This document shows positions 1 through 58,425 of a stretch of 58,425 nt of DNA, piece by piece. Positions within the stretch are counted from its first letter, which is position 1. Every line of letters begins with the position of its first letter. The stretch comes from Pseudomonadota bacterium (GTDB taxonomy: Bacteria > Pseudomonadota > Gammaproteobacteria > Burkholderiales > Burkholderiaceae_C), in NCBI GenBank assembly GCA_021805825.1, contig JAJZEC010000015.1, forward strand, positions 1 through 58,425, read 5' to 3'. The notes beneath the pieces were generated by a model that was not told the DNA's origin, did not search any database, and saw only the letters and a list, made by a program, of their open reading frames with translations. Both the position numbers and the translations under genes were made by a program.

Positions 1-39
1 GCGGCGGCGCGGCCTGAGGCGGTCGCGGCACGCGGCGGC

Positions 40-1275
40 ATGCTCAACCGTCTCTGGCTGGGGCTGTTCCTCTGCGCGGCGCTGGCCGCCTGCGCGCGCT
101 GGCTGTTCGGCGGCGACGCCGGGGTGTTCGCGGCCATCGTCGCAAGCCTGTTCGCCATGGCGCGGCTGTCGGTGCAGGTGATGGTGCTGCTGTTCGGAAC
201 CCTCACGCTGTGGCTGGGGTTGCTGGCCATTGCCGAGCGTGCGCAACTCGTGCAGGCGATGGCGCGCGCCCTCGGCCCGCTGTTTGCGCGCCTCATGCCC
301 GAGGTTCCCCGCGGCCATCCGGCGCTCGGGCTGATCACCTTGAACATGGCGGCCAACATGCTCGGTCTGGACAACGCGGCCACGCCCATCGGCCTGAAGG
401 CCATGCGCGAGCTGCAGAGCCTGAATCCAGGCAGCGACACGGCCAGCAACGCGCAGATCATGTTCCTCGTGCTCAACGCCTCGTCGCTCACCCTGCTGCC
501 GGTGAGTATCTTCATGTACCGCGCGCAGCAGGGCGCGCCTGATCCGACCCTGGTGTTCCTGCCCATCCTGCTCGCCACCAGCGCCTCGACCCTGGTCGGC
601 CTGTTCAGTGTCGCGATCGTGCAGCGGCTACCGCTGCGCGACGCGCGTTCGCTGCTGGGTATCGCTGCCTTGCTGCTTGTCTACGGCCTCGTGCTGGCCG
701 GGCTGGCCTCGCTGTCGTCGGAGGCGCTGGCGCGCCTGTCGGACCTCGCCGGCAACCTGCTGCTGTTCGGCGTGATCGTGCTGTTCCTGGCGCTGGGAGC
801 GTGGCGCCGCGTTCCGGTGTACGAGGCCTTCATCGACGGCGCGCGCCAGGGCTTCGAGGTCGCGCGCGACCTGCTGCCGTACCTGGTGGCGATGCTGTGC
901 GCGGTGGGCGTGCTGCGCGCCTCGGGCGCGCTGGACATGGCCTTGCAGGCGGTGCGCTGGGCCGTGCAGCACCTGGGCTGGGACACGCGCTTCGTCGATG
1001 CCCTGCCGACCGCGCTGGTCAAACCCTTCTCGGGCAGCGCGGCGCGCGCCATGCTGATCGAGACCATGCACCACGACGGGGTCGACAGCTTCCCCGCGCT
1101 GACCGCCGCGACCATGCAGGGCAGCACCGAAACGACCTTCTACGTGCTGGCGGTGTACTTCGGTGCCGTCGGCGTACGCCGCGTTCGCCACGCCGTGGCC
1201 TGCGCGCTGCTGGCCGACCTGGCCGGCGTGCTGGCCTCGATCGCCGTGTGCTACTGGTTCTTCGGCGCGCGCTGA
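40..1275 (+). CDS. Fused SpmA/SpmB-type nucleoside-recognition (Gate) membrane protein
   Basis: This 411-residue polytopic inner-membrane protein looks like a head-to-tail fusion of the two Gate-domain proteins called SpmA and SpmB in spore formers. The N-terminal half (about 1-200) contains the conserved stretch LGLDNAATPIGLKAM, and the second half (about 210-411) contains KPFSGSAARAMLIE and GSTETTFYVLAVY. In non-sporulating proteobacteria such fusions are annotated only as 'nucleoside recognition domain' proteins, and the transported substrate is unknown. The ATG at 40 is the first good start. A TGA at 15-17 could end an upstream gene, but too little sequence is present to tell. It converges on pilU with an 18-bp gap. 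Family assignment is fairly sure; function is not. Confidence 0.85.
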   Translation: MLNRLWLGLFLCAALAACARWLFGGDAGVFAAIVASLFAMARLSVQVMVLLFGTLTLWLGLLAIAERAQLVQAMARALGPLFARLMPEVPRGHPALGLITLNMAANMLGLDNAATPIGLKAMRELQSLNPGSDTASNAQIMFLVLNASSLTLLPVSIFMYRAQQGAPDPTLVFLPILLATSASTLVGLFSVAIVQRLPLRDARSLLGIAALLLVYGLVLAGLASLSSEALARLSDLAGNLLLFGVIVLFLALGAWRRVPVYEAFIDGARQGFEVARDLLPYLVAMLCAVGVLRASGALDMALQAVRWAVQHLGWDTRFVDALPTALVKPFSGSAARAMLIETMHHDGVDSFPALTAATMQGSTETTFYVLAVYFGAVGVRRVRHAVACALLADLAGVLASIAVCYWFFGAR

Positions 1276-1294
1276 AGCGCCGCGCCGCGGCGCT
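1276..1294. terminator. Palindrome in the pilU/spm convergent gap (possible bidirectional terminator)
   Basis: AGCGCCGCG and CGCGGCGCT form 9-bp perfect arms around a single base. The element fills the whole gap between the two convergent stop codons. There is no T-tract on either side, so intrinsic termination is only a possibility. Confidence 0.35.
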
Positions 1295-2427
1295 CAGACG
1301 ATCGCCAGATACTCGGTGCCGCTGGCCGGGTCGGTCTGGTCACGCTGGCTGTCGAGCTTGATGCGCAGCCTGAGGTCGTTGACCGAGTCGGCGTTGCGCA
1401 ATGCGTCCTCGTAGCTGATCGATCCCTGCTCGTAGAGGTCGAACAGGGCCTGGTCGAAGGTCTGCATGCCGAGTTCGCGCGAGCGCCGCATCACCCCCTT
1501 GATCTCGCCGACCTCGCCCTTGAACACATGGTCGGCGATCAACGGGGAGTTGATCAGGATCTCCACCGCGGCAATGCGTCCGCGGCCGTCCTGGCGCGGC
1601 AGCAGGCGCTGCGAGACCATCGCGCGCAGGTTGAGCGACAGATCCATCAGCAACTGCTGGCGCCGATCCTCGGGGAAGAAGTTGATCATGCGGTCGAGCG
1701 CCTGGTTGGCGCTGTTGGCATGCAGCGTGGCCATCACCAGGTGTCCGGTCTCGGAAAAGGCCACCGCATGCTCCATGCCCTCGCGGTCGCGGATCTCGCC
1801 CATCAGGATCACGTCGGGAGCCTGGCGCATGCTGTTCTTCAGCGCAGCTGCCCAGCTGTCGGTGTCGAGGCCGACCTCGCGCTGGGTCACGATGCAGTTC
1901 TTGTGGGCATGCACGAACTCGATCGGATCCTCGATGGTCACGATGTGGCCGCGGCTGTTCTCGTTGCGCCAGTCGACCATGGCCGCCAGCGAGGTGCTCT
2001 TGCCGCTGCCGGTGGCACCCACCAGGACGAGCAGCCCGCGCTTGCTCATCGCCAGATCCTGCAGAACCCGCGGCAGCCCGAGGCCGGCGATGGTCGGCAA
2101 CTGCTGCGGGATGACCCGCATCACCATGCCCACCCGTCCCTGCTGCACGAAGGCGCAGACGCGAAAGCGCCCGAGCCCGGACGGGGCGATGGCGAAATTG
2201 CATTCCTTGCTGCGTTCGAATTCGGCGACCTGTCGATCGTTCATGATCGCTCGGGCCAGAGCCTGGGTGTGCTGTGCGTTCAAGGGTTGCGATGCGACCT
2301 TGTGCACTTCGCCGTCGATCTTCATCGCCGGCGGGAAATCCGCAGTCAGGAACAGGTCGGAGCCGCCGCGCTGCAGCAGGCTGCGCAGCAGATCCTGCAC
2401 GAATCGGGAAGCCTGCTCACGTTCCAT
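1294..2427 (-). CDS. pilU: Type IV pilus twitching-motility ATPase PilU
   Basis: PilU is a PilT paralogue. It is a cytoplasmic hexameric secretion ATPase that assists PilT in pilus retraction. The 377-residue protein has Walker A GATGSGKS at about 137-144, the Asp box IVTIEDPIEFVH, Walker B-region ILMGEIRD, and the His-box ETGHLVMATLHA. The ATG at 2427 is chosen because AGGAG sits 6 bases upstream; a TTG two codons earlier lies directly against that site. It is last in the minus-strand set pilT - cNMP-binding protein - pilU. PilU rather than a second PilT is inferred from the longer C-terminus and from its position. Confidence 0.95.
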   Translation of the reverse strand: MEREQASRFVQDLLRSLLQRGGSDLFLTADFPPAMKIDGEVHKVASQPLNAQHTQALARAIMNDRQVAEFERSKECNFAIAPSGLGRFRVCAFVQQGRVGMVMRVIPQQLPTIAGLGLPRVLQDLAMSKRGLLVLVGATGSGKSTSLAAMVDWRNENSRGHIVTIEDPIEFVHAHKNCIVTQREVGLDTDSWAAALKNSMRQAPDVILMGEIRDREGMEHAVAFSETGHLVMATLHANSANQALDRMINFFPEDRRQQLLMDLSLNLRAMVSQRLLPRQDGRGRIAAVEILINSPLIADHVFKGEVGEIKGVMRRSRELGMQTFDQALFDLYEQGSISYEDALRNADSVNDLRLRIKLDSQRDQTDPASGTEYLAIV

Positions 2428-2480
2428 AGGCAACTCCTGCAGGGGTCAGGGACGGTCGGGGCGTGCGCGGATCGCGCCGC

Positions 2481-3125
2481 TCAGGCCGAGGTTCCGGCCG
2501 ACGGCGTGCCCAGCCGGCGCAGCCGCAGCGAAAGCCGACGCGCCAGCGAGCCGACGATGCGCACTGCGGAGGCCGGGTCATGTTCGATCAGGGCATCCAG
2601 CCTGCGTGCCTCGAGCACGGCGATTTCCGAGGGTCGCAGGGTGGTGCAGTACGAGGCGCGCGGGCCGGCGTCGAGCAGCGACATCTCGCCCAGCACGCTG
2701 CCGGCTCGCGTCTCGGTCAGGCGCACGCGCTCCCCCCAGGGCTGCTGGCGGTCGACGGCGATGATGCCATGCAGCACGACGAGCATGAAACTGCCTGGCT
2801 CGTTCTGCTCGATGATGTCGCGGTCGGCGTCTACGGCCCAGAACTCGAAGTGCCGGGCGCACTGCTCCAGATCCTGCGAGGACAGTCCGGCCATGAAGCG
2901 ATCCTGCGTCCACAGTTCCTTCAGGCGCCGTGCGCCGGCCTCGTGGGCCAGGCGCCGCGCGCCCAGCGCGCGCGCGCGTTCGGCCCACGAAGGAACCGGC
3001 GTGGCCACCGCCCCCGCTTCCTGGAAGCCGGTGGCGAAGAACTGCGACTCGGGGTAGGCCTCGGCGTCGCTGTCGGCGTTTTCCCGAGGGCGCCCGTTAC
3101 GCAGGAAATCCAGGACTTTTTTCAT
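2481..3125 (-). CDS. Cyclic nucleotide-binding (CRP-like) domain protein between pilT and pilU
   Basis: A 214-residue cytoplasmic protein with one cNMP-binding domain at about 80-180. The phosphate-binding cassette GEMSLLDAGPRAS (146-158) keeps both the Glu and the Arg that contact cyclic nucleotide in CRP and PKA, so ligand binding is plausible. Only about 35 residues follow the domain, too few for a CRP helix-turn-helix, so it is unlikely to be a transcription factor. The ATG at 3125 (MKKVLDFL) was chosen because upstream in-frame codons overlap pilT and are low-complexity Pro/Ala. It sits 55 bp after pilT and 53 bp before pilU, so co-transcription is likely. A role in gating the retraction motor is inference from context. 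Confidence 0.88.
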   Translation of the reverse strand: MKKVLDFLRNGRPRENADSDAEAYPESQFFATGFQEAGAVATPVPSWAERARALGARRLAHEAGARRLKELWTQDRFMAGLSSQDLEQCARHFEFWAVDADRDIIEQNEPGSFMLVVLHGIIAVDRQQPWGERVRLTETRAGSVLGEMSLLDAGPRASYCTTLRPSEIAVLEARRLDALIEHDPASAVRIVGSLARRLSLRLRRLGTPSAGTSA

Positions 3126-3180
3126 CGGTTTGGCGAGGGCATCTCGGGGTCGGATGGCGGCGGCAGCTGCAGCCCCGGCC

Positions 3181-4227
3181 TCAGGCGCCAGGGAAATTCT
3201 CGGGTTGCTTGGCCTTGGATCGAGCCTCGGCGGCGGAAATGAGGTTGCGCCGGACAAGTTCGGCCAGGTTCTGATCCAGCGTCTGCATGCCGTGCGACTG
3301 GCTGGTCTGGATCATCGAGTACATCTGTGCCACCTTGTTTTCGCGGATCAGGTTGCGGATCGCCGGCGTACCAATCATGATTTCGTGCGCGGCCACGCGC
3401 CCGCTGCCGTCCTTGAGCTTGCACAGGGTCTGCGAGACGACCGCGACCAGGGCCTCGGAAAGCATTGCCCGCACCATATCCTTCTCTGCCGCGGGAAATA
3501 CGTCGATGATACGGTCGATGGTTTTCGGTGCCGACGAAGTATGCAGGGTGGCGAACACCAGGTGCCCGGTTTCCGATGCCGTCAACGCCAGGCGTATGGT
3601 TTCCAGGTCGCGCATTTCCCCGACCAGAATGGAATCCGGGTCCTCGCGCAGCGCCGAGCGCAGGGCGTTGGAGAAGCTCAGGGTATGCGGGCCGACCTCC
3701 CGCTGGTTGATCAGGCTCTTCTTCGATTCGTGCACGAACTCGATCGGATCCTCGATGGTCAGGATGTGGCCGTATTCGTTCTCGTTGCGGTGGTTGACCA
3801 TCGCTGCCAGCGTGGTGGACTTGCCCGATCCGGTCGGGCCGGTCACCAGCACCAGGCCGCGGTGCTTGAGCGACAGGTCGCCGAAGATCTTCGGGGCGTT
3901 CAGGTCGTCCAGCGAGAGGATCTTGTTCGGGATGGTGCGGAAGACCGCGCCGGCGCCACGCTGGTGGTTGAAGGCGTTGACGCGGAAGCGTGCCAGGCCG
4001 CTGATCTCGAAGGAGAAGTCGACCTCGAAATATTCCTCGTAGTGCTTGCGCTGGACATCGCTCATGATGTCGTAGACCATCGCATGCACCATCTTGTGGT
4101 CGAGCGGTTCGACGTTGGTGCGGCGCACATCTCCGTGCACCCGGATCATCGGCGGCAAGCCGGCCGACAGGTGCAGGTCGGAAGCGTTGCTCTTGACGCT
4201 GAACGCCAACAGTTGCGTAATGTCCAC
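3181..4227 (-). CDS. pilT: Type IV pilus retraction ATPase PilT
   Basis: PilT is the cytoplasmic hexameric ATPase that depolymerises type IV pili, giving twitching motility and DNA-uptake retraction. The 348-residue product starts at a GTG (VDITQLLAFSVK), which matches the usual PilT N-terminus, and a GAGGGG ribosome-binding site lies just upstream. Walker A GPTGSGKST is at about 130-138. It is followed by the Asp box ILTIEDPIEFVH, Walker B-region ILVGEMRD and the His box ETGHLVFATLHT. The near-C-terminal Ala-Ile-Arg-Asn-Leu-Ile-Arg motif (AIRNLIRE) typical of true PilT is present. Length matches the family (about 344). It is first in the pilT-CNB-pilU group, with a structured leader upstream. 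Confidence 0.97.
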   Translation of the reverse strand: MDITQLLAFSVKSNASDLHLSAGLPPMIRVHGDVRRTNVEPLDHKMVHAMVYDIMSDVQRKHYEEYFEVDFSFEISGLARFRVNAFNHQRGAGAVFRTIPNKILSLDDLNAPKIFGDLSLKHRGLVLVTGPTGSGKSTTLAAMVNHRNENEYGHILTIEDPIEFVHESKKSLINQREVGPHTLSFSNALRSALREDPDSILVGEMRDLETIRLALTASETGHLVFATLHTSSAPKTIDRIIDVFPAAEKDMVRAMLSEALVAVVSQTLCKLKDGSGRVAAHEIMIGTPAIRNLIRENKVAQMYSMIQTSQSHGMQTLDQNLAELVRRNLISAAEARSKAKQPENFPGA

Positions 4228-4263
4228 TGCGATCCCCTCGCCAATCGGCACAATGCTGATGAA

Positions 4264-4305
4264 GCGCCCTCGGGGCGCCTGCAGCACCGGGCATCCCGGT
4301 GCTGC
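4264..4305 (-). promoter_or_regulatory. Two tandem hairpins in the pilT leader
   Basis: Positions 4281-4305 form an 11-bp perfect stem (arm GCAGCACCGGG) around a 3-base loop. Positions 4264-4278 form a second stem (GCGCCC/GGGCGC) around TCG. In the pilT direction they lie about 35-80 bases ahead of the start. A -10-like TACTAT/TATAAA lies just upstream at 4317-4325, with no convincing -35. No T-tract follows, so this looks like a leader structure rather than a simple terminator. Confidence 0.5.
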
Positions 4306-4438
4306 TTCCACGAGACTTTATAGTAAGGCCACCTCGCCGCCATACATCGTGCGCGCCGGGGCCTGTTGTCGGCACTCCACGACCGCGCCCGGCGCGGGCG
4401 CGGCGGTCGCCTGGAATCCTGCAGCGGAACAACCCACG

Positions 4439-5179
4439 GTGAACACTCGAAGCGATGCATCCGACGCCGGCCTGCCGGAACGCCTGCGCCAGGTGCGGCT
4501 GCGCATCGCGCAAGCGGCTCGCGCCGCCGGGCGCGACCCCGCCGCCGTGCGCCTGCTGGCGGTGTCCAAGACCTTCGCGGCGCAGGCCGTGGAGGAGCTG
4601 GCCGCGTGCGGGCAGGACGAGTTCGGCGAGAACTACGTGCAGGAGGCGCTGCCCAAGATCTCCGCGCTGCGCGGGCGCTGGCCCGCGCTGTGCTGGCATT
4701 TCATCGGCCCGTTGCAAGGCAACAAGACGCGCGACGTGGCGTGCCATTTCGACTGGGTGCACAGTATCGACCGCATCGACCTGGCGCGGCGGCTGTCGGC
4801 GCAGCGCCCGGCCGAGCGCGACGGCCACGCGCTGCCGCCGCTGCAGGTATGCCTGCAGGTCAACATCAGCGGCGAGTCGAGCAAGCGCGGGGTGGCTCCG
4901 GAGCAACTGCCCGAACTGGCGCGCCAGGTGGCCGGCCTGCCGGCCCTGCGCCTGCGCGGCCTGATGTGCTTGCCGGCGCCGGCGCAAGGCCTGGAGGCGC
5001 AGCGCGAACCCTTCGCCCGCCTGCGCGCACTGCAGCAGCAGCTGGTGGAGCTGGGCCTGCCCCTCGATACCCTGTCGATGGGCATGAGCGCCGACCTCGA
5101 GGCGGCGGTGCTCGAGGGTGCGACCATGGTGCGCGTGGGCAGCGCGCTGTTCGGGCAGCGCGCGCCCCGTCCGGCCTGA
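4439..5179 (+). CDS. yggS: YggS/PROSC family PLP-homeostasis protein
   Basis: A 246-residue fold-type III PLP-binding protein of the YggS/PLPBP family, a single alanine-racemase-like barrel without known catalytic activity that maintains pyridoxal phosphate and amino-acid balance. The PLP lysine is in LLAVSKTF at about residue 38. Other signatures are FGENYVQEALPK, WHFIGPLQGNK, HSIDR, LMCLPA, LSMGMSADLEAA and RVGSALFG. The start is the GTG at 4439; in-frame codons further upstream run into the divergent pilT leader and look non-coding. It is divergent from pilT, as in many proteobacteria. Confidence 0.93.
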   Translation: MNTRSDASDAGLPERLRQVRLRIAQAARAAGRDPAAVRLLAVSKTFAAQAVEELAACGQDEFGENYVQEALPKISALRGRWPALCWHFIGPLQGNKTRDVACHFDWVHSIDRIDLARRLSAQRPAERDGHALPPLQVCLQVNISGESSKRGVAPEQLPELARQVAGLPALRLRGLMCLPAPAQGLEAQREPFARLRALQQQLVELGLPLDTLSMGMSADLEAAVLEGATMVRVGSALFGQRAPRPA

Positions 5180-5189
5180 GCCGCGGTCT

Positions 5190-5600
5190 TCAGCGCGCTT
5201 GCGCGTCGTCGTGCAGCCGCCTCAGATCGAGATCCAGCGGGCGCAGGGCCTGCGCCCATTCCCGCAGCTGGGCCGGTTGCAGCGCGCGCAGGGTGTGCAG
5301 CAGTCGCTTCCAGTTGCCTGCCTGCTGCGGTAAGGTCGCGCAGTACAGCAGTTCGTCCCCGCGCTGCACCGCCAGCACGGGGAAGTTCTCCGGCTCGAAA
5401 TCGCCGAGTTCGTCGGCCTGTTCCTCGACATCGACCCACAGCCAGCGGGCCTGGCCGAACAGCGTGCCGCAGTCGCGGGCCAGCCTGACGAATTCGCCCT
5501 GCCAGCTGCGGCAGACGGTGCACCAGCGCGCGCACAGACAGGCCACCACCCAGGCCTCTTCGCCGCCGGGCGCATCGGCCGCGCCGCGTGCCGGATCCAT
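5190..5600 (-). CDS. Thioredoxin-like protein with a WCTVC redox motif
   Basis: A 136-residue cytoplasmic protein with a thioredoxin-like fold. The segment WVVACLCARWCTVC places a WCxxC motif (Cys27, Cys30) after a beta strand, with two extra cysteines at 21 and 23. The later stretch WLWVDVEEQADELGDFEPENFPVLAV resembles the beta3-cis-Pro region of thioredoxin (FPVL in place of the usual P-T). No signal peptide is visible. The ATG at 5600 lies 7 bases after the ettA stop, so translation is probably coupled to ettA. Substrate is unknown; it could be a general disulfide reductase. Confidence 0.85.
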   Translation of the reverse strand: MDPARGAADAPGGEEAWVVACLCARWCTVCRSWQGEFVRLARDCGTLFGQARWLWVDVEEQADELGDFEPENFPVLAVQRGDELLYCATLPQQAGNWKRLLHTLRALQPAQLREWAQALRPLDLDLRRLHDDAQAR

Positions 5601-5607
5601 CGCGTGC

Positions 5608-7272
<1,665 letters not shown>

Positions 7273-7335
7273 GAATCGGTTTGCGTGATGAGCGGAACAG
7301 GAGGCCGCGCCCGCGGCCCCCACCGCGGCACTGTA

Positions 7336-7929
7336 TCAGGCGCCGCCGAGGGCGCGCAGCGCCGTGGCCAGGGGCCCGTCGTCCACCTGCTGGCGCAGCA
7401 GCGCGAACATGCGCATGTCGTGGAAGTCGCCCTTCCAGAACGCGAACTGGCGCAGCAGCGCCTCTTCGGTGAAGCCCAAGGCGAGCAGCAAGGCCATCGA
7501 GCGCCGGTTGTCGACCGCGGTCAGCGCGTTGACCCGGTTGAGCTGCTTGTGCACGAAGCCGTAGGCCAGCACCGCGGCGGCCGCCTCGCGCATCAGGCCT
7601 TGCCCCCAGGAGTCGAAGGCGAGGTCGTAGCCGAAGGAGGCCATGCGCGTGGTGCGATCCCAGAAAAACAGCCCGCAGGTTCCGAGCATGCGCTGGCTGA
7701 GCGGATCGACGAGGGCGAAGCGATCATGGTGCTCGAGGAAGAAATCCAGCACCCGCTGCGCCTGCGCAAGCTCGCCGAGGGTGTCGAGCTCGTAGTAGCG
7801 GGTCACCTCGGGATGACCGTAGATTGCCAGCAGACCGGCTGCGTCATCGGGCTGCAACGGGCGCAGCAGCAGGCGGGGGGTGCGCAACTGTCGGGTTGCG
7901 GGGTCGAATGCGAGCATGGGATGGGCCAT
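7336..7929 (-). CDS. GNAT-family acetyltransferase (RimJ/RimL type)
   Basis: A 197-residue GNAT N-acetyltransferase of the RimJ/RimL/YdaF type. The N-terminus has TPRLLLRPLQPDDA, typical of this group, followed by acetyl-CoA-binding features SWGQGLMREAAAAVLAYGF and a C-terminal NRRSMALLLALGFTEEALLR motif. The family acetylates the N-termini of ribosomal proteins or small amines; the target here is unknown. ATG 7929 is favoured, with ATG 7917 (MLAF) as the alternative; neither has a strong ribosome-binding site. It is separated from degQ by that gene's terminator, so it probably has its own promoter. Confidence 0.88.
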   Translation of the reverse strand: MAHPMLAFDPATRQLRTPRLLLRPLQPDDAAGLLAIYGHPEVTRYYELDTLGELAQAQRVLDFFLEHHDRFALVDPLSQRMLGTCGLFFWDRTTRMASFGYDLAFDSWGQGLMREAAAAVLAYGFVHKQLNRVNALTAVDNRRSMALLLALGFTEEALLRQFAFWKGDFHDMRMFALLRQQVDDGPLATALRALGGA

Positions 7930-7983
7930 GAACCATGGGCCACGGGCCGGGAATCGCGGATGCGCTGATCGTAGCCGCAGACC

Positions 7984-8010
7984 AAAAAAAACGGCGGGAC
8001 GAACCCGCCG
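7984..8010 (-). terminator. Rho-independent terminator of degQ
   Basis: On the minus strand CGGCGGG and CCCGCCG form a 7-bp GC stem around TTCGT, followed by eight Ts (7984-7991). It lies about 50 bases after the degQ stop. This is one of the two clearest intrinsic terminators in the window. Confidence 0.9.
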
Positions 8011-8058
8011 CAATCGCTTGCCGCTCGCTTGAGGCCCAGGGTCGGGCCGGTCGCCGGA

Positions 8059-9537
8059 TCAGCCCAGGTCGACCGGCACGAAGATTCGGTTGTTGCCGCG
8101 CTGGATGAGCAGCGCCACGGTGTTGCCCGCGCCCTTGAGGATCGCGCGCACCTGCGCCACGCTGCTCACCGGCTTGCCGTCGATGGCCAGCAGGATGTCG
8201 CCGGGTTGCACCCCGGCCTGCGCCGCGGGGCCGTCGACAGCCTTCACCAGCAGGCCGCTGTGCACATCGGCCTGCTGGCGTTCGGTGGCATTCAGCGGAC
8301 GCACCTGCAGGCCCAGGCCGTGCCCGGTCGAACCCTCGGCGTCGGCCACCAGGGTAGCGTCGTTCCAGCTGCCCAGGGTCGCGGTCAGGGTGGTCTTGCG
8401 GTGGTTCGACCACACCCCCAGCTCGACCTTCTGCCCCGGACGCATCAGCCCGATCATCATCGGCAGATCGGAGGAATCATTGACCGGCTGCCCGTTGACG
8501 CTGAGGATGATGTCGCCCGCCTTCAGTCCGGCGCGCGCCGCCGGGCTGCCGTCGGTGACCTGGGCCACCAGCGCGCCGCGTGGGGTCTGCAGCCCGAAGG
8601 AGTTGGCCAGCTGCTGCGAGACCGTCTGCACCGCGATGCCCAGCTTGGCATGCTGCACGTGGCCATGCTCGATGATCTGGCGCGCGACGCTTTCCGCGAT
8701 GTTGATCGGGATCGCGAAGGACAGGCCTTCGAACGCCCCGGTCTGGGTGAAGATCTGGGAGTTGATGCCGACCACATCCCCCTCGGAGTCGAACAGCGGG
8801 CCTCCCGAGTTGCCCGGGTTGACCGCCACATCGGTCTGGATGAACGGCACCATGCTGTCGTCGGGCAGCGCACGACTCTTCGCGCTGACGATGCCGGCGG
8901 TCACGGTGTTGTAGAAGCCGTAGGGCGAGCCGATGGCCAGCACCCAGTCACCTGGTTGCAGCTTCGAAGGATCGCCCACGCGCACCGTCGGCAGCCCGGT
9001 GGCCGGGATCTTCAGCACCGCGATGTCGGTCTTCGTGTCGGTGCCGAGCACCTTGGCCTTGTAGCTGCGGTGGTCGGTGAGGGTCACGGTCACCGACTTC
9101 GCGCCCTTGACCACGTGCGCGTTGGTCAGCACCAGTCCATCCGAGCTGATGATGAATCCCGAGCCCAGGCCTTCGGTCGGCACCTCGCGCGGTGACTGGT
9201 TCTGGAACTGCTGGAAGAACTGGAAGAACGGGGAGTTACGCAGCTGCGGCGGCACCTGCGACAGATCGGGCCCGCTGGCGCTGACGGTCTCGCCGCGCAC
9301 GTTGATGTGCACCACGGTCGGCCCGAAGCGGCGGACGATGGCGGCGAAATTGGGCACGCTGACCGTCGCCGGGGCCTGCGCCGACGCCGCCGGCGGATTG
9401 TTGAACAGCGGCAGCGCCTTGTGATCCAGGCGAACCGGCGGCGGGCTGCCTGCATAGCTCGTCTGGTAGATGGCGAAGCCGCCGGTGGCGACGGTCAGGC
9501 AGGCCGCGAAGGCAGCCACGATGCGGGTGGTTTTCAT
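8059..9537 (-). CDS. degQ: Periplasmic DegQ/MucD-type serine endoprotease (HtrA family)
   Basis: A 492-residue HtrA-family periplasmic protease/chaperone. There is an N-terminal signal segment (residues 3-30), a trypsin-like domain with the catalytic triad His141 (TNAHVV), Asp171 (DIAVLK) and Ser244 (GNSGGPL), then two PDZ domains, the second ending at the C-terminus. The spacer before the protease domain is Phe/Gln-rich (PFFQFFQQFQ), like the LA loop region of Deg proteins. Start ATG 9537 has AGGAG 8 bases upstream. It degrades misfolded envelope proteins; DegP versus DegQ versus MucD cannot be decided from sequence alone. It is divergent from a SIMPL-domain protein and is not linked to rpoE here. 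Confidence 0.93.
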   Translation of the reverse strand: MKTTRIVAAFAACLTVATGGFAIYQTSYAGSPPPVRLDHKALPLFNNPPAASAQAPATVSVPNFAAIVRRFGPTVVHINVRGETVSASGPDLSQVPPQLRNSPFFQFFQQFQNQSPREVPTEGLGSGFIISSDGLVLTNAHVVKGAKSVTVTLTDHRSYKAKVLGTDTKTDIAVLKIPATGLPTVRVGDPSKLQPGDWVLAIGSPYGFYNTVTAGIVSAKSRALPDDSMVPFIQTDVAVNPGNSGGPLFDSEGDVVGINSQIFTQTGAFEGLSFAIPINIAESVARQIIEHGHVQHAKLGIAVQTVSQQLANSFGLQTPRGALVAQVTDGSPAARAGLKAGDIILSVNGQPVNDSSDLPMMIGLMRPGQKVELGVWSNHRKTTLTATLGSWNDATLVADAEGSTGHGLGLQVRPLNATERQQADVHSGLLVKAVDGPAAQAGVQPGDILLAIDGKPVSSVAQVRAILKGAGNTVALLIQRGNNRIFVPVDLG

Positions 9538-9765
9538 GGGTTCGGCTCCTGATGTGCAATCCAGGGAAACGGTATGGAATGGATGTTCGGCGCTGGCGCT
9601 TAGGGGGGACTTAAGAAGAAGGCCCCGATCGCATGGGGGCATGCTTGTGTCGCCGCGCTGCCGCCGCTACCGTATCGGGGCAAGCTTCCGCAGCACGCGA
9701 TGCGATCCGGCCGCGCACGGGGGCCGGCGTCGCACTGCCTTGCCACCCGCGCACAGGAGTCCAGC

Positions 9766-10527
9766 ATGACCACCTGCCATTGCCTTGCGCGCGCCCTGCG
9801 CGCCTGCATCCTGGGCTGCGTCCTCGGCCTGGGCTGCGCCAGCGCCGCCTGCGCCGCCGCCGCGGTACAGCCGCCGCTGCAGGCGCCGGCGATCCTGCAA
9901 CTGCAGGCCGGAGCCAGCGACGAGGTCGTTCCTCAGCGCGTCGTGGCGCTGTTGGCAGCGGTTGCGCAAGGCGACGACATCGCCGCGCTGAACCGGCAGG
10001 TCGCCGCGGAGCTGAAGGCCGCCCTCGAGCGCGCGCGTGCTTTCCCGGCGGTGCGCGCGAGCACCGGGGAGATCTACACCACTCCGCGCTGGAGCGTGGT
10101 GCAGGGCAGTTCGCGGCAGGAGGGCTGGACGGTCGGCGCGCAGTTGCACCTGCGCTCGGACGATGCCCACGCGCTGGCCTCGTTGCTCGGCGCGCTGGCG
10201 CCGCGGCTGCAACTGCAGTCGATACGCTGGGAGCTGTCGCGTGCGCAGAGCCGGCAGCAACTGGCCGCATTGAGCGCGCGGGCCATCGCGGAGTTTCGCG
10301 CGCGTGCGCTCGGCGCCGCGCGCGACTTCGGCTACACGGGCTACAGCGTTCGCCGCGTCGACCTCGGGTCGCTGCAGATCGCCGGGGCACGACCGCAGCC
10401 GTTGAGCCTGAGCGCGGTGCGCGGGCTGGCCGCGGCAAGTCCGGAGCAGCCGACCCCGGTGGCTCTGCAGCCTGGCGTGCAGCAGATCAGCGTCAGCGTG
10501 CAGGGCAGTGTTCAGTTGCAACCCTGA
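9766..10527 (+). CDS. SIMPL (DUF541) domain secreted protein
   Basis: A 253-residue exported protein with an N-terminal signal peptide ending around the ACAAAA region (about residues 1-35) and a SIMPL/DUF541 domain over the rest. Visible features are the helix-rich middle (RQQLAALSARAIAEFRARAL) and the C-terminal strand pattern ending ISVSVQGSVQLQP, both typical of the family. SIMPL proteins are periplasmic or surface-associated and are mostly of unknown function. Start ATG 9766 has AGGAGT 5 bases upstream. It is divergent from degQ, so the 228-bp gap between them may hold both promoters. Confidence 0.85.
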   Translation: MTTCHCLARALRACILGCVLGLGCASAACAAAAVQPPLQAPAILQLQAGASDEVVPQRVVALLAAVAQGDDIAALNRQVAAELKAALERARAFPAVRASTGEIYTTPRWSVVQGSSRQEGWTVGAQLHLRSDDAHALASLLGALAPRLQLQSIRWELSRAQSRQQLAALSARAIAEFRARALGAARDFGYTGYSVRRVDLGSLQIAGARPQPLSLSAVRGLAAASPEQPTPVALQPGVQQISVSVQGSVQLQP

Positions 10528-10538
10528 GCGGGTCGCGG

Positions 10539-10559
10539 CCGAGCAGGCGGGGTGCTCGG
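10539..10559. terminator. Hairpin between the convergent SIMPL and fsr genes
   Basis: CCGAGCA and TGCTCGG form a 7-bp stem around seven bases. It sits in the 42-bp gap between convergent stop codons, so it could serve both directions, but no T-tract follows on either strand. Confidence 0.4.
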
Positions 10560-10569
10560 ACGGCGGCGC

Positions 10570-11799
10570 TCAGACGGCGGCGCTTCCGGCTGCGCCGCGG
10601 GGCAGGCTGCGCGGCGGCTGCAGATCGGGCAGGAATGCGGCGAGCAGGCCGATCAGCGGCAGGAAGGAACAGACCTTGTAGACTCCGACGATGCCGATGA
10701 CATCTGCCAGCTGGCCGAGCGAGGCCGCGCCGATGCCGCCGAGCCCGAAGGCCAGGCCGAAGAACAGCCCGGACACCGCGCCGACCTTGCCGGGCATCAG
10801 TTCCTGGGCATAGACCACCATCGCCGGGAAGGCCGAGGCGAGCACGAAACCGATGATCACGGTCAGCAGCGCCGAGGTGCCGAGGCTGACGTAGGGCAGC
10901 GCCAGCGTGAACGGGGCGATTCCCAGGATCGACACCCAGATCACCCGCTTGCGCCCGATGCGGTCGCCGATCGGGCCGCCGAGCAGGGTGCCGCAGGCCA
11001 CCGCGGCCAGGAACAGGAACAGGTGCAGCTGCGCGTCGCGCACGCTGATGGAGAAGCGCTGCTGCAGGAAGAAGATCAGATAGGAGTTGATCGACGCAAG
11101 ATAGAAGAATTTGGAGAACACCAATGCCAGCAGCACCGCCATCGTCCGGCGCACCACCGATGGTGGGTGGGCTTGCACCGTGGCCGCGGCACGGCGCCGG
11201 CGCGCCGCCCCCAGGTGGTGCCCGGCCCAGCGCCCGACCATCGCCAGCAGGGCCATGCCCACCAGCGCGGCGGCGGAGAACCAGGCGATCGAACGCTGGC
11301 CGTGGCCGACGATGATCGCCGCGGCCAGCAGCGGGCCGAGGGCGCTGCCGGCGTTGCCTCCAACCTGGAAGATCGACTGCGCCAGCCCATGGCGCCCGCC
11401 CGAGGCCATGCGCGCGATGCGCGAGGATTCCGGGTGGAAGATCGACGAGCCCATGCCGACGCAGGCCGCGGCGGCCAGCACATGGCCGAAGCTGTCGGCG
11501 CGCGACAGCAGCAGCAGGCCGACGAAGGTGAACCCCATGCCGAGGGACAGCGAATAGGGGCGTGGCCGACGGTCGGTGTACATGCCCACCAGCGGCTGCA
11601 GGATCGACGCCGTGATCTGGTAGGTCAGGGTGATGAGCCCGATCTGGCCGAAGCTCAGGTGCAGGTTGCCCTTGAGCAGCGGGTAGATTGCCAGCATCAA
11701 CGACTGCATCATGTCGTTGAGCAGGTGCGACAGGCTGATTGCGCCGAGCACCGGGAAATGCGTCCCCTGGCTGGCTGGAGCGGTTTCGGTTCGCGACAT
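10570..11799 (-). CDS. fsr: Fosmidomycin-resistance-like MFS efflux transporter (Fsr family)
   Basis: A 409-residue major facilitator transporter with about 12 hydrophobic segments. The stretches ISLSHLLNDMMQSLMLAIYP, GMGSSIFHPESSRIARMASG and GRHGLAQSIFQVGGN are characteristic of Fsr, the fosmidomycin efflux protein. Proton-coupled drug export from the cytoplasm is inferred; the native substrate is not known. ATG 11799 (MSRTETAP) is used because upstream in-frame codons are low complexity. It follows the PfkB gene on the same strand by 141 bp, so separate transcription is possible. Confidence 0.9.
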   Translation of the reverse strand: MSRTETAPASQGTHFPVLGAISLSHLLNDMMQSLMLAIYPLLKGNLHLSFGQIGLITLTYQITASILQPLVGMYTDRRPRPYSLSLGMGFTFVGLLLLSRADSFGHVLAAAACVGMGSSIFHPESSRIARMASGGRHGLAQSIFQVGGNAGSALGPLLAAAIIVGHGQRSIAWFSAAALVGMALLAMVGRWAGHHLGAARRRRAAATVQAHPPSVVRRTMAVLLALVFSKFFYLASINSYLIFFLQQRFSISVRDAQLHLFLFLAAVACGTLLGGPIGDRIGRKRVIWVSILGIAPFTLALPYVSLGTSALLTVIIGFVLASAFPAMVVYAQELMPGKVGAVSGLFFGLAFGLGGIGAASLGQLADVIGIVGVYKVCSFLPLIGLLAAFLPDLQPPRSLPRGAAGSAAV

Positions 11800-11940
11800 G
11801 GGCGGGCGCGCGGAGGAAGGCGCTGTGGAAAGTGCTGGAGAAGGCGATGCGGCCGGCAGTCCGAACGCATCGGAACGCCGCACCAGCGCGCAACCCCTCA
11901 CTGTAGTGCTGCGCGGAAATTCCTGCCGGGCGCGGCGCGC

Positions 11941-12903
11941 TCAGGCGGCGCGCGCGCCGCCCACCGCGCCGGACGAGACGTCGCCGTAGGCCTCGCGCAT
12001 GTCCTGCAAGGCCTGCTGCAGATCCAGGCTGTGGTTCTGCGGGCCGCTGCAGGCCACCTTGCGCGCCCCCAGCACGTTGCCCAGGCGGCAGGCATCGGGC
12101 AGCGACCACCCGGCCTCCAGTGCCCACAGCAGCGCGCCGCGGAAGGCGTCGCCGCAGCCGGTTGGGTCGACCACCCGGGAAGCACGCACCCCCGCGACCG
12201 TGCTGCAGGTGCCGCCTTCATGCACCTCGCAGCCCTGCGCGCCGCGCGTGACCACCAGTCCGCGCAGTTCGGTCGCGATCTGCTGCAGGCTCCAGCCGGT
12301 GCGCGTGCACAGCATCGCGGCCTCGTAGTCGTTGACCACCACCCACGTGGCCTGGCGCACGAACTCCCGCAGTTCGTCGCCGTCGAACATCGGCAGTCCC
12401 TGCCCGGGGTCGAACACGAAAGGCAGTCCGGCTTGCGCCATCTGCGCGGCATGCTCGAGCATCGCCTGGCGTCCGTCCGGAGCGATGATGCCCAGGCGCA
12501 GTTCGGGCAGTTGCGGGATGTCCTGCGTATGCGCGAACTGCATGGCCCCCGGGTGGAACGAAGTGATCTGGTTGTCGTCCCGGTCGGTGACGATGTGCGC
12601 CTGCGCGGTGTGGCTGCCGGCGACCACCCGCACGAACCGGCGGGAGATGCGCAGCTCGTCGAGGCGGTGCTCGTAGTCGGCGCCGTCGTCGCCAAGCGCT
12701 GCCAGCATCAGCGGGTCACCGCCCAGCAGCTTGAGGGTGTAGGCGATGTTGCCCGCGCAGCCCCCGAACTCGCGACGCAGTTCGGGAACCAGGAACGCGA
12801 CGTTGAGCACATGGATCTTGTCGGGCAGGATGTGCTCGGCGAAGCGGCCGTCGAAGGTCGCGATGGTGTCGAAGGCAAGCGAGCCGCAAATCAGGCTGGA
12901 CAT
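11941..12903 (-). CDS. PfkB-family carbohydrate/nucleoside kinase (adenosine-kinase-like)
   Basis: A 320-residue ribokinase-superfamily enzyme. The PfkB signature 1 region is FGGCAGNIAYTLKLLGG (about 47-63). Signature 2 is DPTGCGDAFRGALLWA near residue 250, with the catalytic Asp in GCGD. The N-terminus MSSLICGSLAFDTIATFDG matches the group annotated as adenosine kinase or sugar kinase in Burkholderiales. The phosphorylated substrate cannot be read from sequence. Start ATG 12903. It lies just downstream of tpx on the same strand. Confidence 0.9.
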   Translation of the reverse strand: MSSLICGSLAFDTIATFDGRFAEHILPDKIHVLNVAFLVPELRREFGGCAGNIAYTLKLLGGDPLMLAALGDDGADYEHRLDELRISRRFVRVVAGSHTAQAHIVTDRDDNQITSFHPGAMQFAHTQDIPQLPELRLGIIAPDGRQAMLEHAAQMAQAGLPFVFDPGQGLPMFDGDELREFVRQATWVVVNDYEAAMLCTRTGWSLQQIATELRGLVVTRGAQGCEVHEGGTCSTVAGVRASRVVDPTGCGDAFRGALLWALEAGWSLPDACRLGNVLGARKVACSGPQNHSLDLQQALQDMREAYGDVSSGAVGGARAA

Positions 12904-12951
12904 GGCAAGGCGGGGCCGTAGTGCGTACGGCCCACACTGTAGCGCCTGCGC

Positions 12952-13452
12952 TCAGGCCAGCGCCGCCAGCGCTGCCGCGTAGTCGGGTTCCTCGGCGACC
13001 TCGGAGACGAGCTGGCTGTGCAGCACCTTGTCGTTCTCGTCGAGCACGACCACCGCGCGCGCGGTCAGGCCGCGCAGCGGCCCGTTGCTCATGTCCACGC
13101 CCCAGTCGGGCAGGAAATCGGGGTTCCGGAAGGTCGACAGCGTCAGCACGTTGTCCAGCCCCTCCACACTGCAGAAGCGGCTGGCGGAGAAGGGCAGGTC
13201 GGCCGACACCACCAGCACCACGGTGTTGCGCAGCGATCCGGCGTGCTGATTGAACTGCCGCGCCGATTGCGCGCAGGTCGGGGTGTCCAGCGAGGGCACG
13301 ATGTTGAGTACCTTGCGCTTGCCGGACCAGGCGTCCAGGCCCACGTCGGCCAGGCTCTTGTCGGTCAGGCGCAGTGCCGGTGCCTTCGTCCCGGGCTGGG
13401 GCAGGGTGCCGCGGACATCGATCGGGTTGCCACGCAGGGTGATCTGGGCCAT
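12952..13452 (-). CDS. tpx: Thiol peroxidase Tpx (atypical 2-Cys peroxiredoxin)
   Basis: A 166-residue periplasmic/cytosolic-type thiol peroxidase reducing hydrogen and alkyl peroxides with thioredoxin. The peroxidatic Cys60 lies in [16 protein letters not shown] and the resolving Cys94 in [11 protein letters not shown], the spacing expected for Tpx. The N-terminus [15 protein letters not shown] is family-typical. ATG 13452 has AGGAGA 8 bases upstream. An imperfect 14-bp inverted repeat lies 42 bases upstream of the start. tRNA-Ala and its terminator precede it on the same strand. Confidence 0.96.
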
Positions 13453-13493
13453 CGGGGGATTCTCCTGGTTGGGGCGGCGCATGGCGCGCGAAG

Positions 13494-13525
13494 GGGCTGG
13501 CAAGCATCTACATGCTAGCCAGCCC
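13494..13525 (-). promoter_or_regulatory. 14-bp inverted repeat in the tpx leader
   Basis: Arms GGGCTGGCAAGCAT (13494-13507) and ATGCTAGCCAGCCC (13512-13525) pair with one mismatch around CTAC. The element is 42-73 bases ahead of the tpx ATG, where an operator or leader hairpin would act. No OxyR-type consensus is evident. Confidence 0.45.
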
Positions 13526-13615
13526 GGATGCATGACGGCTGGCGTGCGCTAAACCCACGCGAGCGAAATGGGAAAGCGATCCGAAGCGATCCTGCGTTCC
13601 AGCCCATGCAGGCGC

Positions 13616-13648
13616 AAAAAAGCCCGGACATGCACAGCATGTCCGGGC
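13616..13648 (-). terminator. Rho-independent terminator of tRNA-Ala
   Basis: On the minus strand a perfect 12-bp stem (arm GCCCGGACATGC, 13622-13633, pairing with 13637-13648) with a 3-base loop is followed by six Ts (13616-13621). It starts 8 bases after the tRNA 3' end. Confidence 0.92.
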
Positions 13649-13655
13649 CCGCAAG

Positions 13656-13731
<76 letters not shown>

Positions 13732-13742
13732 GCAAGCAGGAA

Positions 13743-13769
13743 ATCATACCTGATGTGCGCGTGGAGCAA
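13743..13769 (-). promoter_or_regulatory. Probable tRNA-Ala promoter
   Basis: On the minus strand TATGAT (13743-13748) lies 11 bases before the tRNA 5' end. TTGCTC (13764-13769) upstream is separated by 15 bases, a short but tolerable spacing for a stable-RNA promoter. Confidence 0.45.
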
Positions 13770-13793
13770 CAGTGCGCGGCCGCGGCCTGCGGT

Positions 13794-14567
13794 TCAGGCG
13801 CTGCCGCGGCGGAATACCAGGCGCGATGCATCGGAGGCATCGGCGCTGTAGGCGTAGCCTTCGACGTCGAAATGGCGCAGTGCCTGCGGATCGTCGACGC
13901 GCCTGGTGATGATCCAGCGCGCCATCAGGCCGCGCGCGCGCTTGGCATGCACGCCGATCACCCGCCAGCGGCCGTCGCCGCCTTCCTGGAAGACCGCATG
14001 CACCACGGGCAGACCGAGCGCGGTGGTGTCGACGGCGCGAAAATATTCTTCGGAGGCCAGGTTCAGCAGGATCGGCGTGTGGTGCCGCTCCAGCTGCTCG
14101 CGCAGCGCCAGCGCGATGCGCGAGCCCCAGAAGGCGTAGAGATCGCGTCCGGCCGGGTTGTGCAGACGGGTTCCCATTTCCAGGCGATAGGCCTGCAGCC
14201 GATCCAGCGGCCGCAGCACGCCGTACAGCCCGCTGAGCATCACGACATGCTCCTGCGCCCATTGCAGATCCTCGGGCGCAAGCTGCGGGGCGTCCAGTCC
14301 GGTGTAGACATCGCCCGCGAAGGCCAGGATCGCGGGTCGGCTGTTGCCCGGCTCGGCGCGCCGCGACCACTGCGCGAAGCGCTGCCGGTTGAGTTCCGCC
14401 AGCCGCGGAGAAATGTCCATCAGCCGGCCGAGCGCGGCCGCGTCGTGGCCGCGCAGCAGATCGACCAGGCGCGCCGCATCGTCCAGCATGCGCGGCTCGG
14501 TGGCGGGCAGCGGCGGCGCCGCCCTTTGCATGTCCAGGGTCTTCGCGGGGGACAGGGCAAGGAGCAT
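13794..14567 (-). CDS. yaaA: Peroxide stress protein YaaA (UPF0246)
   Basis: A 257-residue cytoplasmic DUF328/YaaA protein, which in E. coli limits intracellular unincorporated iron during H2O2 stress. Family landmarks are the N-terminus MLLALSPAKTLD, AFAGDVYTGLDA, LSGLYGVLRPLD, YRLEMGTRL, NLASEEYF and a C-terminal GFxF-like segment replaced here by GYAYSADASDASRLVFRR. ATG 14567 gives the family-standard N-terminus. It is divergent from a beta-hydroxyacid dehydrogenase, with a -10-like TACACT at 14598-14603 in the gap. Together with tpx it forms a small oxidative-stress neighbourhood. Confidence 0.93.
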   Translation of the reverse strand: MLLALSPAKTLDMQRAAPPLPATEPRMLDDAARLVDLLRGHDAAALGRLMDISPRLAELNRQRFAQWSRRAEPGNSRPAILAFAGDVYTGLDAPQLAPEDLQWAQEHVVMLSGLYGVLRPLDRLQAYRLEMGTRLHNPAGRDLYAFWGSRIALALREQLERHHTPILLNLASEEYFRAVDTTALGLPVVHAVFQEGGDGRWRVIGVHAKRARGLMARWIITRRVDDPQALRHFDVEGYAYSADASDASRLVFRRGSA

Positions 14568-14705
14568 CGTCAGGTTCCGTGGGGCGGGGCGCGCAGCAGT
14601 GTAGTGCCCGCTGGCCCGCTCCCGCACGCGGGGGGCCGGCGGCCTGTTACGCTGACCGCACCCCCTTTCCGCGCGGCCGCCGGCTCCCGGCGCGCGCCTG
14701 CCGCC

Positions 14706-15608
14706 ATGCCCCCTTCCGCCCCATCCTCTGTGCGCATCGGCTATATCGGACTGGGCGGCATGGGCTGGCCGATGTTGTCGCGCCTGCGCGCCGCCGGTCA
14801 TCCGGTGCGCGTGTGGGCGCGCAATCCGGAGCGTGTGCCGCAACTCGCGGGCTCGGGCATCGAGCTGCTGCCCAGCCCGGCCGCGCTGGCCCGCGCGGTC
14901 GACGTGGTGTGCACCAATGTCACGTCCACCGCCGACGTCGAACAGGTGCTGCTCGGATCCTCCGGTGTGGTGCATGGCGCCACCCCCGGACTGTTGTGCA
15001 TCGACCACAGCACCATCGCGCCGAACGGGGCGCGGCAGATCGCCCAGGCGCTTGCGGAGCGCGGGATCGCTTTCGTCGAGGCCCCGGTATCGGGCGGCGT
15101 GCAGGGCGCCCGCGACGGTACGCTGTCGATCATGGCCGGAGGCAGTCAGGCCGAGTACGAGCGTGCGCTGCCGCTGCTGCGCCTGCTCGGCAGTCAGGTA
15201 CGCTACCTTGGGCCGAGCGGCAGCGCCCAGGTGTGCAAGCTGTGCAATCAGTTGGTGCAGGTGGTGACCATCCAGGGCATCGCCGAGGCGATGCGGCTGG
15301 CTGCCGCGCAGGGCTGCGACCTGCACCAGGTGCTGCAGGCGCTGGCGGCCGGTTTTGCCGGCAGCCGCATGCTCGACCTCATGGGGCCGAAGATGGCGCA
15401 GCGCGACTTTCGTGCCGGCATCGAGGCGCGCCTGCACGCCAAGGATTTCGGCCTGCTCGACGAGACGGCGCGGCAGGCCGGACTGCGCCTGCCGGCGCAG
15501 CAACTGGTGCTGCAGCAGTTGCGCCAGCTGATGGCCGAGGGCTGGGGCGGCGACGACACCAGCTCGCTGTTGCGCGTGCTGGAGCTCGACACCGCCCCGC
15601 CGGGCTGA
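14706..15608 (+). CDS. 3-hydroxyisobutyrate dehydrogenase-like NAD(P)-dependent beta-hydroxyacid dehydrogenase
   Basis: A 300-residue member of the 3-hydroxyisobutyrate/tartronate semialdehyde/glyoxylate reductase family. The Rossmann motif GYIGLGGMG is at 12-20. The substrate-binding loop is EAPVSGGVQGARDGTLSIMAGG (about 125-146, where only the start SGGVQGA is diagnostic). The catalytic Lys178 and Asn181 lie in KLCNQ. A C-terminal helical domain has the KDFGLL motif. The exact substrate is uncertain. ATG 14706 is chosen; the open frame continues upstream through the divergent region but loses family resemblance. It converges on acnA with a 16-bp gap. Confidence 0.92.
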   Translation: MPPSAPSSVRIGYIGLGGMGWPMLSRLRAAGHPVRVWARNPERVPQLAGSGIELLPSPAALARAVDVVCTNVTSTADVEQVLLGSSGVVHGATPGLLCIDHSTIAPNGARQIAQALAERGIAFVEAPVSGGVQGARDGTLSIMAGGSQAEYERALPLLRLLGSQVRYLGPSGSAQVCKLCNQLVQVVTIQGIAEAMRLAAAQGCDLHQVLQALAAGFAGSRMLDLMGPKMAQRDFRAGIEARLHAKDFGLLDETARQAGLRLPAQQLVLQQLRQLMAEGWGGDDTSSLLRVLELDTAPPG

Positions 15609-15624
15609 GCCCGGCCCGCCCGCC

Positions 15625-18366
<2,742 letters not shown>

Positions 18367-18421
18367 GGCTGGCTCCGAAAGAGGGGTCGAGTCGGTGAAG
18401 GTGGGCCCCGGCGGGGGGCTG

Positions 18422-18856
18422 TTACTTGCGGGCGAGGAAGGTTCCGGCGGGCACGGGGTTGCAGTTGTCGGCCAGGCGGATCATGTGCTTGTTGTCGAAC
18501 AGCATGCTCTTGGCCGGAATCTGGATCATCACCAGACCGGCCTTGCGGTCGTCGAAGTGGTAGGCGCCGGTCGTCGTCGGCTTGCGCTGCAGCAGGTAGT
18601 GCCGGCCTTTCCAGGTCAGGCGGATCGCGCGGTCGTCGGGCCCCTCGGCCTGCACGTCGATGCGCTCGCGGGAGCCGCAGACCATCCACCCCGACTTCAT
18701 CTTGTAGCTCGGAACGGGATAGGAGAGTTGCGCCCCGTGGGCCGCCGAGGCGTCGGCCGCGGGAGCGCCGGGGGCGAGCACCACCAGCAGCAGCCCGCAG
18801 GCGGCGGACAGGCGGGACAGGCCGGGCAGGCGGCGAGCAGGCAGGGAAGGCTTCAT
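18422..18856 (-). CDS. Small exported protein, possibly MliC-like
   Basis: A 144-residue protein. The N-terminal signal peptide ([20 protein letters not shown], hydrophobic to about residue 35) leads into a roughly 100-residue beta-rich domain with two cysteines, [11 protein letters not shown] and RLADNC, near its ends. The pattern of early Cys, Arg-rich strands, [16 protein letters not shown] strand and late Cys recalls the lysozyme-inhibitor MliC fold, but this is only a resemblance. ATG 18856 is the first start with a signal peptide. It lies between acnA and mdh, an odd place for an envelope protein, and has a 12-bp-stem hairpin in its leader. Confidence 0.75.
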
Positions 18857-18890
18857 GAGGGTCGGGCTCCGCAGCGGGGGTCGGATCCGC

Positions 18891-18921
18891 CGGCGGGCGA
18901 TGCACGCATCATCGCCCGCCG
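18891..18921 (-). promoter_or_regulatory. 12-bp-stem hairpin between mdh and the small exported gene
   Basis: Arms CGGCGGGCGATG and CATCGCCCGCCG pair perfectly around seven bases. The element sits about 100 bases after the mdh stop and 35 bases before the next start on the minus strand. A -10-like TATACA is just upstream near 18955. No T-tract follows, so it may be a leader structure or an attenuator. Confidence 0.45.
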
Positions 18922-19019
18922 CCGGGGCAGGTACGAGACAGGTGCGGCGCAGTGTATATCCACCGCGCGGCCGCACCGCCGCCTCGCTTGCTGCCGATGC
19001 CGGCCGCTCGCGGCGTCGC

Positions 19020-20006
19020 TCACAGCAGATGCTGGACGCCTTCGCGCTCCTCCAGCAGTTCGGCCAGCGTCTTGTCCAGCCGCGACTGGGAGAATTCGTC
19101 GATCGGCAGCCCCTGGATGCGCTGGTAGCTGCCGCCGGCGCAGGTTACCGGGACGCCGAACACCACATCTTCCGGAACGCCATAGGATCCATCCGAGGGC
19201 ACGCCCATCGTCACCCAGCGGCCGTTGCTGCCCAGGATCCAGTCGTGCATGTGGTCGATCGCCGCGTTTGCCGCCGAGGCCGCGGAACTCAGGCCGCGCG
19301 CCTCGATGATCGCCGCGCCACGCTTGCCCACGGTCGGCAGGAAGGTGTCGCGGTTCCAGGCCTCGTCGCCGATGATGTCCTTCACCGCGCGGCCGTCGAC
19401 GGTGGCGAAGCGCCAGTCGGCGTACATGGTCGGGGAGTGGTTGCCCCAGACGCAGAACTTCTCGATCGACGCGACCGGCTTGCCCATCTTGCCCGCCAGT
19501 TGCGACAGCCCGCGGTTGTGGTCCAGCCGCAGCATCGCCGTGAAGTTGCCCTTGCGCAGATCAGGGGCCGACTTCATCGCGATGTAGGCGTTGGTGTTGG
19601 CCGGGTTGCCCACCACCAGCACGCGCACGTCGCGCTTGGCCGCGGCGTTCAGCGCCTTGCCCTGGGCGGTGAAGATCTGGGCGTTGGCCGACAGCAGGTC
19701 GCGGCGCTCCATGCCCGGGCCGCGCGGGCGCGCGCCCACCAGCAGAGCGCAGTCGATGTCCTTGAAGGCGGTGCTGGGGTCGGCGTGGCCGCTCATTCCC
19801 GCCAGCAGCGGGAAGGCGCAGTCCTCCAGTTCCATCATCACCCCCTTGAGCGCCTTCTGGGCCTTCTCGTCGGGAATTTCCAGCAGTTGCAGGATCACCG
19901 GCTGATCCTTGCCGAGCATTTCGCCGGAGGCGATGCGGAACAGCAGGGCGTAGCCGATCTGGCCGGCGGCGCCGGTGACGGCGACGCGCATGGGGGCTTT
20001 GGTCAT
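19020..20006 (-). CDS. mdh: Malate dehydrogenase (NAD)
   Basis: A 328-residue malate dehydrogenase of the cytosolic-like group common in betaproteobacteria. The nucleotide-binding motif [11 protein letters not shown] is at 12-22. [15 protein letters not shown] and the catalytic His in [13 protein letters not shown] are present, as is the mobile-loop region [15 protein letters not shown] with the Arg residues that bind malate. Start ATG 20006. It heads the minus-strand arm mdh - exported protein - acnA. It has a good promoter (20144-20172), placing about 130 bases of leader ahead of the gene and a palindrome just upstream of the -35 box. Confidence 0.97.
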
Positions 20007-20143
20007 GGGTGCACTCCGAAAGAGCCGTTGCAGGGGCGGGTGGGCCGGGCGAAGGCCCGGATCCGGACGAGGGAGAACTCGGGCGGTGGATTCCTGGAGC
20101 AGCGCGCGCACCCGGAGCGGGCGCCATGCTGCGTTGCAATGGC

Positions 20144-20172
20144 AGTGTAGGTGGGGCGCGCAAGGGCGTCAA
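20144..20172 (-). promoter_or_regulatory. mdh promoter
   Basis: On the minus strand TTGACG (20167-20172) and TACACT (20144-20149) are separated by exactly 17 bases. Each resembles the sigma-70 consensus (5/6 and 4/6). The palindrome at 20180-20197 begins 8 bases upstream of the -35 box. Confidence 0.7.
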
Positions 20173-20179
20173 TGCACTT

Positions 20180-20197
20180 ATGTCTTATATAAGACAT
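20180..20197. promoter_or_regulatory. Perfect 18-bp palindrome, probable GntR operator
   Basis: ATGTCTTATATAAGACAT is a perfect palindrome in an otherwise GC-rich gap. It lies 42 bases before the gntR start and just upstream of the mdh promoter. A GntR dimer site is the natural reading. A further GGACAT half-site follows at 20204-20209. Whether it represses gntR-sdh, activates mdh, or both cannot be read directly. Confidence 0.75.
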
Positions 20198-20238
20198 CTA
20201 TTAGGACATGCTGGACAAGGGGCAACGCCTGTGCTGCA

Positions 20239-21018
20239 ATGCAACGCATGGTTTCCAGCGCCCCAGCACCGACCAGCACCACCGGCAGCGCCGCGGCCCC
20301 GGTGTTCAGTCCGTTGTACCGGCAGATCAAGGCCCTGCTGACGCGGGCGCTGCAGGAAGGGGAGTGGAAGCCTGGTGAGTTGATTCCCAGCGAGGCCGAT
20401 CTGGCTTCGCGCTTCGGGGTCAGCCAGGGCACGGTGCGCAAGGCCATTGACGAACTGGCGGCGGAGAACCTGCTGGTGCGTCGCCAGGGGCGCGGTACCT
20501 TTGTCTCGACCCACCACGAGGCGCAGGTCAAGTTCCGTTTCCTGCGCCTGGTGCCGGAAGGCGAGAACGCGCAGGGCCTGCGCATGGAACGGGAATTCCT
20601 CGAATGCCATCGCGTGCGCCCGCCGGCCGACGTGGTGCGCCTGCTCGGGATCCGCGCCGCCGACATGGTGCTGCAGATCCGTCGCATCCTGCGCATCGGC
20701 GGCGAGCCGGTCGTCTACGAGGACATCTACCTGCCCGCCGGCCCCTTTCGCGGGCTGACCGCCGAGCGTCTGGAGCGCTACCGCGGCCCGCTGTACGCGA
20801 TGTTCGAATCGGAATTCGGGACCCGCATGGTGCGCGCGGAGGAGAAGATCCGCGCCGTCAATGCCTCGCCGCAGGAGGCCGAACTGCTGCGGGTGCCGCA
20901 GGGGCAGGCGCTGCTCTCGGTGGAACGCCTGTCCTTCAGCTACGGCGACCAGCCGGTCGAACTGCGGCGCGGCCTGTACTCCACCGCCCACCACTACTAT
21001 CGCAACGAACTCAACTGA
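20239..21018 (+). CDS. GntR/HutC-family transcriptional regulator of the TCA locus
   Basis: A 259-residue regulator. The N-terminal winged helix-turn-helix (about 30-95) contains the GntR signature IPSEADLASRFGVSQGTVRKA and the wing RRQGRGTFVS. The C-terminal UTRA ligand-binding domain (about 110-255) contains RIGGEPVVYEDIYLP, typical of the HutC subfamily. The effector is probably a small organic acid, by analogy only. ATG 20239 is used; ATG 20248 is an alternative, and neither has a strong ribosome-binding site. It precedes sdhCDAB by 83 bp and is divergent from mdh, so it is the obvious candidate for controlling both arms through the palindrome at 20180. Confidence 0.92.
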   Translation: MQRMVSSAPAPTSTTGSAAAPVFSPLYRQIKALLTRALQEGEWKPGELIPSEADLASRFGVSQGTVRKAIDELAAENLLVRRQGRGTFVSTHHEAQVKFRFLRLVPEGENAQGLRMEREFLECHRVRPPADVVRLLGIRAADMVLQIRRILRIGGEPVVYEDIYLPAGPFRGLTAERLERYRGPLYAMFESEFGTRMVRAEEKIRAVNASPQEAELLRVPQGQALLSVERLSFSYGDQPVELRRGLYSTAHHYYRNELN

Positions 21019-21101
21019 ACGTGCGTACACGCAGTAAAAACCCTGCCCTTACGGCTTGCAAGCAATAAACTCGCGAACCGAACCCCAGCGAGGTCACCAA
21101 C

Positions 21102-21515
21102 ATGCCATCCGTCGAAAAGACCGCAAGACCCGAGTTCCGCAACATCGGAATCGGGGACATCCTCACCTACCGCATGCCCCTGGCGGCGATCGTGTCGATC
21201 CTGCACCGCATCAGCGGGGCACTGATGTTCCTGCTGCTGCCCGTGGTGCTCTGGGCCTTCGATCGCAGCCTGCGCTCGGCGCAGGGTTTCGCCGCGGTGG
21301 CCGGGGTGCTCGGCTCGTGGCCCATGCGCCTGCTCGCGCTGGTGCTGTTCTGGGGGCTGGCGCACCACCTGTGCGCCGGCTTGCGCCACCTCTACGCCGA
21401 CATGTGCCCCCGCGCGGTGAGCAAGGAGGCCGGGCGTCGCAGTGCCGTGGCGGCGCTGGTGGTGTCGCTGCTGGCCACCGCGGCGTTCGCCGTCTATCTC
21501 TTCTCCGGAGCCTGA
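21102..21515 (+). CDS. sdhC: Succinate dehydrogenase cytochrome b556 subunit
   Basis: A 137-residue membrane anchor of complex II with three hydrophobic helices. It carries the quinone-site Ser/Arg region SILHRISGALMF and the heme-ligand His in GLAHHLCAGLRHLYAD. It binds heme b and ubiquinone together with SdhD. Start ATG 21102, with GAGG at the right distance. It is first of sdhCDAB-sdhE-gltA, and sdhD begins one base after its stop. Confidence 0.96.
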   Translation: MPSVEKTARPEFRNIGIGDILTYRMPLAAIVSILHRISGALMFLLLPVVLWAFDRSLRSAQGFAAVAGVLGSWPMRLLALVLFWGLAHHLCAGLRHLYADMCPRAVSKEAGRRSAVAALVVSLLATAAFAVYLFSGA

Positions 21516-21516
21516 G

Positions 21517-21882
21517 ATGTCCGCACCTGACTATGGTTCGCACCGGCTGGTCGTTGGTGCGCATTACGGATTCCGCGACTGGCTGGCCCAGCGCGTGACC
21601 GCCGTCGTGCTGGCCGCCTACGCGCTGTTCATGCTGGCGTTCGCGCTGCTGCCCGGCGCGGTCGACTATGCGCGCTGGCAGGGCCTGTTCGGCAACGAGG
21701 CGATGAAGCTGTTCAGCCTGGTGGCGTTCCTCGCGCTGCTGTACCACGTGTGGGTCGGCGTTCGCGATATCTGGATGGATTACGTCAAGCCCGTCGGCCT
21801 GCGCCTGAGCCTGCAGGTGCTGAGCATCGTGTGGCTGCTCGCCTGCGTCGGCGGCGCCGTGCAGGTTCTGTGGAGGGTCTGA
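21517..21882 (+). CDS. sdhD: Succinate dehydrogenase membrane anchor subunit
   Basis: A 121-residue anchor subunit with three transmembrane helices. Its signature FRDWLAQRVTAVVLAAY and the second-helix histidine in LLYHVWVGVRDIWMDYV are typical of SdhD, which shares heme and quinone binding with SdhC. ATG 21517 lies one base past the sdhC stop. The gene ends three bases before the sdhA GTG, so translation through the operon is tightly coupled. Confidence 0.95.
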   Translation: MSAPDYGSHRLVVGAHYGFRDWLAQRVTAVVLAAYALFMLAFALLPGAVDYARWQGLFGNEAMKLFSLVAFLALLYHVWVGVRDIWMDYVKPVGLRLSLQVLSIVWLLACVGGAVQVLWRV

Positions 21883-21885
21883 TCC

Positions 21886-23649
21886 GTGCAACCGAACAAA
21901 CGCAAATTCGATGTCGTGGTGGTCGGGGCCGGCGGCTCCGGGCTGCGTTGCGCGCTGCAACTGGCGCGTGCCGGCCTGGATGTGGCCGTGCTGTCCAAGG
22001 TGTTTCCGACGCGATCCCACACCGTGGCCGCACAGGGCGGCATTTCCGCCTCGCTGGGCAACATGAGCGAGGACAACTGGTACTGGCACATGTTCGACAC
22101 CGTCAAGGGGTCGGACTATCTCGGCGACCAGGATGCCATCGAGTTCATGTGCCGCGAGGCACCGAGCGCCGTGTACGAGCTCGAGCACATGGGGATGCCC
22201 TTCGACCGCAACCCGGACGGCACCATCTATCAGCGCCCCTTCGGCGGGCACACCGCGAACCTGGGCGAAAAAGCGGTGCAGCGCGCCTGCGCGGCCGCCG
22301 ACCGCACCGGCCATGCGCTGCTGCACACCCTGTACCAGCAGAACGTTGCCGCCCGTACCCGCTTCTTCGTCGAGTGGATGGCGCTCGACCTGATCCGCGG
22401 CAGCGACGGCACGGTGCTCGGCGTGGTGGCGATGGACATGGAAACCGGCGAGGTCAGCGTGCTGCAGGCCAAGGCCACGGTGCTGGCCACTGGCGGCGCC
22501 GGGCGCATCTTCGCCGCGTCGACCAACGCCTACATCAACACCGGCGACGGCCTGGGCATGGCCGCGCGCGCCGGGCTGGCGCTGCAGGACATGGAGTTCT
22601 GGCAATTCCACCCCACCGGGGTGGCAGGCGCCGGGGTGCTGATCACTGAAGGCGTGCGTGGCGAGGGCGGCATCCTGCTGAATTCCGAGGGCGAGCGCTT
22701 CATGGAGCGCTACGCCCCGACCTACAAGGATCTGGCGCCCCGCGATTTCGTCTCGCGCTCGATGGATCAGGAAATCAAGGAAGGCCGCGGCGTGGGCCCG
22801 CACAAGGATCATGTGCTGCTCAAGCTCGACCACCTGGGCGCCGAGACCATCCACAAGCGCCTGCCGTCGATCGCCGAGATCGCGCGCAAGTTCGCCAACG
22901 TGGACTGCACCAAGGAGCCGATCCCGGTGGTTCCGACCATCCACTACCAGATGGGCGGCATTCCGACCAACATCCACAGCCAGGTGCTGAGCGTGGGCGG
23001 CGATGGCTCCGAGGTCGTCGTCCAGGGCCTGTACGCGATCGGCGAGTGCTCCTGCGTCAGCGTGCATGGGGCGAACCGCCTGGGAACCAATTCCCTGCTC
23101 GACCTCGTGGTGTTCGGCCGCTCGGCCGGGCGCCATCTGGTGGACAGCCCGCTGCTGCGCGATTCCCATCAGGAGCTGCCGGCCGATTGCGCCGACGCTT
23201 CGCTGGCGCGTCTGGCGCGCCTCGATGGCTCGCGCAGCGGCGAATCGATCCAGGACGTGGCGCAGGCGATCCGCAGCAGCATGCAGAAGCATTGCGGGGT
23301 GTTCCGCACCTCCGATCTGCTGCAGGAGGGCGTGCAGCAGATCGTGGAAATCGCCAAGCGGGTGCAGGACATCCACCTGAAGGACAAGTCCAAGGTGTTC
23401 AACACCGCGCGTGTCGAGGCGCTGGAGGTCGAGAACCTGATCGAGACGGCCAAGGCGACCATGGTCTCGGCCGAGGCGCGCAAGGAAAGCCGCGGAGCGC
23501 ATTCCCACCGCGATTTCCCCGAGCGCGACGACGGCAACTGGCTCAAGCACACCCTGTGGTTCCGCGAGGGCAACCGCCTGGCCTATCGCGGTGTGCAGAT
23601 GAAGCCTCTCAGCGTGGATACCTTCCAGCCCAAGGCGCGCACTTTCTGA
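21886..23649 (+). CDS. sdhA: Succinate dehydrogenase flavoprotein subunit
   Basis: The 587-residue catalytic subunit of complex II, oxidising succinate to fumarate. The FAD-binding motif [20 protein letters not shown] is near the N-terminus. The flavinylated His lies in [11 protein letters not shown]. The active-site region has [14 protein letters not shown] and a late RSGESI region. The start is a GTG at 21886 preceded by GGAGGG. It ends in a typical FQPKARTF. Covalent FAD attachment would depend on SdhE, which is encoded in the same operon. Confidence 0.98.
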
Positions 23650-23733
23650 TCCCGCAGCGGCCGGCGGCCAGCCGCACGATCGGCAGGCGGCCTGCGCAAG
23701 CCCCGCCCCGGCCCGCTGCCCATGGAGAATGTG

Positions 23734-24444
23734 ATGACCCGCAAGATGAAGTTTTCCATCTATCGCTACGACCCCGACCGCGACGAGCGGCCGTACATGA
23801 AGGACTACGAGGTCGAGCTGCAGCACAACGACAAGATGCTGCTCGACGCCCTCATGCGCATCAAGGCCGATGTCGACGAGACGCTGGCCTTCCGCCGCTC
23901 GTGTCGCGAGGGCGTGTGCGGCTCCGATGGCATGAACATCAACGGCAAGAACGGCCTGACCTGCACCACCAACCTGCTCACGCTGACCGAGCCGGTGGTG
24001 CTCAAGCCGCTGCCCGGCCTGCCGGTGATCCGTGACCTGATCGTCGACATGACGCAGTTCTTCAAGCAGTACCACTCGATCAAGCCGTACCTGATCAACG
24101 ACACGCCGCCGCCGGAGAAGGAGCGCCTGCAGAGCCCCGAGCAGCGCGAGGTGCTCAACGGCCTGTACGAGTGCATTCTGTGCGCCAGCTGTTCCACCTC
24201 GTGCCCGAGTTTCTGGTGGAACCCGGACAAGTTCGTCGGCCCGGCCGGCCTGCTGCAGGCCTACCGCTTCATCGCCGACAGCCGCGACGAGGCCACCGCG
24301 CAGCGGCTGGACAATCTGGAGGATCCGTACCGATTGTTCCGCTGCCACACGATCATGAACTGCGTCGATGTCTGCCCGAAGGAGCTGAACCCGACGCGTG
24401 CCATCGGCAGCATCAAGGATCTGATGCTGCGGCGGGCGGTCTGA
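23734..24444 (+). CDS. sdhB: Succinate dehydrogenase iron-sulfur subunit
   Basis: A 236-residue electron-transfer subunit with three Fe-S centres. The [2Fe-2S] cysteines are in CREGVCGSDGMNINGKNGLTC (20 of its bases omitted would not alter this; key Cys at the CxxxxC start and the C in LTC). [4Fe-4S]/[3Fe-4S] ligands are in CILCASCSTSCPSFWWN and CHTIMNCVDVCPKELNP. ATG 23734 (MTRKMKF) is preferred to the in-frame ATG 23722 because GGAGA lies 7 bases before it and the length then matches family members. An 84-bp gap separates it from sdhA. Confidence 0.97.
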   Translation: MTRKMKFSIYRYDPDRDERPYMKDYEVELQHNDKMLLDALMRIKADVDETLAFRRSCREGVCGSDGMNINGKNGLTCTTNLLTLTEPVVLKPLPGLPVIRDLIVDMTQFFKQYHSIKPYLINDTPPPEKERLQSPEQREVLNGLYECILCASCSTSCPSFWWNPDKFVGPAGLLQAYRFIADSRDEATAQRLDNLEDPYRLFRCHTIMNCVDVCPKELNPTRAIGSIKDLMLRRAV

Positions 24445-24732
24445 GTGTCGATGCACGAGCCGCAGGCGGGCGCAGCGGACGCAGGCGACGCCGCGCTGCG
24501 CCGGCTGCGTTGGCGCGCGCGCCGCGGCCTGCTGGAGAACGACCTGCTGTTCACGCGTTTCTTCGCCCGCCACGGTGATGCGCTGCAGCCGGCGCAGGTC
24601 GCCGCGCTGGGCTCGTTGCTCGAACTGGACGACAACACCCTGCTGGCGTTGCTGCTCGGGCATGTCGAGCCGCCACCTGAGGCGCAGGCGGCGCAGCAGC
24701 TGGGCCTGCTGGATCTGCTGCGCGCCGATTGA
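24445..24732 (+). CDS. sdhE: FAD assembly factor SdhE
   Basis: A 95-residue SdhE/YgfY (DUF339) protein that promotes covalent flavinylation of SdhA. The conserved motif [15 protein letters not shown] carries the RGxxE signature. The five-helix fold is consistent with [18 protein letters not shown]-like content (here [18 protein letters not shown]). The start is the GTG at 24445, directly after the sdhB stop, with ATG 24451 as an alternative. Its position between sdhB and gltA fits the operon logic of maturing complex II. Confidence 0.93.
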
Positions 24733-24779
24733 TTCCCCGCGGGCGCCTTGCCGCCTGCCCCACAAACCCGGAGTCCACG

Positions 24780-26093
<1,314 letters not shown>

Positions 26094-26143
26094 GGCCGCA
26101 GCCCGCCGCGGCGGCGCGGCCGGGCTGACCGTACAATTCCATC

Positions 26144-26173
26144 TTCCCGCCGCACCGGCCGGTGCGGCGGGAA
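26144..26173. repeat. 30-bp perfect palindrome between gltA and leuC
   Basis: The 15-base arm TTCCCGCCGCACCGG is followed directly by its reverse complement. It begins 7 bases after a -10-like TACAAT (26132-26137) and ends 38 bases before leuC. It could be the gltA terminator (only a weak T-rich tail, TTCCTGTTTT, follows), a leuC leader hairpin, or an operator. Confidence 0.6.
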
Positions 26174-26210
26174 TTCCTGTTTTCCGCCTCCGCAAGCAGC
26201 CCCTACATCG

Positions 26211-27611
26211 ATGGCACGCACCCTCTACGACAAACTCTGGGACGAGCATCTGGTGGATGTCGAGTCCGACGGCACCGCGCTGCTGTACATCGACCGCCAT
26301 CTGGTGCACGAAGTCACCAGCCCGCAGGCCTTCGAGGGACTGGAACTGGCGGCTCGCAAGGTCTGGCGCGTCAGCGCCAACCTGGCGGTGTCGGATCACA
26401 ACGTGCCCACGACGGATCGCGCGCAGGGCATCGCGGACGCCGTGTCGCGGCTGCAGGTCGAGACCCTCGATCGCAATTGCGACGCCCATGGCATCACCCA
26501 GTTCAAGATGAACGACCGGCGCCAGGGCATCGTGCACGTCATCGGCCCCGAGCAGGGAGCCACGCTGCCTGGCATGACCGTGGTGTGCGGCGACTCGCAC
26601 ACCAGCACCCACGGAGCCTTCGGCGCGCTGGCCTTCGGCATCGGCACCAGTGAGGTCGAGCATGTGCTGGCCACGCAGACCCTGCTGGCGCGCAAGATGA
26701 AGAACATGCTCGTCTGGGTATCCGGCGCGCTGCAGCCGGGCTGCACCGCCAAGGATCTGGCGCTGGCGGTGATCGGCGTCATCGGTACCGCCGGCGGCAC
26801 CGGCAGCACCATCGAGTTCGCCGGCCCGGCGGTGCGCGCCCTGAGCATGGAAGGCCGCATGACCCTGTGCAACATGGCCATCGAGGCCGGCGCGCGCGCC
26901 GGCCTGGTCGGGGTCGACGAAACCACCCTGCGCTACATCCAGGGGCGCCCTTTCGCACCCAGCGGCGTCGAGTGGCAGCAGGCGCAGGCCTACTGGGCCG
27001 GCCTGCACTCCGATGCCGGCGCGCAATTCGACCTGCGCGTGGATCTCGACGCGTCCCGGATCCGGCCGCAGGTCACCTGGGGCACGTCGCCGGAAATGGT
27101 GGTGGCCATCGACGAGCGCGTACCCGACCCCGAGAAGCAGCCCGACGCCGTCAAGCGCGCGGCGATGGAGCGCGCGCTGGAATACATGAACCTGCAACCC
27201 GGCAAGCCGATCAGCGACATCCGCATCGACAAGGTGTTCATCGGCTCGTGCACGAATTCCCGTATCGAGGATCTGCGCGATGCCGCACGGGTGCTCGCCG
27301 GGCGCCGCATCGCCTCCAACGTGCGCCTGGCGCTGGCCGTGCCGGGCTCGGGGCTGGTGAAGGCGCAGGCCGAACGCGAGGGCCTGGATCGGATCTTCGT
27401 CGCCGCCGGCTTCGAGTGGCGCGAACCCGGGTGCTCGATGTGCCTGGCGATGAACGCCGACCGCCTGCAGCCCGGCGAGCGCTGCGCGTCGACCTCCAAC
27501 CGCAACTTCGAGGGACGCCAGGGCCAGGGTGGCCGCACCCACCTGCTGAGCCCGGCGATGGCCGCCGCCGCCGCCGTGGCCGGGCACTTCGTCGACGTGC
27601 GCGCGCTGTGA
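26211..27611 (+). CDS. leuC: 3-isopropylmalate dehydratase large subunit
   Basis: A 466-residue large subunit of isopropylmalate isomerase in leucine synthesis. The Fe-S cysteines are in [13 protein letters not shown] and GCSMCLAMN. Other conserved segments are [30 protein letters not shown] and [12 protein letters not shown]. Start ATG 26211 ([15 protein letters not shown]). It is first of leuC-leuD-leuB, which are separated by short gaps and followed by asd. leuA is not in this window. Confidence 0.98.
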
Positions 27612-27659
27612 CGGCGCCTGCCCCCCTTCCTGCGTCCGGAATCCACGCGTCCAGCCCCC

Positions 27660-28307
27660 ATGCAAGCCTTCACCGTCCACCAGGGCATCGTCGTGCCGAT
27701 CGATCGCGAGAACGTCGACACCGATGCCATCATTCCCAAGCAGTTCCTGAAGTCCATCCGCCGTACCGGCTTCGGCCCGAACCTGTTCGACGAATGGCGC
27801 TACCTCGACCACGGAGAACCTGGGCAGGATCCCGCATCGCGCAGGCCCAACCCGGACTTCGTGCTCAACCAGCCGCGCTTCCAGGGCGCCAGCATCCTGC
27901 TGGCGCGCAAGAACTTCGGCTGCGGATCCTCCCGCGAGCACGCGCCGTGGGCGATCGAGCAATGGGGAATCCGGGCCCTGATCGCGCCGTCCTTCGCCGA
28001 CATCTTCTTCAACAACTGCTTCAAGACCGGCCTGCTGCCGATCGTGCTGCCCGAGGCCGAGGTGGCGCGGCTGTTCGACGAGGTGGCGGCCTTTCCCGGC
28101 TACGCGCTGAGCATCGATCTGCCGCGCCAGCGGGTGTGCAAGCCCGACGGCAGCGAACTGCCCTTCGAGATCACCGCCTTCCGCAAGAACTGCCTGGTCG
28201 GCGGCCTGGACGAAATCGGCCTGACGCTGCGCAAGGCCGACAAGGTGCGCGCCTTCGAGGCCGAGCGCATCGCCCGCATGCCGTGGCTGGCGCACCGCAT
28301 CCTCTGA
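27660..28307 (+). CDS. leuD: 3-isopropylmalate dehydratase small subunit
   Basis: A 215-residue small (swivel) subunit that completes the LeuC active site. The characteristic segment is [20 protein letters not shown], and [14 protein letters not shown] near the N-terminus is invariant in the family. Start ATG 27660. It lies 48 bases after leuC and 23 bases before leuB. Confidence 0.98.
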
Positions 28308-28330
28308 ACCGCCCCACACCCGATCACACC

Positions 28331-29425
28331 ATGAACATCGCTGTCCTGCCGGGCGACGGCATCGGCCCCGAGATCATCGAACAGGCGGTGCGCGTGCTCG
28401 AGCGCCTGCGCGCCAAGGGCCTGCAGCTGGAGTTCGCCTATGCCGACGTCGGCGGCACCGCCTACGAACGCCACGGCCATCCACTGCCCGCGGCGACGCT
28501 GGAGCTCGCTTCGCGCGCCGATGCGGTGTTGTTCGGCTCGGTCGGCGACCCGCGCTTCGACACCCTCGAGCGGGCGCTGCGCCCGGAGCAGGCGATCCTG
28601 GGCCTGCGCAAGAACCTCGGCTTGTTCGCCAACCTGCGTCCGGCGATTCTCTACCCGGAGCTCGCGCAGGCCTCGTCACTGAAGGCCGAGGTCGTGTCCG
28701 GCCTGGACATCCTGATCGTCCGTGAACTGACCGGAGACATCTATTTCGGACAGCCTCGGGGTCGCCGCAGCGCGCCCGACGGCGCTTTCGCGGGCGCAGA
28801 CGAAGGCTTCGACACCATGCGCTACAGCCGCCCGGAGATCGAGCGCATCGCCCACCTGGCCTTCCAGTCGGCGCGCAAGCGCAAGGCCGCCGGGCATGCT
28901 GGACGGGTGACCAGCGTCGACAAGGCCAACGTGCTCGAGACCTCGCAATTCTGGAGGGACGTGGTCACCGAGGTGCACGCCGGCTATGCCGACATCGAGC
29001 TCGAGCACATGTACGTCGACAACGCGGCGATGCAGCTGGTGCGGGCGCCGAAGAAATTCGACGTCGTGGTCACCGGCAACCTGTTCGGCGATATTCTGTC
29101 GGACGAGGCGTCGATGCTCACCGGTTCGATCGGCATGCTGCCTTCGGCCTCGCTGGGAGAGGGCGGGCGCGGTCTGTACGAACCCTCGCACGGATCGGCA
29201 CCGGACATCGCCGGGCGCGGCTTGGCCAACCCCCTGGCCACCATCCTCAGCGCGGCGATGATGCTGCGCTACTCGCTGGGGCAGGCGCAGGCGGCGCAGG
29301 ACATCGAGCAGGCCGTGCGCCAGGTGCTGCGGCAGGGCCTGCGCACCGCCGACATCGCCGAGCCCTCCGCGAGCAGCGTGGGTACCGCGCAGATGGGCGA
29401 CGCGGTGGTCGCGGCGCTGGGCTGA
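28331..29425 (+). CDS. leuB: 3-isopropylmalate dehydrogenase
   Basis: A 364-residue NAD-dependent decarboxylating dehydrogenase giving the leucine precursor 2-oxoisocaproate. Signatures are [35 protein letters not shown], the catalytic Lys in SVDKANVL, and [20 protein letters not shown] for metal binding. Start ATG 28331. The same open frame runs back through leuC/leuD only because GC-rich sequence lacks stops. It is followed by an 87-bp purine-rich gap and asd. Confidence 0.98.
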
Positions 29426-29512
29426 GGCAGAGCGGAACAGGGCGGAACCGGGCGGGGCGGAGCAGAGAAGCGCTTGCGCCCTCAGGGACGTATCGACAGG
29501 GAAGCGAAGGAC

Positions 29513-30619
29513 ATGGCGAAGCAGCGGGTCGGCCTGGTGGGCTGGCGGGGCATGGTGGGTTCGGTGCTGATGCAGCGCATGCGCGCCGAGGGTGACCTGG
29601 ATCGGGTCGAGGCGGTGTATTTCTCCACCAGCAATGCGGGTGGCCGGGCGCCCGACGGATCCTCGCTGCACGACGCGCACGACCTCGAGGCCCTGCGTTC
29701 CTGCGACATCGTGCTCACCGCCCAGGGCGGGGACTACACCACCGCGGTGTTCGATCGCCTGCGCGCCAGCGGCTGGAACGGGCACTGGATCGACGCCGCC
29801 TCGACGCTGCGCATGCGTGAAGACGCGGTGATCGTGCTCGACCCGGTGAACCGTGCGCTGATCGATGCCGCGCTGGAGCGCGGCGGGCGCAACTGGATCG
29901 GCGGCAATTGCACCGTCAGCTGCATGCTGATGGCGGTCGGTGCGCTGTTCAAGGCCGGACTGGTCGAGTGGATGAGCAGCATGACCTACCAGGCCGCCTC
30001 CGGGGGCGGGGCGCAGCACATGCGCGAACTGCTGGCCCAGTTCGGCACCCTGCACGGGGCGGTGGGCCCGCTGCTCGACGATCCGGCCTCGGCCATCCTG
30101 GAGATCGACCGCCGGGTCATCGACGCGCAGCGTGCGCTGCCTGCCGAGGCCACCCGCCACTTCCAGGTTCCGCTGGGCGGCAGCCTGATTCCCTGGATCG
30201 ACAAGGATCTGGGCGACGGGGTGTCGCGCGAGGAATGGAAGGGCGGCGCGGAGAGCAACAAGATCCTCGGCAACCAGCAGCCGGTTCCGGTCGACGGCCT
30301 GTGCGTGCGCGTCGGGGCGATGCGCTGCCACAGTCAGGCACTGAGCATCCACCTGCGGCGCGACGTGCCGCTGGGCGATATCGAGGCCATGATCGCCGCC
30401 GACAACGAATGGGTGAAGGTCGTGCCCAACACCCGCGAGGCGAGTCTGCGCGAGCTCACCCCGGTGGCGGTCACCGGAACCCTCACGGTGCCGGTCGGCA
30501 GGTTGCGCAAGATGGCCATGGGCCCGCGCTACCTGAGCGCCTTCACGGTCGGCGACCAGCTGCTGTGGGGGGCTGCCGAGCCGCTGCGCCGCATGTTGCG
30601 CATCCTGCTGCAGGCCTGA
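29513..30619 (+). CDS. asd: Aspartate-semialdehyde dehydrogenase
   Basis: A 368-residue enzyme of lysine, threonine, methionine and diaminopimelate synthesis, reducing aspartyl phosphate with NADPH. The N-terminus has [18 protein letters not shown], and the catalytic Cys lies in GGNCTVSCM. The gamma-proteobacterial-type insertions are present ([11 protein letters not shown]). The ATG at 29513 is chosen (AAGG close upstream). In-frame upstream codons are possible but not family-like. Confidence 0.97.
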
Positions 30620-30732
30620 TGCGCGCCGCTTCCGGAACCCGCAGGACGGCGCAAGCTTTGCGCGCACGCCACGTCCGGCACCCCTCGGGAGCCAAATCCT
30701 TCCGGTTTATAGGGGACGATTGGTTACTATCG

Positions 30733-30762
30733 CAGACAAAGGCCCTTCGTTGTCTCAGACAA
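30733..30762. promoter_or_regulatory. AGACAA/TTGTCT repeat array in the fimV leader
   Basis: CAGACAA (30733-30739) is followed by the palindrome TTGTCTCAGACAA (30750-30762). This gives three copies of a 6-base half-site, two direct and one inverted. It lies in the 237-bp gap between asd and fimV, about 95-125 bases before the fimV start, after -10-like TTTATA and TACTAT sequences at 30706 and 30725. Confidence 0.45.
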
Positions 30763-30856
30763 TCAAGGGGTTGGCGGGAAGCATGCAAGCCGTGCATGAG
30801 CCTTCGGGCCATGGCGCACGCGTAGCCGGGCAACCATGCAGATCAGGGGAAGCAAC

Positions 30857-33325
30857 GTGGCCAAATGGCGTCAAGCAGTGGGGGTGGCTTGTCTGGCAGC
30901 CTTGCCGGGAGCCGTGCCGCTTGCCGGGGCATTCGGCCTCGGGCAGGTGCAGGTGCTGTCGGCACTCGGGCAACCGCTGAGCGCGAACATCCAGATCACC
31001 GATCTGGGTGCCGGGGATGCGCAGTCGCTGCAGGTCGGCATCGCCCCGGGGACGGCCTACCAGGAACGCAAGCTCAGCTACAGCTCGGCCCTCGACGGCG
31101 CCACGCTGAGCCTGCAGCGCGACGCCTACGGACATCCGTATCTGCACCTCAGCGGCGTGCGTCCGGCCAGCGAGCCCTTCGTGGATCTGCTGGTGCGCGC
31201 CTACTGGCCGAGCGGGGAGATCACCCGCAACTACACCCTGTTGCTCGACCCGCCAGGCTTCCACGAAGCAGGCGTGGCGGCGGTGGCGCCTCAGGTGCGC
31301 GCGCCGGTCGCGCGCGCCGTGCAGCAGGCGATGCCGGCCACGGCCCTGGCCTCGGGGCAGGCGACGAGCTATACCGTGCAGCGTGGCGACACCCTGTACT
31401 CGATCGCACGCTCCTATGCCGGGGGCGCGGTGTCGCTGGATCAGATGCTGGCGGCCCTCTACAGCGACAACCATGCTGCCTTCATCGGCGGCAACATCAA
31501 CCGCCTGCGCGCCGGCGCGGTGCTGAAGGTGCCTTCGGCAGGCCAGGCCGAGGACTTCAGTCCCAGCCAGGCGCACGAGTTGATCGTCGCCCACAGCGGC
31601 GACTTCGGCGCCTACCGAAGGCGCCTGGCCGAACTCAGCCCGACAGCTTCGACGGGCAATCCGCGCAGCATGCATGGTGCGGTGCGTGCGCAGGTCAACC
31701 AGCCGCAGGCGGGCGCTTCGGCGCCCCAATCGCGGCTGCGCCTGAGCCAGGCCTCGGTGGCCGCGCCCACAGGCGGCGCGACGCAGGCCAACTGGCAGGC
31801 GGCGCAGCAGGAGGCGCAGGCCCTGGCCGAGAAGCTGGCGCAGGCGCGCGCCGACGTGGCCGCGCTGGCCCGCATGGCCGCCAGCGCCAGCGCGGCCGCG
31901 CGTGCCCTGCAACCGGCCTTGCAGAGCGCCGGGACGAGCGCCTCCCCTTCGACCGGGGCTTCGGTTCCCGCGCTGGCGCTGCCGGCGAGCACCCCCACGC
32001 ACCCGGCATCGGCTGCGCTTGCGGCGGCATCGGCCGCACGTCCGGCAGCATCGGCCGCGCTTGCGGCGGCATCGGCCGCACGTCCGTCGGCATCGGCGGC
32101 GACGCGCAACGCGGTGCCGGCCAAACCTTCGGCGCCCGAGAAGCATCCCGCGCCGGCGCACCATGCGCCACCGCCGCCGCCGGCCCGCCCGAGCGGACGC
32201 GGGTTGCTGTCCAACCCCTTGCTGGCCCCGGCCGGTTTGCTCATCGGCCTGCTGCTGCTCGGGTGGGCGCTGCTGCGCCGCCGCGGCTCCGGAAGAAGCG
32301 GCCGTTCCTCGGTGTTCGACAGTCGTGGCGGGAGTACCGACAGTTTCTTCGGAGCCAGCGGCGGCGAACGGGTCGATACCCACAACAGCACGCTGGGTTC
32401 ATCGATGCAATACTCTCCCAGCCAGGTCGAAAGCGTCGACGTCGATCCGGTGGCCGAGGCCGACGTCTACCTTGCTTACGGGCGCGACCTGCAGGCCGAG
32501 GAAATCCTGAAGGAAGCGCTGAAGAGCCATCCCGAGCGCAACGCGGCAAGGCTCAAGCTGCTGGAAATCTACGCCAAGCGCAAGGATGCCCGCTCCTTCG
32601 AACTGATGGCCGCGGAACTGTTCACCCGCACCGACGGCGGCGGGGAGGACTGGAAGCGGGCGCAGGAAATCGGCCGCGACCTCGATCCGGTCAACCCCCT
32701 GTACCACAACACCCAGCCGCCCAGCCTGGGCTCGGCGCCGACGACCATGACCCCGCCGGACTTCGACGGCAGCCAGTCGGCGTCGTCCTTGACGGAGAGT
32801 GGGGCGACGGTTCCGCCGACCGAACTGCTGGCCGGCTTGCCCTCGTTGTCGATGGGCGGCGACGGAGTCGCGGAAGCGGGGGCGCTGGATCTGGCGCTCG
32901 ACCTGGGCGCCGGCGTGGCCACCGATGTCCCGAACGCCGCAGCTCCGAGCGCGCCGACCGCGACCGTCCAGCAGGCGCCGGCTCTGGAGGAGCCCGATCT
33001 GAATCTGCAGTTCGACCTGTCCTCGCTGTCGGCGGAGCCCGCAGCGGCCGGCAGGGATGCGGCAACGCCCCCGGCGACGGAGCCGCCACCGCTGGAGTTC
33101 GATCTCGGCAACCTCGGTCTGGAGCCGCTGCCGGAGCCGACTGCGCCTGTCGCGCCCAGCCCCGGGCTTCCGGCGCAGAGCCTGGACACCCGTCTGGCGC
33201 TGGTCGAGGAGTGCCGGGCGATGGGCGACCTGGAAACGGCGCGCAACCTGCTGCACGAGATCATCGCTGAAAGCGAAGGCGAAACCCGGGTGCAGGCGGA
33301 GAAACTGCTGGCGGAGCTCGGCTGA
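30857..33325 (+). CDS. fimV: FimV-like peptidoglycan-binding polar/pilus assembly protein
   Basis: An inner-membrane protein of about 822 residues. It has a signal peptide, a periplasmic FimV N-domain (GLGQVQVLSALGQPLSANI), a LysM motif (YTVQRGDTLYSIARSY near 185) for peptidoglycan, an Ala/Pro-rich region with a duplicated 14-residue segment, and a single transmembrane helix (LLIGLLLLGWALL near 465). An acidic cytoplasmic part with a TPR-like unit follows, ending in the FimV C-domain LDTRLALVEECRAMGDLETA. FimV homologues organise type IV pilus secretin assembly and cell poles, which fits pilTU elsewhere in the window. The GTG at 30857 has AGGGGA 6 bases upstream; the ATG at 30836 is the alternative. 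Confidence 0.93.
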   Translation: MAKWRQAVGVACLAALPGAVPLAGAFGLGQVQVLSALGQPLSANIQITDLGAGDAQSLQVGIAPGTAYQERKLSYSSALDGATLSLQRDAYGHPYLHLSGVRPASEPFVDLLVRAYWPSGEITRNYTLLLDPPGFHEAGVAAVAPQVRAPVARAVQQAMPATALASGQATSYTVQRGDTLYSIARSYAGGAVSLDQMLAALYSDNHAAFIGGNINRLRAGAVLKVPSAGQAEDFSPSQAHELIVAHSGDFGAYRRRLAELSPTASTGNPRSMHGAVRAQVNQPQAGASAPQSRLRLSQASVAAPTGGATQANWQAAQQEAQALAEKLAQARADVAALARMAASASAAARALQPALQSAGTSASPSTGASVPALALPASTPTHPASAALAAASAARPAASAALAAASAARPSASAATRNAVPAKPSAPEKHPAPAHHAPPPPPARPSGRGLLSNPLLAPAGLLIGLLLLGWALLRRRGSGRSGRSSVFDSRGGSTDSFFGASGGERVDTHNSTLGSSMQYSPSQVESVDVDPVAEADVYLAYGRDLQAEEILKEALKSHPERNAARLKLLEIYAKRKDARSFELMAAELFTRTDGGGEDWKRAQEIGRDLDPVNPLYHNTQPPSLGSAPTTMTPPDFDGSQSASSLTESGATVPPTELLAGLPSLSMGGDGVAEAGALDLALDLGAGVATDVPNAAAPSAPTATVQQAPALEEPDLNLQFDLSSLSAEPAAAGRDAATPPATEPPPLEFDLGNLGLEPLPEPTAPVAPSPGLPAQSLDTRLALVEECRAMGDLETARNLLHEIIAESEGETRVQAEKLLAELG
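32006..32086 (+). repeat. Imperfect 42-bp tandem duplication inside fimV
   Basis: A 39-base segment starting GCATCGGCTGCGCTTG at 32006 recurs at 32048 with one visible substitution (period 42). It encodes two copies of a 14-residue Ala-rich unit (ASAALAAASAARPA) in the periplasmic linker. The reading frame is kept, so copy-number change would only alter linker length. Confidence 0.8.
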
Positions 33326-33335
33326 AGCAGCCCGC

Positions 33336-34127
33336 ATGCGCATTGCGCTGGGCCTGAGTTATCGCGGTTGCGTATACCGTGGCTGGCAGAGCCAGCCCGA
33401 CGGCGTCACGGTGCAGGATCAGCTGGAGCGCGCCCTGCGTTCCTTCACCGGGGCCGATCTGCGCGTGGTGTGCGCCGGGCGCACCGATGCCGGGGTGCAT
33501 GCGCTGCAGCAGGTGGTGCATTTCGACTCCCCGGTGCAGCGCCCGGAGCATTCCTGGGTGCGCGGCCTGAACGCCTTTCTTCCGCCGGATATTTCCGTGC
33601 TGTGGTCACGCGCCCCGGGAGCCGACTTCCATGCGCAGAAGAGTGCGCTGTCGCGGCGTTACCGCTACGTGCTGCTGCAGCAGGGGGTACGCCCCGCGGT
33701 GCTGCAGGGGCTGGTCGGCTGGACGCATCGGCCACTGCAACTGCAAGCCATGCGCGAGGCCGCCGCGCAGCTGCTGGGAAGCCACGACTTCTCGGCCTTT
33801 CGCGCCAGCTCCTGCCAGGCCCGCAGCCCGGTGAAGACCTTGCACGCGCTGGACATCGCCTGCTCCGCGGACGAGCGTTGCTGGGAGTTCGACTTCCACG
33901 CCAATGCCTTCCTGCACCACATGGTGCGCAACCTCATGGGCTGCCTGCTCGCGGTCGGCAGCGGTCGCCGCGATCCGGCGTGGATCGGGCAGGTGCTGCG
34001 CGGGCGCACGCGCAGCCTGGCCGCGCCGACCTTCATGCCTGATGGGTTGTATTTCTGCGGCCCGGCCTATGGGGCACAATGGAGCATACCCGAGCCGGCG
34101 CGCGAGCTGCCGGTGCTCCTGGCCTGA
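33336..34127 (+). CDS. truA: tRNA pseudouridine(38-40) synthase TruA
   Basis: A 263-residue pseudouridine synthase modifying positions 38-40 of the tRNA anticodon arm. The catalytic Asp lies in CAGRTDAGVHA. Other motifs are RGLNAFLPPDISV, SRRYRYVL, GSHDFSAFRA and FLHHMVRNLMG. Start ATG 33336, 10 bases after the fimV stop. The fimV-truA-trpF order is a conserved beta/gamma-proteobacterial arrangement. Confidence 0.97.
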   Translation: MRIALGLSYRGCVYRGWQSQPDGVTVQDQLERALRSFTGADLRVVCAGRTDAGVHALQQVVHFDSPVQRPEHSWVRGLNAFLPPDISVLWSRAPGADFHAQKSALSRRYRYVLLQQGVRPAVLQGLVGWTHRPLQLQAMREAAAQLLGSHDFSAFRASSCQARSPVKTLHALDIACSADERCWEFDFHANAFLHHMVRNLMGCLLAVGSGRRDPAWIGQVLRGRTRSLAAPTFMPDGLYFCGPAYGAQWSIPEPARELPVLLA

Positions 34128-34164
34128 GCGGGCCGTCCGGCCGCGCATCGACCGCGGATTCCCC

Positions 34165-34833
34165 ATGCATCGAACCCGTATCAAGATCTGCGGCATCACC
34201 CGTGCCGACGACGCGCTGGCCGCGGCGCAGGCCGGCGCCGACGCCATCGGGCTGGTGTTCTACGCGGCCAGCCCGCGCGCGGTGCGGCTCGAGCAGGCGC
34301 TGGACATCGTGCGCCACCTGCCGCCGCTGGTCGGGGTGGTCAGTCTGTTCGTCAACCCGGAGCCGTCCCTGGTGCGCCAAGTGATCGACCGGCTGCGGCC
34401 CTCGCTGCTGCAGTTCCATGGCGACGAAAGCGCGGCCGACTGCGAGGCCTACGGCCACCCCTACCTGCGCGCCGTGCGCATGCGGCCGGGGCTGGATTTG
34501 CTAGACTTGCGCCTTCGCCATGGTGGAGCGCGCGGCTTGCTGCTGGACGCGCTGGTCGAAGGCTATGGCGGTGGCGGAAAGGTGTTCGATTGGTCACTGA
34601 TTCCCGACGACGTAGGCTGTCCCATCGTTTTGTCTGGTGGGTTGCATGCTGCAAATGTGGGGCAGGCCATCGCGCGCGTGCGCCCCTGGGCGGTTGATGT
34701 CTCCTCGGGAGTCGAGGTCGCCAAGGGGCTGAAGGACGCGGCGGCGATGCAGGCCTTCGTCGCTGCCGTGCGCGCAGCCGATGCGGCGCGCAGTGACGGC
34801 TGGCCACCCGGCCCGCAGCCCGGCGCGCACTGA
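34165..34833 (+). CDS. trpF: Phosphoribosylanthranilate isomerase
   Basis: A 222-residue TIM-barrel enzyme of tryptophan synthesis. The catalytic Cys lies in RIKICGITRADDA and the general acid Asp in VFDWSLI-type and AVDVSSGVE regions. QFHGDES and LSGGLHAANV are family motifs. Start ATG 34165, 37 bases after truA. It is followed 27 bases later by trpB, so trpFBA form one unit, separate from the trpEGDC genes, which are not in this window. Confidence 0.97.
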   Translation: MHRTRIKICGITRADDALAAAQAGADAIGLVFYAASPRAVRLEQALDIVRHLPPLVGVVSLFVNPEPSLVRQVIDRLRPSLLQFHGDESAADCEAYGHPYLRAVRMRPGLDLLDLRLRHGGARGLLLDALVEGYGGGGKVFDWSLIPDDVGCPIVLSGGLHAANVGQAIARVRPWAVDVSSGVEVAKGLKDAAAMQAFVAAVRAADAARSDGWPPGPQPGAH

Positions 34834-34860
34834 GCCACTGCGGCTTCGCAGTCGATCCCC

Positions 34861-36111
34861 ATGCAGCCTCCCGAATCCACGATGTCGACCTACGATCTTC
34901 CCGATGCCCGCGGGCATTTCGGTCCCTACGGCGGCAGCTTTGTCGCCGAAACCCTGTTCCAGGCCCTGGACGAATTGCGCCAGGCCTACGCGCGCTTTCG
35001 CGCCGACCCCGATTTCCAGGCCGAACTCCGCGACGAACTGCGGCACTATGTCGGCCGACCGACCCCGATCTACCACGCCGCGCGCCTGAGTCGCGAGCTC
35101 GGCGGGGCGCAGATCTACCTCAAGCGCGAGGATCTGAACCACACCGGGGCGCACAAGATCAACAACACCATCGGTCAGGCGATGCTGGCCCGGCGGATGG
35201 GCAAGCAGCGGGTGATCGCCGAAACCGGCGCCGGCCAGCATGGCGTGGCCAGCGCCACGGTGGCCGCGCGCTACGGCATGCAGTGCGTGGTGTACATGGG
35301 CGACGAGGATGTCAAGCGGCAGTCCCAGAACGTCTACCGCATGCATCTTCTGGGCGCCGAGGTGGTTCCGGTGCACAGCGGGTCGCGCACGCTGAAGGAC
35401 GCGCTGAACGAGGCGCTGCGCGACTGGGTGACCCATGTCGAGGACACCTTCTACATCATCGGCACGGTGGCCGGACCGCACCCCTATCCGATGATGGTGC
35501 GCGATTTCCAGCGCGTGATCGGCGATGAATGCCTGGTGCAGATGCCGGAGATGGCGGGGCGCCAGCCCGACGCGGTGCTGGCCTGCGTCGGCGGGGGCAG
35601 CAACGCCATGGGCATCTTCTATCCCTACATCGAGCACCCGCAGGTGCGCCTGATCGGCGTCGAGGCCGGTGGCGAGGGCCTGCACAGCGGGCGCCATGCG
35701 GCCTCGCTGGGCAGTGGCCGCCCCGGCGTGCTGCATGGCAACCGCACCTACGTGCTGCAGGACGAGGGCGGGCAGATCGCGCAGACGCACTCGGTGTCGG
35801 CCGGGCTCGACTATCCCGGTGTCGGCCCCGAGCACGCCTGGCTGAAGGATTGCGGGCGCGCCGAATACGTGGCCATCACCGATTCCGAGGCGCTGCAGGC
35901 CTTTCACCGCCTGTGCCGCACCGAAGGCATCATCCCGGCGCTGGAGTCCAGCCACGCGCTGGCGCAGGCGATGAAAATGGCTCCGCAGATGCGCAGCGAC
36001 CAGTTGCTGCTGGTCAACCTGTCCGGGCGCGGCGACAAGGATATCGGCAATATCGCCGATCTCAGCGGCGCCGGCTTCTTCTGCCGTCCATCCTGCAGGG
36101 GGAACGCGTGA
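34861..36111 (+). CDS. trpB: Tryptophan synthase beta subunit
   Basis: A 416-residue PLP enzyme joining indole and serine. The Schiff-base lysine is in [10 protein letters not shown], and the phosphate-cup glycines in [10 protein letters not shown]. Other segments are [20 protein letters not shown] and [11 protein letters not shown] 34861 is the first start; ATG 34882 ([18 protein letters not shown]) gives 409 residues and is equally plausible because neither has a strong ribosome-binding site. It overlaps the trpA start by three bases. Confidence 0.97.
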
Positions 36112-36923
36112 GCCGCATCGCTGCCACCTTCGCCCGCCTCGCGCCGCAGGGGCGCAAGGCGCTGATTCCCTTTGTCACCGCCGGTGACCCGGCACCCGAA
36201 GCCACGCTGCCGCTGCTGCACGCCCTGGTCGCAGCGGGTGCCGACATCATCGAGCTCGGCGTGCCCTTTTCCGACCCGATGGCCGACGGGCCGGTGATCC
36301 AGCGCGCCAACGAGCGCGCGCTGGCGCGCGGGGTCACGCTGCGCCAGGTGCTCGATTGGGCTGGCGCGTTCCGGCGCGAGGATCCCCGGACGCCGCTGGT
36401 CCTGATGGGCTATGCGAACCCGATCGAGCGCTTCGGGGTCGAGGCTTTCATCGACGCCTGCGCGGCGGCTGGGGTCGACGGGGTGCTGGTCGTCGACTAC
36501 CCTCCCGAGGAGGCCGGGGATTTCGCCGCGCGTCTGCGTGCCGCCGGCATCGACCCCATCTTCCTGCTCGCCCCCACTTCGACGGCGGCGCGCGTGGCGC
36601 AGGTGGACCCGATCGGCGCCGGCTATGTCTACTATGTATCCCTGAAGGGTGTCACCGGGGCCGCGCACCTGGATGTGCAGCAGGTCGCGCTGCGCCTGCA
36701 GGAACTGCGGCGCCAGGTGCACCTGCCGCTGGCCGTGGGATTCGGGGTGCGCGATGCTGCCGGGGCGGCGGCGCTGGCGGCCTGCGCCGACGCCGTGATC
36801 GTCGGCTCGCGGGTCATCGAAACCATGGAACAGCAGGCGGATGCGGCGCAGGCCGTCGCGGCCGCCGCCGAATTCCTGCACGGCCTGCGCCTGGCCATCG
36901 ACCGTGCCGCGGCCGGCGCCTGA
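36108..36923 (+). CDS. trpA: Tryptophan synthase alpha subunit
   Basis: A 271-residue TIM barrel cleaving indole-3-glycerol phosphate and channelling indole to TrpB. The catalytic Glu lies in [16 protein letters not shown] and the Asp in [10 protein letters not shown]. The phosphate loop is VGFGVRDA. The GTG at 36108 overlaps the trpB stop (GTGA), and AGGGGGA lies about 5 bases before it, so translation is coupled to trpB. Confidence 0.97.
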
Positions 36924-36959
36924 TCGCGTCGCGCACCCGTTGTTGCGAGGAGTCTGACG

Positions 36960-37835
<876 letters not shown>

Positions 37836-37851
37836 CAGCCCGCCGCCATCG

Positions 37852-39156
37852 ATGGCGGACTGGGATCTGGCGTGCTGGCTGCAGCATGCGCAGCAGCTGC
37901 ACGCGCAGACCATCGAACTCGGCCTGCAGCGTGTGCAGCGGGTGCGCGAGGCCATGGGCCTGCAGCTGGACTGCGCGCTGTTCGTTGTCGGCGGCACCAA
38001 CGGCAAGGGGTCGACCTGCGCCTTTCTCGAGCAGATCCTGCTGGCCGCCGGCTACCGCGTCGGCGTCTATTCCTCGCCCCATCTGGTGCGCTTCGAGGAG
38101 CGCTGCCGCATCGATGGCCAGGCCGTCGAGGCGCAGGAGCTGGCAACGCACATGCGCGCGGTCGAACAGGCGCGCAGCAGCCTGCGGCCGCAGGTGCCGC
38201 TGACCTATTTCGAGTTCACGACCCTGGCCATCCTGCGCCTGCTCGCGGGCCGGCGGCTCGATGCGGCGGTGCTGGAAGTGGGCATGGGCGGGCGACTCGA
38301 TGCGGTGAACGTGATCGACGCCGACTGCGCAGTGGTCACCGGGGTGGCGCTCGACCACCAGCAGTTCCTCGGCGGCGATCGCGAAGCCATCGGCTTCGAG
38401 AAGGCTGGAATTTTCCGCCCCGGACGGGTGGCGGTAGTGGCCGACCCGGACCCGCCGGCCAGCCTGCTGCGGCATGCGCAGGACATCGGCGCCCGGCTGT
38501 GGCGCGCCGGCGAGGACTTCGGCTGGAGCAGCGCCGACCGCCAGCAATGGGATTATCTCGGGGTGACGCGCAGACTGTCGGGCCTGGCCTACCCGTCGAT
38601 GCGTGGTGTGCGCCAGTTGCGCAATGCGAGCGCGGCGCTGGCGGCACTGGAGGCGCTGCGCGAGCGCCTGCCCGTGGCCGCGCAACATGTGCGCCTGGGG
38701 CTGGCGCAGGCCGAGTTGCCCGGACGCTTCCAGGTTCTGCCGGGGCAGCCGGTGGTGGTGCTCGACGTCGCCCACAATCCGGAAGCCGCCATGGTGCTGG
38801 CGGAGAACCTGGATGCCATGGGCTACTACCCCGGGACGCACATGGTGTTCGGGGCGATGGCCGACAAGGATCTGCAGGGCATCGTGCAGGCGGTGGCGCC
38901 TCTGGCACGTTCCTGGCATCTGTGCGACTTGCCCACGCCGCGCGCAGCCACCGCGCAGGCATTGCGCGCGCGGCTGCCGCAGGACGCGCAGGCCACCTGC
39001 CACGCCTCGCCGCGGCAGGCCTTGGCCGCGGCGCGGTCACAGGCCCAGCCGACCGATAGAATCGTGGTTTTCGGTTCCTTTTTCACCGTGGGCGACGTGC
39101 TTGCGCAGCGCCGGGATGATCCGCCCCCGCCGTTGGCGGCCGCTGCCGCGGCTTGA
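37852..39156 (+). CDS. folC: Dihydrofolate synthase / folylpolyglutamate synthase
   Basis: A 434-residue Mur-ligase-family enzyme adding glutamate to dihydropteroate and folates. The P-loop is VVGGTNGKGSTC, and other motifs are YSSPHLVRFEERCRI, VLEVGMGGRLDAVN, DHQQFLG and VLDVAHNPEAA. Start choice is uncertain: ATG 37852 (MADWDLACWLQ) is used, while ATG 37819 would overlap the accD end. No clear ribosome-binding site precedes either. The C-terminus is Pro/Ala-rich. Confidence 0.95.
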   Translation: MADWDLACWLQHAQQLHAQTIELGLQRVQRVREAMGLQLDCALFVVGGTNGKGSTCAFLEQILLAAGYRVGVYSSPHLVRFEERCRIDGQAVEAQELATHMRAVEQARSSLRPQVPLTYFEFTTLAILRLLAGRRLDAAVLEVGMGGRLDAVNVIDADCAVVTGVALDHQQFLGGDREAIGFEKAGIFRPGRVAVVADPDPPASLLRHAQDIGARLWRAGEDFGWSSADRQQWDYLGVTRRLSGLAYPSMRGVRQLRNASAALAALEALRERLPVAAQHVRLGLAQAELPGRFQVLPGQPVVVLDVAHNPEAAMVLAENLDAMGYYPGTHMVFGAMADKDLQGIVQAVAPLARSWHLCDLPTPRAATAQALRARLPQDAQATCHASPRQALAAARSQAQPTDRIVVFGSFFTVGDVLAQRRDDPPPPLAAAAAA

Positions 39157-39219
39157 AGCCGGACGTTCCGGGCTCGCGCAGGCGACTCCGGGCGTCGAGC
39201 ATGCCTACCACCGAACGCC

Positions 39220-40020
39220 ATGAAACTGCCCGCCAAGCGTGCCAAGGACGGCTCTCCGGGTTCGGCTGCGTCCTCCCGCCAGCCGCAGAGCGAGGAGGTA
39301 CTGCGCATCCGCGCGCGCCGCCGCCTGATCGGCGCGGTCGCGCTGGTCCTGACCGGCGTGGTGGTGTTTCCGCTGATCTTCGAAACCCAGCCGAAGCCGG
39401 TTTCCTCCCACATCAGTCTGGACATCCCCCCGCCCAGCCAGGCGGCGCTGGCAGCCCCGGCCAGCCCGGCGAGCCCGCCGCAGGGGCCAACCGCCCCGCA
39501 GGCGCAGCCGAAGCCCGCCCCGCAGGCGCAGCCCGGGACTGCCGCGCAGGAACCGTCGCCAGCCGCTGCCCGCGCGCAGGCGCCGACGCCGCAGCAGCGC
39601 GAGGCCCCCGCGCGGGTCGAGACGCCAGCGCAGCAGGCCCCGACAAGGGCGCAACCCGCGCCGCCGCCGCGCGACGTGGCCGCGGCGCGGCGTGCGCTGG
39701 CGGCGCTCGAGGGCAAGCCGACGTCCCAGATCACCGCGGCGCAGGCCGAGCGCGCCGTGCAGGCGCCGCAAGGCAGCGCGGCCGATCAGGCTGCGCGCTA
39801 CGTGGTGCAGGCCGGCGCCTATGCCGACGCACAGACCGCGCGGCAGGTGCGCCGCCGGATCGCCGCCGTCGGCCTGCACAGCTACACCGAGGACGTGCAG
39901 ACGCGTGCCGGTGAGCGCGTGCGCGTGCGGGTCGGGCCCTTCGCATCGCGCGCGCAGGCCGAGCAAGCCCTGCGCCGCATCCAGGCGCTGGGGCTGCGCG
40001 CCGTGGTGCTGGGCCTGTGA
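39220..40020 (+). CDS. dedD: SPOR-domain cell-division protein (DedD-like)
   Basis: A 266-residue bitopic protein. A short basic cytoplasmic tail (1-35) and one transmembrane helix (LIGAVALVLTGVVVFPLIF) are followed by a long Ala/Pro/Gln-rich periplasmic linker and a C-terminal SPOR domain (ARYVVQAGAYADAQTARQV to the end) that binds denuded septal peptidoglycan. It fits DedD by topology and by its place between folC and cvpA. Start ATG 39220. The stop overlaps the cvpA GTG by four bases. Confidence 0.92.
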   Translation: MKLPAKRAKDGSPGSAASSRQPQSEEVLRIRARRRLIGAVALVLTGVVVFPLIFETQPKPVSSHISLDIPPPSQAALAAPASPASPPQGPTAPQAQPKPAPQAQPGTAAQEPSPAAARAQAPTPQQREAPARVETPAQQAPTRAQPAPPPRDVAAARRALAALEGKPTSQITAAQAERAVQAPQGSAADQAARYVVQAGAYADAQTARQVRRRIAAVGLHSYTEDVQTRAGERVRVRVGPFASRAQAEQALRRIQALGLRAVVLGL

Positions 40021-40541
40021 ACGTCCTCGACTGGCTGCTGCTGGCCGGGCTCGTGCTGTCGGCACTGGTCGGCCTGCTGCGGGGTGCAGCCTATGAACTC
40101 ATCGCGCTGGGCGGCTGGGTCGTCGCCTTCGTGCTGGCGCGCTTGTATGCCCCCTGGCTCGGCCAGCATCTGCTGCCGATGGTCGAACAGCCCGGATTGC
40201 GCATGGCGCTGGCCTGGGCTGCCTGCTTCCTGCTCGTGCTGCTGGCGGCCGGAGTGCTGGCCACGCTGGCGCGCATGCTGTTGCGTTCCAGCGGCCTGGG
40301 CATGCTCGACCGCAGCCTGGGCGCGACCTTTGGCGTGGTGCGGGGCGCGCTGGTCATCGTGCTGCTCGCGCTGCTCGCCGCCTATACCCGCCTGCCCGCC
40401 AGCAGCCTGTGGCGCGCTTCGCTGTTTGCACCGCTGGCCGCGGCGGCCGCGGCGCGCCTGGCCCCGATGTTACCGCTGCACGCGGTGGCCGCGACGGTGC
40501 CCGTGCTGCCGCTGCCGCTTCCGCCGTCGCAGCGGCCCTGA
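40017..40541 (+). CDS. cvpA: CvpA family membrane protein
   Basis: A 174-residue inner-membrane protein with four hydrophobic helices and the N-terminal CvpA signature NVLDWLLLAGLVLSALVGLLRG followed by YELIALGGWVVAF. CvpA is linked to colicin V export and to envelope or bile resistance in enteric bacteria; its molecular role is unclear. The start is the GTG at 40017 inside the dedD stop region (GTGA). It precedes purF by 45 bp, the usual cvpA-purF pairing. Confidence 0.93.
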   Translation: MNVLDWLLLAGLVLSALVGLLRGAAYELIALGGWVVAFVLARLYAPWLGQHLLPMVEQPGLRMALAWAACFLLVLLAAGVLATLARMLLRSSGLGMLDRSLGATFGVVRGALVIVLLALLAAYTRLPASSLWRASLFAPLAAAAAARLAPMLPLHAVAATVPVLPLPLPPSQRP

Positions 40542-40586
40542 ATTGCGGCGCCGTCGCCGCGTTGCCTGTTCCCGGAGTATCGAATC

Positions 40587-42086
40587 ATGTGCGGAGTTGT
40601 CGGTGTGGTGTCGAAGCAGCCGGTCAACCAGACGATCTACGACGCCTTGCTGCTGCTGCAGCATCGCGGACAGGACGCCGCAGGCATCGTCACCGGCCAG
40701 GGTGGCAGGATGTACATGCAGAAGGCGCGTGGGATGGTGCGCGATGTGTTTCGCACCCGCAACATGCGCGCGCTGCCCGGCGAGTATGGACTCGGGCAGG
40801 TGCGCTACCCCACCGCCGGCAGCGCCGACAGCGAGGAGGAGGCACAGCCCTTCTACGTCAACGCCCCCTTCGGCCTGGCGCTGGCGCACAACGGCAACCT
40901 GACCAACACCCAGGCCCTGCGCCGGGAACTGAGCGCGACCGATCATCGGCACATCAACACGGGCAGCGATTCGGAGGTGCTGCTCAACGTGTTCGCGCGC
41001 GAGCTCGACCGTGCCTCCGACGGGCTGCCGCTGCAGGTCGAGTGCCTGTTCCGCGCGGTGCGCGCGGTGCATCGCCGGGTGCGCGGCTCCTATGCCGTGG
41101 TGGTGCTGATCGCCGGGCATGGCCTGCTCGCCTTCCGCGATCCCTACGGCATCCGTCCGCTGTGCATCGGCAGCCATGCGGACGGCGCGGTGATGGTGGC
41201 CAGTGAATCGGTGGCACTCGAAGGCAACGGATTCCGGCTGCTGCGCGACGTCGCACCCGGCGAGGCCGTGTTCGTCGACCTGCAGGGCAGCATGCGCTTC
41301 GAGTCCTGCGCCGAGGTCGTGCGTCTGAATCCCTGCATCTTCGAATTCGTCTACCTGGCTCGGCCCGACTCGGTGCTCGACGGGATTTCCGTGTATCAGG
41401 CGCGCCTGAACATGGGGGAGACGCTCGCGCAGCGCGTGATCTCGGTGATGCCGCCGAACGCGATCGACGTCGTCATCCCGGTGCCCGAGTCCAGCCGGCC
41501 TTCGGCGATGCAACTGGCCTGGAAGCTTGGCCGGCCGTACCGCGAGGGTTTCGTGAAGAACCGCTATGTGGGACGCACCTTCATCATGCCGGGGCAGGCG
41601 GTACGCAAGCGCTCGGTGCGCCAGAAGCTCAACGCGATCGCGCAGGAATTCGAGGGCCGCAACGTGCTGCTGGTCGATGACTCGATCGTGCGCGGCACGA
41701 CGTCGCGGGAAATCGTGCAGATGGCGCGGGAGGCCGGGGCGCGCCAGGTCTTCCTGGCGTCGGCGGCGCCCCCGGTGCGCTATCCCAACGTGTACGGCAT
41801 CGACATGCCGACGGCGGACGAACTCGTGGCCCACGGGCGCGACACCGAAGAGATCCGCCGCATCATCGGCGCCGATGCGCTGATCTACCAGGATCTGGAG
41901 GCGATGAAGCGCGCAGTGCGCCAGGTGCGCCCCGAGATCGAGACCTTCGAGGCTTCGTGCTTCGACGGCTGCTATGTCACCGGGGATGTGGATGACGCGC
42001 TGCGCGCCAGCCGCGGCGGCGTCGATGTTCCCGCGGGTGGCATGCTGGCGCTGCAGGGACAGGCCGAGGAGGAGGGCAGGCCATGA
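40587..42086 (+). CDS. purF: Amidophosphoribosyltransferase
   Basis: A 499-residue enzyme of the first committed purine step, producing phosphoribosylamine from PRPP and glutamine. The N-terminal nucleophile Cys2 is in MCGVVGVV. The glutaminase domain has GLGQVRYPTAGS and AHNGNLTN, and the C-terminal PRT domain has VLLVDDSIVRGTTSRE. Start ATG 40587 is preceded by GGAG. It ends in the ATGA overlap with metZ. Confidence 0.98.
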   Translation: MCGVVGVVSKQPVNQTIYDALLLLQHRGQDAAGIVTGQGGRMYMQKARGMVRDVFRTRNMRALPGEYGLGQVRYPTAGSADSEEEAQPFYVNAPFGLALAHNGNLTNTQALRRELSATDHRHINTGSDSEVLLNVFARELDRASDGLPLQVECLFRAVRAVHRRVRGSYAVVVLIAGHGLLAFRDPYGIRPLCIGSHADGAVMVASESVALEGNGFRLLRDVAPGEAVFVDLQGSMRFESCAEVVRLNPCIFEFVYLARPDSVLDGISVYQARLNMGETLAQRVISVMPPNAIDVVIPVPESSRPSAMQLAWKLGRPYREGFVKNRYVGRTFIMPGQAVRKRSVRQKLNAIAQEFEGRNVLLVDDSIVRGTTSREIVQMAREAGARQVFLASAAPPVRYPNVYGIDMPTADELVAHGRDTEEIRRIIGADALIYQDLEAMKRAVRQVRPEIETFEASCFDGCYVTGDVDDALRASRGGVDVPAGGMLALQGQAEEEGRP

Positions 42087-43315
42087 GCGGGCGAGGCATC
42101 GACGACGACCTGGCGGGTGCGCACTGGCATGCCCAGACGCTGGCCGTGCGCGCGGGCCTGCCGCGCAGCGCCCATGGCGAGCACAGCGAGGCGCTGTTCC
42201 TCAGCAGCAGCTTCGTGCAGCCCGACGCCGAGGGTGCGGCGGCGCGCTTCGCCGGCGACGAGGAAGGCTTTCTGTACTCGCGCTTTTCCAACCCCACGGT
42301 CGCGGCCATGGAGCAGCGCCTGGCCGCGCTGGAGGGAACAGAGGCGGCATTGGCCACGGCCAGCGGCATGGGCGCCATCACCCTGCTGATGCTGGCGCTG
42401 CTGCAGGCCGGCGATCATGTGGTGTGCTCGCGCTCGGTGTTCGGCGCGACCCTGAAGCTGGTCGGAGAGACCTTCGGCCGCTTCGGGGTGGAGACGACGT
42501 TCGTGTCGCAGACCGACATCGCCGAGTGGCGCTCGGCGCTGCGCCCCGGCCGCACGCGGCTGCTGTTCGCGGAAACACCCAGCAACCCGCTGACGGAGGT
42601 CTGCGACATCGCCGCGCTGGCCGCGCTCGCCCACGACTGCGGGGCCCTGCTGGTGGTCGACAACTGCTTCTGCTCGCCGGCGCTGCAGCGCCCGGCGGAC
42701 TTCGGCGCCGATCTGGTGATGCACTCGGGAACCAAGTTCCTCGACGGCCAGGGGAGGGTGCTGGCCGGGGCGCTGTGCGGCACGCGTCCGATCGTCGAGG
42801 GCCGTCTGCTGCCGGTGCAGCGCAGCGCCGGCATCAGTCTGTCGCCCTTCAACGCCTGGGTCGTGCTCAAGGGTCTGGAGACCCTGTCGCTGCGCGTGCG
42901 CGCGCAAAGCGCCAGTGCCCTTGAACTGGCTGCGTGGCTGCAGGATCAGCCGGGGGTCGCGCGGGTGCATTACCCCGGGCTGGCCAGCCATGCGCAGCAC
43001 GCGCTGGCGATGTCCCAGCAGTCGGGGCAGGGGGGAGGCGTGCTCTCCTTCGAACTCTCCGCCGCGAGCCCCGAGCAGGCGCGCAAGCGCGCCTTCGCGC
43101 TCATCGACGCCACCCGGCTGTGCTCCATCACCGCCAATTTCGGCGACACCCGTAGCACCATCACCCATCCGGCGAGCACGTCGCACGGGCGCCTGAGCCC
43201 GCAGCAGCGCGAGGCTGCGGGCATCGGCCAGGGGCTGATCCGCGTGGGCGTCGGCCTCGAGCACGTCGACGACATCCGGAACGATCTCGCGCGCGGTCTG
43301 GGCATGCAGCCCTGA
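42083..43315 (+). CDS. metZ: O-succinylhomoserine sulfhydrylase
   Basis: A 410-residue PLP enzyme of the Cys/Met gamma-family making homocysteine directly from O-succinylhomoserine and sulfide. The PLP lysine lies in [14 protein letters not shown], a segment typical of MetZ rather than MetB. Other motifs are [27 protein letters not shown] and [17 protein letters not shown]-like text (here [16 protein letters not shown]). ATG 42083 overlaps the purF stop (ATGA), indicating coupled translation. Confidence 0.95.
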
Positions 43316-43376
43316 GCACGACGGCTCGCCCATCCCGGCAGATCCCGTGGCCGTGCGCGCCACCCATCCGCGAACC

Positions 43377-44780
43377 ATGAACTCCGATACCGTACGCACC
43401 CGTTTCGCTCCCAGTCCGACCGGCTTCATCCATCTTGGCAACATCCGTTCGGCGCTGTATCCCTGGGCCTTCGCCCGCCACCACGGCGGCCGCTTCATCC
43501 TGCGCATCGAAGACACCGACACCGAGCGCTCGACCCAGGCCGCGGTGGACGTGATCCTGCAGTCCATGCAATGGATGGGCCTGGACTACGACGAGGGGCC
43601 GGTCTACCAGATGCAGCGCATGGAGCGCTACCGGGAAGTGCTGCAGCAGTTGCTCGATTCCGGCCACGCCTACCGCTGCTACATGAGCAGCGCCGAGCTC
43701 GACGCCTTGCGCGAACGCCAGATGGCCGCCGGGCTGAAGCCGCGCTACGACGGCAGCTGGCGCCCGGAGCCGGGCAGGCAGTTGCCCGCGCCCCCTGCGG
43801 GGGTACAGCCCGTGCTGCGCTTTCGCACGCCCACGCACGGCAGCGTGTACTGGGAGGATCGCGTCAAGGGAAGGGTCAGCGTGGACAACGCCGAACTCGA
43901 CGACCTGGTGATTGCGCGCCCGGACGGAACGCCGACGTACAACTTCTGCGTGGTCGTCGACGATATCGACATGGGCATCACCCATGTGATCCGGGGCGAC
44001 GACCATGTGAACAACACCCCGCGGCAGATCCACATCTTCCGCGCGCTGGGCAAGGAGCCGCCGGTGTACGCGCACCTGCCGACAGTGCTCAACGAGCAGG
44101 GCGAGAAACTGTCCAAGCGCAACGGAGCGAAGAGTGTGCTGGAGTACCGCGACGAGGGTTACCTGGCCGACGCCCTGTTGAACTACCTGGCGCGCCTGGG
44201 GTGGTCGCATGGCGATGCCGAGGTGTTCAGCCGCGAGCAGTTCCTGCGCTGGTTCGATCTGGAGCACCTGGGGCGCTCGGCAGCGCAATTCGACGGGGAA
44301 AAGCTCAAATGGCTGAATGCGCAGTACCTGCGCGCGCTGGCGCCTGAGCAACTCGAGCAGCAGCTGCAGCCCTTTGTGCAGCGGCTGGGGCTGCGCGAAC
44401 TGGGGGTGGATCTGCGGGCGGCAGCGCTGCTGCTGCGCGAGCGCGCGTCGACGCTGGTCGAACTGGCCGCGCAATGCACGATGTTCTATGGCGATCCGCA
44501 GCCCGACGAGCAGGCACTGCGCCAGGCGCTGGGCGATCCGGTGCCGCAGGCGCTGCGCGCGCTGCGCAGCCGACTGGCCGAGCTTCCCGGGTGGGATGCG
44601 CCGTCGGTGGCCGCGGCGATCAAGCAGACCCTCGGCGACTACAAGCTGAAGATGCCGCAATTGGCGATGCCCTTGCGGCACATGGTCACTGGGCGTGCGC
44701 AGACGCCTTCGGTCGACGCGGTGCTGGCCCTGTTCCCGCGCGCGACAGTGCTGCAGCGCCTCGATCGCTGGCTGGACTGA
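43377..44780 (+). CDS. gltX: Glutamyl-tRNA synthetase
   Basis: A 467-residue class I synthetase charging tRNA-Glu. The HIGH-like motif is [12 protein letters not shown] and the KMSKS-like motif is [21 protein letters not shown] and [12 protein letters not shown] are family segments. The C-terminal helical domain recognises the anticodon. ATG 43377 ([16 protein letters not shown]) is chosen over an in-frame start at 43347. It is the last gene of the long plus-strand biosynthetic run. Confidence 0.97.
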
Positions 44781-45202
44781 GGAGCCGCGTCGCGTGGGCG
44801 CCGCTCATGCGACGTCTTGGGTTACAATTACCCAGTGTGACCGGAGGGGATCGAGGCGGGATTCCTGCGGATGTTCATGCACCCACGCTGCCGCAGCGTG
44901 CGCGTTTTCACGGCGCGCAGGCACTGCGCGCAGGAACAGCGGGTTGATGCGCAGTCAGTCTGATGCGCAGTCGAGCCGGACTGTGGAGCCAGAGTCGAGG
45001 CGCCGTGGGCTGCTGGAAGCAGCCGCTATTTGTTCCGCGATTCGCGTGATCGAGTGTACCCGGATGCGGCGGCTTGTCCATACCCCGCTGCGCAAGGGTG
45101 GCATCGCAGGCGACGGGTATCCCTGAGGGAGCTGGAGGTTCGTGCGGGCGGGTCGCGGGCACGGGCCGAGCATGGGAATGGCTATTGAGTAAAGGGCGAG
45201 CC
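44781..45202 (+). other. Gene-free, hairpin-rich stretch after gltX (possible leader or small RNA)
   Basis: No convincing coding frame is seen in these 422 bases. A -10-like TACAAT (44823-44828) lies inside an inverted repeat TGGGT/ACCCA (44818-44834). Four compact stems with 3-base loops follow at 44884-44900 (CACGCTG), 44913-44931 (GCGCGCAG), 45008-45024 (GGCTGCT) and 45037-45047 (CGCG). TGATGCGCAGTC occurs twice (44945 and 44961). It could be the long leader of the next gene or an independent small RNA. No known RNA family was recognised. Confidence 0.4.
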
Positions 45203-45466
45203 GTGGCGAAAACGACGACTACTACGCGTAAATCCGGAGATCTGGACACCGATACCACAGCCACCAAGACCCAGGCGTCGAAGCCGTCCAACCCCTGGGA
45301 TCTGATGATGGAAAACGCCGCCGAGGTTGCTTCGACCTTTCGCAAGCGTCCTCAGGTGAAGGTCTCCTCGCCATGGCGCGAGGGCTTCGGGCGGCCGCTG
45401 TCGCAGCGTTCGCGCGAGATCTACGAACACATCACCGCCAACAAGACGCGGTTGAAGCAGAAATAA
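45203..45466 (+). CDS. Small basic protein of unknown function (87 residues)
   Basis: I do not recognise this protein. The GTG at 45203 is preceded by AAAGGGCGAG. The product begins with a Thr/Lys-rich segment (VAKTTTTTRKSGDLDTDTT), continues through an apparent amphipathic helix (NPWDLMMENAAEVASTFRKR), and ends basic (ITANKTRLKQK). Codon use is less GC-rich than its neighbours. It has no signal peptide or membrane segment. It is isolated after the structured gap downstream of gltX and converges on pyrD. A nucleic-acid- or granule-binding role is conceivable from charge alone, but unsupported. Confidence 0.65.
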   Translation: MAKTTTTTRKSGDLDTDTTATKTQASKPSNPWDLMMENAAEVASTFRKRPQVKVSSPWREGFGRPLSQRSREIYEHITANKTRLKQK

Positions 45467-45483
45467 GGCCGCGCTTCGCGGTC
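45467..45483 (+). terminator. Short hairpin after the 87-residue gene
   Basis: GGCCGCG and CGCGGTC pair (one G:U) around CTT immediately after the stop codon. No T-tract follows, so terminator function is weakly supported. Confidence 0.35.
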
Positions 45484-45508
45484 TCGTGGGGGTTCGGCGG
45501 CGGCGCGC

Positions 45509-46537
45509 TCAGCGCGCCCCGGCGAGGGCCTGCGCGCAGTCGCGAACCAGGCGCGGGCCGCGGTAGATCAGGCCGCTGTACAACTGCACCAGGTCGGCGC
45601 CACAGCGCACCTTGTCCAGCGCGTCGCGGGCATCCAGGATACCCCCCACGCCGACAATCGGGAATCCCGGGCCGAGGCGCTCGCGCAACCGTGCGATCGT
45701 GCGGTTCGCGCGTTCGTGCAGCGGAGCCCCGCTCAGGCCGCCGGCCTGCTCGGCGTGCGCCAGGCCCTCGACGCCCTCGCGGGACAAGGTGGTGTTGGTC
45801 GCGATGACGCCATCGATGCCATGCCGCGGCAGCGCGTCGGCCAGCGCCAGCAGGGCCTCGGGGTGCAGATCCGGAGCGATCTTCAGCAGCATCGGGGCGC
45901 GGCGCGATTGCTGCTGCGCCAGGCGGTCGCGCTCTTCCGCCAGGCCGCGCAGCAGGTCGGTGAGTTCCTGCTCGTTCTGCAGTCTGCGCAAGCCCGGGGT
46001 GTTGGGCGAGGACACGTTGATGGTCACGTAGTCGGCGTGCTCATGCACCGCGCGCAGACAGGCCACGTAATCGTCGAGCGCAGACTCGATCGGTGTCGAG
46101 GCGTTCTTGCCGATGTTCAATCCCAGCGGGATTTCACGCCGGCTTCGGCGCACATTGCGCAGGAAGGTTTCGACCCCGAGGTTGTTGAATCCCATGCGGT
46201 TGATCAGCGCCCGCGCCGCCGGCAGGCGGAACAGCCGCGGACGCGGATTGCCGCTCTGCGGCCGCGGCGTTACGGTGCCGACTTCGATGAAGCCGAAGCC
46301 CAGCGCGGCCAAGGCATCGATCGCCTCGCCGTCCTTGTCCAGTCCGGCGGCCAGTCCGACGCGGTTGGGAAAGTTCAGGCCGAGCACGCGCACCGGATCG
46401 ATCACCCGCGGCTCGGCCAGCAGCAGGCTCAGTCCGCACTGGTGCAGGGTACGCAGGCTGCGCAGGCCGAGGCCGTGCGCGGTTTCCGGATCCAGCCGGA
46501 ACATCAGGCAGCGCAGGGGGGCGTACGGAACGGGCAT
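45509..46537 (-). CDS. pyrD: Dihydroorotate dehydrogenase (quinone), class 2
   Basis: A 342-residue membrane-associated class 2 enzyme of pyrimidine synthesis, passing electrons to quinone. The N-terminal amphipathic helices ([16 protein letters not shown] onward) and the active-site Ser loop [11 protein letters not shown] are class 2 features. FMN-binding motifs [18 protein letters not shown] and VGVGGI are present. ATG 46537 gives the family N-terminus. It is divergent from rpiA with a 67-bp gap containing GATAATA (46566-46572), which reads as a -10-like box on either strand. Confidence 0.97.
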
Positions 46538-46604
46538 GAACGCGGGATTCGGTCTGGGGCAGGGCGATAATACGGCCAGGCAAGGCCACCACCGGTACCC
46601 ACGA

Positions 46605-47267
46605 ATGACCCAGGACGAACGCAAGCGAGCCGTCGCGCAGGAGGCGCTGAGGCATGTTGTCGACGGCGCGGTGCTCGGCGTGGGCACGGGCTCGACGGTC
46701 GACTTCTTCATCGATGCCCTGGCCACGCAGCGCCAGCGTGTGCGCGCCGTGGTGTCGAGTTCGACGCGCAGTACCGAGCGCCTGCGCGCGCAGGGCTTCC
46801 AGGTGCTGGATCTGAACGAGGTCGAGCGCATCCCGGTGTATATCGATGGTGCCGACGAAATCGACCCTGCCGGGGCGATGATCAAGGGCGGCGGAGGCGC
46901 GCTGACGCGCGAGAAGATCCTGGCCGAGGTCGCCGAGCGCTTCGTGTGCATCGTCGATGCCAGCAAGCTGGTGCCGGTGCTCGGCGCCTTCCCCTTGCCG
47001 GTGGAGGTCGTTCCGATGGCGCGGGAACTCGTTCGCCGCCGCCTGCAGGGACTCGGCGGCCAGCCTCGACTGCGCGAGGGCCTGCTGACCGACAACGGCA
47101 ACCAGATCCTCGATGTCAGCGGACTGCGCATCGATCGTCCGACCGAACTGGAAAGCCTGCTGAACCAGATTCCCGGGGTGGTCACCGTGGGCTTGTTCGC
47201 CCGCCGCGGCGCCGACCTGGCGCTCGTCGGCAGCGACCAGGGGGTGCAGCAGCGCGATTTCGGCTGA
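46605..47267 (+). CDS. rpiA: Ribose-5-phosphate isomerase A
   Basis: A 220-residue isomerase interconverting ribose 5-phosphate and ribulose 5-phosphate in the pentose phosphate pathway. Motifs are [27 protein letters not shown], the catalytic [10 protein letters not shown] and [13 protein letters not shown]. Start ATG 46605 ([15 protein letters not shown]). It converges on a glutaredoxin-like gene 20 bp downstream. Confidence 0.97.
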
Positions 47268-47287
47268 GCGTCGCGCCGTCCGGATCC

Positions 47288-47923
47288 TCAGAACTGGAAG
47301 CCCGGTGGGGCGTGAGGGTTCGGCGGCGGCAGCACCGGCGTCTGCTGCGATGCCGCCGCTGCGGGCGGGCGTGACCTGCGCGGTGGCGTCGCTCGTGGTG
47401 CCAGTGGCTGCGGCTGCGCGAAGCGATAATGGAGCGGCAGTTGCGATTGCCCTGGGTAGCCGGCCGCGCGCAAGGCCTGTTTCCAGGTGTCGGCATCGAA
47501 GCCGGGTGCCAGCGCGACCCCGGCCACCCGCAGCAGCGGCAGCCGCAGGCTGGGATCGAAGGCCTTCAGCGCCTGCGCGTCCCGTGGCGTCGAGATGGTT
47601 CTCTCCTGGTAGGGAATGCCCGCCGCGCGCAGCATGGCGATGCCGTTTGCGCAGGCCGTGCACTTCCCGGTGGTGTAGACCACCACCGGGGCCTCCCGCT
47701 GCAGGATGCGCAGACGCCGCGGCAGCGGGCTCGGCGCCGCCACGCTGCCGGCCGGCTGCGGCACCGGGGTCGCGAGCGTCGCGCCGGCCGGGGGAATGTT
47801 GGTGAAGGTCACGGTGCCGTCGGGCCCGACCACCCGGTAGATCGCCCAGGCGGGCGAACTGCCGAGCAGTGCCAATGCCCCTACGGTCAACCCTTGCGCA
47901 AGCCGGCGCGGCCATCCTCGCAT
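47288..47923 (-). CDS. Exported DUF4124 / glutaredoxin-like protein
   Basis: A 211-residue protein. A signal peptide (residues 1-27, ending SSPAWA) is followed by a DUF4124-type beta segment (IYRVVGPDGTVTFTNIPP) and then a glutaredoxin-like domain (about 78-155). The CxxC motif is in YTTGKCTACANG (Cys88, Cys91), and RLPLLRVAG is the cis-Pro region. The tail is a Pro-rich, probably disordered segment (about 165-211). A periplasmic thiol role is inferred. ATG 47923 starts a typical signal peptide. It lies 34 bp downstream of the M3 peptidase gene on the same strand and may be co-transcribed. Confidence 0.85.
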   Translation of the reverse strand: MRGWPRRLAQGLTVGALALLGSSPAWAIYRVVGPDGTVTFTNIPPAGATLATPVPQPAGSVAAPSPLPRRLRILQREAPVVVYTTGKCTACANGIAMLRAAGIPYQERTISTPRDAQALKAFDPSLRLPLLRVAGVALAPGFDADTWKQALRAAGYPGQSQLPLHYRFAQPQPLAPRATPPRRSRPPAAAASQQTPVLPPPNPHAPPGFQF

Positions 47924-47957
47924 GTCGTTTGCTCCTGCAACGCGCCGGTCGATGGAT

Positions 47958-49991
47958 TCAGACTTCGCCCACCATGCCCTGATGGCGCAACAGGGCATCG
48001 ATGGCAGGGTCGCGCCCGCGGAAGGCGCGGAAGGACTCGATGGCGTCACGGCTGCTGCCGCTGCCGAGAATCTGGTCGCGAAAGCGCGCGCCGGTCTCGG
48101 GGTCGAAGACTCCATGCTCCTCGAAGGCCGCATAGGCGTCCGCGGAAAGCACCTCCGCCCATTTGTAGCTGTAGTAGCCGGCCGCATAACCCCCGGCGAA
48201 GATATGGGAAAAGCTGTGCTGGAATCTGGAGAAATCAGGAGGAAACACCACGGCGACCTCACGCCGCACCTCCGCCGCGAGTTCGGCCACCGATTGCGCC
48301 GTGAAGTTGCGCAAATCGCGGTGCAGCCGCAGGTCGAATAGCGCGAACTCGACCTGCCGCAGGGTCTGCATGCCGGCCTGGAAGTTGCGCGCCGCGAGCA
48401 TGCGATCGAACACCTGCCGCGGCAGCGGTTCGCCGGTGTCGACATGGCGGCCGATGCGCCCGAGCACCTCCCACTCCCAGCAATAGTTCTCGAGGAACTG
48501 GCTGGGCAGTTCCACCGCATCCCATTCCACCCCCGAAAGCCCGGAGGCCGCGAGCTCGTCAACCTGGGTCAGCAGGTGGTGCAGGCCGTGGCCGAACTCG
48601 TGGAACAGCGTCTGCACGTCGTCGTGGCTGAGCAGCGCCGGGCGATCGCCCACGCCGCGTGCGAAGTTGCAGTTCAACAGCGCCACCGGGGTCTGCAGCG
48701 CGCCATGCGGACGCCGCCAGCGGGCGCGCGCGTCGTCCATCCACGCTCCGCCGCGCTTGCCGGGGCGCGCGAACAGATCGGTGTAGAAATGCCCGATCAG
48801 GTTGCCGTCGGCCGCCTCGACGCGCCACAGCCGGACATCCGCGTGCCACGCGCCCTGTGCCGCCTGCTCCACCACGCGCACGCCGAACAGCTGCCGAGCC
48901 AGGTCGAACATGCCGGCCAGCACCCGGGGTTCCGCGAAGTACTCCCGGAGTTCCTGCTCGGAATACGCATAGCAGCGCTCGCGCAGGCGCTCGGAGGCGA
49001 ATGCCATGTCCCAGGCCTGCAGCGTCTGCAGGCCGAGTTCGCCGGCCGCGAAATCGCGCAGTTCGCGCAGGTCGCGCTCGGCGTAGGGGCGCGCGCGCCG
49101 CGCCAGGTCGAGCAGGAAATCCTCCACCTGCTCGGGGCTGTCGGCCATCTTGGGCTGCAGCGACAGCGCGGCGAAATGCTCGAAGCCGAGCAGTCGGGCC
49201 TGCTCGAGGCGCAGCTGCAGCAGCTCGCTCATGGCCGCCGAATTGTCGAAGCGGGGGTCGCCCAGTTCGCTGGCGCGCGTCACATAGGCGCGGTACATGG
49301 CTTCGCGCAGGCCGCGGTCGCGGGCATGCTGCATCACCGGAATGTAGCTGGGCTGGTGCAGGGTGAAGACATGGCCGGGGCCGTCGCCGGCAGCCTCGCG
49401 CGCGGCCTGCACGACATCGCGCGGCAAGCCCTCGAGCTGCGCGGGCTCGGCGCGCAGCAGGAAGGCGTCGGTGGCGTCGAGCAGATGTTCGGAAAAGACC
49501 TGCTCCAGTTCGGCGCTGCGTTGCTCGATGGCAGCGTAGCGCGCGTGCTCGGCGCCGCGCAGCCCGGCGCCGCCCAGTCGCAGGTCGCGCAGCGCACGCT
49601 CGACCAGCCGGCGGCGCAACGCCGACAACGCGGCGAATCCCGGCCCTTCGCGCAGCGCGGCGTAGCGCGCGTACAGCCGGGGCTCGGCGCCGAGTTCGGT
49701 CCACACCTCGGTGACCCGGGGCAACATGGCGTGGAAGGCTTCGCGCAGCTCCGGGCTGTCGGCCACCGCGTGCAGGTGCGAAACCATCGCCCAGGCGCGT
49801 CCCAGGGCCTCGCTGGCCAGTTGCAGCGGCTCGACCAGGTTGTCCCAGTCGGTCTGCGCCAGCGGCACGGCCTCGTCACCACAGACCTGCTGCAGCGTGC
49901 GGCGCAGCTCGTCGATGCGCTGGCGCAGCAGCGGCTCGATCTGCTGCGGGCGCAACGAGGCGAAATCGGGCAGATCGGCGCAGGCGTTCAT
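47958..49991 (-). CDS. prlC: M3-family zinc metallopeptidase, oligopeptidase A
   Basis: A 677-residue cytoplasmic thimet-type oligopeptidase degrading short peptides, including cleaved signal peptides. The zinc site is TLFHEFGHGLHHLL, with the third ligand Glu in the ELPSQFLENYCWE region. DVRLWRV, GHFYTDLFARPGKRGGAWM and FSHIFAGGYAAGYYSYKWAEV are conserved substrate-binding segments. Start ATG 49991 (MNACADLPDFASL). It is 22 bp downstream of folD on the same strand. Confidence 0.95.
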   Translation of the reverse strand: MNACADLPDFASLRPQQIEPLLRQRIDELRRTLQQVCGDEAVPLAQTDWDNLVEPLQLASEALGRAWAMVSHLHAVADSPELREAFHAMLPRVTEVWTELGAEPRLYARYAALREGPGFAALSALRRRLVERALRDLRLGGAGLRGAEHARYAAIEQRSAELEQVFSEHLLDATDAFLLRAEPAQLEGLPRDVVQAAREAAGDGPGHVFTLHQPSYIPVMQHARDRGLREAMYRAYVTRASELGDPRFDNSAAMSELLQLRLEQARLLGFEHFAALSLQPKMADSPEQVEDFLLDLARRARPYAERDLRELRDFAAGELGLQTLQAWDMAFASERLRERCYAYSEQELREYFAEPRVLAGMFDLARQLFGVRVVEQAAQGAWHADVRLWRVEAADGNLIGHFYTDLFARPGKRGGAWMDDARARWRRPHGALQTPVALLNCNFARGVGDRPALLSHDDVQTLFHEFGHGLHHLLTQVDELAASGLSGVEWDAVELPSQFLENYCWEWEVLGRIGRHVDTGEPLPRQVFDRMLAARNFQAGMQTLRQVEFALFDLRLHRDLRNFTAQSVAELAAEVRREVAVVFPPDFSRFQHSFSHIFAGGYAAGYYSYKWAEVLSADAYAAFEEHGVFDPETGARFRDQILGSGSSRDAIESFRAFRGRDPAIDALLRHQGMVGEV

Positions 49992-50013
49992 GATGCGGCG
50001 CGGCCGGTGGGAT

Positions 50014-50862
50014 TCAGACCTGCTCGCAGGCCTGCACGGTGTTGGACAGCAGCATCGCGATGGTCATCGGGCCGACGCCACCGGGAACCGGGGTGATCCA
50101 TGCGGCCACCTCGCTTGCCGCCTCGAAGTCCACGTCGCCGCACAGGCTCCCGTCGGGCAGGCGGTTGATGCCGACATCGATGACCGCGGCGCCCGGCTTG
50201 ATCATCCCCGCGCCGATGATCCGCGGCCTGCCGACCGCGGCCACCAGCACGTCGGCCTGCCGGCAGGTCTGCGCCAGATCCGGCGTGCCGCTGTGGGCGA
50301 TGGTCACCGTGGCGTTGCGTTCCAGCAGCATCAGGGCCATCGGCTTGCCGACGATGTTGGAGCGGCCGACGACGACCGCGTGCCTGCCGCGCAGATCCCT
50401 CAGGCCGATGTGCTCGAGCATGCGCATGCAGCCCAGCGGGGTGCAGGGGCGAAAGCCCGGTTGGCCGACCAGCAGCGCCCCGGCGTTGGCGACATGGAAT
50501 CCATCGACATCCTTGCGTGGGGAGATCGCCTCGATCACCCGCTGCGCATGGATGTGCGCGGGCAGCGGAAGCTGCACCAGGATGCCATGCACGCTGTCGT
50601 CGCGGTTCAGCGCATGGATGCGCGCCAGCAGTTCGGATTCGCGCAGATCGGCGTCGAAGCGATGGTGCTGCGACTCGATGCCCGCCTGCGCGCAGGCGGA
50701 GATCTTGTTGCGCACATAGATCTGGCTCGCCGGGTCGTCGCCGACCAGCACCACGGCCAGCGCCGGCGGACGGCCGCGCGCGCGCAGCGCGGCGACGCGC
50801 TCGGCGAGTTCGGCGCGGCATTGCGCCGCCAGGGATTTACCGTCGATCCGTTGGGCTGTCAT
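50014..50862 (-). CDS. folD: Methylenetetrahydrofolate dehydrogenase / cyclohydrolase
   Basis: A 282-residue bifunctional NADP enzyme interconverting methylene- and formyl-tetrahydrofolate. The catalytic Lys is in [45 protein letters not shown] and [11 protein letters not shown] are family signatures. Start ATG 50862 ([14 protein letters not shown]). It lies between the pdh-linked regulator genes and prlC, separated from the former by a GC-rich palindrome. Confidence 0.98.
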
Positions 50863-50873
50863 CGCTGGGGCAG

Positions 50874-50894
50874 GCGCGCGGCCTGGCCGCGCGC
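50874..50894. terminator. 21-bp near-perfect palindrome after the response-regulator gene
   Basis: Arms GCGCGCGGCC and GGCCGCGCGC surround a single T in the 36-bp gap between the regulator stop and the folD start. There is no T-tract. A transcription pause or weak terminator is possible. Confidence 0.35.
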
Positions 50895-50898
50895 AGGT

Positions 50899-51513
50899 TC
50901 ATTTGTTGGCGCCGAGGGCGATCTTCAGCAGATCCGCGACGGTGTTGGCACCCAGCTTTTCCATGATGTTGGCTCGGTGCGCCTCTACCGTCTTGATGCT
51001 GATGTTCAGGTCGTCGGCGATCTGCTTGTTCAGGCGCCCGGCGACGATGCGCTCGAGGACCTGCGATTCGCGGCTGGTCAGCTTGGCGAGCAAGGCCTCG
51101 CGGCTGGCGCTCTGCGCGTGCTCCTCGAGTTCGACGCGGGCCTTCTGCAACATGCGGTCGACGAGGTCGCGCAGCAGGCTTTCATTGAAGGGCTTCTCGA
51201 TGAAATCGACAGCGCCCTTCTTCATCGTGGCCACCGCCATCGGCACGTCGCCATGGCCGGTGATGAAGGCCAGCGGAATGCTCTGTCCGCGCTGCAGCAG
51301 GCGCTCCTGCAGTTCCAGTCCGTTCATGCCCGGCATGCGCACATCGACGATCAGGCAGGCGACTTCGCGCGCATCGAAGCGCGCCAGGAAGGCCTCGGCG
51401 GAGTCGAAGCAGCGTACGCGGTAGTCGTTGCCCTCGAGCAGCCACTGCAGGGAGTCGCGCACCGCCTCGTCGTCGTCGATCACGTACACGGTGCCTTTGT
51501 TCGCTGGTTTCAT
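50899..51513 (-). CDS. FixJ/LuxR-type response regulator next to the pdh genes
   Basis: A 204-residue two-domain regulator. The receiver domain (1-125) has the acidic pair VIDDDE, phospho-acceptor Asp57 in LIVDVRMPGMNG, the Thr in FITGHGD and the Lys in FIEKPF. The C-terminal LuxR/FixJ helix-turn-helix (about 140-200) has LTSRESQVLERIVAGRLNKQ and ISIKTVEAHRANIMEKLG. ATG 51513 overlaps the histidine-kinase stop (ATGA), so the two are co-translated. The divergently transcribed aceE-aceF genes are the likely targets, by position only. Confidence 0.95.
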   Translation of the reverse strand: MKPANKGTVYVIDDDEAVRDSLQWLLEGNDYRVRCFDSAEAFLARFDAREVACLIVDVRMPGMNGLELQERLLQRGQSIPLAFITGHGDVPMAVATMKKGAVDFIEKPFNESLLRDLVDRMLQKARVELEEHAQSASREALLAKLTSRESQVLERIVAGRLNKQIADDLNISIKTVEAHRANIMEKLGANTVADLLKIALGANK

Positions 51514-54044
51514 GGACTCGTCGGGTCAAGGGCGGTTGCGGCGGTCGTGCCGACCTGCGCGGCGACAGCGACGGGATGTTCCGTGTCCTGCGGCGCTGCG
51601 GCGCCGCTTGCGCGGGACGGCGGGTCAAGCGGCAGCGTGAAGGAGAAAACGCTGCCGCACAGAACCTCCCCATTGTATTGATTCTGCGCCCACAGACGGC
51701 CCTCGTGGAATTCGACGATCGAGCGGCAGATGTTGAGACCGATGCCCAGTCCCTCGGTCTTCGTGGTGTAAAAGGCTTCGAACAGGTGGCTCATCACGTC
51801 GTCGGCCACCCCGGTTCCGTTGTCGCGCACGCTGAAGCACACCTGATCCTGCTGTTGCGCGATGTCGAGTTGCACACTGCGCAGCACGCCCTGGCGTGCT
51901 GCCTTGTCCACCGCCTCGGCGGCGTTGCGCAGCAGATTCAGCAGCACCTGCTCGATCAGGATGGGGTCGGCGTGCAGCATGGGAAGGCCGGGCGCGATGC
52001 GGGTGGACAGCCGCACATTGCGCCTGCGCAATTCGATTTCCGCGAGTTCGAGGGTGTTCTGCACGATATCGGGCACCCGGCAGGCCACGCGGTGGGGCTC
52101 GCTCTTCTTGACGAAGTCCCGCACCCGCCGGATGACCGCCGCCGCGCGCTGGGCCTGGCGGGCGGTCTTCTCCAGCGCCGGCTGCAGATCCTCGGCAGGC
52201 ATCGCGTGGTTGCGCAGGCGGGCGATCATGCCCGAGCAGTAGTTGTTGATCGCCGTCAGCGGCTGGTTGAGTTCGTGGGCCAGCGAGGAGGCCATTTCGC
52301 CCATCGCGATCAGGCGGCTGGTGATCTGTGCCTTCTCCTCCTGATTGCGCGCGATCTCCTCGGCCTGGTGGCGCGCCGTGACGTCGGTGGCGATGAGCAT
52401 CTGCACGACCCGCGAATCCACCCACTGGATGTAACGCTGTCGGACGTCGAACCAGCGATCCAGCGATGCGACATGGATTTCGTGGGCCTGCGCCGGACTG
52501 TGCAGGAACTCGTCGGCCGGCAGGCCGGCGAAGCTGTCGACCGCGTCGTCGCCGTCCACGCCGGCGCCCGGCGGGGCCTCCTGGCCGCTGAGCAGATGGT
52601 GTCCGTGCGCCGAGGCTCCGAACCACTGCCGATAGAGCTTGTTGGCATAAAGTTGCTCGTCGCGATCGATGCCGAGCACGGACACCGCGGCGTCGAGCCC
52701 CTCCAGCACGGCGACGAAGCGTTCGTGCGAGGCCGCCAGTTCCTGGCGGATGCGTGTGGGTTCGGTGATGTCGGTGATCGACATGACCCAGCCGGTCTGC
52801 CGGTCGCGGTTGTCGATCAGCGGCGAGGCGTAGACGCGGGCGTCGAATTCGCTGCCGTCCTTGCGCGTCAACTTGAGCGCGAAGCCCGAAGGAGGCGCCA
52901 GGCCGTCCAGGGTCTGCTGCAGCGCGAGGGCCATTTCCGCGCGCCGTCGCACCGGCCAGTAGGGATGGGGGGGAGACTGGCCGACGAGGTCGCGCTCGGC
53001 GAAGCCGGTCATTTTGCAGAAGGCTGCGTTGACATAGCCGATGCGGCCCTGCAGGTCGATGGCCTGCATCCCGGTGGACAGCGAGTTCTCCATCGCGCGC
53101 CGGAACGCGGTCTCGCGCGTCAGGCGCTGCTGCACCTGCAGACGCTCCCGCATCTGCCGCCAGCCGCCCCACTGCATCCAGAGCATCAAGGCCGACAGTG
53201 CGAACACCGCCCAGTACAGGCCGCGTGCCGTCCATCCAGGCCGAGAGTGGTAGCTGCTGACGCGCATCTCCAGTCCGCTGCCGAACGGGGACAGCGCGAC
53301 CATGTATTGCAGCGGCTTGCGCTCGACGCTGCCGGCCGCGGTGTTGGCCAGCACCTGATGCGTCAGACGGTCGACCAGCGCGACCGCGTAATGGCTGCTC
53401 AGTTCCTGCACCGTGGTGCCGCGCATCAGGCCGTCGATGGAAAAGACGGCGCCGACCGTCCCGGCGTACTGCGTGCCCAGCAACAGCGGCGTGGCCGACT
53501 CGATCACCCAGCCCAGATCGGGCAGGCGGTACGGCGTGCTGTACACCGGATGCAGGGACAGTCTGGCGAGCTGCTGCAGGCGTTGCGATTCCTGGTGCAG
53601 CGGCAGGTGCTGCGGTCCGATCCAGCGCAATTCGCGCGGCACCTTCGCGCTGGTCACCAGGTGCACGAGGCGGCCGCCCCCATCGGTCGCGTACACGGCA
53701 ACGACCGGGGCATGCTGGTGCACGAAGTGGTGGGCCAGGTCGGGAAAGCGCTCGCCGCCACGTCGCGTCTCCAGCACATTGGCCATCGACTGCAACTGTT
53801 CCTGCATCAGGGCCATTTCCAGGCTCATGCGCTGGCGTGCCCATTCGCTGTCGCGCTGCAGGGTGTCGCGTTCGCGCTGCAGGGCGGTCTGCTGGCTGTA
53901 GCGCAACAGCGCCGCCGCCGCACCCAGGAACAGCACCAGCGAAAGCAGCGGCACGAACAGCAGCAGCCGCTCGGCACTGAGGCTGCGCAACAGGCGATGG
54001 CCGCGGCGTCGCAGCCGCGGCAGACGGGCAGAAACGATGTTCAC
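51510..54044 (-). CDS. PAS-domain sensor histidine kinase divergent from aceE
   Basis: An 844-residue kinase. Transmembrane helices at about 27-48 and 275-293 flank a periplasmic sensor of about 225 residues resembling dCache/DctB folds (VVAVYATDGGGRL, GWVIESATPLL). Two PAS domains follow (about 312-430, with QAIDLQGRIGYVNAAFCKMTG, and 438-558). The FixL/NtrB-like H-box has His590 (SSLAHELNQPL), and the ATPase has LLRNAAEAV, DNGTGV and GLGIGLNIC. The start is the GTG at 54044. The ligand is unknown; a carboxylate such as pyruvate would be a sensible guess given the neighbours. It pairs with the LuxR-type regulator. Confidence 0.94.
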   Translation of the reverse strand: MNIVSARLPRLRRRGHRLLRSLSAERLLLFVPLLSLVLFLGAAAALLRYSQQTALQRERDTLQRDSEWARQRMSLEMALMQEQLQSMANVLETRRGGERFPDLAHHFVHQHAPVVAVYATDGGGRLVHLVTSAKVPRELRWIGPQHLPLHQESQRLQQLARLSLHPVYSTPYRLPDLGWVIESATPLLLGTQYAGTVGAVFSIDGLMRGTTVQELSSHYAVALVDRLTHQVLANTAAGSVERKPLQYMVALSPFGSGLEMRVSSYHSRPGWTARGLYWAVFALSALMLWMQWGGWRQMRERLQVQQRLTRETAFRRAMENSLSTGMQAIDLQGRIGYVNAAFCKMTGFAERDLVGQSPPHPYWPVRRRAEMALALQQTLDGLAPPSGFALKLTRKDGSEFDARVYASPLIDNRDRQTGWVMSITDITEPTRIRQELAASHERFVAVLEGLDAAVSVLGIDRDEQLYANKLYRQWFGASAHGHHLLSGQEAPPGAGVDGDDAVDSFAGLPADEFLHSPAQAHEIHVASLDRWFDVRQRYIQWVDSRVVQMLIATDVTARHQAEEIARNQEEKAQITSRLIAMGEMASSLAHELNQPLTAINNYCSGMIARLRNHAMPAEDLQPALEKTARQAQRAAAVIRRVRDFVKKSEPHRVACRVPDIVQNTLELAEIELRRRNVRLSTRIAPGLPMLHADPILIEQVLLNLLRNAAEAVDKAARQGVLRSVQLDIAQQQDQVCFSVRDNGTGVADDVMSHLFEAFYTTKTEGLGIGLNICRSIVEFHEGRLWAQNQYNGEVLCGSVFSFTLPLDPPSRASGAAAPQDTEHPVAVAAQVGTTAATALDPTSP

Positions 54045-54122
54045 CCCGCCAGTCTATGCAAAGCCCGTGAACCGGCGCATGCTGCGCAGGCAGGAGCCTG
54101 GCGCCGGAATCGATAAAATTTC

Positions 54123-54151
54123 ATAATATAAAACAGCATGTTGCCATCCAA
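54123..54151 (-). promoter_or_regulatory. Histidine-kinase promoter
   Basis: On the minus strand TTGGAT (54146-54151) and TATTAT (54123-54128) are 17 bases apart. The -10 box is good (5/6) and the -35 box weak (3/6). It shares base 54146 with the aceE -35 box. Confidence 0.55.
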
Positions 54152-54169
54152 AAAATTCTTTGCCATACT
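54141..54169 (+). promoter_or_regulatory. aceE promoter
   Basis: TTGCCA (54141-54146) and CATACT (54164-54169) are 17 bases apart in a locally AT-rich tract. This predicts a transcript start near 54176 and a leader of about 20 bases before the aceE ATG. Confidence 0.65.
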
Positions 54170-54179
54170 CGCTGGCAAA
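54159..54179. promoter_or_regulatory. Inverted repeat over the aceE -10 and start site
   Basis: TTTGCCA and TGGCAAA are perfect 7-base arms around TACTCGC. The repeat covers the -10 box and the predicted +1, so a bound dimer would block aceE. The half-site TTGCCA also occurs at 54141. Confidence 0.55.
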
Positions 54180-54196
54180 CCACCGAGGAGACTCCC

Positions 54197-56902
<2,706 letters not shown>

Positions 56903-56925
56903 AGGCCCGCACACGCCAAGAACCA

Positions 56926-57052
56926 GCAGGAGACACGCGAAATGGCGCTGATCGAGGTACGGGTTCCGGACATCGGGGATTTCAAGGATGTCGAGGTCAT
57001 CGAGTTGCTGGTCAAGCCGGGAGACCGGATCGAGGCCGAGCAGTCGCTGGTG
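56926..57052 (+). repeat. 127-bp direct repeat, copy 1 (aceF start)
   Basis: From the ribosome-binding site GCAGGAG through codon 37 of aceF, this segment is identical base for base to 58299-58425. The base before each copy differs (A versus C), so 127 bases is the exact match length visible in the window. Confidence 0.98.
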
Positions 57053-58297
57053 ACGGTGGAAAGCGACAAGGCGAGCATGGAGATTCCCAGCAGCGCCGGC
57101 GGGGTGGTGCAGGAGTTGCTGGTCAAGCTGGGTGACAAGGTCAGCGAGGGCACGGTGCTGCTGCGTCTGGAGGCAGCGGGCGCGGCGGTCGAGCCGGCGC
57201 CTGCCGCGGCCCCGGCGGCTGCCGCCCCGGCTCCGGCTGCTACGGCTCCGGCTGCTACGGCTTCCGCCCCGGCTGCGGCGCCTGCGGCCGCGCTGGCTTC
57301 GCAACCGCGGCGCGCGCAGCCGCCTACGGCCGGTTTGCCGCCGGTGGTCGCCGAGCCCGCTGTCGGCAGCCTGCCGCACGCCTCGCCTTCGGTGCGCAAG
57401 CTGGCGCGCGAATTCGGTGTTCCGCTGCAGGAAGTCGCCGGCAGCGGATCCAAGGGCCGCATCACCGCCGAGGACGTCCGCTCCTTCGTGCAGCAGGTGA
57501 TGAGCGGGCGCAGCGCGACCCCGGCCGCGCAGGGCGGCGGGGGTGGGCGCGGCGGCTCGCTCGACCTGCTGCCGTGGCCACAGGTCGACTTCGCGCGTTT
57601 CGGCACGGTCTCTACGCGGCCGTTGTCGCGGATCAAGAAGATCTCCGGGCCGAACCTGGCGCGCAACTGGGTGATGATTCCCCATGTCACCCAGTTCGAC
57701 CAGGCCGACATCACCGAACTCGAATCCTTCCGCAAGTCCTTCAACGCCGGTGCCGGCACTGGCGGCGTCAAGCTGACCATGCTCGCGTTCGTGGTCAAGG
57801 CCTGCTGCGCGGCGCTCAGGCAGATGCCCGAGTTCAACGCCTCGCTGGACGAAAAGGGCGAGAACCTGGTGCTGAAGGACTACATCCACATGGGCTTCGC
57901 CGCCGACACCCCGCAGGGGCTGGTGGTGCCGGTGCTGAAGGATGCCGACCGCAAGGGCCTGCGCGACATCGCTTCCGAAATGTCCCGGCTCGCGGGCAGC
58001 GCACGCGAGGGCAAGCTCAAGCCGGGCGACATGCAGGGCGCGAGCTTCACGATCTCCAGCCTTGGCGGGGTCGGGGGAACCGCGTTCACTCCGATCATCA
58101 ACGCTCCCGAAGTGGCGATCCTCGGGCTGTCGAAGTCGCAGATGCAGCCGGTCTGGGATGGCAAGCAGTTCCAGCCGCGCTTGATGCTGCCGCTGTCCCT
58201 GTCGTACGACCACCGGGTCATCGACGGCGCGATGGCGGCGCGCTTCACCACCCTGTTGGGTGAATTGCTCGGCGACCTGCGCCGGGTTCTGCTCTGA
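56942..58297 (+). CDS. aceF: Pyruvate dehydrogenase E2, dihydrolipoyl acetyltransferase
   Basis: A 451-residue E2 core. One lipoyl domain (1-75) has Lys43 in ESDKASMEIP. A long Ala/Pro linker (about 80-130) contains a duplicated 15-base unit at 57229-57258. The peripheral subunit-binding domain (about 147-180) has SPSVRKLAREFGV, and the C-terminal catalytic domain has His in LSYDHRVIDGA. A single lipoyl domain is fewer than in E. coli, which has three. ATG 56942 has AGGAG 10-11 bases upstream. The next gene begins 17 bases after the stop with the same lipoyl sequence. Confidence 0.97.
   Translation: MALIEVRVPDIGDFKDVEVIELLVKPGDRIEAEQSLVTVESDKASMEIPSSAGGVVQELLVKLGDKVSEGTVLLRLEAAGAAVEPAPAAAPAAAAPAPAATAPAATASAPAAAPAAALASQPRRAQPPTAGLPPVVAEPAVGSLPHASPSVRKLAREFGVPLQEVAGSGSKGRITAEDVRSFVQQVMSGRSATPAAQGGGGGRGGSLDLLPWPQVDFARFGTVSTRPLSRIKKISGPNLARNWVMIPHVTQFDQADITELESFRKSFNAGAGTGGVKLTMLAFVVKACCAALRQMPEFNASLDEKGENLVLKDYIHMGFAADTPQGLVVPVLKDADRKGLRDIASEMSRLAGSAREGKLKPGDMQGASFTISSLGGVGGTAFTPIINAPEVAILGLSKSQMQPVWDGKQFQPRLMLPLSLSYDHRVIDGAMAARFTTLLGELLGDLRRVLL
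57229..57258 (+). repeat. 15-bp tandem duplication in the AceF linker
   Basis: GGCTCCGGCTGCTAC occurs twice in direct succession and encodes Ala/Pro repeats of the flexible linker that lets the lipoyl domain swing. It is in frame. Confidence 0.85.
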
Positions 58298-58298
58298 C

Positions 58299-58425
58299 GC
58301 AGGAGACACGCGAAATGGCGCTGATCGAGGTACGGGTTCCGGACATCGGGGATTTCAAGGATGTCGAGGTCATCGAGTTGCTGGTCAAGCCGGGAGACCG
58401 GATCGAGGCCGAGCAGTCGCTGGTG
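58299..58425 (+). repeat. 127-bp direct repeat, copy 2 (window end)
   Basis: This is an exact copy of 56926-57052, including ribosome-binding site, spacer and 37 codons. The window stops at base 58425 while still inside the match, so the true repeat may be longer. Confidence 0.98.
58315..58425 (+). CDS. lpdA: Partial gene: N-terminal lipoyl domain, probably lipoyl-containing dihydrolipoamide dehydrogenase
   Basis: Thirty-seven codons are present, beginning MALIEVRVPDIGDFKDVEVI and identical to the start of AceF; the gene is cut by the window end before the lipoyl Lys. In several betaproteobacteria and Neisseria the third pdh gene, lpdA/pdhL, carries an N-terminal lipoyl domain, so this is the most likely identity. 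A second E2 or an assembly artefact are alternatives. ATG 58315 has AGGAG 10 bases upstream, just as in aceF. Confidence 0.7.
   Translation, partial: MALIEVRVPDIGDFKDVEVIELLVKPGDRIEAEQSLV

Follow-up and report, generated by a model that had tools for sequence, protein, structure and literature searches.

Why does a bacterial contig end inside an exact copy of the start of one of its own genes, and does that copy belong to a real second gene? The window analyzed here is an entire contig (C60, 58,425 bp) of a genome, G000, assembled into 110 contigs and 3.35 Mb. Direct comparison within the window shows that bases 58299-58425 are identical to 56926-57052 at 127/127 positions, with a start-to-start spacing of 1373 bp. 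The base preceding the repeat is A for copy 1 and C for copy 2, and 6/39 bases match upstream of the two copies in an ungapped comparison. The first-pass annotation had described an exact duplication from ribosome-binding site to codon 37, a differing base before each copy, and a window that stops inside the match, and all of this holds: each copy spans the ribosome-binding site, the ATG, and codons 1-37 to their end, copy 2 follows immediately on the aceF stop codon and repeats the ribosome-binding site and start codon of copy 1, and the contig end at 58425 falls inside copy 2. The features concerned are as follows.

54197..56902, + strand: aceE, pyruvate dehydrogenase (PDH) E1, 901 aa; open reading frame with Pfam PDH_E1_M and transketolase domains.
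56926..57052, + strand: repeat copy 1 (exact 127-bp repeat), comprising ribosome-binding site, start codon, and aceF codons 1-37.
56942..58297, + strand: aceF, PDH E2, 451 aa, with one lipoyl domain, one E3-binding domain, and the acyltransferase core; open reading frame with PF00364, PF02817, and PF00198.
56954..57169, + strand: aceF lipoyl domain (PF00364), residues 5-76, the unit homogenized with lpdA in relatives according to within-genome comparisons there.
57374..57481, + strand: aceF peripheral E3-binding domain (PF02817), residues 145-180.
57608..58291, + strand: aceF acyltransferase core (PF00198), residues 223-450, scored by presence and absence and missing from 9/28 genus assemblies.
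58299..58425, + strand: repeat copy 2 (exact repeat, reaching the contig end), comprising ribosome-binding site, start codon, and lpdA (E3) codons 1-37.
58315..58425, + strand: 5' end of lpdA, dihydrolipoamide dehydrogenase with an N-terminal lipoyl domain; assigned from the FAD/NAD part at G000:C13:110381-111862 (-) and the Pfam domains of that C13 fragment.

The 127-bp match is far beyond chance, because the other direct-repeat families listed for 50000-58425 (20 of 36) are 22-39 bases long and 70-92% alike, with the exception of one family that partly overlaps the 127-bp repeat. A search for the 127-bp sequence elsewhere in the 110-contig assembly gave no match (E <= 0.001). If the contig was cut by the assembler, the figure of 127 is set by its k and should be read only as a lower bound for the true repeat. 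Other open frames occupy the opposite strand of this region: one of 1422 codons at 54041-58309 (-), antisense to aceE-aceF and probably a by-product of GC-rich codon usage, and, upstream of aceE at 50899-54044 (-), sensor kinase-like and response regulator-like frames, named from their translations alone.

The first-pass annotation had taken the gene after aceF to be probably E3 and had placed the rest of it on another contig. Searching the window's own genome for the E3 family returned four matches above 280 bits, two of them above the family cut-off, and one of these two lies at the very end of contig C13 (111,862 bp), at C13:110411-111823 (-). This E3 frame is the last feature of C13, continues the orientation of C60, and runs off the contig end within a linker rich in Ala and Pro, with 39 bp between that end and the FAD domain match. 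Used as a query, the C13 fragment recovered the PDH E3 in 23/27 other genomes of the genus at 78-86% identity; in G024, it matched only a 187-residue piece of PDH E3. Both expectations are thus borne out, in that the next gene is an E3 with an N-terminal lipoyl domain and the rest of lpdA, its enzyme part, stands at the end of C13. The lpdA of the window's genome, with its 5' end on C60 and its enzyme part on C13, is compatible with a lipoyl-E3 fusion split over two contigs; the gene is whole in relatives.

Gene order and spacing in related genomes are consistent with joining C60 to C13. A second E2 gene, taken as sucB by its neighbors, is found on C13 about 16.5 kb after lpdA on the same strand, and a second E2 gene (again sucB by its neighbors) follows aceF at 16-23 kb on the same strand in the eight genomes measured, all with both genes on one contig (G005, G010, G011, G012, G013, G018, G021, and G022). 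In 12 genus genomes, 306-357 bp separate the lpdA start from the position that corresponds to the beginning of C13, and 111 bp of lpdA is already present on C60, so by comparison with these relatives the gap between C60 and C13 would be about 195-246 bp. The terminal 127 bp of C13 gave no match to aceF and the join is not closed by an overlap; we therefore infer a second break between C60 and C13, perhaps in the Ala/Pro linker. For the other end of C60, a search for a 127-bp partner contig found none.

The contig end itself had been interpreted as exactly one 127-base k-mer of a longer repeat, and assemblies of the same genus argue for this interpretation. In three of them (G002, G009, and G027), the aceE contig ends with exactly the 127 bases with which the lpdA contig starts, and in G006 the contig stops after an exact 127-bp copy into lpdA, as it does in the window. 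Contig ends sharing exactly 127 bases at a repeat are the signature of a de Bruijn assembler with k = 127 meeting a longer repeat, although here k is inferred from the overlaps. A canonical k set for SPAdes is 21, 33, 55, 77, 99, and 127 (PMC8172020). Other assemblies show a range of patterns: in G015, the stretch in common begins 127 bases from the end of the contig and mismatches after 72, 18 bases are common to the aceE and lpdA contig ends in G023, 197 bases are shared in G026 without reaching the end of the aceE contig, and G001 and G003 have no exact stretch common to the two ends. In the window's genome, the repeat runs 127 bp to the contig end, and no second contig shares it.

The positions of the breaks cluster in the lipoyl domains. 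Ten aceE contigs end within aceF, eight of them at +91 to +131 of the lipoyl domain (G001, G002, G003, G009, G015, G023, G024, and G027) and the others at +323 (G026) and +965 (G008), while in G000, G006, and G007 the contig stops within the lipoyl domain of lpdA, at +208 in G007. With these last three included, the break lies in a lipoyl copy or immediately next to one in 12/28 genus assemblies. The remaining 16 include 12 with both genes on one contig, G019 with a contig that starts inside aceF, G008 with a contig that ends in the aceF core, and G004 and G014, in which no match to aceE, the aceF core, or PDH E3 was obtained at the thresholds used. One of the 12, G020, was probably scaffolded across the same break, since a gap of 100 N ends 18 bases before its aceF start.

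A copy one k-mer long and placed at a contig end might also be produced by the assembly itself, if the contig had wrapped onto its own aceF and lpdA carried no repeated domain. We regard such an artifact as very unlikely, given that copy 2 follows the aceF stop codon directly and carries a ribosome-binding site and start codon, as the next gene would, and that in relatives whose assemblies keep the two genes together on a contig, lpdA starts with a lipoyl domain, near-identical to that of aceF in most of them, multi-megabase contigs included. Homogenized copies are present on large contigs in G013 (4.64 Mb), G021 (1.56 Mb), and, as a mosaic, G011 (2.02 Mb). We compared aceF and lpdA in the 12 genus genomes with both genes on one contig, and the longest exact runs were 309 bp in G020, 284 in G010, 248 in G021, 241 in G013, 236 in G018, 220 in G022, 191 in G011, 157 in G005, and 138 in G012; the longest runs of the other three were short (38 bp in G017, 33 in G025, and 17 in G016). 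Judging from these runs of 138-309 bp in 9/12 relatives, the repeat would exceed 127 bp in the window's own genome as well.

The starting points of the nine long runs range from 18 bases upstream of the start codon (G021, and G020, where the run is bounded by N) to +110 (G022). The claim that the shared tract takes in the translation-initiation region agrees with the exact runs that begin 18 bases ahead of the start codon in G021, in G020 (bounded by the 100 N), and in G006, although the 127-bp identity of G006, like that of G000, is partly forced by the contig ending and is not independent evidence for conversion.

A comparison of synonymous divergence inside and outside the domain had been proposed in the first-pass annotation, and its outcome favors conversion. 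Within genomes, pS over lipoyl codons 5-77 is 0-0.038 in 9/13 genus genomes with both copies assembled (G005, G010, G012, G013, G018, G020, G021, G022, and G026), against a between-genome lipoyl mean of 0.41 and means of 0.48-0.49 for the enzyme bodies. The within-genome values of the others are 0.134 (G011), 0.314 (G025), 0.387 (G017), and 0.590 (G016), and the partly visible copies of G000, G006, and G007 give 0-0.022. Between genomes, calculated from 66 pairs among the 12 genomes with both bodies complete (unhomogenized ones included), mean pS is 0.405 for the aceF lipoyl domain, 0.411 for the lpdA lipoyl domain, 0.475 for the aceF core, and 0.490 for E3; lipoyl pS ranges over 0.11-0.59, and all 66 orthologue pairs are at least 0.11 apart. 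Counts of silent and replacement differences place the homogenization at silent sites as well as in the protein.

Identity at silent sites might instead be maintained by selection on the DNA or RNA itself, for example on a shared regulatory element, and the fact that the identity sometimes takes in the initiation region (from 18 bases upstream of the start codon in G006 and G021) would fit such an element. A fixed element would be conserved, whereas the shared sequence varies between species (the lipoyl pS range just given) and matches within each, and three of the 13 genomes (G016, G017, and G025) do without homogenization altogether, which makes sequence-level selection of this kind extremely improbable.

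A tree of 52 lipoyl sequences points the same way as the silent sites, with 22 changes of gene label where orthology predicts 1. In the 15 genus genomes contributing both copies, the two are sisters in 11, neighbors in a grade in 2 (G018 and G022), and apart in 2 (G017 and G025); in seven family-level genomes, they are sisters in 4 (G034, G044, G051, and G052) and not in 3 (G029, G030, and G041). One genome retains a visible tract: in G011, the two copies have 16 differences, all of which lie outside a 191-bp identical core (p = 5e-5 under random placement). Within the genus, the mosaic test was clear only in G011, with p = 0.02 in G017, 0.07 in G025, and 0.69 in G016 and too few differences in most others.

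The first-pass annotation had left open a very recent duplication or ongoing conversion. The conversion part of this statement is upheld by the pS values, the tree, and the G011 mosaic, and the duplication part fares less well. A tandem duplication that had only just placed the aceF start before lpdA, in this genome alone, would leave the visible 127 bp perfectly identical, as they are; this origin is nonetheless hardly credible, since the lipoyl domain is in frame with E3 in 74/80 named loci, lpdA reads 589-628 codons from the lipoyl start in 17/17 family-level regions (a sample of 17 of 32 genomes), and the homogenized copies differ among species, which would require repeated copying. The lipoyl-bearing E3 is widespread, and therefore only the identity is recent. 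What is seen is lasting concerted evolution of one domain by gene conversion, not recent duplication.

With high confidence, we explain the locus by recurrent conversion that keeps the lipoyl domains of aceF and lpdA near-identical, with an identical stretch longer than the 127-bp k-mer stopping the contig and lpdA continuing on C13. The repeat is the lipoyl domain common to PDH E2 and PDH E3, whose genes are adjacent and in the same direction. Recombination between these direct copies, about 1.37 kb apart, would keep converting one to the other over a tract extending approximately from the start codon to the Ala/Pro linker, so that the copies would stay near-identical in DNA while species diverge. 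The engine would be homologous recombination, presumably RecA-dependent. Crossing-over between the direct repeats would delete aceF, and survivors would be expected to be mostly conversions. Where the identical stretch exceeds the 127-bp k-mer, the contig would stop one k-mer into copy 2, leaving the remainder of lpdA on C13. Gene conversion accounts for silent identity within genomes alongside change between them, for tract edges at the start codon and the linker, and for the G011 mosaic. It is possible, but in our judgment doubtful, that homogenization is itself favored by selection: in PDH of this genus, E2 and E3 would each carry one swinging lipoyl arm that has to fit the same E1 and E2 sites, conversion would keep the arms interchangeable as the enzymes change, and aceF-deleting crossing-over would be selected against, leaving conversion visible.

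Outside the genus, the lipoyl-E3 arrangement is ordinary and common in Burkholderiales, and strong homogenization is rare in the loci examined. The 80 named loci are the best search matches rather than a random sample, and 77 of them contain at least two lipoyl domains. Among the six in which an in-frame lipoyl-E3 was not found, L079 and L085 stop before the point at which it could be seen, and L050, L095, L108, and L112 do not show one. A pair with pS under 0.2 occurs in 7/80 (0.00 in L054, 0.07 in L093, 0.15 in L111, and 0.17-0.18 in L056, L088, L094, and L100), and the only fully homogenized one is L054, from Burkholderiales bacterium LSUCC0115, identical from the ATG to +248 with pS 0. In the family-level regions, pS between the first aceF copy and that of lpdA is 0.13-0.64, lowest in G051 and G044. 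Exact-run tests outside the genus call for caution, as the lipoyl-lysine core is conserved and can give such runs even where no conversion has occurred. In a Lysobacterales metagenome-assembled genome (MAG), L111, lipoyl copies at 5001 and 8912, 3.9 kb apart, have a 92-bp exact run in common. A quick E3 tree places the genus within Burkholderiales, surrounded by Comamonadaceae and Sphaerotilaceae, and the nearest named locus is the Burkholderiaceae-labeled MAG L095 (76% identity).

The process seen here is already known, but the case is new and its setting unusual, and it matters in practice for genome catalogues. Wang and Chen (2018) describe 26 long-lasting cases of concerted evolution of duplicate genes in bacteria, of which 22 encode members of stable complexes (PMC6053082), and the main text, by a text search, contains no occurrence of "lipoyl" or "dehydrogenase". 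Measurements of gene conversion exist for tuf and rRNA genes (PMC5485169, PMC8022953). As in those systems, copies within a genome are more alike than orthologues, silent sites included; unlike them, the unit here is one domain of two otherwise unrelated enzymes, about 1.4 kb apart, rather than whole duplicate genes. A literature search covering few subscription journals found no paper on concerted evolution or conversion of E2/E3 lipoyl domains. The locus is a clean natural example of concerted evolution of one protein domain in two different enzymes of the same complex, and many species of the group are available for comparison.

The protein itself has known structural relatives. The complete lpdA of G022, with domains PF00364, PF07992, and PF02852, matches PDB 5u25_A over residues 1-600 and both 1bhy (P64K) and 1ojt over residues 115-600. 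Two papers cite the lipoyl domain of Neisseria meningitidis P64K. Relative to P64K-type E3, only the homogenization with aceF is unusual here, and the contig break divides the gene in the window's genome.

Because the repeat is longer than short-read assemblers handle, genomes break there and the gene between the copies can be lost, including the piece with the PDH E2 core. The core is complete in 18/28 genus assemblies, cut in one (G008), and absent from nine (G001, G002, G003, G004, G009, G014, G024, G026, and G027), of which seven retain aceE. Two control genes were scored: 2/28 assemblies (G007 and G025) have no match fitting 2-oxoglutarate E2 at E <= 1e-30, perhaps through incomplete assembly, and the other 26 do; aceE is missing in 3/28 (G004, G014, and G019). 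Loss of the E2 core differs from loss of 2-oxoglutarate E2 at p = 0.040 (9/28 vs 2/28, Fisher), or p = 0.14 when G004 and G014 are left out (7/28 vs 2/28), and from loss of aceE at p = 0.10 (9/28 vs 3/28, Fisher). These counts alone are suggestive; contig ends inside the repeat are the better evidence and carry the argument. We also considered a true deletion of aceF in G002, G009, and G027 and rejected it, reasoning that, had aceF been lost, nothing would branch at this point and the aceE contig would run on into the lpdA contig. Metabolic models built from such genomes would wrongly call the PDH complex incomplete.

Two further observations concern individual assemblies. At G021:C5:362690-363588, aceE is matched by two pieces that overlap but lie in different frames, as a frameshift or an error in sequencing would produce. 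G007 (C122 and C87) and G019 (C322 and C292) each contain a second set of matches to PDH E3 or E2, perhaps from strain mixture or contamination.
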